DNA of 64,000 nt from Sulfurimonas crateris (GTDB taxonomy: Bacteria; Campylobacterota; Campylobacteria; Campylobacterales; Sulfurimonadaceae): positions 1-64,000 of the forward strand of contig CAMCYC010000003.1 in the NCBI GenBank assembly GCA_945883795.1, in the 5' to 3' direction. Position numbers and translations under genes: made by a program. The stretch's first letter is position 1; each line of letters begins with the position of its first letter. Shown in pieces: positions 1 through 64,000 of the stretch. Below the pieces are notes generated by a model. The model saw nothing but the letters and a program-made list of their open reading frames with translations, made no database searches and was not told the origin of the DNA.

Positions 1-76
1 GAAGGGAATTGGTCGTAAATCATTACAGTGCATCAATCGTAAATGGTATCTATAAAAAACTAATAGAGGAGATTCT

Positions 77-934
77 TTGAATATTTTACTCACAGGTTCA
101 AGCGGTTTTTTGGGAACTTATTTTCTCCAAAACTATAGTTCAAAATATACCATGAAGACTTTTTCATTTTTGCAAGATAATTTTCAAACTTTGGATATAG
201 AAAATATCAATACTGTTATTCATCTCTCCGCACTTGTACATCAAATGGGTGGTGCGAGTGTAGAGGAGTATGAAAAAATAAATGTGATACAAACACTTCT
301 TCTCGCCAAAAAAGCAAAAGAGAGTGGAGTAAGCCATTTTATTTTTATGAGTAGTGTCAAAGTATATGGGGAAGAATCTCAAACTGTTTATACAGAAAAT
401 AGTGCATGTAAACCTGAAGATGATTATGGCAAAAGTAAGCTCAAAGCTGAGAGAGAGTTGCAAAAACTCGAAGATGCAAGTTTTAAAATCTCAATCATAA
501 GAACGCCTATTGTTTATGGATATGGTGTAAAAGCAAATATTAAAAATCTTATTAATTTGGTCAAAAAAATCTCTCTATTGCCTTTTGGTGCTATACAAAA
601 TAAGCGAAGCATGGTTTATATTGGTAATCTTTGTCATTTGCTAGATGTTGTGATTGAACAACAAAAAGAGGGTATATTTTTGGCGAGTGATGATGAGGTT
701 GTGAGTACAACAAAATTGATTGAACTTATCGCAAAAAATTTAGATAAAAAAATAACTTTTATTCAAATACCATTTTTTAAACAACTTCTCAAATTAGTAA
801 AACCCTCTTTTTATAAAAGATTGTATGAAAGTTTGGAAGTTGATACTACTCAAACAAAAAAAATATTAGGGTTTAAAAATTTATATACACTCCAAGAGGG
901 AATCAGTTTTATGATACATGGAAAAGAGTTATGA
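77..934 (+). CDS. NAD-dependent epimerase/dehydratase family protein (sugar-nucleotide epimerase)
   Basis: N-terminal GSSGFLG Rossmann motif, YGKSK catalytic YxxxK; precedes a glycan transferase and a dehydratase. Confidence 0.85.
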   Translation: MNILLTGSSGFLGTYFLQNYSSKYTMKTFSFLQDNFQTLDIENINTVIHLSALVHQMGGASVEEYEKINVIQTLLLAKKAKESGVSHFIFMSSVKVYGEESQTVYTENSACKPEDDYGKSKLKAERELQKLEDASFKISIIRTPIVYGYGVKANIKNLINLVKKISLLPFGAIQNKRSMVYIGNLCHLLDVVIEQQKEGIFLASDDEVVSTTKLIELIAKNLDKKITFIQIPFFKQLLKLVKPSFYKRLYESLEVDTTQTKKILGFKNLYTLQEGISFMIHGKEL

Positions 935-1890
935 TTTATGCAGTTGTATTGTTTCTATCTTTTATACTTACTTATTTTATTAAAAACCTAGCGATAAAAA
1001 AATCTTTGCTAGATATTCCAAATGAGAGAAGTTCTCACACTTTGCCAACCCCTCATGGCGGTGGCATTGCCATAGCGATAAGTTGGTTTTTTGGGATAAG
1101 TTATCTCTATTTTATAGACGATATTGACACACAACTTTATTACACTCTTTTAGTAGGCATTGTTATTTCTGTTGTTTCTTATCTGGATGATTTGTATGAA
1201 CTGAGTCCAAAAGTGAGACTTTTTACGCAAAGCTTCGTTGCGTTTGCTGGACTTTATTTTTTAGGTGGGCTTGAAAAAATAGATTTTATTTTTTTTACAA
1301 TTGAAAATCAAATTTTTACCAATCTTTTTGCCTTTTTTTTAATTGTTTGGTTTATAAATTTATATAACTTTTTAGATGGAATTGATGGATATGCAGGAAG
1401 CCAAGCTATATTTTTGGCACTTGCTGGATTTTTACTTTTTGGTGGTCATCACTTTTTAGTTTTAATTTTTGCAGTTTTTGGTTTTTTGATTTGGAATTGG
1501 CATAGAGCAAAAATTTTTATGGGCGATGTTGGGAGTACACTTTTGGGTTATAATATTGCAGTATTTACCCTTTATTATGCAAATCAAGCGAGCCAAAATT
1601 TATGGATATGGATTATTTTATTTGGAGTTTTTTGGTATGACGCTACGCTTACTCTTTATAGAAGATATAAAAATGATGAAAGACTCAGTCTAGCACATAA
1701 AAAACATGCCTATCAAAGAGTAACTCAAGCTGGATTTGCTCATGACAGGGTTGTACTTTTCGCCATGGGAGTGAATTTACTTTTATTAAGTTTTGTTTTA
1801 TTTGTATCTAACATGGCTCTTGCATTGATTATTGCTTTGTTAGTGTTACATGCAAGTGTTGTGTATGTCGATAAGAAAAAGAGATTTTAG
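931..1890 (+). CDS. Glycosyltransferase family 4 / undecaprenyl-phosphate sugar-1-phosphate transferase (WecA/MraY-like)
   Basis: Multi-TM protein with LDIPNERSSHTLPTPHGGGIA, NLYNFLDGIDGYAG and FMGDVGST motifs; 4-bp overlap with upstream gene. Confidence 0.88.
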   Translation: MIYAVVLFLSFILTYFIKNLAIKKSLLDIPNERSSHTLPTPHGGGIAIAISWFFGISYLYFIDDIDTQLYYTLLVGIVISVVSYLDDLYELSPKVRLFTQSFVAFAGLYFLGGLEKIDFIFFTIENQIFTNLFAFFLIVWFINLYNFLDGIDGYAGSQAIFLALAGFLLFGGHHFLVLIFAVFGFLIWNWHRAKIFMGDVGSTLLGYNIAVFTLYYANQASQNLWIWIILFGVFWYDATLTLYRRYKNDERLSLAHKKHAYQRVTQAGFAHDRVVLFAMGVNLLLLSFVLFVSNMALALIIALLVLHASVVYVDKKKRF

Positions 1891-3627
1891 ATGAATATAG
1901 ACAAACCATTATTAAATTTTTTAGTCATTATCGTGCTATCGTTTGCAACATTTTTATGGACATTTTTTATTTTTCATATTTCTTTTGATGAAAAAATTGT
2001 TTTAACGGTTATAAGCATTCGTATCATAGCTTCTTTGTTTATTTTTCGTGATTATTCCCTCTCATGGTCAAAAGTTTCTCCAAAAACATTTCTTCTTAAA
2101 AGTGTTGTATATATTGTTGCATTTTTAGTGTATGCAACTATTTTTTATACTTATATCCATTTGTCTTTTTTAGCATCAGAACTTTTTTTATATATTTTTA
2201 TCGTCAATTTTATGATGTACTTGTATTATTATCTTGTCAATAGAAGCCATATAGAAAAGACAAAATCAGTGGTAATTTATGGTGCTGGAAAAGCAGGGAT
2301 AAAATTAGAATCAGAATTTTCAGATACTGAATATAAAGTAAAATATTTTGTTGATGATAATAAAATATTGCAAAATCGCTCAATAGATGCTGTTTTAGTT
2401 GTCTCTAGTGAATATTTAAAAAAAAGTATTGGAGAAAATAGAGTTGATTTGTTAGTTATAGCTATCCCCTCCGCACCTCAAGAATTATTTAAAAAGATTT
2501 ATGCTGATTTAAGCCCTTATTTTAAAGAGCTAAAAATTTTACCCTCCATGGATAAAATCTTAGAAAATAAAGAGTTTACAACGCAACTCAAAGATATTTC
2601 CGTTGAAGACCTTTTAGCTCGAAATCCACAAGATTTAGATAAAGAAAAAATAGCAGAATTTATAAAAGATAAAACGATTTTAATCACTGGTGCGGGTGGA
2701 AGTATTGGAAGTGAAATATGCAGACAGTGTGAAAAATTTGGTGCAAAAAAATTGATACTTTTAGATAATAGCGAGTTTAATCTTTATACAATTAGCGAAG
2801 AGATACAAAAAACAAAAAGTGTCTCTGTGATGCAAAATGTGGTAAACAAAGAGTTATTAGAGAAGACTTTTAAAATTTATATGCCAGAGATAGTTATTCA
2901 TGCAGCGGCATATAAACATGTGCCAATGGTTGAAGCAAATATTTATGAGGCTATTGTAAATAATATTGTTGGAACCAAAAATGTGATTGATTTATCTCTT
3001 GCTTATGGAGTGCAAAAGGTTGTTCTTATCTCCACGGATAAAGCGGTGAGACCTACAAATGTGATGGGTGCGACAAAACGAATTTGTGAACTTTATGCTC
3101 AAAATTCAAATGGTTTTGCTACAGATATTGTGGCGGTAAGATTTGGAAATGTTCTAGGAAGTAGTGGAAGCGTAATTCCTAAATTTCAATCTCAAATTAA
3201 TAATGGACATAATATTACAGTAACACATCCAGAGATTACAAGGTATTTTATGCTTATTCCTGAAGCATGTGAGCTTGTTCTTCAAGCTGGTGCGATAGGA
3301 ACTGGCGGAGAGATATTTATCCTAGACATGGGTGAGCCAATAAAAATTGTAGATTTAGCTAAAAAAATGATAGCTTTGAGTGGTAAAGAGGGGATAGAGA
3401 TAGAGTTCACAGGTTTGAGAGCGGGTGAAAAATTATATGAAGAGCTTCTTATTGACGCAAAGAGTGTTAAAACAGATTATAAATCAATTCTTATTGCACC
3501 ACCCACAAAATATGATAGAGATAAACTCAATAAAGATATAGCTGAACTTCTTGTGTGTGAAGATAAATTGACGAAGTTAAAAGAGATAGTTCCAGAGTTT
3601 GAGCATAAAGTGTTACCTTCTTTGTAA
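1891..3627 (+). CDS. Membrane-bound nucleoside-diphosphate-sugar 4,6-dehydratase (PglF/CapD/WbpM type)
   Basis: N-terminal TM region, ITGAGGSIGSEICRQ nucleotide-binding motif, STDKAVRPTNVMGATKR catalytic region. Confidence 0.88.
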   Translation: MNIDKPLLNFLVIIVLSFATFLWTFFIFHISFDEKIVLTVISIRIIASLFIFRDYSLSWSKVSPKTFLLKSVVYIVAFLVYATIFYTYIHLSFLASELFLYIFIVNFMMYLYYYLVNRSHIEKTKSVVIYGAGKAGIKLESEFSDTEYKVKYFVDDNKILQNRSIDAVLVVSSEYLKKSIGENRVDLLVIAIPSAPQELFKKIYADLSPYFKELKILPSMDKILENKEFTTQLKDISVEDLLARNPQDLDKEKIAEFIKDKTILITGAGGSIGSEICRQCEKFGAKKLILLDNSEFNLYTISEEIQKTKSVSVMQNVVNKELLEKTFKIYMPEIVIHAAAYKHVPMVEANIYEAIVNNIVGTKNVIDLSLAYGVQKVVLISTDKAVRPTNVMGATKRICELYAQNSNGFATDIVAVRFGNVLGSSGSVIPKFQSQINNGHNITVTHPEITRYFMLIPEACELVLQAGAIGTGGEIFILDMGEPIKIVDLAKKMIALSGKEGIEIEFTGLRAGEKLYEELLIDAKSVKTDYKSILIAPPTKYDRDKLNKDIAELLVCEDKLTKLKEIVPEFEHKVLPSL

Positions 3628-3708
3628 TAATAGAAATGTATAGTTTCATTTTTTCTGGGAATTTCTTATAAACTTTTAGATACCATTCTCAAACACAAGG
3701 AGGTTGTT

Positions 3709-4047
3709 ATGGAAACTTTTATTATGTATGCTCTGGGCATTGGATTGAGTGTTTTTTTTCTTTATTTTGTGGGTATTTTAATTGCCCCTTATTCTCCAAA
3801 TCAGATTAAAAATGAACATTTTGAATGCGGTTTACCTGCAAGTAGTTCTACCCCTAAAAAGGCAAATTTTGGATTTTTTATGTTTGCTATCATGTTTATT
3901 GTAGCAGATATGACTGGTTTATTTTTTACACTTTTCGTGTATGCGCATGATATTCATTCACAATTTATTGCCGCTATTTTTGCGGTTATTATTGGGTTTG
4001 CAGTCACATTTTCTATGAAGGAATATAATTATGCTCAAAGTATTTGA
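3709..4047 (+). CDS. nuoA: NADH-quinone oxidoreductase subunit A
   Basis: Small 3-TM protein with FECGLPAS motif; first gene of nuo cluster; AAGGAGG ribosome-binding site just upstream. Confidence 0.93.
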   Translation: METFIMYALGIGLSVFFLYFVGILIAPYSPNQIKNEHFECGLPASSSTPKKANFGFFMFAIMFIVADMTGLFFTLFVYAHDIHSQFIAAIFAVIIGFAVTFSMKEYNYAQSI

Positions 4048-4504
4048 TTTTTTTGCCCATGCCAAAAGTGAAAGTCTTTGGATGGCGCACTTTTGTACTG
4101 GTTGTTGCTCGCTTGAGATGGCAGCGGCTATGGGACCTCGTTATGACTGGGAACGGTATGGTTTTTTGCCTACTCCTACACCTCGCCAAGCAGATATTCT
4201 TATTATTACGGGACTTGTCACCAAAAAGATGCTTCCAGCACTTTTACGCACTTATGCACAGATGCCTGAACCAAAATATGTTTTAGCCCTAGGTGCATGT
4301 TCGTTTGATGGCGGACCTTATAATGACTCTTTAGCAGTTATTAAAAACCCTACGGAGATACTTCCAGCAGATGTTTTTGTAGCAGGTTGCCCACCTAAAC
4401 CTGAAGCAATTATTAGTGGCATGGAAGAGATAAAGAAAAAGATGAAAGCTGGAATTCCTAGTGCAGCATCAGAGGGTGGACTTTGGAAGGAGATGAGATT
4501 TTAA
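4031..4504 (+). CDS. nuoB: NADH-quinone oxidoreductase subunit B
   Basis: CTGCCSLEMA, LGACSFDGGPY and VAGCPPKPEA motifs (N2 cluster ligands). Confidence 0.95.
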   Translation: MLKVFDFFAHAKSESLWMAHFCTGCCSLEMAAAMGPRYDWERYGFLPTPTPRQADILIITGLVTKKMLPALLRTYAQMPEPKYVLALGACSFDGGPYNDSLAVIKNPTEILPADVFVAGCPPKPEAIISGMEEIKKKMKAGIPSAASEGGLWKEMRF

Positions 4505-6147
4505 TGCAAAATATCAAAAATATTTTATCCTCTTATGAAACAGAGTATATTGAGGATTATAAAACCGTTTGGATAAAAACAAAGTTGTTAAAAAGTGGTG
4601 ATTTGCTTGAAGTTGCTAAAGCTCTCAAGGAAAATGGTCTGCGAACTATTTCTACCGTTTCTGCCACAGATTTTCTTGAAGAGAATAAAATCGAGATGAA
4701 TTATTTCTTTGAGGATTTACTCACAAAACGAAATTGTTGGCTTAAATGTGATATTCCACGAGAGATAGAATTGTGTGTGATAGATTCGATTACTCCTCTT
4801 TTTGTGGGTGCTTCTTGGCATGAGAGGGAAGTTTTTTCTATGTTTGGAGTCAAATTTACAAACCATCCAGATTTGCGACCTATTATTGTTTCACAAGATT
4901 TTTATGGCAAAACCCCTTTTAGAAAAGATTTTGATTGGGATGCACATGAAGCGGATATTGTAACAAACATGAATACAATCGTGGATTCTTTTGCAAATGA
5001 AGAGTTAGAAAACGATAAAAAACTTGACCCACATGGTTCGGAGATGATTCTTAACTGGGGACCAACACATCCAGCAAGTGGACCAATTCGCCTCAAAGTA
5101 CATTGTGATGGGGAAGAGGTGCTTGGCATTGACCCTGATATTGGGTTTGTGTGGCGAGCTTTGGAGCATTTAGTGACCAAAAAAGATTTTATTGGTGCTA
5201 TTGTTGCAGTTGAGCGATTATGTTTTATGGATAATATCAACTCCATGGTTGGATATTGCCAAGCAGTAGAAGAGATTGCAGGGGTTGAAATTACAGAGTT
5301 TGCAAAGTATATGCGAGTAGTTTTAGGCGAAGTTGCACGACTTTCTTCTCACATGATGGGGATGGCTGGGGTTTATAATGCTTTGGGACTTCACACTGTC
5401 ATGATGTGGAATATGGACATGAGAGAGTTCTTTTTGGACTTTTTGGAGAGTTATAGTGGGGCTAGAATTGCAACTGCTGCGATTGAGCCTGGTGGTGTAA
5501 GATACTCTTTAGAGCCAAAAATGTTAGAGGAACTTCAAAAGGCACTTGATAAATTTGATGCAACAAAAGAGGATATTCGGTCTATATTTGTAAAAAATCC
5601 AACTATGAAACTTCGTGGTGCAAAAATTGGGATTATATCTGCTGATGAAGTTTTGGATTATGCACTTTGTGGTGTTGTGGCACGAGCGAGTGGAGTCAAA
5701 ACAGATATTAGAATTGATGAGCCTTATGGAGCGTATGCAAATATTACAATGGATTATATTACCCAAGAGAGTGGTTCTGCACAAGATAGAATGATTCAAA
5801 TTTTTGCAGAGATGGAACAATCTGTTGATATTATCAAACAAGCCAAAAAACATATTGAAGCAAAAGTTGCTTCGGCTGAGTTTGATTTAACAAAAGACCA
5901 CATGGTAAAAGTACCTAAAAAACTTCCAAAAGGGGAAGCGATTAGTAGGGTAGAGTGGGCAAGAGGGGAAGTTTTAATGCATTTAGTTACAGCAGAAAAA
6001 GCCACTTCACCGTATAGACTTAAATTAAAAGCACCAAGTTTTAATCATACCATGATGCTTAATCATCTTTTAGAGGGGAAAACTCTTTCAGACATTCCAC
6101 TTATCTTTGGCAGTCTTTATATCTGTCAAGGTGATTTAGACAGATAA
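4504..6147 (+). CDS. nuoCD: Fused NADH-quinone oxidoreductase subunit C/D
   Basis: N-terminal NuoC motif WHEREVFSMFGVKFTNHPDLRPI...RKDFD followed in frame by NuoD (ILNWGPTHPASGPIRL...); ORF track opens at 4483 but ATG at 4504 overlaps the nuoB stop. Confidence 0.92.
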   Translation: MQNIKNILSSYETEYIEDYKTVWIKTKLLKSGDLLEVAKALKENGLRTISTVSATDFLEENKIEMNYFFEDLLTKRNCWLKCDIPREIELCVIDSITPLFVGASWHEREVFSMFGVKFTNHPDLRPIIVSQDFYGKTPFRKDFDWDAHEADIVTNMNTIVDSFANEELENDKKLDPHGSEMILNWGPTHPASGPIRLKVHCDGEEVLGIDPDIGFVWRALEHLVTKKDFIGAIVAVERLCFMDNINSMVGYCQAVEEIAGVEITEFAKYMRVVLGEVARLSSHMMGMAGVYNALGLHTVMMWNMDMREFFLDFLESYSGARIATAAIEPGGVRYSLEPKMLEELQKALDKFDATKEDIRSIFVKNPTMKLRGAKIGIISADEVLDYALCGVVARASGVKTDIRIDEPYGAYANITMDYITQESGSAQDRMIQIFAEMEQSVDIIKQAKKHIEAKVASAEFDLTKDHMVKVPKKLPKGEAISRVEWARGEVLMHLVTAEKATSPYRLKLKAPSFNHTMMLNHLLEGKTLSDIPLIFGSLYICQGDLDR

Positions 6148-6156
6148 GGAGTAGAT

Positions 6157-7113
6157 ATGGATATGATATTTAATATAGTTGTTTTTCCAGGGCTTTTATA
6201 TGTTTTGTTATGGACAGTTGCATTGTTTTGGTTTTTTAGAAAATTTATGGCAGCTCTTCATAAAAGAGTTGGTCCTAGTTTTAATGGACCTGCTGGGAGT
6301 TTACAAACACTTTTTGATTTGAGTAAACTTCTTACAAAAGAGAGTATCACTCCAAAAGGGGTAAATCCTTATCTTTTTTCAATCATGCCACTTCTTGCTG
6401 CTACTATTGCGATGTTACCTACTGCACTCATTCCATGGACACCTAACCTCACGGTGGTTTCAAGCCAATATGCTTTGCTTGGACTCGTTGTTCTTATTGG
6501 AATAGAACCATTTTTACTCTTTTTAACAGGTTTTGGCTCTGATAATAAATACTCTTTTTTAGGTGGTATTCGGATTTTAACACAGATGATTTCTATGGAA
6601 ACATCTTTTTTTCTCGCAGCTCTTTCACCTGCACTTTTATTTGGAACTATGAATTTAAACTCTATTGTAGAGCAAAGTACTTGGATGAGTTTTTGGATTT
6701 TATTTCCAGGATTTTTACTCTATTTTGTTGCACTTCTTGGACTCTTAGAACAACCTCCTTTTAATATTCCAGATGCAGAACAAGAGATAGTGTATGGTTT
6801 TTATACAGAATACAGCGGTACAAACTATTTTCTTTTAAAACTTGCAGAGTTTGCTGAGTTTATGGCAGTTTTTGCGGGAGCTGCAACACTCTTTTTGGGT
6901 GGTTTTAGAGGATTGTTTTTTGATAATTATTTTTGTCTTTTTATTAAAATGATTTTGATTGCAATTTTTATGATGACTATTCGTGCAAGTACACCTCGTA
7001 TTACCATGAAACAGATGCTTAATTTTTCATGGAGCTATTTAGTGCCACTTTCACTTTTAAATCTTGCATGGATTATGTTAGCTAAAATATTTATACTCGG
7101 AGGCGTTGCATGA
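6157..7113 (+). CDS. nuoH: NADH-quinone oxidoreductase subunit H
   Basis: Multi-TM protein with KRVGPSFNGPAG and EQPPFNIPDAEQEIVYGFYTEYSG motifs. Confidence 0.95.
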   Translation: MDMIFNIVVFPGLLYVLLWTVALFWFFRKFMAALHKRVGPSFNGPAGSLQTLFDLSKLLTKESITPKGVNPYLFSIMPLLAATIAMLPTALIPWTPNLTVVSSQYALLGLVVLIGIEPFLLFLTGFGSDNKYSFLGGIRILTQMISMETSFFLAALSPALLFGTMNLNSIVEQSTWMSFWILFPGFLLYFVALLGLLEQPPFNIPDAEQEIVYGFYTEYSGTNYFLLKLAEFAEFMAVFAGAATLFLGGFRGLFFDNYFCLFIKMILIAIFMMTIRASTPRITMKQMLNFSWSYLVPLSLLNLAWIMLAKIFILGGVA

Positions 7114-7598
7114 TTTTTCAACTTATTGCAAAAGTGTTTCGTGTTTCAAAGGCACTCTTTATCAAAAGCCCAGCAACACAAGATGTAAGAACACATGTTA
7201 TGCACCAAGCAGAGCGTTATAGAGGTGAGCATAGAATCGATTATGAAACTTGTATAGGGTGTGATGCATGTGATAAAATTTGTCCAACTCATGCTATTAC
7301 CATGAAACATCTGCCGTTTAAAAAACAAAATATTGTTCCAGAGGTGAATCTTTCTGTTTGTATATTTTGTGGACTTTGTGAAGATGTTTGTCCTACAAAA
7401 CCAGAAAAGTCAATTATTTTGAGTGGTGGAAGGTATGATATGCTTAGTGGTGGTTGGCATGAAGACCAAAATCAATTTTGGGTGCATGTTGATATTCCTC
7501 AAAGTTATATAGATAGCAGACTCGAAGAGGAAGAGGCTGCAAGAGTAAAAAAAGAGTTAGCTGCAAAGAAAAAAGCAGCCCAAGGAGAAAAAGAATGA
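7110..7598 (+). CDS. nuoI: NADH-quinone oxidoreductase subunit I (2x[4Fe-4S])
   Basis: Two ferredoxin motifs CIGCDACDKICP and CIFCGLCEDVCP. Confidence 0.94.
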   Translation: MIFQLIAKVFRVSKALFIKSPATQDVRTHVMHQAERYRGEHRIDYETCIGCDACDKICPTHAITMKHLPFKKQNIVPEVNLSVCIFCGLCEDVCPTKPEKSIILSGGRYDMLSGGWHEDQNQFWVHVDIPQSYIDSRLEEEEAARVKKELAAKKKAAQGEKE

Positions 7599-8068
7599 AT
7601 ATAGTTATTTTAACCATTGTTTTAGCACTTGCAATTGCTTCTTTGAATCTCAAAAAGAGTATCGCAGCACTAATATCTTTTGCTCTTATGATGTTAGTTT
7701 TGGGGATTTATTATATCTCTTTAGATGAAAAACTTTTGGGATTATTTCAAATTTTTGTTTATACTGGCGGGATTGGTGTGCTTATGCTTTTTGGGATAAC
7801 TCTTATTGGCGTTGAATTTCCAATTACAAAGAAAAATCCATGGACTGCATTTATCTCATTTTTATTTTTTGTTCTCGTTGTTGTTTTTGGTTTGAAAAAT
7901 CATATACTTTTGGTGGCACATCATCCAGAAATAGTGGAGAGTAAAGAACTTTTTGCAAACTCTTATAGTGATTTTGTGATTATCTTTGCATTGATAGGTT
8001 CAAGCCTACTCTATGCAACAATTAAAATGATAAATGTACTCAACCCTAAAAGGAAAAAAAATGTTTGA
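7595..8068 (+). CDS. nuoJ: NADH-quinone oxidoreductase subunit J
   Basis: Multi-TM protein with IFVYTGGIGVLMLFGITLIG motif; position between nuoI and nuoK. Confidence 0.9.
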   Translation: MNIVILTIVLALAIASLNLKKSIAALISFALMMLVLGIYYISLDEKLLGLFQIFVYTGGIGVLMLFGITLIGVEFPITKKNPWTAFISFLFFVLVVVFGLKNHILLVAHHPEIVESKELFANSYSDFVIIFALIGSSLLYATIKMINVLNPKRKKNV

Positions 8069-8360
8069 AACTGACATGCTTTTTGCCATTGCACTCTTTA
8101 GTATAGGGCTTTTTGGAGTCACTTCCAATAAAGATTTTTTACGCATATTCTTTTCATTAGAGATGCTGATTAACGCTGTTATTTTAATGTTGGCTTCAAG
8201 TGCTCATTATTTGGGATTGTCACAAAATCTTCCACTTGCTTATATGCTTATTATTTTAGCAACGCTTGAAGCTGGTGTTGGAATTTTGATTTTTGCAGCT
8301 GCAAATAAGTTTACACACTCAGTTGTCCCAGATGAGATAGACCATGAAGGAAGCAAATGA
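8061..8360 (+). CDS. nuoK: NADH-quinone oxidoreductase subunit K
   Basis: LEMLINAVILMLASSA motif; ORF track opens at 8034 but AGGAAAAAAAATG supports the start at 8061. Confidence 0.92.
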   Translation: MFETDMLFAIALFSIGLFGVTSNKDFLRIFFSLEMLINAVILMLASSAHYLGLSQNLPLAYMLIILATLEAGVGILIFAAANKFTHSVVPDEIDHEGSK

Positions 8361-10207
8361 ATACACAAATAACAGCTTTATTATTGTTGCCATTTATTGG
8401 GGCAATTGTCACATTTGTAGTAGGAAAATATAAAAAATCACTTGCTTTTTGGTTTGCTGAAATTATCGGTATTACCCTCTTTGTATTGAGCTTTTCTATT
8501 TTTATGTCTTGGCATGAGCCTTTGAATTTTGATTTTCAGTGGTTTACTTTTGGAGCAACGACTTTGCCTTTTGGGATTTATATTGACCATTTATCTCTTG
8601 TGATGCTTCTTATTGCCACAGGTTTAGGTGCACTTGATATACATTTTTCGCATGATTATATGGCAGAAGAGAAAGACCAAGCAAGATATTATTCAAAAAT
8701 ACTCTTTTTTATTGGTGGAATGATTTTACTCGTAAGTGCAAAAGAACTCACTGGTTTATTCGTTGGATGGGAATTTATGGGACTAGCGAGTTATTTGCTT
8801 ATCTCTTTTTGGCATCAAAATTCTGCTCCAGCAGATGCTGGTGTTGCTGCATTTTTATATACAAAGTTTGGGGATATTTTTCTTTTTGCAGCGATTGGTT
8901 TACTCATTTATTATACTGGCACTTTGGACATGGTAAAACTGAATCAACCTGAAATAAATGGCTCAATTAGTACAAACATAATTTATGTGATAGCGGTATT
9001 TATTTTTATAGCTGCCATTGGTAAGTCTGGACAATTTCCTCTCTTTCCATGGCTTATGCGTGCGATGGAAGGTCCTACAACTGTTTCAGCACTTATTCAT
9101 GGTGCTACTATGGTTAATAGTGGTATTTATATAGTTGCAAGACTTTTTGACTTTTATGTTGCTGCAAATGCTCTTATTGTTGTTGCGTCAATTGCTGCTT
9201 TGAGTGCGTTTATTGGAGCAACTTCTGCACTCGTGCAAGATGAGATGAAAAAGGTTCTTGCTTATTCAACCATGTCACATCTTTCACTTGCTTTTATGGG
9301 CTTGGGTGCAAGTTCTTTGGCGGTTGGTATGACCCATCTTGTAAACCATGCTATTTTTAAAGCATTACTTTTTTTATCTGTTGGGGCGGTGATTATGTCC
9401 ACACATCATACAAAAGATGTTTGGAAATTAGGTGGCTTAAGTCATAAGCTTACACTTGTTGCACTCTTTATGGGGATGGGGATTCTTTCATTGAGTGGTG
9501 TTCCCCCTTTTAGTGGTTATTTTTCCAAAGATGCAGTTTTGGCTTCAGCACTTTTAAATCCACAAACGCATGGTTTCTTGAGCACTTTAACTATTATTGC
9601 GGGAGTTCTTTCTATTGCTTATGGTGGAAGATTATGGACACTAATTTTTGGAGGAAGGGTACGAGATAGAGAGATATATGAAAAAGCAACAACTCCATCG
9701 CTCTTTTGGATATCTTTACCTTTAGGAATTATGGCAGTTTCCACATTGGTTTTGGGTTTTTATCACGAAAAAGTAATCAATTTTATTGCTAATCAAGAGT
9801 ATATTGAACCGCATGCAGATTGGTTACTATTGTTTATGATGAGTGCGATTTCTCTCTTAGCGTTGCTTGTGTATTACTTTTATAGGCGTCGATATAGTTT
9901 AAGAGAAAAAGTATCTGCACAACCTTTTATGAAAACAATTCGTCAGGTTTTATTAAATGGCTATTATATTGAAGTGATGATTACTTGGTTTGCAAAAAAT
10001 ATTATGGTTTACAGTGTTGCAAAAAGTATTAATTGGAGTGAAAAACATATTATTGATGGTTTAGTCAATGGCATGGTTTCTTTGAGTCATAAAATATTTA
10101 TTTTATTTGAAAAAACACAGAGTCCAAAAGTAAGCAATCAATCAGGCACCATGCTTTTGGGTGTAGTGCTTATTGTGATGATAATTTTTATAGGAAGTGT
10201 GCTATGA
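8357..10207 (+). CDS. nuoL: NADH-quinone oxidoreductase subunit L
   Basis: Antiporter-like subunit: GWEFMGLASYLLISFW, GKSGQFPLFPWLMRAMEGPTTVSALIHGATMV. Confidence 0.95.
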   Translation: MNTQITALLLLPFIGAIVTFVVGKYKKSLAFWFAEIIGITLFVLSFSIFMSWHEPLNFDFQWFTFGATTLPFGIYIDHLSLVMLLIATGLGALDIHFSHDYMAEEKDQARYYSKILFFIGGMILLVSAKELTGLFVGWEFMGLASYLLISFWHQNSAPADAGVAAFLYTKFGDIFLFAAIGLLIYYTGTLDMVKLNQPEINGSISTNIIYVIAVFIFIAAIGKSGQFPLFPWLMRAMEGPTTVSALIHGATMVNSGIYIVARLFDFYVAANALIVVASIAALSAFIGATSALVQDEMKKVLAYSTMSHLSLAFMGLGASSLAVGMTHLVNHAIFKALLFLSVGAVIMSTHHTKDVWKLGGLSHKLTLVALFMGMGILSLSGVPPFSGYFSKDAVLASALLNPQTHGFLSTLTIIAGVLSIAYGGRLWTLIFGGRVRDREIYEKATTPSLFWISLPLGIMAVSTLVLGFYHEKVINFIANQEYIEPHADWLLLFMMSAISLLALLVYYFYRRRYSLREKVSAQPFMKTIRQVLLNGYYIEVMITWFAKNIMVYSVAKSINWSEKHIIDGLVNGMVSLSHKIFILFEKTQSPKVSNQSGTMLLGVVLIVMIIFIGSVL

Positions 10208-11637
10208 GTTCTCTTTTACTTATTTTTTCTCCAATAGTTTTATCGTTATTTGTTTATTTTATCACTAGAAATAGTGGTTATGCAAAGTACATAGCACTCG
10301 CTCTTTTTGGCTGGATGCTTTTTGAAAGTATAACCCTCTATATGCAATTACCACAAACTGGTTACATGTTGCTTGGAGAATTTTTAGATGTAAAAGCCTT
10401 TGATTTTAAGCTTGTTTTACAAGTGGACCGTTTGAGTGTTATTATGCTTTTACTTACCTCTGTTTTACTTATTTTAGTGACACTCTCTAGTTGGAGCATG
10501 AAAAATCAAGCAGCTTATTTTGCTTTGCTTATCTTTTTTTCAGGTGCAATTTTTGGTGTTTTTATGAGTACAAACTTCTTATGGTTTTTTATTTTCTGGG
10601 AATTAACACTTATCCCTATGTACTTTTTAGTAGGTGTTTGGGGTGCTGAGGGGCGTGTGTATGCTGCTATAAAATTCTTTTTATATACACATGTGGCTTC
10701 CATGTTCATTTTACTTGCATTTTTTCTTATTTATAAACAAAGTGGAACTTTTGATATGACGATGATTAAAGAGGCAGTTTTAGTGACACCTACTTTAATT
10801 TGGTGGCTTTTATTTATTGGCTTTGCTGTTAAAATGCCACTTTTCCCATTTCACACTTGGCTTCCAGATGCCCATGTTCAAGCACCTGCGCCTGTTTCTG
10901 TTTTACTCGCTGGGGTACTTTTAAAAATGGGTGCATATGCGATGATACGGATGGTAATTTTAATGCTTCCACTTGAAGCACAAAAGTACGCATGGGTGAT
11001 TTTGATACTAGGACTTTTGAGTCTTTTATATGCGGGTTTTATGGCTTTATATGAAACACATGTCAAAAAAATGGTGGCATATAGCTCAATTTCACACATG
11101 GGGCTTGTTGCAATTGCAATATCTGCTATGAGTTTTGAGTCTTTGAGTGCTGGAGTGTATGAGATGATAGGGCATGCTTTTATTATTTCTCCACTCTTTT
11201 TAATAGCTGGATTTTTCCATCACAAAACAGGGAGTTGGCAAATGGGTGATATGGGTGGTATTATGCAAAAAAGCCCTTATGTTTCCGCAATTTTTGTCTT
11301 AGCTGGTTTAGGGGCTTTGGGGCTTCCTGCAACTATGGGCTTTATCGGAGAACTCACAATTTTAATCAGCTCAATTGAGCGTTTTGGAACATGGCTTATT
11401 ATTATTTTGCTCGGTTCTATGCTCTCGGCAGCTTATCTTATTTGGACATTTCGCCGTGTTATTTATGGCGAGATGAGTGAACTTGTGATGAAAACTGAGT
11501 TTAGCATGTCAAAAGTGGAATTTCTATCGCTTATGATTTTTGCGATTTTGATAGTTCTTTTTGGAATTTATCCCCAACCACTTTTTGATATGATAAATCA
11601 GGTTTTTAGCGGTTATGTAATAGGAGGTGCATTATGA
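10204..11637 (+). CDS. nuoM: NADH-quinone oxidoreductase subunit M
   Basis: WELTLIPMYFLVGVWG, KMPLFPFHTWLPDAHVQAPAPVSVLLAGVLLKMG. Confidence 0.95.
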   Translation: MSSLLLIFSPIVLSLFVYFITRNSGYAKYIALALFGWMLFESITLYMQLPQTGYMLLGEFLDVKAFDFKLVLQVDRLSVIMLLLTSVLLILVTLSSWSMKNQAAYFALLIFFSGAIFGVFMSTNFLWFFIFWELTLIPMYFLVGVWGAEGRVYAAIKFFLYTHVASMFILLAFFLIYKQSGTFDMTMIKEAVLVTPTLIWWLLFIGFAVKMPLFPFHTWLPDAHVQAPAPVSVLLAGVLLKMGAYAMIRMVILMLPLEAQKYAWVILILGLLSLLYAGFMALYETHVKKMVAYSSISHMGLVAIAISAMSFESLSAGVYEMIGHAFIISPLFLIAGFFHHKTGSWQMGDMGGIMQKSPYVSAIFVLAGLGALGLPATMGFIGELTILISSIERFGTWLIIILLGSMLSAAYLIWTFRRVIYGEMSELVMKTEFSMSKVEFLSLMIFAILIVLFGIYPQPLFDMINQVFSGYVIGGAL

Positions 11638-12947
11638 GTGCTTTTGTTGTTTTATTTGCCTCGGCACTATTTTCTTTTGCTATTCGTGGTGTATTGATAC
11701 AAAAAGCGTTTGCTTTTAGTGCATTGGTTGTGGCGGGTAGTTTAGTGATTTTAGGTTATACCACTCCACTGAGTGGTTTTGGCTCAAATACTATTATCTC
11801 TTTTTTTGAACTGATAGTATTTATAGTTTTTGGTGCTGTGGTTTTGAGTGAAGATGAAACTATAAATATTACGCAATCACTTTTCATAGCCTCCGCCTCT
11901 CTTTTACTGCTTGAGAGTAAGACAATTTTAACTTTTGTTATCTCTTTTGAAGCACTTAGTATTATTTCATTTATTTTGGTGAGTAATATTAAAAATGCAA
12001 CTCAAGCAGAAGGTGCTTTAAAAATGTTTATCTCAGGGGCAATTGCAACTGGATTGATTGTTTTGGGGTTAAGTCTTTATACGATTGAAGGGCACTCTCT
12101 AAATGAAGCTATCTCTATGAAAGCTGGTCTTTTTGGAACTCTTGGTTTATGGATTATTTTAGTTGGATTATTTTATAAATTGACAATTGTTCCCATGCAT
12201 GGCTGGGCAGCGGATAGTTACGCACAAGTGAGACCTTCTCATGCTGCAGTTCTCTCTGGAGTTGCCAAAACAGTTGTTGTAATAGCCTTATTTTATACTT
12301 TTTCCCCTTTTATTTTAGAAAATTTAAGTTTTAACTCCCCAATTTTTCTTGTTCTTTCTGTTGTTACGATGACAATTGGAAATGTGCTTGCACTTTTTCA
12401 AAAGAAAATTGGTAGAATCCTTAGCTATTCTTCTATCGCTCATGCAGGTTATATGTTGTTGCCATTTGCAGTGCTAGAAAGTTCGTTTGCATCCACTGGA
12501 TTATTATATATGGCTATTGCCTATATTTTTATGCAAACAGCACTTTTTTTACTTTTGGATAAACTCTCAAATGGAAATAGTGATATGACGCTTGAGCAAT
12601 TCAAAGGGTTGGCAACAAAACAGAAACTTAGCGCACTATTTTTTACAGTACAACTTTTTTCACTCGCAGGAATTCCACTTCTTGGAGGTTTTATCTCTAA
12701 AGCAATTTTGGTCTATGCGGTTGTAGATGTGAATTTAACAGTTGTTGCTTTGATAGTTTTACTTAATTCTGCTTTATCAGTTGGTTATTATGCATGGATT
12801 ATAAAACATATTTATTTTGATGGTGTAAGTGGAGAGAATAAAATCACACAAGTCGCAATAATGCCACTTCTTGCACAAACTATTTTACTTTTAGGAACAC
12901 TTTATTTTGGTATTTTTGCCTATAGTGTTTTTTCAGTTACAATTTAA
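11634..12947 (+). CDS. nuoN: NADH-quinone oxidoreductase subunit N
   Basis: Antiporter-like: YKLTIVPMHGWAADSYAQVRPSHAAVLSGVAKT; last gene of overlapping nuo cluster. Confidence 0.92.
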   Translation: MSAFVVLFASALFSFAIRGVLIQKAFAFSALVVAGSLVILGYTTPLSGFGSNTIISFFELIVFIVFGAVVLSEDETINITQSLFIASASLLLLESKTILTFVISFEALSIISFILVSNIKNATQAEGALKMFISGAIATGLIVLGLSLYTIEGHSLNEAISMKAGLFGTLGLWIILVGLFYKLTIVPMHGWAADSYAQVRPSHAAVLSGVAKTVVVIALFYTFSPFILENLSFNSPIFLVLSVVTMTIGNVLALFQKKIGRILSYSSIAHAGYMLLPFAVLESSFASTGLLYMAIAYIFMQTALFLLLDKLSNGNSDMTLEQFKGLATKQKLSALFFTVQLFSLAGIPLLGGFISKAILVYAVVDVNLTVVALIVLLNSALSVGYYAWIIKHIYFDGVSGENKITQVAIMPLLAQTILLLGTLYFGIFAYSVFSVTI

Positions 12948-12963
12948 TTGTTAAGGGGCGTAA

Positions 12964-13263
12964 ATGACAAATGAGATGCTATATATATTTTTAGGTATCG
13001 TAATTCTTATAGCAATTGGTTTGTTCATTTTTCGCTCTCGTCCCATGAAAATTGTACAGACAAAAGAAGAAAAAAGAGAAGAGATACTAAGCGGATACAA
13101 AAAGCAGTTACAAGAAGCGCTTCTTCCACTTAAAGATGACCAACAGACTAGGATAAATCTAAAAAGTAAACTTCTGAAAAATATAAGTTATGAACTCTCA
13201 AGAAATATTTTTTTTGACCAAAGTGAAATTAGAGAGATAATATTAGAGTTATCTTTGGAATAA
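12964..13263 (+). CDS. Hypothetical membrane-anchored protein (99 aa)
   Basis: Single N-terminal TM then charged helical region; 16-nt gap after nuoN, AAGGGG upstream. Confidence 0.6.
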   Translation: MTNEMLYIFLGIVILIAIGLFIFRSRPMKIVQTKEEKREEILSGYKKQLQEALLPLKDDQQTRINLKSKLLKNISYELSRNIFFDQSEIREIILELSLE

Positions 13264-13376
13264 TTTGGTACTTTTTTTGCTATAGTCATGCAATTATATA
13301 ATAGGTCTTAGTAGTCGGAATTGAATAATTATGAATTATTTAATTTTGATTTCTTAATGACTTACAATCAAGGTAC

Positions 13377-15722
13377 ATGATGTCAGATGCAGTAGAAGAG
13401 ATAGTAATTATTGATGATAGTGAAGCTAATAAAGTTGGTAATTCAAATAAAAAAATAAAACACCAAAATGATAATGATGAGGCAAAAAAGAAAAAAATTA
13501 TAATTTTTGGTGGTGCAGCGATTGCATTAACTCTTATTATTGTAATAGTTATTTTGTTATCTATAAAACTATCAAAACAAGAGGTGGCTCTTCCTATGGC
13601 CATGGAACCCATAGAAATAAAGCTTGAACAAAAAACTACGGTATCTATTGAACCTAGTAAATTAGAAAAATTAATCTCTAAAGCTAATTATTTGTACACG
13701 AATGGCTCAAAAGAGGAAGCACTTCCTTTGTATGAAAAAATAGCACTCTATTCTCAAGCAATTTCAAGATACAATTTAGGTGTTGCACAAATGAAAAATG
13801 GGCAATATGAGATGGCACTTGAAACATTCAAGCAAGCAATTACGAATGATAAAAAAAGGTGTGTCAGTGCAATAAATGCAGCCGTTTGTTGTTTACAGCT
13901 CAAAGATGAAAGCCGTTTTAAATATTATATAGATTTAGCATATGCTTATTTGCCAAGCGAAGCGAATTCCCCTTTATATTCCTATTATTACACACTTATT
14001 AATTATTACAATAAAAATTACTTAGAAAGTTTGAGTTCACTTGAAAATCCAAGTTCAGACGAATATCCAGAGATTAAAAAATATTTGAGTGCAAAAATGA
14101 ATGCACTTTTTGGTAACGATTATGAGGCGATAGAATCTATGGAAAAATCGTTTATGCAAGCAGATTCGTTTAATATTGGACTTTTATACGCAAGAGTTGG
14201 GGAATTAGTTCTTGCTAAAAAGAACTTTGAAGAAGCTATTTTACATAATAATGAGCCTATGAAATCACAACTTGCATTGGGACTTATTGATTTGAAATTA
14301 GGTTTTGTACTCTCGGGAAGCAAAGAGATTAAGAATGTAACAGATATGTTTGAAGAGGAGATTTATAATCCATATCCAATCAAAGTGGAACTTAAAAATT
14401 CTCTTTTTGAACCAGTTGAAGCTCAAAAATTGTATCGAAATTTTGAAAAAAATAAGTATTTCAATTACCAAAAACTGTTTTATTTTTCCCCTTATAAAAT
14501 TTTTAATGCCGAGCAAACAATTAGTTATATCCGAAAAGGAAATGCAAATATTTTTGTTGATAATATTGAAGGTGCTCAGGAATATCTTAAAAAAGGGGAT
14601 TACTCTTCAAGTGTAAATCTTGGAATAACAGCAGCCATTCAAAAGGCTTTGCAGTTTAAAATAAGAGAAGCAAACGAAGAGTTGCAAAAAATGGTTAAAA
14701 TAGAGCCACGCCATTCTATATTACAGTACGATTTAGCTCTTACCTATGCACAAATGGGAGATATGATTGAAGCACAGAAACATTTTTTACTCTCTTATCA
14801 TCTTGATGCAAAAAATTATTTATCTGGAATATATGCACTCATGACAAGCCAGATAATTAATAAAGAGAGTGATAAGTTTAAATCTATTCTCAAAAATGAC
14901 TTAGAAGATGAAGAAGCCAGTGAGAATATTGATTTTTATAAAACTCTTTATGCCATGAGTGAAAATAATATACTTGTCATGTCTGATTGGCTTAATAATA
15001 GTTACAAAAGAAAACCTCTCTATTTAGCAGTCGATATTATTAGTGCTTTAATTTTAAATAAAACAGCGGCTGCAAATAAAGCTTCTGAAGAGTTGGTGAA
15101 ATTATCTCCACATGAGATAGTGCCACACTTAATGTATGCAGATACTCATTTTGAGAAATTGGCTTATAAAGAGTATGCAAAAGAGTTATATAATTATTTA
15201 AAGTTGCAAAAGTTTGATTTTGATGATTTGTATTTTGGTCCTGAAATAGTACGCTATTTATATATACAAGCAAATCTCATGACGGGAAGACTTTATTATC
15301 TGCAAGAACAATTAAAAGAAGTTTTAAGTAAAACCAAAGAGACTAAACAGGAACTCATCAGAGGGTTAGCTTTGACTTATTTGTATAATAAAAATTTTGA
15401 AGAATCATATACGCTTTATAATCAACTCATTGATGACCTCAAAGTCACAGATGCTCGCACCCTATTTTTGGGTGCAGTTGCATCTACTGCAGCCAATCAT
15501 CATAGCAATGCGATAGCATTACTTGAATTATCAAAGATAAAAGACCCAAATTTTTTAGAGAGTCGTTACGCTTTAGGTCTTTTATATCTTGAGGCAAAAA
15601 ATAACCAAGGTGGAGTTATCCAATTGGCAAAAGTTGGAGATGGAACTTTTATTTCTGAATATTTTAATTTTGAAATTGATTTAGACAAATTGTTATTTGA
15701 GAAGCAACGCAAGGTTGAATAG
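13377..15722 (+). CDS. TPR-repeat membrane protein, possibly a PflA/PflB-type flagellar motor scaffold
   Basis: Short charged cytoplasmic N-terminus, single TM (IIIFGGAAIALTLIIVIVILLSI), then TPR-like repeats; lies between the nuo cluster and a chemoreceptor. Confidence 0.65.
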   Translation: MMSDAVEEIVIIDDSEANKVGNSNKKIKHQNDNDEAKKKKIIIFGGAAIALTLIIVIVILLSIKLSKQEVALPMAMEPIEIKLEQKTTVSIEPSKLEKLISKANYLYTNGSKEEALPLYEKIALYSQAISRYNLGVAQMKNGQYEMALETFKQAITNDKKRCVSAINAAVCCLQLKDESRFKYYIDLAYAYLPSEANSPLYSYYYTLINYYNKNYLESLSSLENPSSDEYPEIKKYLSAKMNALFGNDYEAIESMEKSFMQADSFNIGLLYARVGELVLAKKNFEEAILHNNEPMKSQLALGLIDLKLGFVLSGSKEIKNVTDMFEEEIYNPYPIKVELKNSLFEPVEAQKLYRNFEKNKYFNYQKLFYFSPYKIFNAEQTISYIRKGNANIFVDNIEGAQEYLKKGDYSSSVNLGITAAIQKALQFKIREANEELQKMVKIEPRHSILQYDLALTYAQMGDMIEAQKHFLLSYHLDAKNYLSGIYALMTSQIINKESDKFKSILKNDLEDEEASENIDFYKTLYAMSENNILVMSDWLNNSYKRKPLYLAVDIISALILNKTAAANKASEELVKLSPHEIVPHLMYADTHFEKLAYKEYAKELYNYLKLQKFDFDDLYFGPEIVRYLYIQANLMTGRLYYLQEQLKEVLSKTKETKQELIRGLALTYLYNKNFEESYTLYNQLIDDLKVTDARTLFLGAVASTAANHHSNAIALLELSKIKDPNFLESRYALGLLYLEAKNNQGGVIQLAKVGDGTFISEYFNFEIDLDKLLFEKQRKVE

Positions 15723-15824
15723 TATTTTATAATATTAAAAAAATATCCCTCTTTTTTCTTTGCTATGTTCATGCTATGTTCTTTTTCTATAATCGTTATT
15801 ATTAAATCATAGGGGAAACTACAT

Positions 15825-17945
15825 ATGAAATTTATATCTATCAAATTAAAATTGCAATTAATTTTAGTTGCTACAGTAGTATTAGTTACAATTGTTATTG
15901 TTGTTCAATCAATTTTTAGTATCAATAAAATAAGTGAACATAATATTCTAAAATATAAAGAAGAAGCTTATTTAAATAAAGAGATAGAACTTAAAAATTA
16001 TATTTCCGTAGCTATAAAATCGATAGATTCCTTTTATCAAAGAACATCTCAAGAGAAGATAAAACAAGAGGTTCAAAATGAGCTCAAAAATCAAACAGAT
16101 TTTTTATTTAGTATTCTCAATAAAGAGTATGAAGAGAATAAAAATAAACTTTCTTCAGAGCAACTCGCTATGAGGATAAAAAATCTTGTTAGTTCTGTGA
16201 GATATGGTGAAGATGGTTATTTTTGGATAAATGACACTTCACCAAAAATGATTATGCATCCTATAAAACCTAGTTTAGATGAAAAAGATTTATCTAAGTT
16301 TCAAGACCCAAACGGTGTTTACCTTTTTAATGAAATGGCTCAAGTAGCAAAAACAATAGGAGAAGGAATTGTAGAATATAGTTGGGCTAAACCAGGATTT
16401 GAAAAACTTCAACCGAAAGTTTCTTATGTAAAATTATTTAAGCCTTTCAATTGGGTAATAGGCACAGGTGCTTATGTTTCGGATGTTACAGCTAAAATAC
16501 AACAAGAAGCACTCAAAACAATTTCCGACATGAAATTTGGAGAGAGTGGTTATTTTTGGATAAATGATACCTCTCCAAAAATGATTATGCACCCTATCAA
16601 ACCAGAACTCAATGGAAAAGATTTATCAACTAGCAAAGACCCAAACGGTGTTTTTTTATTCAATGAGATGGTAAAAATTTCACAAGAAAAAGGTTCTGGC
16701 ATGGTGAAATACTATTGGGAAAAACCAAAACATGAAGAACCACAACCAAAAATGTCATATGTTGAACTTTTTAAACCTTGGGGATGGATTATAGGAACTG
16801 GGGAATATATTGACAATATAGAAACAAAAATCACACAAATGAGACAAACAGCATCTGATGAGATTTTGGATTCAGTAGAAAGAATGATTATAACAAGTAT
16901 AGCTATATCTGCATTTATTGCTTTAATTGTATCAATTATTGCTAATCGAACTATTATCCAACCAATTAAAAATATATTACAAGTTACCGCAGATTTAGCA
17001 CAGGGTGATGGTGACCTCACAAAAAGAATACTTATTTGTAGTAATGATGAAATTAAAGAAATTGCAAACTACATGAATAATTTTATAGAAAAAGTGCATT
17101 CAAGTATCAGTGTAGTCAAACTTTCAAGTATTGAAAACTCTTCCATTGCACATGAACTTTCTATGACATCTTCAAATGTGGGTAAAAATGTTGAAAAATC
17201 TTTATTAATTGTAAATGAAACAACGAATAAAGCTACTCTTATAACCCAAGAGATAATCAACTCAATACAAGATGCAGTAAAAAGTAAAGAAGATATGATT
17301 GCAGCAAATAAGATTCTCAACGATGTAAGAGATGAGATAAGAGAACTGACAAAAAAAGTACATCTAAGTGCAGAAAATGAAACAAATCTTGCCATTAGTA
17401 TCAACGCATTATCAAAAGATACAGAACAAATCAGAAATGTCCTTGAAGAAATTTCCGATATAGCAGACCAAACAAATCTTTTAGCACTCAATGCAGCAAT
17501 AGAAGCTGCCCGAGCAGGAGAAAATGGACGAGGATTTGCTGTTGTCGCCGATGAAGTAAGAAAATTAGCAGAAAGAACTCAAAATAGTTTATCTCAAATT
17601 AATATTACGATAAATGTAATTTTAGAAGCTATAACTTCCACTAGTAAACACATGAATAGCGATTCAAAAGATATGGAGAAGCTAACTGCCATATCTGTAG
17701 AAGTAGAAAAAAAAATAAATGCTACGGTCAGCATTGTGAAAAAAGCAACAAACGCAAGTGATAAAACTGTAAAAGATTTTGAAAAGACAGGAGTTCACAT
17801 TGGAAATATTGCAAAAGGTATCAATGAAATAAACTCTATCTCTACGGTCAATGCGAAAAATGTAGACGAGATAGCAAGTGCTGCACATCATTTAAATAGT
17901 TTAACATCCCAACTTGCAAATAAATTAGAACAGTTTAGAACTTGA
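15825..17945 (+). CDS. Methyl-accepting chemotaxis protein with two tandem single-Cache sensor modules
   Basis: Two copies of [18 protein letters not shown]...DPNGV.LFNEM; HAMP; hairpin tip [38 protein letters not shown]. Confidence 0.93.
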
Positions 17946-18130
17946 AGATGATTGTAATGCAAGAGAAATATTTCATAATTACATAAAAAGAGAATTATAA
18001 TGTTAGCACATTCCTATTTGTATCAATAATGAGTTAAAACCTCTATGGTTTATTTTTTAATCTCCATATTTCCTTCATCTTTTTTTATTATAATGACAAA
18101 CTAGAATTCACATTAATTACATAAAATTTT

Positions 18131-18152
18131 AAAGCCTATTTTTTGGGCTTTT
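18131..18152 (+). terminator. Candidate hairpin terminator
   Basis: AAAGCCTATTTTTTGGGCTTTT: 8-bp stem allowing one G-T pair, U-rich tail; between the MCP and AMMECR1 genes. Confidence 0.45.
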
Positions 18153-18280
18153 GTGTGGTTTTATGGGGTTTGTCTGCATTACATAATTTCATGAAAAGTC
18201 CTTAAAATAGAGCTTTTCATGAAGCACATGATAAATGCGAGTTAGAAAATGGTATATATCAAAATTAGGATTGATTAAAA

Positions 18281-18853
18281 ATGTTAAATATTATTTTATT
18301 AAGAATTGCTAAAACGGCAATTTTACAGGCATTCGACAAAAATAGAGATATTGATACACAAGGACTTATAAGTAAATACCCTTTTCTAGAAAAAGCGGGT
18401 GCTTCTTTTGTAACACTTAAGTATGAGCATCAGCTTAGAGGATGTATTGGCTCAATAATAGCACATAGAAAGCTTTTGGATGACATTGTGCGTAATGCAA
18501 AATCTGCTGCTTTTAATGACCCTAGATTTAGCTCTTTAAAAAGTGAAGAGTTTTCACATCTCACACTTGAAGTTTCCATTTTAAGTGAACCTCATTTTTT
18601 AGAATATGAAGATTTTGATGATTTAGTACAAAAAATTCGACCAAATATTGATGGACTTATTTTAAAATATGGGGTTTATCAAGGGACATTTTTGCCTCAG
18701 GTTTGGGAGCAACTTACACAGGCTAAAGATTTCTTAGAACACTTGAGCATAAAAGCGGGTGCAAATCCTAGTATTTATGCGAAGCATCCAGATATTTATA
18801 CCTATCAAGTCGATGCGATAGAGGAGAAATTTGATGCAATATTACCGTTATAA
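18281..18853 (+). CDS. amrA: AmmeMemoRadiSam system protein A (AMMECR1 domain)
   Basis: LRGCIGSI motif and AAFNDPRF; adjacent to radical SAM and Memo genes. Confidence 0.88.
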   Translation: MLNIILLRIAKTAILQAFDKNRDIDTQGLISKYPFLEKAGASFVTLKYEHQLRGCIGSIIAHRKLLDDIVRNAKSAAFNDPRFSSLKSEEFSHLTLEVSILSEPHFLEYEDFDDLVQKIRPNIDGLILKYGVYQGTFLPQVWEQLTQAKDFLEHLSIKAGANPSIYAKHPDIYTYQVDAIEEKFDAILPL

Positions 18854-19823
18854 AGATGAAACATCTCTAACATGCTTATTGTGCAAACATTACTGCACTT
18901 TAAAAAAAGATTCGCATGGGATTTGTGGAATAAACTTCAATATTGATGAGCATCTGGTAAATAAAACATATGGACATCCAAGCACTGTTCATGTAGACCC
19001 TATAGAGAAAAAACCGCTTTATCATTTTTTGCCCTCTTCTTCATCCCTTTCCATAGGAACAGTTGGCTGTAATTTTAGATGTCCATTTTGTCAGAACTAT
19101 TCTATTTCGCAGACCTCTACTGTAGACGAAAGTAGTTTTTACACTCCTCAAGACTTGGTAAATTTAGCACTTAAATATAAAACAAAAAGTATTAGTTACA
19201 CATACAATGAGCCAACCATCTGGTATCCTTATGCAAAAGATATTGGTATGCTTGCAAAAGAATATGGGCTTAAGAATGTTTTTGTTTCGAGTGGATATGA
19301 ATCAAAAGAAGTTTTAGAAGATATGAAATATTGGGTTGATGCTGCAAATATCGACCTTAAAAGTTTTTCTCATGAGTACTATAAAAAAGTTTTAAAAACT
19401 GATTTAGATGGTGTTTTAGAATCTCTTATAGAGTTTGCCAAGAGTAATATTTGGCTAGAGATAACAACCTTAATCATACCAAATATCAATGATAGCGATG
19501 AAGAGATACACAAAATGGCAGAGTTTATCTCAAGCAAATTAGGAACAGATATACCATGGCATTTTAGTGCTTTTCATCCTGATTATAAAATGCTTGATAC
19601 GCCGAGTACATCTTTGGAAAGTTTGCAAAGGGCTAAAGCTATTGCTCAAAGTTACGCTATAAAGTATGTTTATTTAGGAAATATAAGAACAAATACAAAT
19701 ACATATTGCGATAAATGCCATGCAGAACTTATACAACGCAATGGCTTTTTTGCAGAGTATTCAAATATGCAAGGTAATCAATGTTTGGCATGTGAAAATA
19801 TTATACCAGGAGTTTTTAGATGA
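18831..19823 (+). CDS. amrS: AmmeMemoRadiSam system radical SAM enzyme
   Basis: Radical SAM motif CNFRCPFCQNYSIS; N-terminal CLLCKHYC...CGI; C-terminal CDKCHAEL...CLAC; start may be 18831 or 18834. Confidence 0.9.
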   Translation: MMQYYRYKDETSLTCLLCKHYCTLKKDSHGICGINFNIDEHLVNKTYGHPSTVHVDPIEKKPLYHFLPSSSSLSIGTVGCNFRCPFCQNYSISQTSTVDESSFYTPQDLVNLALKYKTKSISYTYNEPTIWYPYAKDIGMLAKEYGLKNVFVSSGYESKEVLEDMKYWVDAANIDLKSFSHEYYKKVLKTDLDGVLESLIEFAKSNIWLEITTLIIPNINDSDEEIHKMAEFISSKLGTDIPWHFSAFHPDYKMLDTPSTSLESLQRAKAIAQSYAIKYVYLGNIRTNTNTYCDKCHAELIQRNGFFAEYSNMQGNQCLACENIIPGVFR

Positions 19824-20614
19824 GAAGAGAGATGAGCGTTGTTGGTTTATTTTATCCAGCCAGAGATGTTGAATTAGAGAGATATTTTGAGCATTTTAAT
19901 AAGATATACGATACTCATGAAACATTACCAGATGTACAAAGTAGGGCAGTGATAGTTCCTCATGCGGGTTATATTTACTCTGGATATACAGCAAATATAG
20001 CCTATAGGATTTTGCAAAATTCTCGTATTAAAAATTTTGTAGTCATTGGACCTTCCCATAAAGTAGGTTTTGAAGGGATAAGTCTTTGTACTGCCCAAAC
20101 TTATGCTACACCTTTTGGAAATATTCAAAGTTCTGCAGCACTCGTAGCGGAGTTAAAAGACGATTTTAATCTTACTACTATTTTAAGTCCACATGCTGAA
20201 CATAGTACAGAGGTACAATTTCCCTTTATTAAATATTATTTACCAGATGCAAAAATTGTTGAACTTGTGTATGGGAATATCCCTCCTGAATTTCTTTCTC
20301 AAATCATAGACTTTATTTTAGAAAAAAAAGATTGTGGGGTTATCATCAGTACCGATTTAAGTCATTTTTACACGCTAGAACAGGCAAATAAACTTGATAA
20401 TATTTGCCTCAATGGTATCTATAACTTGGAAATACGCCTACTCAATCAAGGGTGTGAGGCATGTGGCATGACAGGTGTAAAAGCGATGATTCTAAGTGCC
20501 AAAAAATTGCGACTTACTTCGGGTATTTTAGATTACAGAACAAGTGCTGATACTAGTCATAACACAAAGAATGTAGTGGGTTATGTGAGTGCTTTTTTTA
20601 AAAATGGAAGATAA
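19820..20614 (+). CDS. amrB: AmmeMemoRadiSam system protein B (Memo-like)
   Basis: VPHAGYIYSGYTA, IGPSHKVGFEGIS, STDLSHFYT motifs. Confidence 0.9.
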   Translation: MRREMSVVGLFYPARDVELERYFEHFNKIYDTHETLPDVQSRAVIVPHAGYIYSGYTANIAYRILQNSRIKNFVVIGPSHKVGFEGISLCTAQTYATPFGNIQSSAALVAELKDDFNLTTILSPHAEHSTEVQFPFIKYYLPDAKIVELVYGNIPPEFLSQIIDFILEKKDCGVIISTDLSHFYTLEQANKLDNICLNGIYNLEIRLLNQGCEACGMTGVKAMILSAKKLRLTSGILDYRTSADTSHNTKNVVGYVSAFFKNGR

Positions 20615-20658
20615 AATAAACTCTATCTTCTATAATAATATGCTTATTTGTTTTATAT

Positions 20659-20699
20659 TTAGGAATAAAAATTATTAATTATTTAAATTTTATTCCTAA
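20659..20699. terminator. Candidate bidirectional terminator
   Basis: 12-bp perfect inverted repeat TTAGGAATAAAA (20659-20670) / TTTTATTCCTAA (20688-20699) between convergent genes. Confidence 0.55.
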
Positions 20700-20734
20700 T
20701 AAATATTTTCATCTCAAAACTTTGAAAATTAAAA

Positions 20735-22363
20735 TTATATTTTAACTATATTTAATTGACAAGTAAGTGTTCGCTCTACTAAAACACGAGCAACTTCAAG
20801 TTTTCCATCTACAATTACATTAACATTGAGGTCTTTTAGCTTTTCTCGCTCATCTGCAGAAATAACTTTTACTACCAAATTTACATTTTTTGTTTGCGCT
20901 AAAATTGCTTCACAAATAGAGCGTTTTTTATCAAAATTATCAAGTGTCACAATTACTGCAGCTGCATGCTCAACATTTAAAGCTTGAATAATAGAGCGTT
21001 TTGACATATCTCCTAAATAAGCTTCTAATCCTTCGTTTAACGCTTCTTGCACATGTTTTGGGCTATTATCAACGATGATATAATCTGCTCCATAAAGTTC
21101 CAAATTCTGTTCAACAAACTTTCCTACAATGCTATATCCACAAATAATAACATGATTTTTTCTTGTACCCATATGTAAAACTTCAGGAATAATATTATTA
21201 TCTTTTATAAAAAAGTTTGCTATTACTTTTGTTTGAGGTACCAAAAATGGTGAGATAACCATTGAAAAAATAACAACTAATACGAGTAGTTCGGAGAGTT
21301 CATTATTAATTAATCCATTCATACTTGCAAGTGCAAAGATAACAAAAGCAAACTCTCCAACCTGAGAGAGTGCTATTCCTGTTGTGAGGGCAAGTGGGCT
21401 TGGTGTGGAAAATTTGAGCGCTCCAAATGTAATAAGCGTTTTTAGAACTATTATAAGCAAAAATAGAGCAGTAATTAAGGCAATATTTTGCACTAGCATC
21501 TCCAAATTTATCTTCATCCCAATCACAATAAAAAAAGTTCCCAATAAAATATCTTTAAATGGAGCGATGTCTGATTCTACTTTATGATGATACTTTGTCT
21601 CGGCAATAATCATGCCAGCGACAAATGCACCCAAAGAGTAAGTAAAGCCCATAAAATGTGCTAAAAGTGAAGCAGCTACAACAACAAATAAAACCGAACT
21701 CATAAACAATTCATCAAGCTCAGAAGATGCAGAAAAGTGCAATAGCCATGTGATAACTCTTTTACCTACAACAAATAAAAGTGCTATAACAATAACCGCA
21801 CTTATAAGAGTATGATAAAGTATGGTGCTAATACTTTCGCCTGCTTCATGTGTCAAAATACCAATCAAAATTAAAATTGGAATCACGGCAATATCTTGAA
21901 AAATAAGTATTCCAGTTGCACGCTGTCCATAAGGAGCATGAATCTCTTTGGAGCTTTTTAAATAGCTCAAAACAATAGCAGTTGAAGAGAGAGAAAATGC
22001 AAGAGCTGTAATGAGTGCAGGCATAGATTCTAAATTAAAAAAGTAATGTCCTATAAGAAAAAAGAGTGTTGCACTTAAACCAACTTGTAATATTCCATTA
22101 GTAAAAATAATATTTTTCATGGAGTTCATTTTTGCAAGTGAGATTTCAAGACCAATCGTAAACATCAAAAACACAATACCAAATTCAGCAATATCATTCA
22201 GTGTCTCAGAACTTGCAAGATGTTTTAAATCAAAAGCATACACCATGACAGTACCTGTGAGAATATAGCCAATAATTTGCGATATCCCAAATCGTTTGAG
22301 AAAAATATTAGTAACTGTAGAGAAACCAAGAGCGATAATGATAAATAAAAGGACTTGTTCCAT
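20735..22363 (-). CDS. CPA2 family cation:proton antiporter with TrkA-N domain (Kef/Ybal-like)
   Basis: Multi-TM Na/H exchanger-like region plus C-terminal HVIICGYSIVGKFVEQNL RCK-type domain. Confidence 0.88.
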   Translation of the reverse strand: MEQVLLFIIIALGFSTVTNIFLKRFGISQIIGYILTGTVMVYAFDLKHLASSETLNDIAEFGIVFLMFTIGLEISLAKMNSMKNIIFTNGILQVGLSATLFFLIGHYFFNLESMPALITALAFSLSSTAIVLSYLKSSKEIHAPYGQRATGILIFQDIAVIPILILIGILTHEAGESISTILYHTLISAVIVIALLFVVGKRVITWLLHFSASSELDELFMSSVLFVVVAASLLAHFMGFTYSLGAFVAGMIIAETKYHHKVESDIAPFKDILLGTFFIVIGMKINLEMLVQNIALITALFLLIIVLKTLITFGALKFSTPSPLALTTGIALSQVGEFAFVIFALASMNGLINNELSELLVLVVIFSMVISPFLVPQTKVIANFFIKDNNIIPEVLHMGTRKNHVIICGYSIVGKFVEQNLELYGADYIIVDNSPKHVQEALNEGLEAYLGDMSKRSIIQALNVEHAAAVIVTLDNFDKKRSICEAILAQTKNVNLVVKVISADEREKLKDLNVNVIVDGKLEVARVLVERTLTCQLNIVKI

Positions 22364-22479
22364 AGGTATTCTTTGTGTGAAATATTTTGTAGATTATAGC
22401 TTATTTGAGGTTTATTCTATAGAGATTTTAAGAGATTTTAGAATACAATCCGCGAATTATTAATCTTTAAAGGCTTGAC

Positions 22480-24099
22480 ATGACTAAATTCATTTTTGTA
22501 ACTGGTGGGGTTTTAAGTTCTCTTGGGAAAGGAATTACAGCTGCAAGTATTGGTACTTTGCTCAAACACGCTGGTAAAGAAGTGGGTATGTTAAAAATAG
22601 ACCCTTACATTAATGTTGACCCTGGAACTATGAGTCCACTTGAACATGGAGAGGTTTTTGTCACAAAAGATGGCGCTGAAACAGATCTTGATATTGGAAA
22701 TTATGAGCGATTTTTGGATAGTTCATTTTTAAAATCAAGTAACTTTACAACGGGTCAAGTATACTCTTCTGTTATTGAGCGAGAAAGAGCAGGTGGTTAT
22801 TTAGGACAAACTATTCAAGTTATTCCTCATATTGTTGGAGAGATAGTCCATCGCATAAAACTCGCAGGAAAAGGGCATGATATCCTTGTTGTAGAGCTCG
22901 GTGGAACTGTGGGAGATATTGAAGGTTTACCATTTATGGAAGCAATTCGTCAGATGAAACATGATGATGATGTAGCTGGTACTTTTTTTATCCATGTCAC
23001 ACTTATCCCTTATATAAAAGCTGCTGGTGAGCTTAAATCAAAACCAACACAACATTCAGTTCAAGAGCTTCGCCGTATTGGAATTACACCTCAAATGATA
23101 ATTGCAAGAAGTGAAAATGCAATGCCAAAAACATTTAAGAAAAAACTCGCCATGAGTTGTGATGTAAGTCAAGATAGCGTTATTGAAGCACTTGATGCGG
23201 CAACTATTTACGATATTCCTATCACATTTTTGCGACAAAATATTTTAAAACCAATTGCAAAAGAGTTGGATTTAGGGGAACTCAATCCCGACATGGAAGC
23301 ATGGGATACTTTGGTTAAAAAAATTGTACAACCTAAAAATATCACTGTTATCGGTTTTGTAGGCAAATATTTGGCACTCAAAGAAGCGTATAAATCTTTG
23401 ACTGAATCACTTATCCATTGTGGTGCACATCTTGATACAAGAGTAGAAATTGTTTGGGTTGATAGTGAAGAGATAGAAGAACGAGGTGCTGAAGCACTTT
23501 TGGGTGATTGTGATTCTGTTTTGGTTGCAGGTGGATTTGGAAATCGTGGTATTGAGGGGAAAATTAAAGCAATTGAATATGCAAGGGTTAATAAAGTTCC
23601 TTATCTTGGAATTTGTTTGGGTATGCAACTGACCCTTGTGGAATACGCTAGAAATGTACTCGGTCTTGCAGGTGCAAATTCTGTAGAATTTGATGAAAAT
23701 ACACCTCATCCTATGGTTTATCTTATTGATAGCTTTTTAGACCAAGCAGGGAACTCTCAGCTACGAACACATAAATCTCCAATGGGTGGCACACTCAGAC
23801 TCGGTGAATATCCATGTGACACAAAAGAGGGTTCAATTTTACGCAAAGCTTACCATGGTGCGACAACTATTCATGAACGACATCGCCATCGTTATGAAGC
23901 AAATCCAGCATATCGTGAGCAGTTGGAAAAAGCGGGGATGATTGTGACAGGTGAATCAAATGGACTTATTGAAACGGTAGAAATTCAAGACCATCCATGG
24001 TTTTTAGGTGTACAATTTCATCCAGAATTTACATCAAGACTCCAAACGCCAAATCCAACAATCCTTGCATTTGTTCAAGCTAGTTTGAGTGCTGAGTAA
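22480..24099 (+). CDS. pyrG: CTP synthase
   Basis: [24 protein letters not shown], glutaminase GICLGMQL and GVQFHPEF motifs. Confidence 0.98.
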
Positions 24100-25678
24100 T
24101 ATCACCCAATTAGATAAGCACTCTCTTTACGAGTTGCTTTCGCAACGCTTTGAGAGTGAAGATAAAAAACTCTCACAGATTCCAAATCCAGCTCTTTTAC
24201 AAGATGCCACAAAATCTGCAAAAAAAATTGCCTTAGCCATAAGAGAAAATAAAAGAATCACTTTAGTTGGGGATTATGATGTGGATGGAGTAAGCTCTAC
24301 TGCTATTATGGTTGATTTTTTTCGACAAATCCCTTATCCTCTTGAAGCAATTATTCCTAATCGTTTTCATGATGGTTATGGAGTGAGTCCTAATGTCTTA
24401 AAAAGAGTTGATGCAGATTTGGTAATAACCGTAGATAATGGAATCGCTGCTATTGGAGCGGCCCAAATTTGTAAAGAAAAAAATATTGAGCTTATCATTA
24501 CAGACCATCATACGCCTTCAGATATTCTTCCAGAAGCGTTTGCAATAGTGGACCCAAAACTTGCAACTTGTGCGTATCCATTCAAAGAGATATGTGGTGC
24601 GCAAGTGGCATGGTTACTTTTGGCACTTGTTAAAAAAGAGTTAAACCTTACTATCGACATGAAACAATTTTTGGATATTTTGGCAATTGCAATTATTGCG
24701 GATATTATGCCTTTGATTGATATTAACCGCACTCTTGTCAAAGAAGGTTTAAAACTTATGCTCCATTCAAATCGCCCATCTTCTATAATTATCCGAGATT
24801 TTTTAAATAAATCTATTATCACTTCCGAAGATATAGCTTTTCAAATTGCACCTCGAATCAATTCAGCGGGAAGACTTGAAGATGCTTCTATTGCTTTGGA
24901 TTTTTTTACAGCAACTACAACAACTCAAGCATATAAACAATTTGAACTTTTAGGCACACTGAACGAACTTCGAAAAGCAACAGAAGCAAAGTGCACACAA
25001 GAAGCGATGGAAATTGCCAATGGAGATGATAAAGTGATTGTTGTTTGGCATGAATATTGGCATGAAGGTGTTGTGGGGATTGTTGCCTCACGACTTGTTG
25101 AAGCATTTGGTAAACCTGCTATTGTTCTCAGCTGTGAAAATGGTATTGCAAAAGGAAGTGCTAGAAGTGTTGGTGAGGTGAATATTTATGAGCTTATCAA
25201 AGCAAATAATAGCTATTTGAGTAAGTTTGGTGGGCATAAAATGGCAGCAGGTTTGGGGCTTCTTGAAGAAAATATTAAAGCTTTTAAAATTGCAATTAAT
25301 CAAACTGCTTTAAAAATTGACCCAAAAGATTTTATCCCAAAAGATACACTTATGGGAATACTCTCGAGTGATGAGATAGATTTAGAATTACTCAATTTAT
25401 TGGAGAGTTTTGAGCCATTTGGTGAGGGAAATCTTCGCCCAAAATTTTTGCTTCAAGATGCAGATGTTGTCAAAATTCGTCTAATTGGTACAGATAAATC
25501 ACATTCAAGAATTGAGGTAAAACAGTATCCACATGCAAAAAAGACAATAGAACTTGTAGCATTTCGCACTGTTTTTGAGATGCCAGAAAATAAAAAAATT
25601 ACATGCAGTTATACGGTTTCAAAAAATGAGTTTAATAATAAACTCTCAGTGCAACTTCTTGTCGATAAAATTTACTGA
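24089..25678 (+). CDS. recJ: Single-stranded-DNA-specific exonuclease RecJ
   Basis: DHH motifs [45 protein letters not shown]. Confidence 0.95.
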
Positions 25679-26026
25679 TTACTCCATCTCAAGGGACATG
25701 AGAAACATCTCTTCTCCGTCCAAAATGTCAACTTCTACACTTTGACATGCAGGGCAACAATACTCTAATTTTTTGAGTGTTGATTCTTTTTTACATGTAA
25801 GACATAAAATAACTATAGGCTGAATACTCATCACAAATTTCGCTTCTTTACAAATAGTTTCTTCTTTAAATGTATCAAATGCAGTTTCTAAAAGTTGCGG
25901 TTCAACGCCACTCATAACACCTATTTTGACAACAACTTTTGTTATTTTTAGAGCATCATTTTGGGTTGCATATTCTTGGCAAGAGTCTAAAAGTGATTGC
26001 ACAATACTATATTCATGCATCAACAA
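25679..26026 (-). CDS. hypA: Hydrogenase nickel incorporation protein HypA
   Basis: MHEYSIVQSLL N-terminus, zinc motif CLTCKK...CCPAC; start at the MHEY methionine is likely. Confidence 0.93.
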   Translation of the reverse strand: MLMHEYSIVQSLLDSCQEYATQNDALKITKVVVKIGVMSGVEPQLLETAFDTFKEETICKEAKFVMSIQPIVILCLTCKKESTLKKLEYCCPACQSVEVDILDGEEMFLMSLEME

Positions 26027-27018
26027 ATTCTCGGAAGTAATTCACCATTAGGCATTTCCAAAAATCTCGAAGTTCCCCAATTAGTGTGTAAAATCACTTT
26101 TTTGAGATGTCTTTTTGTCACTTTACCAATAATAGTTGCTTGGGAACAATTTTCAAAAGTTTGTAAAATTTTTATTGCTTTGTTGGCATCCTCTTTTTTC
26201 ACAGCTAAAACAAATGTTCCCTCATTTGCTAAGGTGGTTGCTTCAAAACCCAATATTTCACAAATCCCATTTACCTCATCACTTATAGGAATTTTTGTCT
26301 CTTGGACTTCTATACAGATATTTGACTGTCTTGACCACTCATTCAAAACAGCACTCACTCCGCCTCTAGTCGCATCTCTCATGGCAGTTATTTTTATCCC
26401 TGAATCTATAAGTGCTTTGACTTGAGGAAAAAGTGAGTCACAATCACTCTTGAGTGTAGAATTTATCTGCATCCCCTCACGAGCCACAAAAATAGTAGCA
26501 CCATGACACCCTATATCACGATTGAGCACAATTACATCATCTTGAGATATTGTATTGGAACTTATCCCTTTTTGAAGCACTTCGCCAATACCTGTTGTAT
26601 TGATAAAGATTTTATCAACACTCCCACGAGGAACAACTTTTGTGTCGCCACTCACGATAATCGCATCATTGATTTCAAGTTCACGCTTCATGCTTTGCAC
26701 AATTTTCTCAAGTTCATAAGTGCTAAATCCCTCTTCAATAATCACGCTACATGTAAGATATTTTGGCTTCGCACCCATCATGGCAAGGTCATTGCATGTG
26801 CCACAAATTGCGAGTTTCCCTATATCTCCACCACTAAAAAATAAAGGTGAAACAGTAAAACTATCAGTAGAAAAAGCAAGTTCTCCACCATAAATAATTG
26901 CAGCATCTTCGCTAGAGGCTAAAATATCATTGGCAAAGGCTTTATAAAAAACTTGTGAGATAAGTTGATGGTTTTCTTCTCCACCATTGCCATAAGCGAG
27001 AGTTATTGTAGGATTCAT
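26020..27018 (-). CDS. hypE: Hydrogenase expression/formation protein HypE
   Basis: AirS/PurM-like protein with C-terminal PRIC carbamoyl-acceptor tail. Confidence 0.95.
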   Translation of the reverse strand: MNPTITLAYGNGGEENHQLISQVFYKAFANDILASSEDAAIIYGGELAFSTDSFTVSPLFFSGGDIGKLAICGTCNDLAMMGAKPKYLTCSVIIEEGFSTYELEKIVQSMKRELEINDAIIVSGDTKVVPRGSVDKIFINTTGIGEVLQKGISSNTISQDDVIVLNRDIGCHGATIFVAREGMQINSTLKSDCDSLFPQVKALIDSGIKITAMRDATRGGVSAVLNEWSRQSNICIEVQETKIPISDEVNGICEILGFEATTLANEGTFVLAVKKEDANKAIKILQTFENCSQATIIGKVTKRHLKKVILHTNWGTSRFLEMPNGELLPRIC

Positions 27019-27019
27019 C

Positions 27020-27703
27020 TCAGATATTTTCTAAAATTTTTGCAACAACCTCAGCAGGGTTTTGTGCTTGATAAATTGGGCGACCAACTACAATAAAATC
27101 AACCAAAGCACTTTTTGCAAATTCTACATCTGCAACTCTTTGTTGGTCGCCAGAATCTTCTCCAAAAGGTCTAATCCCTGGTGTAAGTGTGAGGAAATGT
27201 TTGTTTGTAATTTTTTTAATAGATTCACTCTCATAGGCAGAACACACGACACCATCGAGTCCACTTTCGTTTGCATCTATTGCAAATTGGTCTGCTTTTT
27301 TGGCAATAGAGCTTTCATACACTGCGCTAAACTCTTCTTGATTAAAAGAGGTCAAAGCTGTAACCGCCAAAACAATAGGTCTTTTTTCATACTTTGAGAG
27401 TCGTTGCATCACCTCTTGCATGGCTCTTTTTCCAGCAGAGGCATGAATATTAAACATATCAACTCCAAGCCCCATAATAGATTCCGCAGCGTCAGCCATT
27501 GTATTGGGGATATCATAAAGTTTTAAATCCAAAAATATTTTAAAATTTGGATTAATCTCTTTAATCTCTTGCAAAAACTCAACACCATCACGAATATAAG
27601 CACGAAGCCCAACTTTAAGCCAAATATCGTACTCTTTTATTTGATGGATTAAATCCAAATTTTCTTGTTTTGTAGGTAAATCAAGGGCGACACATAATTT
27701 CAT
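27020..27703 (-). CDS. pyrF: Orotidine 5'-phosphate decarboxylase
   Basis: LDLKLYDIPNTM catalytic motif, VVGRPIYQA. Confidence 0.96.
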   Translation of the reverse strand: MKLCVALDLPTKQENLDLIHQIKEYDIWLKVGLRAYIRDGVEFLQEIKEINPNFKIFLDLKLYDIPNTMADAAESIMGLGVDMFNIHASAGKRAMQEVMQRLSKYEKRPIVLAVTALTSFNQEEFSAVYESSIAKKADQFAIDANESGLDGVVCSAYESESIKKITNKHFLTLTPGIRPFGEDSGDQQRVADVEFAKSALVDFIVVGRPIYQAQNPAEVVAKILENI

Positions 27704-27706
27704 TTT

Positions 27707-28588
27707 TTAACCATTTACCCTTTTGATTCTTTCAGGCTCTTGTGCTTTATACAGTTCTGCACAACCACGAGAGAGCTCACGGATTTTTAAGATGTAGTTT
27801 TGTCGCTCAGTTTGTGAAATTGCTTTTCTAGCATCTAAAACATTAAACGAATTTGCGGCACTCATGCATAAGTCATAAGCAGGAAGCGGTAAACCAGATT
27901 CTAATGTTCGTAAACACTCTTTACTTTTTGCTTCGAATTCAGCAAATAACATAGCTGTGTCTGCTACTTCAAAATTGTATTTACTAAACTCTATTTCACT
28001 CTCTTTATGCACATCTTTATAATAAGTTTTTCCATGAACACTTTCGTTCCAAACAATATCAAAAACATTATCCACACCTTGCAAATACATGGCAAGTCTC
28101 TCTGTTCCATAAGTGATTTCAGCAGTTACAGGTTTGCATTCTATCCCACCAACCTGCTGAAAATAGGTAAACTGAGTCACTTCCATCCCATTGAGCCAAA
28201 CTTCCCAGCCAAGTCCCCATGCGCCAAGTGTTGGAGATTCCCAATTGTCTTCTATAAAACGGATGTCATGCGCTGAAACATCAAGACCTAAATATTCTAA
28301 CGACTTGAGATACAACTCTTGAATATTGTCAGGAGACGGTTTGATAATCGCTTGAAATTGATAGTAACTTCCAAGTCTATTTGGATTTTCTCCATATCTT
28401 CCATCTGTCGGACGGCGAGATGGTGCAACATAAGCAACAGACCATGGAGTAGAATCGAGTGAACGAAGAAAAGTAGCAGGATGAAAAGTTCCAGCACCTG
28501 CAGGAATATCATAAGGTTGTACAATATTACACCCTTGTTTCATCCAAAATTCTTGTAGTTTTAGTAATATTTCGCTAAAAGTTATCAT
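27707..28588 (-). CDS. glyQ: Glycine--tRNA ligase alpha subunit
   Basis: [27 protein letters not shown]; conserved start [12 protein letters not shown] lies at 28588 rather than ORF start 28624. Confidence 0.96.
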
Positions 28589-28740
28589 AATTACCTCGTA
28601 AATAAATTGCGAAATTATAGCCAAGATGTAAGTATCTATAACTTAAAGAGAAATGGTAATTGTAAATATCTAAGTAAATCTATATTTCTCTCTACAAAGA
28701 AAAATAACTTAAAAATAAGAAAGGAAAAAATGGAGGGTTG

Positions 28741-28785
28741 TTGTAATTACTCAATATATTTTAGGCAAATAGGGAGTAATTACAA
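28741..28785. repeat. 12-bp perfect inverted repeat in ftsH-glyQ intergenic region
   Basis: TTGTAATTACTC (28741-28752) and GAGTAATTACAA (28774-28785); each arm contains palindrome GTAATTAC. Confidence 0.7.
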
Positions 28786-28790
28786 AAAAA

Positions 28791-30758
28791 TTATTTTTCA
28801 TCACCTTTTGTTTTAGTACTTCGTTTTGACATAGATGCATCTTCTTCAAGTTCGTGTGCTATTTCATTTGAAACATCCATAACTTTAGATTCTATGTTGT
28901 TTTCTTTTTCAAAGTTTATAATAATTTCTCTGACTTCATCACCAGTAATATTTTCTTTTTTGTATAGAAGTGCAACTATCTCTTCAATCGCATCTTTATA
29001 TTCCTCAAGTCTTATAATTACAGCTTTATATCTTTCGCTTAAAGATGATTTAATAAACTCATCCATCTTCTCAGCCATTTTTTCGCTAAATTCTCTACTT
29101 GCTTGTTGTGGTCCACCTAAAAATGATTGTCGATGTTTTTCTAAAACCATAAGTCCTGCAACATCACTCATACCATATACTTGAACCATAGATTTAATTA
29201 TCTCTGTGGCTCTCTCAAGGTCATTTCCAGCGCCAGTTGAGATTTCACCAATAAATACTTGTTCAGCAGCACGCCCTGCTAGTAAAACATCGACTTCAGC
29301 CCAAAGTTCATGGCGTTGCATCATAAACTTATCTTCTTCTGGTTTATTAAGTGTGTATCCAAGTGCAGCTAATCCACGAGGGACTATTGAAACTTTTGAA
29401 ACTTTTTTTGCACCAATTGTAGTCTCTGCTAAAAGTGCATGACCACTCTCATGATAAGCGACAATTTTTTTCTCTTTAGGATTAATGCGGCGAGATTTTT
29501 TAGCAAGTCCTGCTATAGCTCTCTCGACTGATTCATAAAGGTCTTTTTGTTTTACAGTTTTTTGGCTTTTTCTCCCTGCAAGGAGAGCGGCTTCATTGAT
29601 AATATTTGCTAAATCAGCTCCAGCTAAACCTGCGGTTAATCTTGCAATCTCTTCAATCTCAACATCCGCATCCATTTTGACATTTTTCATATGAACATGA
29701 AGTATTTTAATACGACCTTGAAAATCAGGTTTGTCAACTAAAACTTGTCTATCAAAACGCCCTGGACGCAATAATGCCTGGTCTAGTACTTCAGGTCTAT
29801 TTGTTGCTGCTAAAATGATGATAGGCGTATCTGTTCCAAAACCATCCATCTCTGCTAGGAGTTGATTGAGTGTTTGTTCTCGCTCATCATTACCACCCAT
29901 CATACCACCAGCTGCACGACTTTTCCCAATCGCATCTATCTCATCTATAAATATAATACTTGGTGCATCTTTTTTTGCTTGTTCGAATAAATCACGAACT
30001 CTCGCTGCTCCAACGCCCACAAACATCTCAATAAAACTTGAACCACTGACAGAAAAAAATGGGACTTCAGCTTCTCCAGCAACTGCTTTTGCAAGAAGGG
30101 TTTTACCAGTTCCTGGGCTACCAACAAGAAGTACCCCTTTTGGAATTTTTGCACCAATTTCAACATAACGAGCAGGGTATTTTAAAAAGTCAACAATCTC
30201 TTGGACTTCTTCTTTTGCCTCTTCCACACCAGCTACATCATCAAATTTAGTTTTAGGTTTTTCAGAATTGACCATCTTTTTAGAATTACCCATTCCTAAA
30301 ATACCACCACCCATGCTTTTTTGCATTCTGCCAGCAAAAAACATCCAAATACCGATAATCATTAGAAATGGAAAGAGCCAGCCAAACATTTCCGTAAACC
30401 AGTTTGTTTCACTAAAACCAGTATATTCTATCCCTTGTCTATCTAATTCTTCTACAAGATTTGTATCACCACTTGTAATGAGTCTTGTTGTATAAAAATT
30501 ACCATCTGCACCTTTCGCTCTGATATAGCTTTGTCCTATTTCTACTTTGGAAAGACTTTTAGATGCTATAAGCGATTTGAATTCTGAGTAACTGACTTGC
30601 TTGTTTTTCGTATTAGCTACAGTTGAACTTTCAAAATCACCACCTTCTCCAACAATTAATTTAAAAACTAAAATGATTACAACTGAAAAAATTGCAAAAG
30701 TTATGAGAGGATTTTGATTAAAGAAGTTATTGTTATCATTTTTCTTGTTATTTGCCAT
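28791..30758 (-). CDS. ftsH: ATP-dependent zinc metalloprotease FtsH
   Basis: [21 protein letters not shown] region, HESGHAL zinc motif. Confidence 0.97.
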
Positions 30759-30759
30759 G

Positions 30760-31599
30760 CTAGTGTGTTTTATCCTTTCTTTTTAAAAGAAGAGTGACCC
30801 ATTCTTCTTGTGATATTCTTTCTAATATATCAAACTCTTTATAAAAGCTCAAAACTTTTTGCTCATATTTATCGATAATACCTGATAAAATTAAGATTCC
30901 ATTCTCTTTAAGAACATTTTTTAAATCCTTCGCTATAAAAGTTAATACATCTGCAACTATATTTGCTACTACAATGTCATAAGTATTATTTGCTAAAGAT
31001 ACAGAGCCTTCCCAAATATTTGAAAAGCTTAGTTCATTAAGAGTTGCGTTTTGTATGCTATTTTCGACAGAGATAGGATCAGTATCACAAGCATCCACAT
31101 ATGCACCAAGTTTTACAGCAGCAATTCCTAATATACCACTACCACACCCAACATCTATAAGTAAATTATTTGGTTGTACATATCTTGAAATAGCTTGAAG
31201 AGCTGAAGCAGTAGTTGGATGATGTCCTGTTCCAAATGCGAGTGCAGGGTCAATGACAATATTTGTAAAGTCTGGATTTGGTTCATTCCAAGTGGAATGA
31301 ATATAAAATGCACCAACAGCTAAAGGCTCAATACTTTGTTGATAAACTTCTACCCAGTCACTAGTTTGTTGTTTTGTTTGATGACATTCGAGTTCAATAA
31401 TTTCACCAAGAGCTTTTTGTAATGCCTCTTGAAATTGTTCTAGACCCCAAATTATTGTATCAAGTTCCTCTTCACTTCTAATAATAAATCCAGATTCTAT
31501 CTCTTCAAAGCCTATGGGTAAAGTATCTGATAAAAAATCTGAAAATAAAACATGTTGAGAAGAGACTTTGACTACTAACTCAAAGTAGTGTTCTTGCAT
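30760..31599 (-). CDS. prmA: Ribosomal protein L11 methyltransferase
   Basis: IDPALAFGTGHHPTT and DVGCGSGILGIAA motifs; adjacent to ftsH and cheY. Confidence 0.93.
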   Translation of the reverse strand: MQEHYFELVVKVSSQHVLFSDFLSDTLPIGFEEIESGFIIRSEEELDTIIWGLEQFQEALQKALGEIIELECHQTKQQTSDWVEVYQQSIEPLAVGAFYIHSTWNEPNPDFTNIVIDPALAFGTGHHPTTASALQAISRYVQPNNLLIDVGCGSGILGIAAVKLGAYVDACDTDPISVENSIQNATLNELSFSNIWEGSVSLANNTYDIVVANIVADVLTFIAKDLKNVLKENGILILSGIIDKYEQKVLSFYKEFDILERISQEEWVTLLLKRKDKTH

Positions 31600-31973
31600 T
31601 ATTGAGCAATACCCATAACAGCACCAAGTTTTTCTTTTAGAACTTGAGGTGTAAAAGGTTTTACAATATAATTATTTACACCCGCTTTTAGTGCTGTAAT
31701 AACTTCTGCTTTACCACCTTCTGTTGTTACCATGATAATTGGTACATCTTTAAAACGAGCATCGGCACGAACTTTTTTTACTAATTCCAACCCATTCATC
31801 TCTGGCATATTCCAATCCGTAATTAACATTTCAATATCTGGATTAGCGTCCATTGCAGCCCAACCCTCAACACCATCAGCACCTTCTAAAATCTCTTTAT
31901 AACCTAGTCGAGCTAAAGTGTTTTTAATAATACGACGCATTGTAGAGCTATCATCAACAACAAGTAATTTCAA
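31599..31973 (-). CDS. cheY: Chemotaxis response regulator CheY
   Basis: Single receiver domain: VVDDSSTMRRIIKNTL, LITDWNMPEMNG, KPFTPQVLKEKL. Confidence 0.95.
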   Translation of the reverse strand: MKLLVVDDSSTMRRIIKNTLARLGYKEILEGADGVEGWAAMDANPDIEMLITDWNMPEMNGLELVKKVRADARFKDVPIIMVTTEGGKAEVITALKAGVNNYIVKPFTPQVLKEKLGAVMGIAQ

Positions 31974-32044
31974 TTAAAATCCTTTTTAATAATATGTGTA
32001 TAAAATTTATGGGTAATAATATCCAAATTTTGTTTGCTTTAGTA

Positions 32045-32755
32045 TTAAATTAATTGTTTAAATATTTTTGGTAGGTCAATAGTACTTTCATAGTATGCTT
32101 TTCCTATAATAACACCATCAACCTCTTTAGTTGCTATGAGTTTATTGATATCTTCTTCATCTTTGACACCTCCGCTTGCTATAGTAGGAATTCCACAAGC
32201 ACGAGCTATTTCTAAAGTAAATTCAACATTTACACCACTTAAAGTTCCATCTTTACCAACATCAGTACAAATGATAGCTTCAACACCAGCATTTGCAAAC
32301 TCACGGGCTAAATCGGTTGCTTTCATGGTGCTTACATCTGCCCATCCCTCAACAGCTACAAACCCATCAATTGCATCAATTCCAACAGCAATTGGATATT
32401 TTGCTGCCATCTCTTTTACAAATTGTGGATTTTTTACAGCGATTGAGCCTAAAATGATTCTATCTATTCCAATATCAAGCATTTTTTTGATAGTTGCTTC
32501 ATCACGAATTCCACCACCGAGTTCGAGTTTTACATTACAGTTTTCTCGAATTTTGATGATTTGTTCAAGATTTTTTGGCTCACCTGCAAAAGCACCATTT
32601 AAATCTACCAAATGTACCCATTTTGCACCCATCTCTTCAAATTTTTTCACCAATTCCCATGGCTCATTTGAGTAAATTTTTGCACTCTCCATTAACCCTT
32701 TTGTAAGGCGAACTGCTTTTCCATCTTTTAAATCTATTGCGGGGTAAAGTGTCAT
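32045..32755 (-). CDS. hisA: Phosphoribosylformimino-5-aminoimidazole carboxamide ribotide isomerase
   Basis: [38 protein letters not shown]. Confidence 0.96.
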
Positions 32756-33367
32756 CTATAATCCTATAAAATTTTCTAGTATTTTTAAGCCATTGTTATG
32801 ACTTTTTTCTGGATGTGGTTGAATGCCAAGAATATTATCATGTGCAATCGCAGATGTAAATTGATATCCATAGTTTGTAGTCGCTATACTATTTTCTTGA
32901 TTAGTACAATTTACATGATAAGTGTGTACAAAATAAAGATATGGCTCTTGAGTAATTCCATTAAAAAGGGGGTGATTCTTTATAAACATTTTATTCCAGC
33001 CCATGTGAGGAATCTTTAGCGGTTCACTAAATTTTGTTGCATCAAATTTTGTAACAGTTCCTTTGATAATGCCCAAACCCTCATGGAATCCAAACTCTTC
33101 ACTACTTTCAAATAAAAGTTGCATTCCAAGACATATTCCAAACATATATTTACCGCTTAAAGCATATTCTCTCAGTGATTCTATCATCTTTCTTTCTTGT
33201 AAATGCTCCATAGCATCAGCAAATGCACCAACTCCTGGAAGTACAAGCTTGTCATAATTCTTAAATTTTTCAGGATCACTCTCAACGACTGTTTCTTGTC
33301 CAAGTTTAGCAAATGCATTTTGCACACTTGCCAAATTTCCCATGTTATAATCAACTATTGCAATCAT
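32756..33367 (-). CDS. hisH: Imidazole glycerol phosphate synthase subunit HisH
   Basis: [40 protein letters not shown]. Confidence 0.96.
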   Translation of the reverse strand: MIAIVDYNMGNLASVQNAFAKLGQETVVESDPEKFKNYDKLVLPGVGAFADAMEHLQERKMIESLREYALSGKYMFGICLGMQLLFESSEEFGFHEGLGIIKGTVTKFDATKFSEPLKIPHMGWNKMFIKNHPLFNGITQEPYLYFVHTYHVNCTNQENSIATTNYGYQFTSAIAHDNILGIQPHPEKSHNNGLKILENFIGL

Positions 33368-34269
33368 TCTTCAATCTTTAACTTTGTAAATCTGATATAA
33401 ATAGCTAAACTGATGATGAGTAATCCAACCCCAGCAACTATATACATAGCATATATTAATTTATCAGGGTCGGTAATTGCAAATTTAAAAACAAGCATCA
33501 AGGCTTCGATAGATAAGGCGATAATAATTGAACCTAAAAATTTCACCATGGTTTTATGTGGACCTGCAATATTATTATTTTTATTCCAGCCTAGCATCTC
33601 CTCTTCTATAAGTGTTTTTGATAAGTCAAAAATAGCAAGTGCAAGTGTAAGTAAAATAGTTGCTTCAAAAACATATTTAATCTCAAAATGGTCAGGTGTA
33701 ATGTCATGAAGAAAGAAACTTTGAGCACCTTTTAAAAATAAGAGAAGTGCAATTGCCATAAGAGCAATTGCAAACATAGCGTAAGATGCTTTAAAAAAAT
33801 ATGTAAAAAAGAGTTCCCCAATATCTAAATGTGATATTTTAATCACTTCTTCAAGAGGCATATCTAAACATGCAATAAATTTCAAGTCATCATTTTGGTC
33901 ATAAATAGGTTTGGAAACCGTGATAAAAAGTCCACCTTGTGCGGAAGGTTGTGGGTCTGAAATATCACATTGAGCATTTCGGATAGAGCGATAATAACAT
34001 TCTTGCTCACTTTTATCTTTTCCAATATCATCAGTTTGTTCTAGTGATGTGTAAGTAGGTGTGATTTGTGTACCATTTTGGTCAAGCACATAGACACTCT
34101 CACAATTATGTATAGAAGACTTTATTTTGAGTAAAGTATTTATAATTTTCTCTTTAGAGGGAGTTTCTAATTTATTTGGCATATTTTTATCAAACAATCT
34201 GCAAAAATAACTTTTTGCTTTATTGCGACTCTCTAAAAACTGTTTCATTTCCGATTTTGACATACCCAT
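33364..34269 (-). CDS. PDC/Cache sensor domain membrane protein without recognisable output domain
   Basis: Cache-like region (VYVLDQNGTQITPTY...GGLFITVSKPIYDQNDDLKFIACLDMPLEEV) followed by several TM helices. Confidence 0.7.
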   Translation of the reverse strand: MGMSKSEMKQFLESRNKAKSYFCRLFDKNMPNKLETPSKEKIINTLLKIKSSIHNCESVYVLDQNGTQITPTYTSLEQTDDIGKDKSEQECYYRSIRNAQCDISDPQPSAQGGLFITVSKPIYDQNDDLKFIACLDMPLEEVIKISHLDIGELFFTYFFKASYAMFAIALMAIALLLFLKGAQSFFLHDITPDHFEIKYVFEATILLTLALAIFDLSKTLIEEEMLGWNKNNNIAGPHKTMVKFLGSIIIALSIEALMLVFKFAITDPDKLIYAMYIVAGVGLLIISLAIYIRFTKLKIEE

Positions 34270-34343
34270 GGTCCTTTGTTTTTATTACATTTTTGTGGAT
34301 TATAGCACATCAAGATTAATTTTGATTCAAGAGTTTGGATATA

Positions 34344-35363
34344 ATGCTCACAATGGAAAATAGAAGTAAAAATTATACACGCATTGCGATTGTAAGACTC
34401 TCTGCTCTTGGTGATATTGTCAATAGTGCTGTGATGCTACAGTTTATTCATGCAAAATTTCCCAATGTAAAATTAGAGTGGATAACTGAAAAAGTGTTTG
34501 CACCTTTACTACAAAATCATCCTTTGATAAATGCAGTTCACACGGTTAATCTTAAAAGACTCAAAAAAGAAAGAAGTTTTGTACTTTTAAAACAAACTAT
34601 TTCACAACTTCGTTCTTTAGGGACATTTGATATTATCATTGATATGCAAGGACTTTTGAAATCTGCTGTTGTTGCAAGGCTTATTGGTAAAAATATTCAT
34701 GGATATGATAAAAAATCTGCTCGAGAATCTTTGGCATCATTTTTTTACAAAACAACTTCAACGATTGCTTATAAAGAAAATATTATAAAAAGAAACCTTT
34801 TTTTGGTTTCAGATGCACTTGGATTTGAAATTACTGATAGAATGATTTTAGATAAAAAGCCAATTTTTCCTTTTGTTACTTATAAAAATTTGTCAAAAGA
34901 TAAAAAAAATATAGCTTTTGTTATTGGAGCTTCATGGCAATCAAAAAAATATCCAAAAGAGTTAGTAGCAGAACTTTGTAATCAACTTGAACAAAACTGT
35001 ATTATTGTTTGGGGAGATGAGGTTGAACGAGAAGAGGGTTTATGGATTTGTGCCAACTCTACTTATGCACAATTAGCTCCAAAATGTTCTCTTAGTGAGC
35101 TTATAACTCTTATCTCTAGTGTAGATTTGATGATTGGAAATGATACTGGACCCACGCACATGGCATGGGCGCAAAATATTCCATCTATTACACTTTTTGG
35201 TCCAACTACTACAAGAATGATTTACGAAACTCCCATAAATATTGGAATAAAATCACCTTCACATGTGGATATTCTCAAAATTGATAAAAATGATTTTTCT
35301 ATTCAAGAGATAAAAGTGCAAGAGATACTAAAAAGAGCAGAGGAATTACTTTATGGGGTTTAA
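34344..35363 (+). CDS. waaC: Lipopolysaccharide heptosyltransferase I
   Basis: IAIVRLSALGDIVNSAVMLQFI and SSVDLMIGNDTGPTHMAWA motifs; exact start among 34335/34344/34353 uncertain. Confidence 0.88.
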   Translation: MLTMENRSKNYTRIAIVRLSALGDIVNSAVMLQFIHAKFPNVKLEWITEKVFAPLLQNHPLINAVHTVNLKRLKKERSFVLLKQTISQLRSLGTFDIIIDMQGLLKSAVVARLIGKNIHGYDKKSARESLASFFYKTTSTIAYKENIIKRNLFLVSDALGFEITDRMILDKKPIFPFVTYKNLSKDKKNIAFVIGASWQSKKYPKELVAELCNQLEQNCIIVWGDEVEREEGLWICANSTYAQLAPKCSLSELITLISSVDLMIGNDTGPTHMAWAQNIPSITLFGPTTTRMIYETPINIGIKSPSHVDILKIDKNDFSIQEIKVQEILKRAEELLYGV

Positions 35364-36240
35364 ACTTTTTTTACTTTTTGAGAAATTTTTGATGATTTTG
35401 CCAAAGAGTTTGAGAAAAAAGTTTTTCTTTAGTATTGCATCTCTTGCTTATTTTGTTTCTAAAAAACATAGAACTATTGTAAAGCAAAATTTAGATTTTG
35501 CTTTTGATGGTAAATTAGATGCAAAAGAAAAAAAGGATATTACTCAATACGCTTTTAAAAATCTTGCACTCAATTTTTTTCACGCATTAGAGCTTCGTCA
35601 CATGACACAACAAGAGCTACAAAAAAGAGTTACCATTAAAAATATTGAAGCAGTCCAAAGAGTTCATGCAGAGGGTAGGGCAGTTGTGTATATCGCTTCT
35701 CATTATAGTTCGTGGGAATTTGGGACTGCTTCTGTTGGGGCTTTTATTGAACCAATTATTGCAGTATATAAAAAGATGAAAAATCAAGCTTATGAAGATT
35801 GGCTTTTAGAAGCTAGAGATAAATTTGGAAATATCTCCATGGAAAAAACAAATGTTGTCAAACCTCTTATAAGAAACCTTAAAAAAGGGATAGCGTGTGG
35901 TATTCTTATTGATACAAATATTAATCCAAAAGAGGGATTGATAGTCGAATTTATGGGAAAAAGTATCCGTCAAACATATACACCAGCATATTTGGCAAGA
36001 AAATTGAATGTAGCGATTATCCCTGTAAGTATTCAAACTGATGATGAGGAAAATTTTATTTTGAGTATTTTTGATGAAATTCCTGTAGAAAAAACTCAAA
36101 ATGAGTCAGAAGATATTCAAAAAGCTACGCAACTTCAAGCAGATTGGCTGACAAAACTGATAACAGATGAGCCAAAATTTTGGTTTTGGCTTCATAGAAG
36201 ATGGAAAAATGACCATCCTGAAATATATAAAAACACTTAA
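35353..36240 (+). CDS. Lipid A biosynthesis acyltransferase (HtrB/LpxL family)
   Basis: IASHYSSWEFG (HX4-type active site), RRWKNDHPE C-terminus; overlaps waaC. Confidence 0.88.
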   Translation: MGFKLFLLFEKFLMILPKSLRKKFFFSIASLAYFVSKKHRTIVKQNLDFAFDGKLDAKEKKDITQYAFKNLALNFFHALELRHMTQQELQKRVTIKNIEAVQRVHAEGRAVVYIASHYSSWEFGTASVGAFIEPIIAVYKKMKNQAYEDWLLEARDKFGNISMEKTNVVKPLIRNLKKGIACGILIDTNINPKEGLIVEFMGKSIRQTYTPAYLARKLNVAIIPVSIQTDDEENFILSIFDEIPVEKTQNESEDIQKATQLQADWLTKLITDEPKFWFWLHRRWKNDHPEIYKNT

Positions 36241-37277
36241 TTTAAAAGCTCTTTTGTTCTCGCTTCAAAGAGTTTAAGAATAGTTAAGAAAAATGCAGTA
36301 ATTGCAGGTCCTAAAATCATCCCCCAAAATCCAAAAGTTGATAATCCAGCGATAATAGAGAAGAAAATAACAAGTTCATTCATTCTTCCATCTTCATCTT
36401 TTAAAACTCTGGAATTTATCTCTTTAATAATAAGTGGTTTTAAAAATGTATCTGCGATTATGGAAATTGCAATAACAGAATAGATTACAATAAAAATTGC
36501 ATTTTTGTCATGTCCTAAAGAAAATTCATAAAGCATAAATGGTAACCACATTACAACACCGCCAATAAGTGGTATTAAAGACGCAAAACTATACATGATT
36601 CCAAATAATATTCCATTGTAGCCCATAAAAGATATTGCTACACCAAATAAAATTCCTTGAAACATAGCGTTGACTAAAATGGAATAAAAAACAATACTCA
36701 TGACAGATGAAAGTTCTTTGATTAAAATAGTGGTTTCATTGACTGACATTTGTACAACTCTTTTAAAAAAACCAATTACATGCACCCCATTATATTGTGC
36801 AAAAAAGTAAAAGATAATGACTAAAAAAGCATTCTTTAAAAATTCTGCACTAAATGTTCCCACTTTTGCTGCTATTTGTAGTGCATTTGAAGTAAGTGCA
36901 TTAATATCTACTTCTTTAACTGCATCCATAGCATATGGTTTTAAGAACAATAAATACTCAGGTGGATTTGCTACAAAAGCTTTGATGTAAATTGTTACTT
37001 TTAAAAAAAATTCTGGCTCAAGATGGTTGAGTTTGACTGTTAAAGCTGCCAAAAAATAACCAAGAGGTGCAAAAAAGAGGAGTGATAAAAAAACTGTTGA
37101 TATAAGTGCTGCTATAAGTTTTGAACGAAACATATTTTCAACTAAATCTTGAAAATTTGATGTAGAAATAGCTAAAAGAACAGCAATAGTAATAACAAGT
37201 AAAAAAGGGGCATATAAAAAATACATCCCATAAAGGGAAACAGCAAACAGTATCCCTACAACATATTGTGGTTTCAT
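36237..37277 (-). CDS. AI-2E family transporter (PerM-like)
   Basis: 8-TM type protein with [15 protein letters not shown] and [14 protein letters not shown] motifs. Confidence 0.85.
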
Positions 37278-38290
37278 GAAAAAAGACTTCCTTTTTCTTC
37301 TGGAGATTGTATGTTTAAAACTTCGTAGGTTGCAGTCGTTGCTTTTCTCCCTTTGGCAGTTCGTTCCAAATAACCATTTGCAATGAGATAAGGTTCTAAC
37401 ACATCTTCAACGGTGCCTTCATCTTCACTTAGTGCTGCTGCAATTGTACTGAGTCCCATCGCTTTTCCTTTTGCATTGACTAAAAGTTGTAAAAGTCGTA
37501 AGTCCATTTCATCAAATCCATGGGAGTTAATACCAAGTTCATTGAGTGCATACTGTGTTCTTGCATGGTCAATAAAATGTTCAGACGCTACATCTGCAAA
37601 ATCTCTTACACGGCGTAAAAGACGGAGTGCAATACGGGGAGTTCCTCGACTTCTTTTTGCTATTTCTAAACACGCTTCATGGATTATCTCTTTTTTAAGT
37701 TTTTTTGAAGCTTGAGAGATAATTTGCGATAACTCTTCAAAGGAGTAAAACTGCATCCGAAAGCTCATCCCAAATCTATCACGAAGTGGATTTGAGAGCA
37801 TTCCCGCACGAGTGGTTGCACCGATAAGTGTAAAACGGGGAAGGTCGATTTTTACAGTTTGAGCAGCTGGTCCACTTCCTATGATAATATCAATTCTAAA
37901 ATCTTCCATGGATGAGTAAAGTATCTCCTCAACTGCAGGTGAGAGTCGGTGAATTTCATCAATAAATAAAATATCTCCCTCTTCTAGATTGGTAAGAAGT
38001 GCTGCTAAATCGCCACTTTTTTCTATCATGGGTGCTGTTGTAATTTTGATATTGGCATTCATTTCACTTGCAATAATAAGTGCAAGTGTCGTTTTTCCAA
38101 GTCCTGGAGGTCCAAAAAATAAAACATGGTCAAGTGCTTCAGCTCGTTTTTTACTGGCTTGTATAAATACTCCAAGATTTTTTTTAATTTGTTCTTGACC
38201 TATGTATTCATTCCATGCACTCGGACGCAATGAAGTTTCAGCCACTGCTTCATCCATATCAAACTTTTCTATTTCTACTATTCTTTGCAT
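37274..38290 (-). CDS. ruvB: Holliday junction branch migration DNA helicase RuvB
   Basis: [48 protein letters not shown]. Confidence 0.97.
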
Positions 38291-38302
38291 ATTTCTACCA
38301 TT

Positions 38303-39094
38303 TTAATATGTGTGAATTTCTTGAGGAAATTCTCTTGTTGCAACTTCGTTTGAATATTCTTTGATGGCATTTTTAACTAAGGATGCACCATTGATATATT
38401 TTTTTACAAATTTTGGTGTAAAAGCTTCAAAAAGTCCTAACATGTCTGAAAAAACAAGCACTTGCCCATCGACACCAGCTCCAGCTCCTATTCCAATAAC
38501 AGGGATATTTACAGAGTTTGCTATTTGTGTTGCCACTTCAGCTTTTACACCTTCAATTACCATGCAAAACGCACCTGCTTCTTCAATTGCTTTTGCATCT
38601 TTTAAAAGTTGGATTTGTTCTTGCTCATTTTTCCCTTTGACTTTATAGCCACCTTCACTACGAACAGATTGAGGTAATAAACCAATATGACCGCAAACTG
38701 CAATCCCATTTGAGCATAAATGTTTAACAATTTCTGCTTTTTCTTTGCCACCCTCTATTTTGATGCAATCAGCAGGTGTTTCTTGAAAAACTTGAATAGC
38801 ATTTGTGAGTGCTTTATCTTTGTCTGTATAAGTTCCAAACGGCATATCACAAATAACAAAAGTATTTTTTGCACCCATGCAAACGGCATTTGTATGGTAT
38901 ATCATCTGTTCTAGCGTAGCACTAAGGGTATCACTTTTTCCAGCAAAGCTCATATTTAAGCTATCGCCTACCAAGATAATGTCACAGTTTCCAGCAAATA
39001 AGGAGGAAAATAGAGCATCATAAGCAGTAATCATGACAAGAGGTCGTACGCCTTTTGACTTTTTAATAGAAGATATTGTCATTTTTGTAGTCAT
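38303..39094 (-). CDS. panB: 3-methyl-2-oxobutanoate hydroxymethyltransferase
   Basis: ITAYDALFSSLF, LVGDSLNM, VCGHIGLLPQSV, GIGAGAGVDGQVLV. Confidence 0.96.
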   Translation of the reverse strand: MTTKMTISSIKKSKGVRPLVMITAYDALFSSLFAGNCDIILVGDSLNMSFAGKSDTLSATLEQMIYHTNAVCMGAKNTFVICDMPFGTYTDKDKALTNAIQVFQETPADCIKIEGGKEKAEIVKHLCSNGIAVCGHIGLLPQSVRSEGGYKVKGKNEQEQIQLLKDAKAIEEAGAFCMVIEGVKAEVATQIANSVNIPVIGIGAGAGVDGQVLVFSDMLGLFEAFTPKFVKKYINGASLVKNAIKEYSNEVATREFPQEIHTY

Positions 39095-39175
39095 TGTAAA
39101 ACTCTTTTAATTAATTTGTGTAGGGGATTTTAACTAAAAATTGCTATAATTTAGACGAGATAGGAGATTTATTGC

Positions 39176-39577
39176 ATGGGAATAAAGAGTGAATTGGAGG
39201 CTGGTTTTGATTTTGAAATTGTGGATGAATTTGTAGACCATTTTTCATTAATGGTTGAAAGTATGGAAGTTTTAATACTTGATTTGTCTAAACCTGACAT
39301 GTATCATAGGAGTGTTAATGAACTTTTCCGTGTTTTTCATAATATAAAATCAGCTTCTGGATATTTAAACCTTACATCTATGTTTCGATTAGCTTCTCTT
39401 GTGGAAGATGAACTTGAAGTTCTTCGAAATATGGATAAACCAATCAATGAAGAAACTATTACTTGGCTTTTTGCAATAAGTGACATGTTCGCTCAATGGC
39501 AAGAAGATTTTCGCTTAGACAACAACTTAAGTAAAGTGAAATATTCTTTACTAAAAATACCTGACTTGGAAAAATAA
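39176..39577 (+). CDS. Stand-alone histidine phosphotransfer (Hpt) domain protein
   Basis: FRVFHNIKSASGYLNL matches Hpt FRxxHxxKxxxxxxG pattern; no other domain. Confidence 0.75.
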   Translation: MGIKSELEAGFDFEIVDEFVDHFSLMVESMEVLILDLSKPDMYHRSVNELFRVFHNIKSASGYLNLTSMFRLASLVEDELEVLRNMDKPINEETITWLFAISDMFAQWQEDFRLDNNLSKVKYSLLKIPDLEK

Positions 39578-40318
39578 TTGAAAAATTTAGTAGCATATAT
39601 AACAACTGGTTTTCCAGAAAAATCTTTTACAATTGATTTAGCTTTAGCACTTGGAGAAAATGGTGTGGACACACTTGAACTTGGAATCCCTTTTTCGGAC
39701 CCTGTTGCAGATGGTCCTTTGATAGAAAAAGCAAATCATGAAGCACTTTTGCTTGGATTTAAATTTAAAGACCTTTTGGAAATTTCAAAAGCGGTTGCTC
39801 CAAAAGTAGATACGCTTTGGATGGGTTATTTTAATAGTTTTTATCAACAAAAATTAGATAAACTGATTCCTTTAGCAAAAGAATTAGCTGTAAAAGGGTT
39901 TATCATACCCGATTTACCTTATGAAGAAACTCTTGCTTATAAAGATTTATTTCAGACAAATAATATCTCTAATATTAGTTTTGTAGCTCCAACAGATTCT
40001 GCAGAGCGGATAAAAACAATAGTTACAGATGCACAAAAATTTATCTACATGGTGGCATATACAGGGATAACAGGCTCTGGTGTGAGTGAAGATTTACAAC
40101 CTTTTTTAACTTCCATCAAAGAATATACACAAACTCCAGTGTATGTTGGTTTTGGTGTGAATCAAAAAACTGCTAAAGAGAAAGTGAAAGGTGCTGATGG
40201 TGTGATTGTTGGAAGTGCTTTTGTCGATATTCTTCTTAAAGAGACGCTTAGTTATAACCAAAAAATTGTAGAATGCAGTGCATTAGCAAAAATTTTAAAG
40301 ACTGAGATAAACTCTTAA
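39578..40318 (+). CDS. trpA: Tryptophan synthase alpha chain (TTG start)
   Basis: LELGIPFSDPVADGPLIEKAN, YMVAYTGITGSG, VGFGVNQ; TTG directly follows the TAA of the Hpt gene. Confidence 0.95.
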   Translation: MKNLVAYITTGFPEKSFTIDLALALGENGVDTLELGIPFSDPVADGPLIEKANHEALLLGFKFKDLLEISKAVAPKVDTLWMGYFNSFYQQKLDKLIPLAKELAVKGFIIPDLPYEETLAYKDLFQTNNISNISFVAPTDSAERIKTIVTDAQKFIYMVAYTGITGSGVSEDLQPFLTSIKEYTQTPVYVGFGVNQKTAKEKVKGADGVIVGSAFVDILLKETLSYNQKIVECSALAKILKTEINS

Positions 40319-40322
40319 TTTC

Positions 40323-40520
40323 ATGAAAATAGAAACACAATATAGCTATGAAAAAAAATGGACACTCACTTCTGAAATAGATATTTTAAGAATCATTCAA
40401 GAGGAACTTGGAGAAACCGATACAAAAGGGGTTCTTGCATATATAAAAGAGAGTATTGCAAATAAAAAAGTTATGAGTGTTGGAAGTTGTAGGTTTAGAG
40501 TACAACTTCCTCAAAATTAA
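40323..40520 (+). CDS. Small hypothetical protein (65 aa)
   Basis: Coding-like composition, tightly after trpA; no family recognised. Confidence 0.5.
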   Translation: MKIETQYSYEKKWTLTSEIDILRIIQEELGETDTKGVLAYIKESIANKKVMSVGSCRFRVQLPQN

Positions 40521-40618
40521 CGCTATTTTTTTCAAATCCAAATCTCTTTGAAAACTTCATGAAATCTTCATAAATCTATTTTATAATTTTTTCATATTTT
40601 AAAATTTGGAGTTTTATT

Positions 40619-42919
40619 ATGAAAAAGTTACTTTTACTGTTTTTCTTTCTGTTCTCTGCATTTGCAGGGACAATAAACTTTCAACAGGGGTGGAATTTTG
40701 TAGGGTTTAATAACAATATGAATTTTTCAACTGATGCTGTGTTTTCGGATATATCAAAAGTTAAATTGATATGGAAATATGTCAATGACCCAAAACTGCC
40801 AACTGTTGGATGGCAGGTGTATTCAGCTGATGCTAATATCCAAAATTTTGTGAATTCCAAAGGTTTGTATTCATTTAATACTTTGTTGTCTTATGAGGGT
40901 GCTTGGGTTTATGCTAATAAATCTTTTAGCTATAGCGTGTCAGATTCTACTGATTTAAACAGTGATATACCAGTGTATCGTGGTTGGAATCTTTTATCTG
41001 CTGTCAATAATAGTTCGATAGCCATGGATGAGAATATCTTTACACAAACCAAACAAATCTGGGTATATAGAAACTCTCAATGGTTTTTAAAAATAAATGG
41101 TGCAGATACGCCATCCATTTATGGCACATTAAGCACTATTAATCCTTATGAAGCTTTTTGGATATATTCTGAGAATGATATAGTTTCAAGTAGTTCATCA
41201 AGTAGCAATGCAACAACAAGTAGCAGTTCCACTTCTTCAACACAGAACCAGAGTAGCTCAAGTGAAGAGGAAGATGAAGATGAAAGTTCGAGTTCAAGTG
41301 TAACAACAACTTCAAGTAGTTCTTCAGGCATAAGTGTCATTCTTCCATCAAATAATAAATATACTCTTTTAGCATGGAATGATTTGGGAATGCATTGTAT
41401 GGATGGAAAAGATTTCTCCGTATTTTCCATTTTACCACCGTTTAATAACTTAAATGCACAACTTATTATAAAAGATGGAACAACGAATAAACATGTAGTT
41501 TCAGGTGTCACAATCACATATACTGCATCTGCGAGTTTAGATAATAAACTCAATACTACAAGCATGTTTGATAATACGAATAAGCCTAAAACGAATTTTT
41601 GGGATTTCGTAGGAAAACTTTTTAATACAACACTTTTAGATGATATAGGTTTAACTAATAATCCAACTCCAAGTTTACTCCCAAAACCATTGAGTTATAA
41701 TACGGCACATAATTGGTGGGAAGCAACAGGTATTCCGCTCACTCCATACAATGATGATGGAACAAAAAATTACTATCCAATGGTTGATGTAACTGCAAAA
41801 GATAGTAGTGGTACAATTTTGGCTTCTACAAAAGTGGTACTTCCTGTAAGTGATGAAATGGATTGTAAAGCATGTCACAGTTCGACAAGTAACTATACTT
41901 CAGCCAAACCATTAGCGGGTTGGGAAAATGATTCAGATGTAGAAAAAGATTTTAAATTTAATATCTTAAGATTACATGACCAAAAATATCCAAATGCAGT
42001 TTTGAACTATCAAACAGAGCTAAAAGCCATGGGATATAATAACTATGCAGATGGAGGACTTTACACAAGTGCAAAAAATGGAAATCCAATTTTATGTGCA
42101 ACATGCCATGCAAGTAATGCACTCTCTACGACAGGTGTTACAGGTGTAAAACCACTCACAGAATCACTTCACGCACTTCATTCAAATGTATTAGACCCAG
42201 TAGAAAATATAAAATTGGGTGATTCGACCAATAGAAGTTCATGTTATAGATGTCACCCAGGAGCTACAACGAAATGTCTTCGTGGAGCTATGGGAAAACA
42301 AAGCAATATTGAGTGTCAAAGTTGTCATGGAGATATGAATGCAGTGGGTAAACATGGAAGAGTAGGTTGGTTGGATGAACCAAATTGTCAAAGCTGTCAC
42401 CAAGAGGGACAAAGATACACAACTGCTGTCACAAATACAGTGACAGGAACTCTTAGAGCATCGCTTGATAACAGATTTGCAACAAATGTAAATACTCCAG
42501 CAACTGGAATTAGTATGTATAGATTTAGTACAGGACATGGAGATATGCAATGTTCAGCATGTCATGGTTCAACTCATGCAATCTATCCAAGTTCACACAC
42601 AGAAGATAATTTACAGAGTATAGCAGTTCAAGGTCATGAGGGAACAATTGCAGAATGTACTGCATGTCACACAACAACACCAACAACACTCACAGGTGGA
42701 CCACATGGGATGCATACAATAGGACAAGCATGGATAAGTTCTCATGAACATGCATCTAAAACTGGATGTACGGCTTGTCATGGAAGTGATTCTCGAGGAA
42801 CTGTATTATCAAAAACATTTAGTGCAAGAAATTTTAGTGTAGAACATAAAACAAAAACCTATACAGCAGGACAAATGGTCACTTGTTATGATTGTCATAA
42901 TGGACCTAAAGGAGATTAA
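40619..42919 (+). CDS. Secreted multiheme c-type cytochrome with Ser-rich linker
   Basis: Signal peptide; nine CXXCH motifs (CKACH, CATCH, CYRCH, CQSCH, CQSCH, CSACH, CTACH, CTACH, CYDCH); Ser/Glu/Asp linker; WNDLGMHCMD...SVFSILPPFN domain. Confidence 0.9.
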   Translation: MKKLLLLFFFLFSAFAGTINFQQGWNFVGFNNNMNFSTDAVFSDISKVKLIWKYVNDPKLPTVGWQVYSADANIQNFVNSKGLYSFNTLLSYEGAWVYANKSFSYSVSDSTDLNSDIPVYRGWNLLSAVNNSSIAMDENIFTQTKQIWVYRNSQWFLKINGADTPSIYGTLSTINPYEAFWIYSENDIVSSSSSSSNATTSSSSTSSTQNQSSSSEEEDEDESSSSSVTTTSSSSSGISVILPSNNKYTLLAWNDLGMHCMDGKDFSVFSILPPFNNLNAQLIIKDGTTNKHVVSGVTITYTASASLDNKLNTTSMFDNTNKPKTNFWDFVGKLFNTTLLDDIGLTNNPTPSLLPKPLSYNTAHNWWEATGIPLTPYNDDGTKNYYPMVDVTAKDSSGTILASTKVVLPVSDEMDCKACHSSTSNYTSAKPLAGWENDSDVEKDFKFNILRLHDQKYPNAVLNYQTELKAMGYNNYADGGLYTSAKNGNPILCATCHASNALSTTGVTGVKPLTESLHALHSNVLDPVENIKLGDSTNRSSCYRCHPGATTKCLRGAMGKQSNIECQSCHGDMNAVGKHGRVGWLDEPNCQSCHQEGQRYTTAVTNTVTGTLRASLDNRFATNVNTPATGISMYRFSTGHGDMQCSACHGSTHAIYPSSHTEDNLQSIAVQGHEGTIAECTACHTTTPTTLTGGPHGMHTIGQAWISSHEHASKTGCTACHGSDSRGTVLSKTFSARNFSVEHKTKTYTAGQMVTCYDCHNGPKGD
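41186..41330 (+). repeat. Low-complexity Ser/Thr/Glu-rich linker coding tract
   Basis: Encodes SSSSSSSNATTSSSSTSSTQNQSSSSEEEDEDESSSSSVTTTSSSSS. Confidence 0.8.
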
Positions 42920-43117
42920 TTCATTCTTAATAATAGAAGAAGTTTTTTTCTGTACCCAGAATTTATTCTGGGATACTCCTTGAGGGTCAATGTTTTTTTG
43001 ATTTCACTTTATTTTACACAGTTTTTTTTCTTATTTGAAGCATTTAATAGGGTTTCATCGAATTTATTTAAAAAAATAGAGTAAAAATGATTAATCAAAG
43101 CTAAATAAAAGCTTTCG

Positions 43118-43128
43118 TTATATATACT
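43118..43128 (+). promoter_or_regulatory. Candidate -10 region of tRNA promoter
   Basis: TTATATATACT about 20 nt upstream of tRNA-Met; no clear -35, as is common in Campylobacterota. Confidence 0.35.
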
Positions 43129-43145
43129 TCCGTCCTATAAAAAAT

Positions 43146-43222
43146 GTCAGGGTAGCTCAGCTGGTTAGAGCACTGGTCTCATAAGCCGGGGGTCGGGGGT
43201 TCGAGTCCCCCCTCTGACACCA
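43146..43222 (+). tRNA. tRNA-Met (anticodon CAT)
   Basis: Cloverleaf by eye: GTCAGGG/CTCTGAC acceptor, CTGGT CTCATAA GCCGG anticodon arm, GGGGG TTCGAGT CCCCC T arm, ACCA end; a CAU tRNA could alternatively be tRNA-Ile2. Confidence 0.93.
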
Positions 43223-43231
43223 TTTTTATAT

Positions 43232-43306
43232 TCCGAATTAGCTCAGCGGTAGAGTAGGTGACTGTTAATCACTTGGTCACTGGTTCGAATCCAGTATTCG
43301 GAGCCA
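43232..43306 (+). tRNA. tRNA-Asn (anticodon GTT)
   Basis: TCCGAAT...ATTCGGA acceptor, GTGAC TGTTAAT CAC anticodon arm, CTGG TTCGAAT CCAG T arm, GCCA end. Confidence 0.95.
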
Positions 43307-43407
43307 TTTTAAAACCCTAAATGTAGGGATTTAAAACTTCCTTTTATCAATTAAATCAACCAATAAACAATTTTTATCAGTATAACTAAATCCATTTCTA
43401 AGCAAAA

Positions 43408-43965
43408 TCAGAGGTGCTTAATCTTGATTGTAGAGTTTAAACTCCAACTAATAATAATCATGATGATTACAACTACAAAAGAGTTTATGATTGCATAAGT
43501 GTTAGCAAGATAAACAAGCCATAAAAGAATTGCTCCAAGTGGAGTAGGTACGCCTGTAAAATAGTTTGCAACTTCTCCCGCATCTGCATTAATATTAAAA
43601 GTAATAAGTCTTCTAAGGCCAGAAATAACATAAACAATAGAGACAATAGAAGCGACAATAAGCCAAAATCCATGTAAATTTTGTGCATACACAGCTTGAA
43701 AAATCAAAAAGACAGGCACAAGTACAAAACTTAAAAAGTCTGCAAAACTATCAAGTTGAATTCCAAACTCATTTGAAAGTTTATATTTTCTTGCAATTTT
43801 TCCATCGAAAATATCAAAAGCTCCCCCAATCCAAGCTAGGATAATCGCTAAAAAAAAGTTATTTTGAGTAATAAAATAGGTTGCCATAAGCCCAGCGGTA
43901 ATATTTACAAAAGTAAAAAGGTTTGCGAGATTAAAATGGGAGTTAGAATTATATAAAAATTTCAT
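43408..43965 (-). CDS. pssA: CDP-alcohol phosphatidyltransferase (phosphatidylserine synthase-like)
   Basis: FDGKIARKYKLSNEFGIQLDSFAD matches the DGxxAR...GxxxDSxxD signature. Confidence 0.8.
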   Translation of the reverse strand: MKFLYNSNSHFNLANLFTFVNITAGLMATYFITQNNFFLAIILAWIGGAFDIFDGKIARKYKLSNEFGIQLDSFADFLSFVLVPVFLIFQAVYAQNLHGFWLIVASIVSIVYVISGLRRLITFNINADAGEVANYFTGVPTPLGAILLWLVYLANTYAIINSFVVVIIMIIISWSLNSTIKIKHL

Positions 43966-44105
43966 GAAATACCTTTAAAATTGATTGCGTAATTGTAGCT
44001 TACAAATTCTATACTCTAGCAAAAAAGAGAAGATAATTTTTGAAATTTTTTTATCTATTTTTTGCATACTAAAGTGAGTCAGTGGTTTATGGATTCAATA
44101 TTACT

Positions 44106-45308
44106 TTAGAGTAAATGGGTATAGCGTTTATCTGTTAATGTTTTCAAAAAAGCTTCAAGATTCATTATTTTTTGGTCTGTGAGTTCTTTCGTTTGTTTAA
44201 GTAAAGTGTGATTTATTGTTTTATTATAATCCATTTCACCCCAAGGTTTATTGGTTTGGGGGTTATTAACACGAGTTCCAACTCCTAAATGGTCATAAAA
44301 TTCTAAAACAGTTCGCAGATTTTTAAATACTCCATTACTCATATAAGGTGGTGTAACCCCAACATTTCGAAGGCTTGGCACTTTTATTTTGCCATCATGG
44401 GTTGCATCATCTAAAAATCCACCTAATCCTTTATCTTTTGTAATTGTATTGCCATCCCTTGCTTGAAGTGCTTCTAGGTTGCGGGGTGTTCCTATATTTT
44501 CAAATTTATAGTTAGTAAACATCTCATGGGAAGTTGCTTCAGTTGAAGAATTAAGTGTGTGACATGAAGCGCAGTTTGTATTGTTATTTGAAAAAAATAG
44601 GGCATATCCTGCTTGTTCTTCTATGCTCCAATTTCCATCTTCATAACAAAATCCTTCCCCGTTACCGCTAGTCTTACACTCAATAAATTTATCATATTTT
44701 GAATCAAATGGTGAAAAGAGTTCGCTTTTTTCAAAAGTTGCTATGCTTTGGGCAATCTTATCATAAGCTTCAGTGACATTATTGTCCAAAATAGTTTCTC
44801 CATAGAGTGCCTTCATGGAGGAAACATATTCACTATTTTCTTTGATTTTATCCACTACACTTTGCATATCTGGCATCATCATCTCTGCGGTATCTAAAAA
44901 TGGTCCTTTTGCTTGTTCTTTTAAGTTAGAGGCTCGTCCATCATGAAATTGTCCCCCCTTATACTCGTTATTATAGAGTCCAAATTCTGGTGCAAAAGCT
45001 GTATAGGCTGCACTTGGTGTATTTCTGCCTCCTAATGCTAAAGAGTCACTTCCAAGAGAAAGCGCTCCATGCGTTGGGTCATTAGGATTGTTATAAAAGC
45101 GAGCATCTATAAAAGCATGTTCAGGATTATGGCAGGTAGCACATGACATATTTTGATGCAAAGAGAGGTTTGTATCAAAAAAAAATCTCTCACCGAGTTG
45201 CACTTGGCTCATAAGCTCAGGATTATTTTCTGGTGTGCTATTTTGTTTACCGCATCCCATGAAGAGTAATAGAGTAAAAAATAGAGGTAAATTGATTTTG
45301 TTTTTCAT
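44106..45308 (-). CDS. Di-heme cytochrome c peroxidase/MauG family lipoprotein
   Basis: Lipobox LFMGCG; heme motifs CATCHNPEHAFID and CASCH; GRNTPSAAY; FKNLRTVLEFYDHLGVG. Confidence 0.88.
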   Translation of the reverse strand: MKNKINLPLFFTLLLFMGCGKQNSTPENNPELMSQVQLGERFFFDTNLSLHQNMSCATCHNPEHAFIDARFYNNPNDPTHGALSLGSDSLALGGRNTPSAAYTAFAPEFGLYNNEYKGGQFHDGRASNLKEQAKGPFLDTAEMMMPDMQSVVDKIKENSEYVSSMKALYGETILDNNVTEAYDKIAQSIATFEKSELFSPFDSKYDKFIECKTSGNGEGFCYEDGNWSIEEQAGYALFFSNNNTNCASCHTLNSSTEATSHEMFTNYKFENIGTPRNLEALQARDGNTITKDKGLGGFLDDATHDGKIKVPSLRNVGVTPPYMSNGVFKNLRTVLEFYDHLGVGTRVNNPQTNKPWGEMDYNKTINHTLLKQTKELTDQKIMNLEAFLKTLTDKRYTHLL

Positions 45309-45317
45309 GTTGGGTTC

Positions 45318-46643
45318 CTAAAATATAAATCCAAGTGCAAATGCAAAAGAGTTCTCGTCTGCTAATTTTGCTTGACTTGCATAATCTTTGATTTTATAAT
45401 CTGCTTTTAGAACAACTTTTGGGTCTATAAAGTAGCTCAAACCTGCACTATATTCCATAAAGTGATTGTTATCTGTATAGGTTGTATCGCTGGAAGCATC
45501 CATATTAAGATGTTCAATTTCTACAAATGTGTAAAGATTTTGAGAGGATTTGAAAAACCATGGGAGTATATCGTATCCAATATTTAAATATTCTCCATGG
45601 ACACTTTTAGAAATTTCTTGTGAAACACTATTGCTAAGTTGTGCAACATCGCCTCCTAATGCTCCATAAGTGGCAATTGTTTGAATATTCCAATTCTCTT
45701 TTTTATATGTAGCATGGAGTTCTGCTATTGTAATGGTTACTCTTGCATTGGAGTTGATTCCTGTGGAAGTACCTGGTTTGGATTCTTTTGTAGCACTTGA
45801 ATTACCATATAAAAATGAGGCTCCAATATTAAGTCCATCAAATAAATCGTAAGAGAGTCTGCCTACAAATGAAAAATCATCACTAAAAACTTTTGCTCCA
45901 GTTCGCCCTTGTTGTATAAAACGCCCTTCTGTAAAACCACCTGCATCAGGGGAAATAATCATTCCAGCGTAGTATTCTAAGTTATCAATTTTTCCGTGAG
46001 TAAGTATCCCGTTTGTATGCCAAGTTGAGGGGATTATATAACTTTCTACTGTCGGTCTATCAGTGCTAAGATAGGAAACGGGTTCATGATTTAAGTTGAT
46101 TAATCCCATGGGGACTAGAATATGTCCTGCACGAATTGCAAATGATTTATCAATTAAGAAATCAAGATAGGAAAATTCTACGATAGCGTATTTGTAATTT
46201 TTTTCTCCATCGCTTCTTGCACCGCCATCTTCAAACTCAATTTCTGTATTCATGATAATCCAATCATTAAATTTAAAACCGATATAAGGGACAAAACGGA
46301 CAATATTTGTCTCAAGTTTGTTGCGAGTATTGTTTGCCATGGTGGTGTTGTAGTTTTTATAATTTGTGTATTTTGTAGCTTTATATTCTCCATATCCACC
46401 AAGACTAAGTGCATCTTTTGAATAATAAACTTTTGAAGCTGCACCGCCCATGGAGCTAAAACTTTCATACTCTTCACCATTGAGGTATTCCTCTTTTGCC
46501 ATTTCATCCACTATTGAGCTTTGTGTGCTTTTTATCTCTTGTAACTCTTGCTTTAAGAGTTTCATCTCATTTAAAAGTTCTTCATTAGTTATTCCAAAAA
46601 CTACACTTGAACAAATTCCTAAACCTAAAACTGTTTTTTTCAT
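45318..46643 (-). CDS. Outer-membrane porin-like beta-barrel protein
   Basis: Signal peptide, coiled-coil N-terminus, alternating beta-strand pattern, C-terminal FALGFIF. Confidence 0.78.
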   Translation of the reverse strand: MKKTVLGLGICSSVVFGITNEELLNEMKLLKQELQEIKSTQSSIVDEMAKEEYLNGEEYESFSSMGGAASKVYYSKDALSLGGYGEYKATKYTNYKNYNTTMANNTRNKLETNIVRFVPYIGFKFNDWIIMNTEIEFEDGGARSDGEKNYKYAIVEFSYLDFLIDKSFAIRAGHILVPMGLINLNHEPVSYLSTDRPTVESYIIPSTWHTNGILTHGKIDNLEYYAGMIISPDAGGFTEGRFIQQGRTGAKVFSDDFSFVGRLSYDLFDGLNIGASFLYGNSSATKESKPGTSTGINSNARVTITIAELHATYKKENWNIQTIATYGALGGDVAQLSNSVSQEISKSVHGEYLNIGYDILPWFFKSSQNLYTFVEIEHLNMDASSDTTYTDNNHFMEYSAGLSYFIDPKVVLKADYKIKDYASQAKLADENSFAFALGFIF

Positions 46644-46655
46644 CTTAATTCCTTA

Positions 46656-47546
46656 TTATATTTTTCTTAAAAATGGTTCATAAAAGAGACTCCATACCGT
46701 TGTATGAGGGTTCTTTTCTTCTAAACCGTAAATTTGATTTTCTTGTGTTGTTTGTACATGCCAAGTGTGAAATATTTTATCCCAAATACTTAGCACACCA
46801 CCAAAATTTTGATGCGAGTGTTTTTTTGTATGATGGAGTTGATGCATATAGGGCGAAATGAAAAGATGTTCAAATATTCCATAACGAAGGGGAATGTGAG
46901 AATGTCTTAAATTAGCTCCAAGCAATCCAAAAATAAATACAAATATATTAGTTCCAAAAAACTCTATCGTGCCAATTTTTGCACCAAATAGATAAATAAA
47001 TATGGCACTGACAATACCAGCACTTAAAGCATGACGCAAACCAAACAAGATATTTTCAACTGGATGCACCCTATAAAAAGTAAAAGGGTTAAGCACCTCT
47101 GCACTGTGATGGATTCTGTGAAATCTCCATAATAGTGTAGAAGTGTGCAAAAATCTATGGAGCCAATAACGGGTAAAATCACCTATTATAAATAGGCTCA
47201 AAGTATATAAAAGTACAACATTTTCTTTTGCTACATGCAAAGGTTGTAAATATCCAAATACTGTTTGTAAAAATTGGATAAGAATCAATGCAACTTCATT
47301 CGCCCCAATTAATAAAGGGAGAATTAGGAATGTTTTTACAAACGCATTGAGAATAAAATATTTATAATCTAAAATGGAACTTTCACTCCAGAGAATTTTT
47401 TTTGTAAAATAGCTTTTATATTTAGGATGTAGTTTTATCATGACTAAGGCTATTGCTAAAGAGCTTAGGAGATAAAGCCAAAAAATCCGTTGATTTGCAT
47501 CAAAAATATAGCTACTAAATTCCATATTAATCTCCATCTGCTTCAA
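46656..47546 (-). CDS. Sterol desaturase / fatty acid hydroxylase family membrane protein
   Basis: Histidine boxes HRFLH, HRIHH and HQLHH. Confidence 0.88.
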   Translation of the reverse strand: MKQMEINMEFSSYIFDANQRIFWLYLLSSLAIALVMIKLHPKYKSYFTKKILWSESSILDYKYFILNAFVKTFLILPLLIGANEVALILIQFLQTVFGYLQPLHVAKENVVLLYTLSLFIIGDFTRYWLHRFLHTSTLLWRFHRIHHSAEVLNPFTFYRVHPVENILFGLRHALSAGIVSAIFIYLFGAKIGTIEFFGTNIFVFIFGLLGANLRHSHIPLRYGIFEHLFISPYMHQLHHTKKHSHQNFGGVLSIWDKIFHTWHVQTTQENQIYGLEEKNPHTTVWSLFYEPFLRKI

Positions 47547-48591
47547 TAATTTTTTGTGTGAAATTCATACTTGCTATGAGTGCTGTATATTCTTGTTGTA
47601 GTACATTGACTATGTTATACAAATCTTTCACTTTTGTATCATTGAGCGAATCCTCTAAGGGTGCATGAAAACTTTTACATAAAGTAATAGCGGTTTGGAG
47701 TGTTTGTTCAATAGCGTCTGCTTGTGTAGTTGCACCTGCACTTGAAGCTATACTTTTTAAACCATTTTGTAAAATACGCAAATGGGTTTGGAGTATCATG
47801 ATAATGGCATCAATCGAAAAGTTACTTTTGTAATATTCAAGTTTTTTCTTATCTATAATCCCTTCATATTTTTTTACAATTCCTGTTGCTTCACCAATAC
47901 GCCACTCTTTAAGTTTATAACTGCTATCTATGAGTTGGTTGAGTAATTCTGAAGTACTCACTTCCATACTATTTAAAAAACTTTCATCATTTATATAAAA
48001 ATCTTTGATAAGTTTTGAGTAAGTAGCAATTTTTTCGCCCATTAAAAGCCCAGCATGAGAGCGTCTCTCATCCATTTTATTGAGAAGAGAGCTGATATTT
48101 TCATCTTCACCAAAAAGCGTATATTCCAAAGAAGTGATACTTTTATTAGAGTTTTTATAGAGTGCTTCTGCTAAATTAGTTTGCGACCTAAATATGGCAT
48201 TGAGTTCACTTACCAAATCACTATTTTTTCCTGAATGAAAATATTCCATATAACCAAGTGTATCTAAGAAGTTATCATTCAAAACATCTGCTAAAAAAGT
48301 TGCTTCAAGTTTTTTTTGCTCTAGTACAAAGAGTTTAAATTTTGTTTGAACTTCTTGAAGATTTATTTGATTTTGTGTTTGATTTAAATTCTTTAAACTT
48401 TCCACTAAACTTATGATTGCTTCATAAGAACTATTTGCATCAGTTCTATATACTTTTTCATAGAGAGTTGTTAGGGCGGTATCATCTTTAATACCTCCAC
48501 TAATAAGCCCATTTTGTGCATCATAATCATTGTCTGAATTACATCCTAAAAATAGAAATAGGATAAAAAGAGAGAGAAGATATTTTTTCAT
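47527..48591 (-). CDS. Imelysin (peptidase M75)-like lipoprotein, divergent motif
   Basis: Lipobox LFLGC; SLEYTLFGED resembles the imelysin EFLLWG segment; helical; next to a canonical imelysin. Confidence 0.68.
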   Translation of the reverse strand: MKKYLLSLFILFLFLGCNSDNDYDAQNGLISGGIKDDTALTTLYEKVYRTDANSSYEAIISLVESLKNLNQTQNQINLQEVQTKFKLFVLEQKKLEATFLADVLNDNFLDTLGYMEYFHSGKNSDLVSELNAIFRSQTNLAEALYKNSNKSITSLEYTLFGEDENISSLLNKMDERRSHAGLLMGEKIATYSKLIKDFYINDESFLNSMEVSTSELLNQLIDSSYKLKEWRIGEATGIVKKYEGIIDKKKLEYYKSNFSIDAIIMILQTHLRILQNGLKSIASSAGATTQADAIEQTLQTAITLCKSFHAPLEDSLNDTKVKDLYNIVNVLQQEYTALIASMNFTQKIIEADGD

Positions 48592-49958
48592 TATAATCCT
48601 TTAAGAAAGTCGATGAGGTACTTTCTTGATTGTTTTTCTAAAGCTTTAAAAGCCTCTTTTGCCTTTTGTGCTTCGCCACCGTGCCAGAGTATCGCTTCGG
48701 GAAAACTTCTTGCTCGTCCATCATGTAAGAGATACAACCCACCGCTGAGTTTTTCTCGTAAACCTATTCCCCAAAGTGGAGTAGTTCTAAATTCACTTGT
48801 ATTTGCTTGAAAATCAACATGTCCATCATCTAAGTCTTTGCCCATATCATGAAGTAATAAATCACTGTATGGATGAATTGTTATGCCTGTTTGTGTTACA
48901 AATGTACTAATATGGCATTTTGTGCATTCTAAGCTTTGAAATATTTTTTCACCTTCTAAAAAGTTTTTATTTACTCTACTCTTTGGAATTTGCAAAGATT
49001 TTAAATAAAAACTTATTGCGTTGAGCCTTTGTATAGGTAAATCAAACTCTGCTTCATCTTTTGGGGCATTCAAACACTCTTTTTCAAATTGTGTACAATT
49101 TTCTTGTGGATATAAAGGGTTTGTAAGTCCCATATCATTGAGAGCAGCATTTGCACTTTGATGTTTAATATCTACTGCCGTTGCCTTATAGGCAAAACGC
49201 CCTAGCATCATTATTTTATGTTGGGGAGAATATACTTTATTGGCTTTACCAGAAATACCATCGCCATCAAGGTCGTTTACATCTTCATTTTTTAAAATAT
49301 CTTTTGCACTAATATCTTCTAATAAACCAAGTCCTACAAGTGGAAGTGCCAAACGGGGTGCTATATTGAGATTTTGACTTGTAGCACCATAATTTAAATG
49401 TGAAATACTATAAGTTGGCATAGTCAGTTCAAAGTGTTCACCGTCTGTATAATTCCCTTTTATTTTCTCGTAAGAAACACTGATTTTACCTTCAAATGGA
49501 ACTTTTATATTCCCATTTGTTGCTAACTGTACACCATAAATAGGCTCTGGAATAAAACCTATTGTATTGATGAGGTCATGATGTATATTTTGTGCTATTG
49601 ATAATCGTAAAACCAAAGAGTGGTTTAGCGTTGCATCTTGATTGAGTACAATTCCCGCAGAATTATTCTGATGACAACTTTTGCATGTGTTGGCATTGAA
49701 AAGTGGACCAAGACCATCACGAGCTGTTGTAGCAGAGGGTGCTTCAACCCATGGAATACTAAAAAAACTTTTCCCTAAAATAAAAGTCTCTTCCTCTTGA
49801 GTATTTAATTTTTGCATATTTGAAAAGGCTGTCTTAGTTGTATCGTTTGTGTAAATATCAGGTGTATTTAGAGTTCTTTCATTTTCAAAACTACACCCCA
49901 AAAAAAAGAGTGTCGTTACTATAAACGATGAAAAATGAATTTTAGAGTTGTGTTTCAT
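48591..49958 (-). CDS. Di-heme oxidoreductase (DUF1111-type thiol oxidoreductase) lipoprotein
   Basis: Lipobox FFLGCS; CKSCH and CTKCH heme motifs; GLGPLFNANTCKSCHQNNSAG; DLDGDGISGKAN; LLHDGRARSFPEAILWHGGEA. Confidence 0.88.
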   Translation of the reverse strand: MKHNSKIHFSSFIVTTLFFLGCSFENERTLNTPDIYTNDTTKTAFSNMQKLNTQEEETFILGKSFFSIPWVEAPSATTARDGLGPLFNANTCKSCHQNNSAGIVLNQDATLNHSLVLRLSIAQNIHHDLINTIGFIPEPIYGVQLATNGNIKVPFEGKISVSYEKIKGNYTDGEHFELTMPTYSISHLNYGATSQNLNIAPRLALPLVGLGLLEDISAKDILKNEDVNDLDGDGISGKANKVYSPQHKIMMLGRFAYKATAVDIKHQSANAALNDMGLTNPLYPQENCTQFEKECLNAPKDEAEFDLPIQRLNAISFYLKSLQIPKSRVNKNFLEGEKIFQSLECTKCHISTFVTQTGITIHPYSDLLLHDMGKDLDDGHVDFQANTSEFRTTPLWGIGLREKLSGGLYLLHDGRARSFPEAILWHGGEAQKAKEAFKALEKQSRKYLIDFLKGL

Positions 49959-51309
49959 CTGGGTCTGTTACATCATCTGTTGTTAAGCTAATACCAAATT
50001 CAGTAGCTACGCTTACCATTTTATCCCCTAAGTCTCTCATACTATTTTTAGCATTCACTATATTTTGTCTGTAAGAGCTTCCCTCTTTGATTTGATAATC
50101 AAAATGTTCGGTTGTTATGGCTGTATTGAGTGTAGTGATTTTTGTATCTATTGAACTTATAAGAGTGTCAATTTCACTTTTTTTAGCGGTGCTTAGAAGT
50201 GAATAGAAACTTTTTCCTTTTGATGCACCTAAATATTCACCTTTGAGAAGATTTTTAAAGCCTTGATAGTTCGTTGTTATATCTCTATGTGTGTTGTCCG
50301 AAAAACAACTATGTTCATCCTCTTCACTTGGTGTAAGCACAGCAACTGCTATACGCTCATTTGCAACTTCAGATTTGATAAATACGCCTAAACCGATAAA
50401 TATATTTTTGAGCGCTGTATCTGTTGCAATATTTTTAGAAGCATCATTGTTTGTAAGTGTTCCCAAAAATGCACTTCTATAACATCCAATACCTGTTGTA
50501 CAATTTGTACTTTCGCTTTGCCATGCATTTGAAATTGTTGTTAAATTCTCTACTAATAAATCTGCACTAGCTTGTAAATAAGTCATTCTTCTTTGAGCAT
50601 TTGCACCTGAAGTAAAATCAGTGAGTGGGCGTTGTCCTGCGGTTGTAGCACCATTTGTTATGGTGTCTGCAACAAATGAGGCATAATCTTGGTCTTGTCC
50701 CCAAAGTAAAAACTCTATTGCATGGTAGCCAGTAGCAACATTTGCATCGCCTCCATTTTCATTGAGTTGGCTAAGTACCTCTTTTGTGATGGTTGTTACA
50801 TTCACTTCAGAGCCTCCATTTGGAGTAAAAGAGGTGGTATTATCAATAATATTACCACTTGTTGTACTTCCATCTGCGGCAGTTGTGTAATCAATCATGT
50901 TTTCATCCAAAGGCCAAGCATTAATCTGCCCCTCAGGTGTTTTATAAAGTGTAGCAATCCAACTATCCTCTGCATCTATAGGACCATTTGATAAACGCAA
51001 AGCTTCAGTAGTTCCATAGGATTCCCTAGCTTTAAGCCATGCTGTTTTTGTGGCATCTAAATTTATTTGATTTGGCGTTGTGGCAAATGTATTTATTGCA
51101 CTTTGAAGAGTTTGAGCATCTGCTAAAGCTTTTTCATAATTGAGTTCTGCAATAGTTGCATAAGTAGTTAAAACCTCATTTTTTTGTGTAGAAGAGATAC
51201 CATTTGCTGGTGTTGGTGAGCTTCCGCCACCACCGCCACATCCAGTTATTAGCGATGAGAGTAGAGTTGCCAAAACAATGCTGTGCATACTTTTGTATTG
51301 TATTTTCAA
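49942..51309 (-). CDS. Imelysin family (iron-regulated) lipoprotein
   Basis: Lipobox LITGCG; GYHAIEFLLWGQD (GxHxxE motif). Confidence 0.88.
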   Translation of the reverse strand: MKIQYKSMHSIVLATLLSSLITGCGGGGGSSPTPANGISSTQKNEVLTTYATIAELNYEKALADAQTLQSAINTFATTPNQINLDATKTAWLKARESYGTTEALRLSNGPIDAEDSWIATLYKTPEGQINAWPLDENMIDYTTAADGSTTSGNIIDNTTSFTPNGGSEVNVTTITKEVLSQLNENGGDANVATGYHAIEFLLWGQDQDYASFVADTITNGATTAGQRPLTDFTSGANAQRRMTYLQASADLLVENLTTISNAWQSESTNCTTGIGCYRSAFLGTLTNNDASKNIATDTALKNIFIGLGVFIKSEVANERIAVAVLTPSEEDEHSCFSDNTHRDITTNYQGFKNLLKGEYLGASKGKSFYSLLSTAKKSEIDTLISSIDTKITTLNTAITTEHFDYQIKEGSSYRQNIVNAKNSMRDLGDKMVSVATEFGISLTTDDVTDPDETQL

Positions 51310-51377
51310 ATTAAATTCCTTTTTTGATATTAATTATCGAAATTATAAATGAACTTTCCTTTAGTAATTATTAATTT

Positions 51378-51396
51378 GATAATTGTTATCAGTATC
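51378..51396. promoter_or_regulatory. Candidate Fur box
   Basis: GATAATTGTTATCAGTATC matches 15/19 of the GATAATGATAATCATTATC consensus; sits between divergent imelysin and FMN-binding genes. Confidence 0.6.
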
Positions 51397-51454
51397 ATTG
51401 ACAAAAAATATTGAATAAATTATAATTGCATTTATTTTACAAGAAGGTATAAAA

Positions 51455-51979
51455 ATGAAAAAAACTTTTTTGACTTTATTCGTTGTTTCTTTAGCTAGTG
51501 CAGAACTTTTAGTATCACCTGCAAAATCTATGCAACTTGCTTTTTCTTTAGACGCACACATAGAAAAAAAGAATATTTTACTTTCAAAAGAGCAGGTTGA
51601 TACGGTTGAAAAAGAGACAAAAAATAAGCTTAAAACAAAACTTTATCAAATATATAAAGCTACAAAAGATGAACATCTTTTAGGGTATGGAATTTTAGTG
51701 AGTCAAATGGTTCGTTCTAAAAATTGTGTTGTGATGTATCATATCTCTGCTGATAAAATTTTAAAAAGTATAGAGATAATAGCGTTTAATGAACCAAAAG
51801 AGTATCTGCCAAATCAACAATGGAAAAAAGTATTTAACACCGTTTCGACATTAGAACCTTTATACCTTTCAAAGCAAATTCCAACTATTACAGGTGCAAC
51901 TTTAAGCGCAAGAGCGGTTACTGATGCCTCAAGAACTGCATTTGCAATTTATAATCAGGTGTTAAAGGAGCAAAAATGA
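51455..51979 (+). CDS. Exported FMN-binding domain protein
   Basis: Signal peptide; C-terminal PTITGATLSARAVTDA resembles the flavinylation motif (S/T)GA(T)(S/T). Confidence 0.82.
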   Translation: MKKTFLTLFVVSLASAELLVSPAKSMQLAFSLDAHIEKKNILLSKEQVDTVEKETKNKLKTKLYQIYKATKDEHLLGYGILVSQMVRSKNCVVMYHISADKILKSIEIIAFNEPKEYLPNQQWKKVFNTVSTLEPLYLSKQIPTITGATLSARAVTDASRTAFAIYNQVLKEQK

Positions 51980-52449
51980 GATTTACACTTATCAAAGATA
52001 TTAAGCAAGACCCTTTTATGCGTCTTGTTCTTTCGTTTTTACTCCTTTTTATTTTTATCTATCTTGGAAGTGATTTATTTGTAAAACACTCCTCTTTTGG
52101 AATATTTCCACTCCAAATTTCAAATACACTTTATGGAGATACAGAGCAGTTTTTAGATGCTATTTCTGCATCTCTTTTTTTAGAATTTTGGCATACAGAA
52201 ATATTTTTTTGCATGATGATTTTGTTTACTCTTAGCACAGTGTATCTGAGAGTTTCTAAAGCTTCTAAAGGGGCAATAATTCTTGTACATGTTATGATGA
52301 TAAGTGCATTTTTATCTCTTCTTACGCTTTTTTTAGCCTATTATGGTTCAAACTTTTTTGTAAACTTTTATGTTATATTTAATTTTATTTGGCATATTGG
52401 TGCAGTTGGTAGTTCCCTTGATTCATTTAAAAGGTTATATTTTGCATAG
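51976..52449 (+). CDS. Small multi-TM membrane protein with TM histidines
   Basis: About four hydrophobic helices; His in FWHTEIFF, ILVHVMM and IWHIGAV; 4-bp overlap with FMN-binding gene. Confidence 0.65.
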   Translation: MRFTLIKDIKQDPFMRLVLSFLLLFIFIYLGSDLFVKHSSFGIFPLQISNTLYGDTEQFLDAISASLFLEFWHTEIFFCMMILFTLSTVYLRVSKASKGAIILVHVMMISAFLSLLTLFLAYYGSNFFVNFYVIFNFIWHIGAVGSSLDSFKRLYFA

Positions 52450-52882
52450 AGCATATAAGGGGATAATTCTTTATTTTGGATTTTTTCTTTTTTTATTACT
52501 ACTGAGTGGTGTGATGTTATATGCACAAAAAACATCGTTTAGTTTTTTGGGTACTTTAAACTATTATTTTGGTTGTGAAACAAGATTTATTGTTGCAAAA
52601 ACAAATATGGGTATTTGGAAACTTATATTGCCTCATATTTTTGCATTTGCTTTGCTTTCGATGCTGTTGTTGCATTTTTTACTTTTTACAAAGTTCAAAC
52701 AAAAAGCAATTCCTCTTGTTTATACTCTTTTTATTCTACAGTTTTTAGAGATTTTTAGCCCTTTTTTGATTAGTAAAGGTATCGTTTTTTTTGTTATTGT
52801 TAAGCTTTTATCTCTTATTTTATATCTTGCTTTACTTATTTTTGTTTTTATTCTTTTAGTTTTGAGTATGCGTCAATCTTAA
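52370..52882 (+). CDS. Small multi-TM membrane protein (cytochrome b/PepSY-TM-like helix pattern); start uncertain
   Basis: LHRAYKGIILYFGFFLFLLLLSGVMLYAQ and LPHIFAFALLSMLLLHFLLF; annotated start overlaps the previous gene by 80 nt, so a downstream start is likely. Confidence 0.6.
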   Translation: MLYLILFGILVQLVVPLIHLKGYILHRAYKGIILYFGFFLFLLLLSGVMLYAQKTSFSFLGTLNYYFGCETRFIVAKTNMGIWKLILPHIFAFALLSMLLLHFLLFTKFKQKAIPLVYTLFILQFLEIFSPFLISKGIVFFVIVKLLSLILYLALLIFVFILLVLSMRQS

Positions 52883-53826
52883 TAAACTTTTAAATTTTTT
52901 ACAAATTTGTGGATATTTTGACTTATTACAAGTTTTTTGTCATTTTCTAAGATGATATATCCGATTGATTTATTGTTTAAGAATTGATAAGCTTTTTCTT
53001 TTGGCATGACACTTACGGCAGTAGCATACGCATCCAAATCACTATTTGGAAGTTGTGAAATAAGTGTAATGGAAGTAAAATTTTGTTGAGAAAATCTTGT
53101 TTTAGGGTTGATAAGATGATTATTTTTTACGGAATTTACATATCTATTATAAGTGCCACTTGTACTAATTCCAGTTTCAAATGCTACCGTATCAAAGTGA
53201 GCAAGATAGTTTGCATCATGTGGATTTTGAATATTTATACGACATGTATCTAAGCAACGAATATCTCCACTTACTCCAATAATAGCTTTTTTGATATGTT
53301 TATTTTTAAAATTTTGCATCACTTTATCGACTCCAAAACCTTTTCCCATGCCTCCAAAATCAAGTGTGATATTAGCATCTAAAGAGACTTGTTTTCTATC
53401 AAAATGTAAACCATGAAAGTCCACTTTTGCACTTTTGAGTTCTTTGATATATGGCACTCTTTGTTCCTCTCCAAATCTATACAAATCTTTGGTAATTGAC
53501 CCAATTGTAATATCAAAATAACCATTTGTTTCTTGATAATAACGGCTACTTTCTTGTAATGCTTCAAAAAGAGTATCATCAAGAGTTATTTGTTTGTCAT
53601 GATTGAGTTTATATACAAGTGCATTTTGGTTGTAAGATGAGAGTGACATCTCTATTTTATGCAAAATATCAAACCCTTTTTGTATCTGATTTTCATCTTT
53701 TTTGAGTGTAAATAAAGTTACAAAAGTTCCCATTTGTACAAGTGTTCTACTCACTAAAGATTCTTGAGAAAATAGTAAAGTGTTTAAAAAAAAAACTATT
53801 ATAATAGTTTTAAAAATAAGTATCAA
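52879..53826 (-). CDS. apbE: FAD:protein FMN transferase (ApbE)
   Basis: MGTFVTLFTL, LDFGGMGKGFGVDKVM, GVSGDIRCL, TSGTYNRYV, HLINPKT. Confidence 0.9.
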   Translation of the reverse strand: MILIFKTIIIVFFLNTLLFSQESLVSRTLVQMGTFVTLFTLKKDENQIQKGFDILHKIEMSLSSYNQNALVYKLNHDKQITLDDTLFEALQESSRYYQETNGYFDITIGSITKDLYRFGEEQRVPYIKELKSAKVDFHGLHFDRKQVSLDANITLDFGGMGKGFGVDKVMQNFKNKHIKKAIIGVSGDIRCLDTCRINIQNPHDANYLAHFDTVAFETGISTSGTYNRYVNSVKNNHLINPKTRFSQQNFTSITLISQLPNSDLDAYATAVSVMPKEKAYQFLNNKSIGYIILENDKKLVISQNIHKFVKNLKVY

Positions 53827-53990
53827 AAGTTATCCTTTTTACTAAAAAAAAGCATTATAACAAAAAAAAGATTTGAGGTTTTTTTTATCAAATTTATCTC
53901 TATTTGTAATTATAAAAAATAAGTATTTTTAATTTTTGCTTAATAAATATAATCCTATAATCCAATTAACTTTAAATAAGGGTTTATTGG

Positions 53991-55622
53991 ATGGATTTTT
54001 TGAATAATTTTCGTATTCGACAAGTTTTGTTGGGTTCGGTTGTGATTGTATTGGTTGTTTTACTTTTGAGTACTTTTTTGAATCATATTAAAATGGATGA
54101 GGTTGTTGCAAATACAGAAAAACAAAAAAATGATGCAATACCCAATTTGATAGATTTTTTAGATTTACAACTCAATATCATTCAAATCCAACAGTGGCTT
54201 ACAGATATTTCGGCTACAAGAGCTGCTGAGGGTTATGATGATGGATACGATGAGGCAAAAAATTATTTTGATAAAGCAAATGCAACACTAGAGAGATTAA
54301 TTCTTAGACATAAACAGTTTGAGGATATGAAAACAGTTGAGATGCTTGGGGCGTATAAAAAAAGTGTTCAAGAATATTATGCACTTGGTGTAGAGATGGC
54401 AGAGATTTATGTAAAGCATGGACCAACAGAGGGAAATAAACTGATGTCAAAATTAGACCCTTTTGCAGAAAAATTAGCAACAGAGCTTGATTCTTGGATT
54501 GACGAACATAAAAAGGATTTTAAACAAAGTTCTATTGCAGTTTCTACAAGTATCTTAAGTTTTAAAGCTCAAAGTACCGCTCTTTTTATTTTGCTTTTTG
54601 TTGTTATTATTGCCTCTTTTTCAATCATTGATAGAGTTTTAAGTCGCATAAAATATATTGATAGTTATTTGGCTCAATTAGCAAAACTTGATTTTACTCA
54701 TAAATTAGAGATTCATGGCAAAAATGAGATAGCACAAATTGCTCAAAATCTTTTTAAAGTGATTGAAGTGATAAAAGATTTTATTGCAGAGGCAAAAATC
54801 TCTTCTACAGAAAACTCATCTATCTCTCATGAACTCTCTACCACTGCAACAATTGTTGGAAAAAAAGTGGAAGATGTAACAAAAATTGTACAAGTTGCAA
54901 CTCAAAAAGCAAAAGATATAACACAAGAGATAGACCACTCTGTAGCAGATGCAAATCAAAGTCGTAAAGAAACAGTTTTTGTAAGTGAAAATTTAGCAGC
55001 GGCTACAAAAGATATTATCTCTCTTACAAAAGATGTTCAAGAAACTGCACATATAGAATCTGACATGGCACAAAAACTTCAAAATTTAAGTCATGAAGCT
55101 TCACAAGTCAAAGAGATATTAAATGTTATCTCCGATATTGCAGACCAAACAAATCTATTAGCTTTAAATGCAGCTATTGAAGCAGCAAGAGCTGGTGAGC
55201 ATGGAAGAGGGTTTGCGGTGGTTGCAGATGAGGTGCGTAAACTTGCAGAAAGAACACAAAAAAGCCTTTTAGAAATACAAACAACAATTAATGTGATGGT
55301 TCAATCAATTACGGATTCGAGTGAACAAATGAATAAAAATTCCAACCATATTCAACAACTTGCAAATATCTCTTCAAATGTAGAAAAGAAAATTCATGAA
55401 ACACTAGAGTTGATGGAAAAAGCGACAAATGCAAATAAAAAAACAGTAACTGATTTTGACCGCACTGGTAAATTGGTATTTGCTATTGCTTCTGATATTG
55501 ACAATGCAAATACTATTGTCGCTTCAAATGCAAGAAGTGTTGAAGAGATAAGTGCGGCAGCAGAGCATTTAAGAAACATGACTGAAAATTTAAATAATAA
55601 AATGCAACAGTTTAAAGTCTAA
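53991..55622 (+). CDS. Methyl-accepting chemotaxis protein with helical periplasmic sensor domain
   Basis: Two TMs flanking a helical domain ([35 protein letters not shown]); [38 protein letters not shown]. Confidence 0.93.
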
Positions 55623-55662
55623 AATTTTTTATATTATATTAATTAATGTGCAAAGGATAAAA

Positions 55663-56847
55663 ATGCAAAATATAGTAAAAGTGGTTTTTGTGTCAAGTTT
55701 ATTGGGAGCATTAGTCTATGGTGATGATATCACACAGATGTTTGTAAATGGAAAAGAAAGTGGTGATTTAAGGTTTCTTTATGCGGGAAAATCTCAAAAA
55801 GAGATAGGTGCAGTTAACTTTTATTCTAGTGTAGTTGGCGGTTCTTTAAAATATGAATTGGCAGAGTATTCAGGTTTTAGTGGTAGTGCTGAATTTGTGA
55901 CTGCTTATGATATTCCATTTGCAAGTGGCGATAGAAGCAAAGAAAAAAACTATGCTGAAGTTTCTTCTTCAAATGGATATTACACAACATTATCTCAAGC
56001 CTATCTTAATTACAAATATGATGGTTTAAATCTAAGAGTTGGTCGTCAAGTTCTTGAGACTCCTTTAGCAAATAATGATGATAGGATGATGATTCAAAAC
56101 ACTTTTGAAGCGTATATGGCTACTTATGAGATAAATAGTTTCACCTTGACGGCTGGTAATTTACAAAACTATCAAGGCGTTGATGTAGGGCTTGACACTG
56201 GTTGGTCAAATCCAACAGGCGAAGATGGCACTTGGTTTGGTGGTGTAACCTATAAAGATGCTATAGAAGCAAATGCTTGGTATTACAATATTTCTAAACT
56301 TTTAAATGCTGTTTATATAGATATGAGCATGGAGTATCAATTGAATGATGCTATTGCAGTTGGAGCTGGGGTGCAATATCTCAATCAAAGAGAGCTAGAA
56401 AATAGTGGTTCAGAAGCTAATATTTATGGTGCTGTAGCGGGATTGTCTGTATATGATTTGGGCTTCAGTGTTGCTTATGATAAATCAATTAAAGTTGCTG
56501 GAAAAGCAAGTTTTAGTGGTTTTGGTGGCGGTTGCATGTACACAAGCATGGATACTATGATAATAGATGTAATTACAGAAGATAGAGATGCAGATGCTTT
56601 GCTTGCAGGTGTAAGTTATGCTGTTTTTGATTTTACTTTGTCTTATAATTATGGAAATTTTGTTGGTGATAAGAATAGTGTAGGGGATAAAGCTCATATA
56701 ATAGAACAAGATATTGGTGGGCAATATACTTTTAATGAAAACCTTTTGGCATCAGTTTTTTATATTATTTCTAACGATGAAGAATCTTCTATAAAAACAA
56801 GTTATGATTGGAATCGTGTACAAGCTACTGTTCGATATTCTTTTTAA
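55663..56847 (+). CDS. Outer-membrane porin (OprD/Opr-like)
   Basis: Signal peptide, beta-barrel pattern with LRVGRQVLETPLANNDDRM, terminal aromatic YSF; ATG at 55663 preferred (AAAGGAT upstream). Confidence 0.8.
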   Translation: MQNIVKVVFVSSLLGALVYGDDITQMFVNGKESGDLRFLYAGKSQKEIGAVNFYSSVVGGSLKYELAEYSGFSGSAEFVTAYDIPFASGDRSKEKNYAEVSSSNGYYTTLSQAYLNYKYDGLNLRVGRQVLETPLANNDDRMMIQNTFEAYMATYEINSFTLTAGNLQNYQGVDVGLDTGWSNPTGEDGTWFGGVTYKDAIEANAWYYNISKLLNAVYIDMSMEYQLNDAIAVGAGVQYLNQRELENSGSEANIYGAVAGLSVYDLGFSVAYDKSIKVAGKASFSGFGGGCMYTSMDTMIIDVITEDRDADALLAGVSYAVFDFTLSYNYGNFVGDKNSVGDKAHIIEQDIGGQYTFNENLLASVFYIISNDEESSIKTSYDWNRVQATVRYSF

Positions 56848-56940
56848 ATAAGAGATACATGTAGAAGTTAAAAAAATCAATTATATTTCAATATTGAAAG
56901 TGTATAATTGGCTTAATCACTAAAAAGAGGGTAGTATAAA

Positions 56941-57489
56941 ATGGATATAGGTGAAATCCAAAGAATGGTTGAAGATGGTGGGATTGTCTTTTTAAGTTAT
57001 GGTGGTTTTTTGTCGCAGGCTCTTATATCTGCTATGACAGAAGCACTTGAAAAAGAGGCTGAATATAGTGATATTAGCATGAATGCATCGAATAATATTT
57101 TTACGGTGTTTATTGAGCTTTCTCAAAATATAATGAACTATTCTAAAAGTGAACAGGTGAATGACAAATCTTTAAAATCGCAAGGGCTTATTGTGGTTTC
57201 TAAAAGTGAGCGTGGTAATTATTATATTCACAGTCAAAATATTATTTCACTTCAAGACAAAAATAATATAGAACTAAAACTCATTGAGATTCAATCTCTA
57301 GATAAAGATGGCATTAAAAAACGCTATAGAGAATTGCGAAAAAGTGGTCAAAATACACATTCAAAAGGTGGGGGAATAGGATTTTATGAAATTGCAAAAC
57401 GATGTGATTCTATTGAGTATGAGTTCAAGCAGATTAATGAAGATAAATTTTATTTTCATCTTAAAACAACTATAACAATAGATAGATAG
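56941..57489 (+). CDS. SiaB-family protein kinase
   Basis: GGIVFLSYGGFLSQALISAMTEALE, IELSQNIMNYSK and GGGIGFYEIAKR motifs; followed by DUF1987/SiaC-like gene. Confidence 0.82.
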   Translation: MDIGEIQRMVEDGGIVFLSYGGFLSQALISAMTEALEKEAEYSDISMNASNNIFTVFIELSQNIMNYSKSEQVNDKSLKSQGLIVVSKSERGNYYIHSQNIISLQDKNNIELKLIEIQSLDKDGIKKRYRELRKSGQNTHSKGGGIGFYEIAKRCDSIEYEFKQINEDKFYFHLKTTITIDR

Positions 57490-57500
57490 GAGATGTCATA

Positions 57501-57875
57501 ATGGAAAACTTAAAATTAGAAGCGACAAAATATACACCAGAAATTAGTTTGGATGCAAGTGGAACGGTTTCTCTTACTGGAAAATCATATCCTGAGAATA
57601 CATTTGAATTTTATGCTCCTATGATGGCATGGCTAGAAGAATATTTTGCTGGAAATGCTGTAGAAAAAACTACGATAAATATGGAAATTATTTACTTTAA
57701 CTCGAGCAGTTCAAAGCTATTCTTTGACTTTTTTGACTTGCTTGAGGACAATCAAGAAGACCATAAAATTGAAATAAATTGGATTTTTGATAAAGAAAAT
57801 GAAAGTGCTCAGGAAGCTGGAGAAGATTTTATAGAAGATTTTGAAGCGCTCAATATTAACCTTGTTGCAAAGTAG
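57501..57875 (+). CDS. SiaC-family (DUF1987) regulatory phosphoprotein
   Basis: TKYTPEISLDASG...GKSYPENTFEFYAPMMAWLEEYF...IIYFNSSSSKLFFDFFDLLE. Confidence 0.87.
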   Translation: MENLKLEATKYTPEISLDASGTVSLTGKSYPENTFEFYAPMMAWLEEYFAGNAVEKTTINMEIIYFNSSSSKLFFDFFDLLEDNQEDHKIEINWIFDKENESAQEAGEDFIEDFEALNINLVAK

Positions 57876-57883
57876 AAAGTAAA

Positions 57884-58681
57884 GTGGAAGAGTACGAAAA
57901 TAAACTCATAGCAGAGATTGAAATACTAAGAGATAATTTTATTAAGACTACTGAAAAGCTTATTAAAGATGTTAAACGACAAGATAAAATTATGTTAAGA
58001 AGTGATAAACGCCAACAACAAGAATATGATGAATTGCAACGCAAATTTGATGAGGTGGCTATCTTGCAAAGAGAAATAGAAGATACACAAAGAGAAGTTG
58101 TTTTTACTATGGGTGCAATCGGTGAAAGTAGAAGCAAAGAAACGGGGAACCATGTCAGAAGAGTTGCACAGTATTCTAAAATATTTGCACTTCATTATGG
58201 TATGGATGAAAAAGAAGCTGAGATGCTAAAACAAGCTAGTCCTATGCATGACATAGGCAAAGTTGCTATTCCAGATGCTGTTTTAAATAAACCTGGTAAG
58301 TTTGACGAAGTTGAGAGAAAAATTATGGATACACATGCAGAACTTGGATATGAGATGCTAAAAATGTCAAATAGACCACTTTTAAAAATGGCAGCAACAG
58401 TTGCTTATGAACATCATGAAAAATGGAACGGAACAGGTTATCCTAATCAACTCAAAGGTGAAGAGATTCACATTTATGGTCGTATAACAGCTATGGCAGA
58501 TGTTTTTGATGCACTTGGAAGTGATAGAGTTTATAAAAAAAGTTGGGATGATGAGAAAATTTTTAGTTTTTTTAAAGAAGAAAGAGGGGAGCATTTTGAC
58601 CCTAAATTAGTAGATATTTTTTTTGAAAATCTAAATGAATTTTTAGCTGTTAGAGATAGTTTAAAAGATGTCTCGCTATGA
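57884..58681 (+). CDS. HD-GYP domain protein with N-terminal coiled coil (GTG start)
   Basis: MHDIGKVAIPDAVLNKPG and HHEKWNGTGYPNQLKGEEI motifs; predicted coiled coil ahead of HD-GYP. Confidence 0.9.
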   Translation: MEEYENKLIAEIEILRDNFIKTTEKLIKDVKRQDKIMLRSDKRQQQEYDELQRKFDEVAILQREIEDTQREVVFTMGAIGESRSKETGNHVRRVAQYSKIFALHYGMDEKEAEMLKQASPMHDIGKVAIPDAVLNKPGKFDEVERKIMDTHAELGYEMLKMSNRPLLKMAATVAYEHHEKWNGTGYPNQLKGEEIHIYGRITAMADVFDALGSDRVYKKSWDDEKIFSFFKEERGEHFDPKLVDIFFENLNEFLAVRDSLKDVSL

Positions 58682-60141
58682 TATATCAAGATGTAAAGCG
58701 TTTTTTAAAAGGTCATCTACAAAAGCCAGATGAAAATTATGTGTGGAGTGGACATGATAATTTTTTATTATTGAATTTTATTCAAAGTAGATATAGTGAT
58801 GAAGAGATAGAAAAAAATAGTTCTGAAATTCGTCAAGTTTTTAGAGATTTTTTTGAACCATCTGGCAGTGTCTTAGTCAGATTTAAATTAGATATAGGAA
58901 TTACATATAAAATATTGCCCTATCATATAAAACCAGAGAATAGCCGACATTTAAACGACATTATAGGAATCATTAAAAAAAATAGACGCTCAATTGAATA
59001 TCCCTATCATGGAAGAGATGACCAAATAGCTCTTTTAGGCAAAATTAGAAGACATATTAATGCTCAAATAATTGAGACAGATGAATCTGTCAATAAAAAT
59101 GAATTGGTGAGATATGCTATCAAAAAAGCTCTGGATTTAGATTCAAGAGATGTTGTAGTACAACTGAAAAGAAAATATATTGTCAAGCTATTTAAAAAGA
59201 ATGAATTACTTAGCTCTAAAGCTCAAGAATCACTCCCTAAAAGTGATGAAGAACTCCGTAATCCAGAAGAGTTGACAGGACATTATGAAGAGCTTATTCA
59301 AGATATAGATTTAGAAGAGTTTTTAGATAATGTTATGGCAGAGTTATTTGCAACAAAATTAAATTTTGATGTGATAACAAATAGTTATTATGAAAAAAAT
59401 GTTTTTATACTTATTCGGCATGGAATCGCAACAGAGTTACAACAATATGTTTCTGAAAATAAAGAGTATATCAAGGACTTTGCAGGATATATTTTTAAAA
59501 CTAATTTTACAAAAATACATGAACGGATAGCTATTGAAATATTAGAAAAAATTTCTATTAAAAGTCAGGTTGCTACAAAATTTCTTGAATATTATTCTGG
59601 GACTATTTATATTGAAGATGCTAAAAAGTATAGTACTCCAGAGATTAGTAGAGTAGATGGAAAAAGATGGAATGTGCCATCTATTATAGCTATTACAAAT
59701 ATGTGGTTACGCTCAAAAAAACAAAAAGCAAAATTTAAAGTACAACTAAAAAATCTTCTTCAAAGATATAACATTATAGCTGTAAACTTTGAATCAATGG
59801 ATGAGCAAAAAGAAAAATATGAGATAGAATTATTTGAAGAAGAAAATTTTGATATTGAAGGTCATGCTGATATTCAAATGAAACAAAATAATATTTTAGA
59901 ATCTCAGGCGACTGAATATGAAAATCTTAAAATGATTCAAGAGTTATCAGAAGAGCAGAATCAAAATGTACTTAAAAATATGAAAATAGAGTATTTAGAA
60001 ATGAGAAAGCAGAAACAATATTTAGAAGTTGAAATCAAAAATTTAAAAAATAATCTTGATATTAATAGAGCTTCTTTTCACTCTATTGTAGCTTCATTAG
60101 TCAAAGCTCTTACACAAAGAAAAAAACTTATAGAAGATTAA
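58678..60141 (+). CDS. Uncharacterised protein with C-terminal coiled coil (487 aa)
   Basis: Long clean ORF, ATGA overlap with the HD-GYP gene; no domain recognised; heptad-like C-terminal region. Confidence 0.75.
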   Translation: MIYQDVKRFLKGHLQKPDENYVWSGHDNFLLLNFIQSRYSDEEIEKNSSEIRQVFRDFFEPSGSVLVRFKLDIGITYKILPYHIKPENSRHLNDIIGIIKKNRRSIEYPYHGRDDQIALLGKIRRHINAQIIETDESVNKNELVRYAIKKALDLDSRDVVVQLKRKYIVKLFKKNELLSSKAQESLPKSDEELRNPEELTGHYEELIQDIDLEEFLDNVMAELFATKLNFDVITNSYYEKNVFILIRHGIATELQQYVSENKEYIKDFAGYIFKTNFTKIHERIAIEILEKISIKSQVATKFLEYYSGTIYIEDAKKYSTPEISRVDGKRWNVPSIIAITNMWLRSKKQKAKFKVQLKNLLQRYNIIAVNFESMDEQKEKYEIELFEEENFDIEGHADIQMKQNNILESQATEYENLKMIQELSEEQNQNVLKNMKIEYLEMRKQKQYLEVEIKNLKNNLDINRASFHSIVASLVKALTQRKKLIED

Positions 60142-60189
60142 TATAGGAAAAAAAGTTTTGAAATTTAATTATTTTGTATACTCAAATTT

Positions 60190-63100
60190 TTATATTTCAA
60201 ACCCAATAACAGTCATGTCATCGTTTCTATCATTATTTTTTATCATGTTTTCATATTCACTCATTTTATGCAAAAATACTTCTCGTTGTTCTGGCATTGG
60301 TTTGTAATAATGTCCTTCGATGATTTCATTAAATTTTTTCTTCCCAAATGGAAATCCTTTTTCTCCCCCATTTTGGTCTAAATAACCATCTGTTGAACAA
60401 TAAAACTTCATCCCATTTTCTACATGAATTATATGTTCTTTAAATTCAAAATTGGCATCTGATTTTTTATATCCTACAGAATGACGAGAACCTTTGAGTG
60501 TTTGAAGTTGATTGTTTTCGTCCACATAAAAAAGTGCTGTTTCAGCTCCAGAGAATTTAAGAATTTTTTCTTTTTTATTGTAATAAATTATCCCACCATC
60601 AAATCCTGCATTTGAGACAGAATCAATATTTTCTTGTTTGAGAAGATTTTTAATGCTTCTGTTAAATATACTTAGTATTTTTGCTGGACTAATCGTTTCA
60701 TCTTTATGTATATTTGCCATGAGTTGACGCTCTATTGCTTTTACTAGCATGGTCACAAATGCACCAGGAACGCCATGTCCTGTACAATCTATAATCATTA
60801 ATATAAGTTCATTTTCATTAAGCTCATGCATCAAATAAATATCGCCACCAACAATATCTTTTGGATTCCAAATTGTAAAATAATCTTGGAAAAAGTGTTC
60901 AAATATTTTATTGTCTGGGATGAGCGCACTTTGGATAAGGGCAGCGTATTCTATAGATTCTCGTGTGTGTTTATGAATAGCACGAATCTCATTTTCCATA
61001 TTTTTTTGTTTTGTTATATCTGCAACCATTCCAATATAAGCATCTACGCCTTGATAACCAATAGGAGTAACGGAAAGTAACGCTGTAAACTCTTTACCTT
61101 TGGAAGTTTTGAAATTTTCCTCCATGTTTTCAACTCTACCATATTTTTTTATAGCATCAACAATATGATAATGTTGCCCTTGAACGGTGTAGATGCTATC
61201 AATATCGCTTCCTATAATTTCATCAACTGTTTTTTCATATTGAATCTCTGCATATTTATTAGCGTAAAGAATTTTTCTCTCTTTTTTTGAAGTGATTAAA
61301 ACAGGTAATAAAATATTTGCAAGTATCTGTTCTACATCTTGTTTTGCTTTTTCTATCTCTGTGATATTTGTAAATATTGCAGCTTTGAGTCCATTTTTCC
61401 CTGGTAATTTTGCTGCAGTAACTGAAAAAATAAAATCTTTATTGCCTCTTGTTATCATAGCTTTATTGGCTGTTGAATATTTTCTTGATATAACATAATC
61501 TATCCAACTTCGCCCATCTATCGTAATTTGAAGATAGTCTTCTGGTGCATTGGTGTTAAAAGTATCACAAATACACTGAGCGTTATACTCTTTTTGAAAA
61601 TCAGCTATAGAATCGACTGCAAAAAAATCCAAAAATGCTTCGTTAACACTTAAAATAGATATATCATTCGTTGTGATAATAATCTGCTCTTGTGAATCAA
61701 GCAAAGCATTCAAAAAGAGTCTATTTTCTTTTATACTTTCTTCCATCTTTTTTTGTTCAGTAATATCAATTAAAACTCCATCAATCCAAGCTTCATCTCC
61801 ACTTGAGGACTTAATAGATTGTCCTTGACTTCTAACCCATGTAATCTCACCATTTTTTCTAATAACTCTATAATCAACTTGAAAATTTTTCCCTTGTGAA
61901 AATTGTTTTTGAATGATTTTACCAATAGGTTCTATATCATCTGGATACATGATGGTGGAGAAGGTCACTATTTTACTTTCCATAAAATCTGATGCAGGAT
62001 AACCCGTGATAGTTTCTATTTCATCACTCATGTAAATAATTGGCCACGCAGAATCATCTTTTACTCTATATATAGCACCTGGAACATTACTGACCATTGA
62101 TGCAAATTGTTGCTGTTGCTCTTGTAAATCTTTGGTTCGTTCATTGACTAAATTTTCAAGATTGCCACTTAATGCTTGCACCTCTTTTTGTGCTGTAATA
62201 TCTTGACTTATAGAGCTATATCCAATTAATTCATGTTTTGCATTGTACTGTGGAGAAACAACTATATCAGCCCAATAATAGTTACCATCTTTTCTAAGAT
62301 TTTTAACTTCCCCTCTCCAAATTTGACCTAATTTTATAGTTTTCCAAAGCTCTATAAATAGCTCTTTTTGTGTATCTGGATGTCTTAATATATTGTGTGA
62401 TTTTCCTGCTAGTTCCTCTTGATTGTATCCACTAATATGCGTAAAAGCTTCACTTACTTGCGTTATTTTACCGTTTAAATCTGTTCTGGTAAAAATAACA
62501 TTTTTATTAATTGTAATGAGTAAAATTTCAAGTTCATTTTTTTGTTCTTGGATATCTGCAGTTTTAAGTTTTATTGTTTCATTGAGTGTTTGCGTATAAT
62601 TTTCTAATTTTATTTTTTGTGCTTTTATTGTTTCTATCATTTTATAAAAACCATCGAAGAGTGCTTGAAATTCATCGTTACTTGTAAAATTTATGGTTAC
62701 ATCATAATTTCCATTTTCTCGTATTGTATCCATAGCACCTTTGAGGCTAAAAATAGGGAGTGTAAATATATTTTGTAATTTAAATGCTAAAAATACGATA
62801 ATCAATAAAATAAAAATTGATGTGAGTAGTTGCATAATAAACTGTGTCTTTAACATAGTGTGTATGCTATTTGTGTTTGAAATAATAACAAAAGAGGCTA
62901 AATAATCATTTTGTAAATATATTGGTTTACTAACAATCACATTGTAAAAATCATGAAATTTGATAGTTGTTTTTATATCATTTTTATCATACAAAGAAGA
63001 TATAGTTTTACTTATCTCATTTTCATCAACTCCATCTTTTAGATAAAAAGCAAAAGCAGTATTCTTATCTTTTAATATATAACCAGCCTCAATATCTGGA

Positions 63101-63345
63101 TTCAATTTAAGCGCTGAGAGGATTGATTTTGCACTTTCAGAATCATCAAATTCCAAAGAGGCACTTAAATTTTCCCCCATGATACTTACCGTTTGAGATA
63201 AAACTTTCAATCCATTGTTTTTATTTTGATTATATGTGTACCAAAATAAAACTGCTGAAGACAATACAATAGCGATTAATGCACTCAGACTAAGAATGAA
63301 CACTAATTTAAGACGGATAGACCTGAATTTTTTGTTATTTTGCAC
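60190..63345 (-). CDS. Membrane multi-PAS sensor with C-terminal SpoIIE/PP2C-type serine phosphatase
   Basis: Two TMs, HAMP-like segment, PAS motifs (SHNILRHPDTQKE, YYWADIVVSPQY), C-terminal DIVGGDIYLM...DCTGHGVPGAFVTML and NDDMTVIGFEI. Confidence 0.9.
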   Translation of the reverse strand: MQNNKKFRSIRLKLVFILSLSALIAIVLSSAVLFWYTYNQNKNNGLKVLSQTVSIMGENLSASLEFDDSESAKSILSALKLNPDIEAGYILKDKNTAFAFYLKDGVDENEISKTISSLYDKNDIKTTIKFHDFYNVIVSKPIYLQNDYLASFVIISNTNSIHTMLKTQFIMQLLTSIFILLIIVFLAFKLQNIFTLPIFSLKGAMDTIRENGNYDVTINFTSNDEFQALFDGFYKMIETIKAQKIKLENYTQTLNETIKLKTADIQEQKNELEILLITINKNVIFTRTDLNGKITQVSEAFTHISGYNQEELAGKSHNILRHPDTQKELFIELWKTIKLGQIWRGEVKNLRKDGNYYWADIVVSPQYNAKHELIGYSSISQDITAQKEVQALSGNLENLVNERTKDLQEQQQQFASMVSNVPGAIYRVKDDSAWPIIYMSDEIETITGYPASDFMESKIVTFSTIMYPDDIEPIGKIIQKQFSQGKNFQVDYRVIRKNGEITWVRSQGQSIKSSSGDEAWIDGVLIDITEQKKMEESIKENRLFLNALLDSQEQIIITTNDISILSVNEAFLDFFAVDSIADFQKEYNAQCICDTFNTNAPEDYLQITIDGRSWIDYVISRKYSTANKAMITRGNKDFIFSVTAAKLPGKNGLKAAIFTNITEIEKAKQDVEQILANILLPVLITSKKERKILYANKYAEIQYEKTVDEIIGSDIDSIYTVQGQHYHIVDAIKKYGRVENMEENFKTSKGKEFTALLSVTPIGYQGVDAYIGMVADITKQKNMENEIRAIHKHTRESIEYAALIQSALIPDNKIFEHFFQDYFTIWNPKDIVGGDIYLMHELNENELILMIIDCTGHGVPGAFVTMLVKAIERQLMANIHKDETISPAKILSIFNRSIKNLLKQENIDSVSNAGFDGGIIYYNKKEKILKFSGAETALFYVDENNQLQTLKGSRHSVGYKKSDANFEFKEHIIHVENGMKFYCSTDGYLDQNGGEKGFPFGKKKFNEIIEGHYYKPMPEQREVFLHKMSEYENMIKNNDRNDDMTVIGFEI

Positions 63346-63524
63346 TTTTTATTACCTAAAATTTTATTGTTGCTTTAGAGCAGATAATGGAACAACTAAC
63401 ATCACAAAGAATTAAAAGAGAAGTTAATACTTTTTTAGTTGCCTCATCTTTGTTTTAAAACTATATGATAATATAATTTTTATTACACTTGCTAGTGGTA
63501 GCGTTTTTAATCTTATATTAACAT

Positions 63525-63543
63525 GATAGTGATTATCATTACG
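63525..63543. promoter_or_regulatory. Candidate Fur box upstream of feoAB
   Basis: GATAGTGATTATCATTACG matches 15/19 of Fur consensus; 27 nt upstream of feoA. Confidence 0.65.
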
Positions 63544-63569
63544 GAAATAAAATAAAAAAAGAATGAAAT

Positions 63570-63797
63570 ATGAAAACATTATCCACATGCGAAAGAGGGG
63601 AAAAGTTAAAAGTTGTGAAGTTGTACGCTGATACAGATTTAAAACAACGGCTTATATCTTTTGGTATTATGAAAGAGGCAATTATAGAGGTGCTAGAACA
63701 TGCACCTGCAAAAAGTACCATAGAAATTAAAGTTGGCAAAATGAGAGTAGCTCTTCGAGCAAAAGAAGCCCAAATGATAGAGGTAGAAACAGTATGA
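63570..63797 (+). CDS. feoA: Ferrous iron transport protein A
   Basis: 75 aa SH3-like: LISFGIMKEAIIEVLEHAP...IEIKVGKMRVALRAKEAQMIEVE; precedes feoB. Confidence 0.88.
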   Translation: MKTLSTCERGEKLKVVKLYADTDLKQRLISFGIMKEAIIEVLEHAPAKSTIEIKVGKMRVALRAKEAQMIEVETV

Positions 63798-64000
63798 GTC
63801 AAATAATAGAAAAATCTTGTCCAGTGATGGCAAAGCATCTAAAAATAGCGTTGGTTGGTCAGCCAAATGTTGGCAAAAGTATGCTTATTAATTCCATTTC
63901 AAATGCACATTTACAAGTTGGAAATTTTACAGGTGTGACAGTTGAGAAGTCTGAGGTTTTATTTGATTATAAAGATTACCATTTTACAGTGGTTGATTTG
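63794..64000 (+). CDS. feoB: Ferrous iron transport protein B, truncated by window end
   Basis: IALVGQPNVGKSMLINSISNAHLQVGNFTGVTVEKSEV (G1 motif); 4-bp overlap with feoA. Confidence 0.9.
   Translation, partial: MSQIIEKSCPVMAKHLKIALVGQPNVGKSMLINSISNAHLQVGNFTGVTVEKSEVLFDYKDYHFTVVDL

Follow-up and report, generated by a model that had tools for sequence, protein, structure and literature searches.

Gene content of the locus

Within the window analysed here, a 64,000-nucleotide stretch of a Sulfurimonas crateris contig, five genes had been called between positions 56,941 and 63,345 in an earlier note on this DNA, and we find all five there. As that note had it, SiaB-like kinase, SiaC-like DUF1987 protein, HD-GYP protein and a further protein, of 487 aa, are encoded in a single operon that is faced by a SpoIIE-type membrane phosphatase gene. 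The operon is tight and on the + strand, with gaps of 11 bp and 8 bp followed by a 4-bp overlap; the phosphatase gene is convergent with it and lies 48 bp downstream. The features are as follows.

56941..57489, + strand: SiaB-family (RsbW-like) protein kinase, 182 aa (NF038262, PF19788), with N-box FIELSQN at 57-63 and G-box KGGGIGF at 142-148
57501..57875, + strand: SiaC/DUF1987 phospho-switch protein, 124 aa (PF09345, 132 bits; PDB SiaC 6kko, E=3e-18)
57884..58681, + strand: HD-GYP phosphodiesterase with N-terminal stalk, 265 aa, GTG start (PF13487; PmGH 4mcw/4mdz)
57887..58135, + strand: predicted single long helix, residues 2-84, running into the HD-GYP domain (AlphaFold2 model, pLDDT 87)
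57977..58015, + strand: putative SiaC-docking motif R32-QDKIMLR-S40-D41-K42-R43-Q44, equivalent to SiaD R74-Q86 (SiaD contacts from PMC8457831)
58127..58609, + strand: HD-GYP catalytic domain, residues 82-242 (PF13487 match; alignment to PmGH)
58678..60141, + strand: 487-aa protein (P4), alpha/beta part followed by a C-terminal coiled coil of ~145 residues (AlphaFold2 model, pLDDT 83)
60190..63345, - strand: SiaA-type membrane phosphatase with CHASE8-like sensor, HAMP, PAS domains and SpoIIE/PP2C (domain matches)
60193..61005, - strand: SiaA-like PP2C catalytic part, residues 781-1051 (6k4e; loop role from PMC7647112)

The kinase matches NF038262 at 136 bits (cut-off 85) and PF19788 at 109 bits, placing it in the SiaB family with a score under the SiaB equivalog cut-off. 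In SiaC, the phosphosite N67-S68-S69 (bases 57699-57707) aligns with N67-T68-S69 of the P. aeruginosa protein, and the surrounding stretch YFNSSSSK pairs with YLNTSSIK and fits the pattern Y-x-N-[TS]-S. The alignment also reveals differences from P. aeruginosa at some of the positions that contact SiaD (R103 to S, L107 to A, I71 to S). In the phosphatase, which scores under the SiaA equivalog cut-off, the SpoIIE domain (PF07228) comes after a membrane N-terminal region that contains CHASE8-like, HAMP and PAS domains, the PAS domains preceding the phosphatase part. Its last 267 aa match the SiaA phosphatase of P. aeruginosa (6k4e, E=4e-53), and this alignment shows that the metal aspartates are retained along with a GGE-GF-FG loop at the position of SiaA F612, the loop at which SiaC docks on SiaA (PMC7647112). 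The catalytic match and the retained docking loop suggest that the protein is indeed the SiaA counterpart that had been proposed.

The HD-GYP protein (PF13487, 112 bits) has its HDxGK and HHExxNGxGYP motifs, which had been noticed before, as HDIGK at 122-126 and HHEKWNGTGYP at 177-187, and its metal ligands (E86, H90, H122, D123, H151, H177, H178, D206) are all intact in the alignment to PmGH of Persephonella marina. PmGH is by far its closest solved relative in the PDB (4mcw/4mdz, 206 aa aligned, E=1.6e-64 versus 4e-39), and we take PmGH (4mdz) to be a c-di-GMP enzyme with a trinuclear iron site. The two proteins have the HD-GYP domain and the trinuclear metal-site ligands in common and differ in their input: PmGH carries another N-terminal sensory domain, of the GAF type, whereas in the locus protein only a stalk, the presumed site of a partner protein, precedes the HD domain, modelled as a continuous helix. 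With HD-GYP in place of GGDEF, the protein does not class with the SiaD-type diguanylate cyclases.

The last gene of the operon had been described as encoding an unknown coiled-coil protein. The coiled coil is present; long and C-terminal, it is only part of a protein whose family is better described as alpha/beta. The protein has no Pfam, NCBIfam or PHROG match, and no PDB fold matches its AlphaFold2 model at E<=0.001. The family occurs in a minority of SiaC loci, in two of which (L113 and L166) it directly follows SiaC with no HD-GYP gene between. It also adjoins glyS in same-genus genomes, and a search of two of these glyS-type genomes (one of them G287) found no SiaC.

A putative SiaC-docking motif in the stalk

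The new evidence is a predicted SiaC-docking motif in the N-terminal 83-residue helix of the HD-GYP protein. Residues R32, K35, I36, S40, D41, K42 and Q44 align without gaps to SiaD R74, K77, V78, S82, D83, R84 and Q86, all of which contact SiaC in the SiaC-SiaD crystal structure (PMC8457831). A stalk profile built from nine coils of SiaC neighbours, with SiaD left out, retrieved SiaD (7e6g_A) as its top match among 177,635 PDB sequences (E=2e-4; runner-up 0.07), above designed and natural coiled coils, with 21.1 bits for the proximal SiaD motif versus 2.9 bits for the distal one. Only the profile retrieved SiaD; a phmmer search of the PDB with the single HD-GYP coil did not. HD-GYP and non-HD-GYP stalks alike show some of their strongest conservation in the columns corresponding to SiaD R74, K77, V78, S82, D83 and Q86. 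Of 111 stalk ORFs, 81 have the strict motif, against 0 of the 1,324 remaining ORFs in these loci, other coiled coils included. We therefore reject a chance coiled-coil resemblance, given SiaD's first place in the PDB and the motif's absence from those other ORFs. One SiaC-adjacent HD-GYP protein, that of L141, has lost the motif.

The presence of the docking motif makes binding of SiaC to the HD-GYP protein credible. SiaD carries two copies of the motif ~32 residues apart and the HD-GYP stalk carries one, a second copy being absent, by the pattern used, from every stalk protein of the set; stoichiometry or polarity may therefore differ between the two systems.

Specificity and distribution

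This genome has 35 GGDEF and 15 HD matches, and the helix is found on this HD-GYP protein only. The stalk profile retrieves it at E=2e-20; the next match, at 0.016, sits in an unrelated secreted-type protein (C10) and was set aside as noise. No other HD or GGDEF domain protein was found to carry the motif, either in the profile search of this genome or in the loci examined. The earlier note had named two findings that would speak against its proposal. For the first, a GGDEF protein elsewhere as the true SiaC target, 0 GGDEF proteins of the genome carry the motif, and this candidate is rejected because the profile retrieves the HD-GYP protein alone; for the second, an inactive HD-GYP protein unlinked to SiaC in relatives, the catalytic residues are intact and linkage is kept in many relatives. 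A second SiaABC set lies elsewhere in the genome, and for it the stalk-profile and motif search of this genome revealed no recognisable stalk partner.

The helix was traced in 397 Campylobacterota genomes: 17 of the 21 that have SiaC match, as do, weakly, 3 of the 376 that lack it (Fisher p=2e-23), counts that partly restate linkage since the profile was derived from SiaC-adjacent proteins. A stalk gene lies within 5 ORFs of SiaC in 67 of 76 loci and is the immediate next gene in 57 of 74. In the neighbourhood survey that the earlier note had suggested, SiaB-SiaC-HD-GYP is the commonest arrangement found in Campylobacterota and occurs in several other lineages, including gammaproteobacteria and SAR324; the query was a closer SiaC set, biasing the survey toward window-like SiaC, and the sampling of Pseudomonadota was likewise not unbiased. 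Cultured carriers include Sulfurospirillum cavolei, Thiomicrospira microaerophila and Marinobacterium. This breadth does not fit the description of the locus as "independently rewired" in the sense of a local peculiarity. A SiaC tree (96 rows, 126 columns) calls for the partner to have changed several times (HD group, 22, with starred branches forcing at least 6), and its resolution is too low to place these changes in time or to order the partners. SiaC is also found on plasmids (18 records).

A probable partner switch with an HD-GYP output

The locus has in common with P. aeruginosa SiaABCD (PA0172-PA0169) a PP2C phosphatase, a SiaB kinase, SiaC and a stalked effector with a SiaC-binding motif. 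It differs in its effector, an HD-GYP phosphodiesterase rather than the GGDEF enzyme SiaD, in its single docking motif, in a phosphosite with Ser68 rather than Thr68, in a phosphatase gene that is convergent rather than leading the operon, and in the extra 487-aa protein. In HsbRAD-HptB of P. aeruginosa and BgrSTUWV of Sinorhizobium meliloti, a phospho-switch of STAS-like fold also modulates a c-di-GMP enzyme (PMC8457831); those targets are diguanylate cyclases and the STAS proteins belong to another family, whereas here the pair is HD-GYP and SiaC.

From sequence comparison, the locus is in all likelihood a SiaABC partner switch with an HD-GYP c-di-GMP phosphodiesterase as its output. Because of the linkage, the SiaC-specific docking motif and the intact metal ligands, SiaABC very probably controls c-di-GMP breakdown here, a Sia-type switch tied to a degrading enzyme rather than a cyclase, as had been proposed. 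In the working that we infer, with regard to binding, Ser68 phosphorylation, HD-GYP activity and the sign of control alike, the membrane phosphatase would take the SiaA role, sensing a periplasmic or PAS signal and dephosphorylating SiaC at Ser68, and the kinase, in the SiaB role, would rephosphorylate it. Unphosphorylated SiaC would dock on the N-terminal coiled-coil stalk through the motif used on the SiaD stalk dimer, most likely stabilising the active HD-GYP dimer and switching c-di-GMP hydrolysis on, so that c-di-GMP would fall when the phosphatase is active, contrary to what happens in Pseudomonas. We lean towards activation by SiaC binding, and the "inverted logic" of the earlier note holds only if binding does activate.

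SiaC might instead dock on the stalk and inhibit, in which case an active phosphatase would raise c-di-GMP by blocking breakdown and not by synthesis. We regard this as the less probable sign, if a serious one: the docking evidence is identical, polarity is not fixed by sequence, and one motif rather than two could alter dimer geometry. However, SiaC stabilises the SiaD stalk dimer and activates SiaD (PMC8457831), and by analogy may do so here, where the modelled stalk is likewise N-terminal with its helix continuous into the catalytic domain.

It is unlikely that SiaC targets other proteins instead of the HD-GYP protein, whose coil likeness would then be generic; such targets might be, e.g., the 487-aa protein, which adjoins SiaC in some loci (directly in the two named above), or a protein of general anti-sigma type. 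Such a reading is opposed by the motif's confinement to stalk ORFs, by SiaD's rank in the PDB search and by the coincidence of conserved columns with SiaC contacts, as well as by the 487-aa family's place beside glyS in genomes of which the two searched yielded no SiaC. Quite improbable is a switch outside any c-di-GMP circuit, with the enzyme acting on another substrate such as cGAMP or pGpG, for although other dinucleotides are the specific substrate of certain HD-GYP enzymes, e.g. the listed relative 5z7c, annotated as a 3'3'-cGAMP-specific phosphodiesterase, PmGH is far closer with all its metal ligands kept, and c-di-GMP is probably in use here, given the GGDEF matches in the genome.

Returning to SiaABC with its HD-GYP output, the stalk helix is also found on GGDEF, histidine-kinase, class III cyclase and PP2C proteins beside SiaC or in SiaC genomes. 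We think it reasonably probable that the stalk is a portable plug, a helical motif of ~20 residues attached to unrelated output domains, and that SiaABC serves as a general partner-switch input of the Ser/Thr kind; the outputs would comprise HD-GYP, GGDEF, histidine-kinase ATPase with or without a receiver, Hpt/CheX, class III nucleotide cyclase and PP2C. In the literature searched, SiaABC has been studied only as the activator of one Pseudomonas diguanylate cyclase. If the plug reading is true, SiaABC could act on c-di-GMP in either direction, synthesis or breakdown, as well as on two-component phosphorylation and probably on the production of cAMP/cGMP. The motif would predict the SiaC partner from sequence, and S40A/Q44A would be expected to weaken or uncouple that partner. 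If the motif is genuine, many sulfur-oxidising Campylobacterota and marine bacteria would place c-di-GMP breakdown under the same switch, which would govern different outputs elsewhere, and one partner-switch protein would steer enzymes of opposite activity via a common docking helix.

Operon and switch components

The SiaB kinase, SiaC, HD-GYP and unknown-protein genes, read in the earlier note as one operon, are indeed arranged as such, all four lying within 56941-60141 at spacings of 11 bp, 8 bp and finally a 4-bp overlap, with a phosphatase gene facing them:

56941-57489, SiaB-family kinase (NF038262), first operon gene
57501-57875, SiaC (PF09345), second operon gene
57884-58681, HD-GYP protein, third operon gene
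58678-60141, 487-aa protein, fourth operon gene
60190-63345, phosphatase, convergent to the operon

Scores for SiaC and the SiaB family greatly exceed the cut-offs; under the narrow Pseudomonas equivalog models the window proteins score below cut-off, as expected of distant members. The SiaA role proposed for the convergent phosphatase is supported by its catalytic domain, whose best PDB match is the P. aeruginosa SiaA phosphatase structure 6k4e (E=4e-53), the second-best match reaching 6e-4. This alignment retains the GGE-GF-FG loop, in which F612 of SiaA is the proposed docking residue for SiaC (PMC7647112). In contrast to P. aeruginosa SiaC, the window SiaC carries Ser in place of Thr68.

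The closest solved relative of the HD-GYP protein is PmGH (4mcw/4mdz; E=1.6e-64 across 206 residues). Residues E86, H90, H122, D123, H151, H177, H178 and D206 line up with the PmGH metal ligands in that structure, and from its sequence we infer an active enzyme.

A probable SiaC-docking helix on the HD-GYP protein

The crystal structure of SiaC with the diguanylate cyclase SiaD reveals stalk contacts at R74, K77, V78, R80, I81, S82, D83, R84, Y85, Q86, M88, R90 and D91, with the SiaC phosphosite T68 bonding S82 and Q86 and phosphorylation preventing binding (PMC8457831). The N-terminal helix of the window HD-GYP protein reads R32-Q-D-K35-I36-M-L-R-S40-D41-K42-R-Q44. A stalk profile built from nine coils of SiaC-neighbour proteins, SiaD excluded, ranks SiaD (7e6g_A) first among 177,635 PDB sequences (E=2e-4), followed by a designed coil (E 0.07). 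The match falls mainly on the proximal of the two binding motifs, at 21.1 bits; the alignment continues in register over the distal one, which contributes just 2.9 bits.

Across 59 distinct HD-GYP and 34 other stalks, the most conserved columns include the equivalents of R74, K77, V78, S82, D83 and Q86, the D83 column being invariant in both sets, and SiaC-contact columns have lower entropy than other helix columns (0.84 vs 1.73 bits, p=0.001, in HD-GYP stalks; 1.57 vs 2.23 bits, p=0.02, in the others), figures that are somewhat favourable because part of the motif served to anchor the alignment rows. The strict motif form occurs in 81 of 111 stalk ORFs vs 0 of 1,324 other ORFs in the same loci.

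The earlier note had considered that SiaC might instead bind a GGDEF protein elsewhere. In this genome, which holds 15 HD_5 and 35 GGDEF domain matches, the stalk profile picks out the HD-GYP protein beside SiaC (E=2e-20) and no other credible match, and a stalk scan over 45 HD and GGDEF loci again returns only this protein. That no stalk-bearing GGDEF protein emerged, despite the 35 GGDEF matches, argues against a hidden SiaD. A counter-case in this genome is a second SiaA-SiaB-SiaC set on the 5.6-kb contig C94 (L001/L202; SiaC at 3818-4201), where no stalk partner was identified; this set may act through the same HD-GYP protein or on a target that escapes recognition.

Sign of control

At the level of sequence, the components, their linkage, intact active sites and the docking motif are established. 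If the Pseudomonas mechanism holds, SiaC would undergo a phosphorylation cycle, only its unphosphorylated form would bind the stalk, and binding would stabilise the stalk dimer. In the AlphaFold model of the HD-GYP protein a single helix (2-84) runs into the catalytic domain, which is compatible with dimer control via the stalk. We lean towards SiaC activating c-di-GMP breakdown, and therefore towards an active phosphatase lowering c-di-GMP; the main rival is that SiaC inhibits this breakdown. Among the freely accessible journal papers searched, DUF1987 appears only in the SiaC-SiaD structure paper, where such proteins are predicted to modulate adjacent proteins (PMC8457831), and no SiaC-HD-GYP link was found.

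Distribution and outputs of the stalk

Among 397 Campylobacterota genomes, SiaC is above cut-off in 21, the stalk profile in 20 and both in 17 (Fisher p=2e-23), a co-occurrence that partly restates linkage because SiaC neighbours were the training set of the profile; the three stalk-profile genomes without SiaC give marginal matches (E about 1e-4). Within the best 80 of 275 SiaC loci from a genome-contig search, a set biased toward window-like SiaC, the SiaC ORF was recovered in 76. A stalk gene lies at most five ORFs away in 67 of these 76 and directly follows SiaC in 57 of 74, and in 50 loci at least one nearby stalk gene encodes HD-GYP. Names in the record titles of stalk HD-GYP loci include Sulfurimonas, Sulfurospirillum cavolei, Arcobacteraceae, Marinobacterium, Vibrio, Pseudoalteromonas, Thiomicrospira and SAR324; in loci of Mariprofundaceae, Nitrospirae and Magnetobacterium, stalk-kinases take the place of the HD-GYP protein. 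Given this recurrence across lineages, independent rewiring as a local feature does not hold, and SiaC with a stalk HD-GYP protein is a widespread form. Resolution of the SiaC tree is too poor to name an ancestral partner. Further counter-cases are a few SiaC genes with no stalk gene nearby (L129, L137, L153) and L141:8384-9163, a SiaC-adjoining HD-GYP protein that is conserved except for a degenerate docking motif, which makes it a natural test case.

The 487-aa protein belongs to an uncharacterised family (400-510 aa, at most three copies per genome; window 58678-60141, L083, L084, L073-L078) found in some SiaC loci (e.g., L095, L096, L113, L125, L127, L141, L151, L166), mostly one or two genes from SiaC. 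It has paralogues elsewhere in this genome, and in several genomes of the same genus, including some in which SiaC was not found, the family gene adjoins a glycyl-tRNA-synthetase-beta-like gene. Its AlphaFold model is fair (pLDDT 83) and matched no solved fold in our search; the protein may be a target or an accessory.

When the other stalk proteins near SiaC are scanned with Pfam, they show a histidine-kinase ATPase domain, either by itself or combined with CheX or with receiver plus Hpt domains, and in one case a degenerate GGDEF domain. The presence of a histidine-kinase-type ATPase and a C-terminal CheX on stalk proteins (L054:5066-7027, L092:2844-4898) is an unusual combination. Divergent from siaABC, on the siaA side in L057, are stalk-bearing class III adenylate/guanylate cyclases (L057:682-1683, Pfam E=1e-27; L059:1926-2927), possibly cAMP/cGMP enzymes under partner-switch control. 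L050/L161 encodes a stalk-GGDEF protein and a stalk on its own; the latter, a 77-aa protein (L050:9101-9334) flanked by the stalk-GGDEF and stalk-kinase genes, is barely more than the docking helix and could be a decoy or SiaC buffer. Finally, a SiaC-unlinked gene in genome G210 (L203:6850-7698) joins the motif to a SpoIIE/PP2C-like phosphatase beside a short STAS-like gene (domains assigned by eye), possibly a cascade of two partner switches. The variety of output domains on this one helix points to the stalk as a general plug for SiaC.
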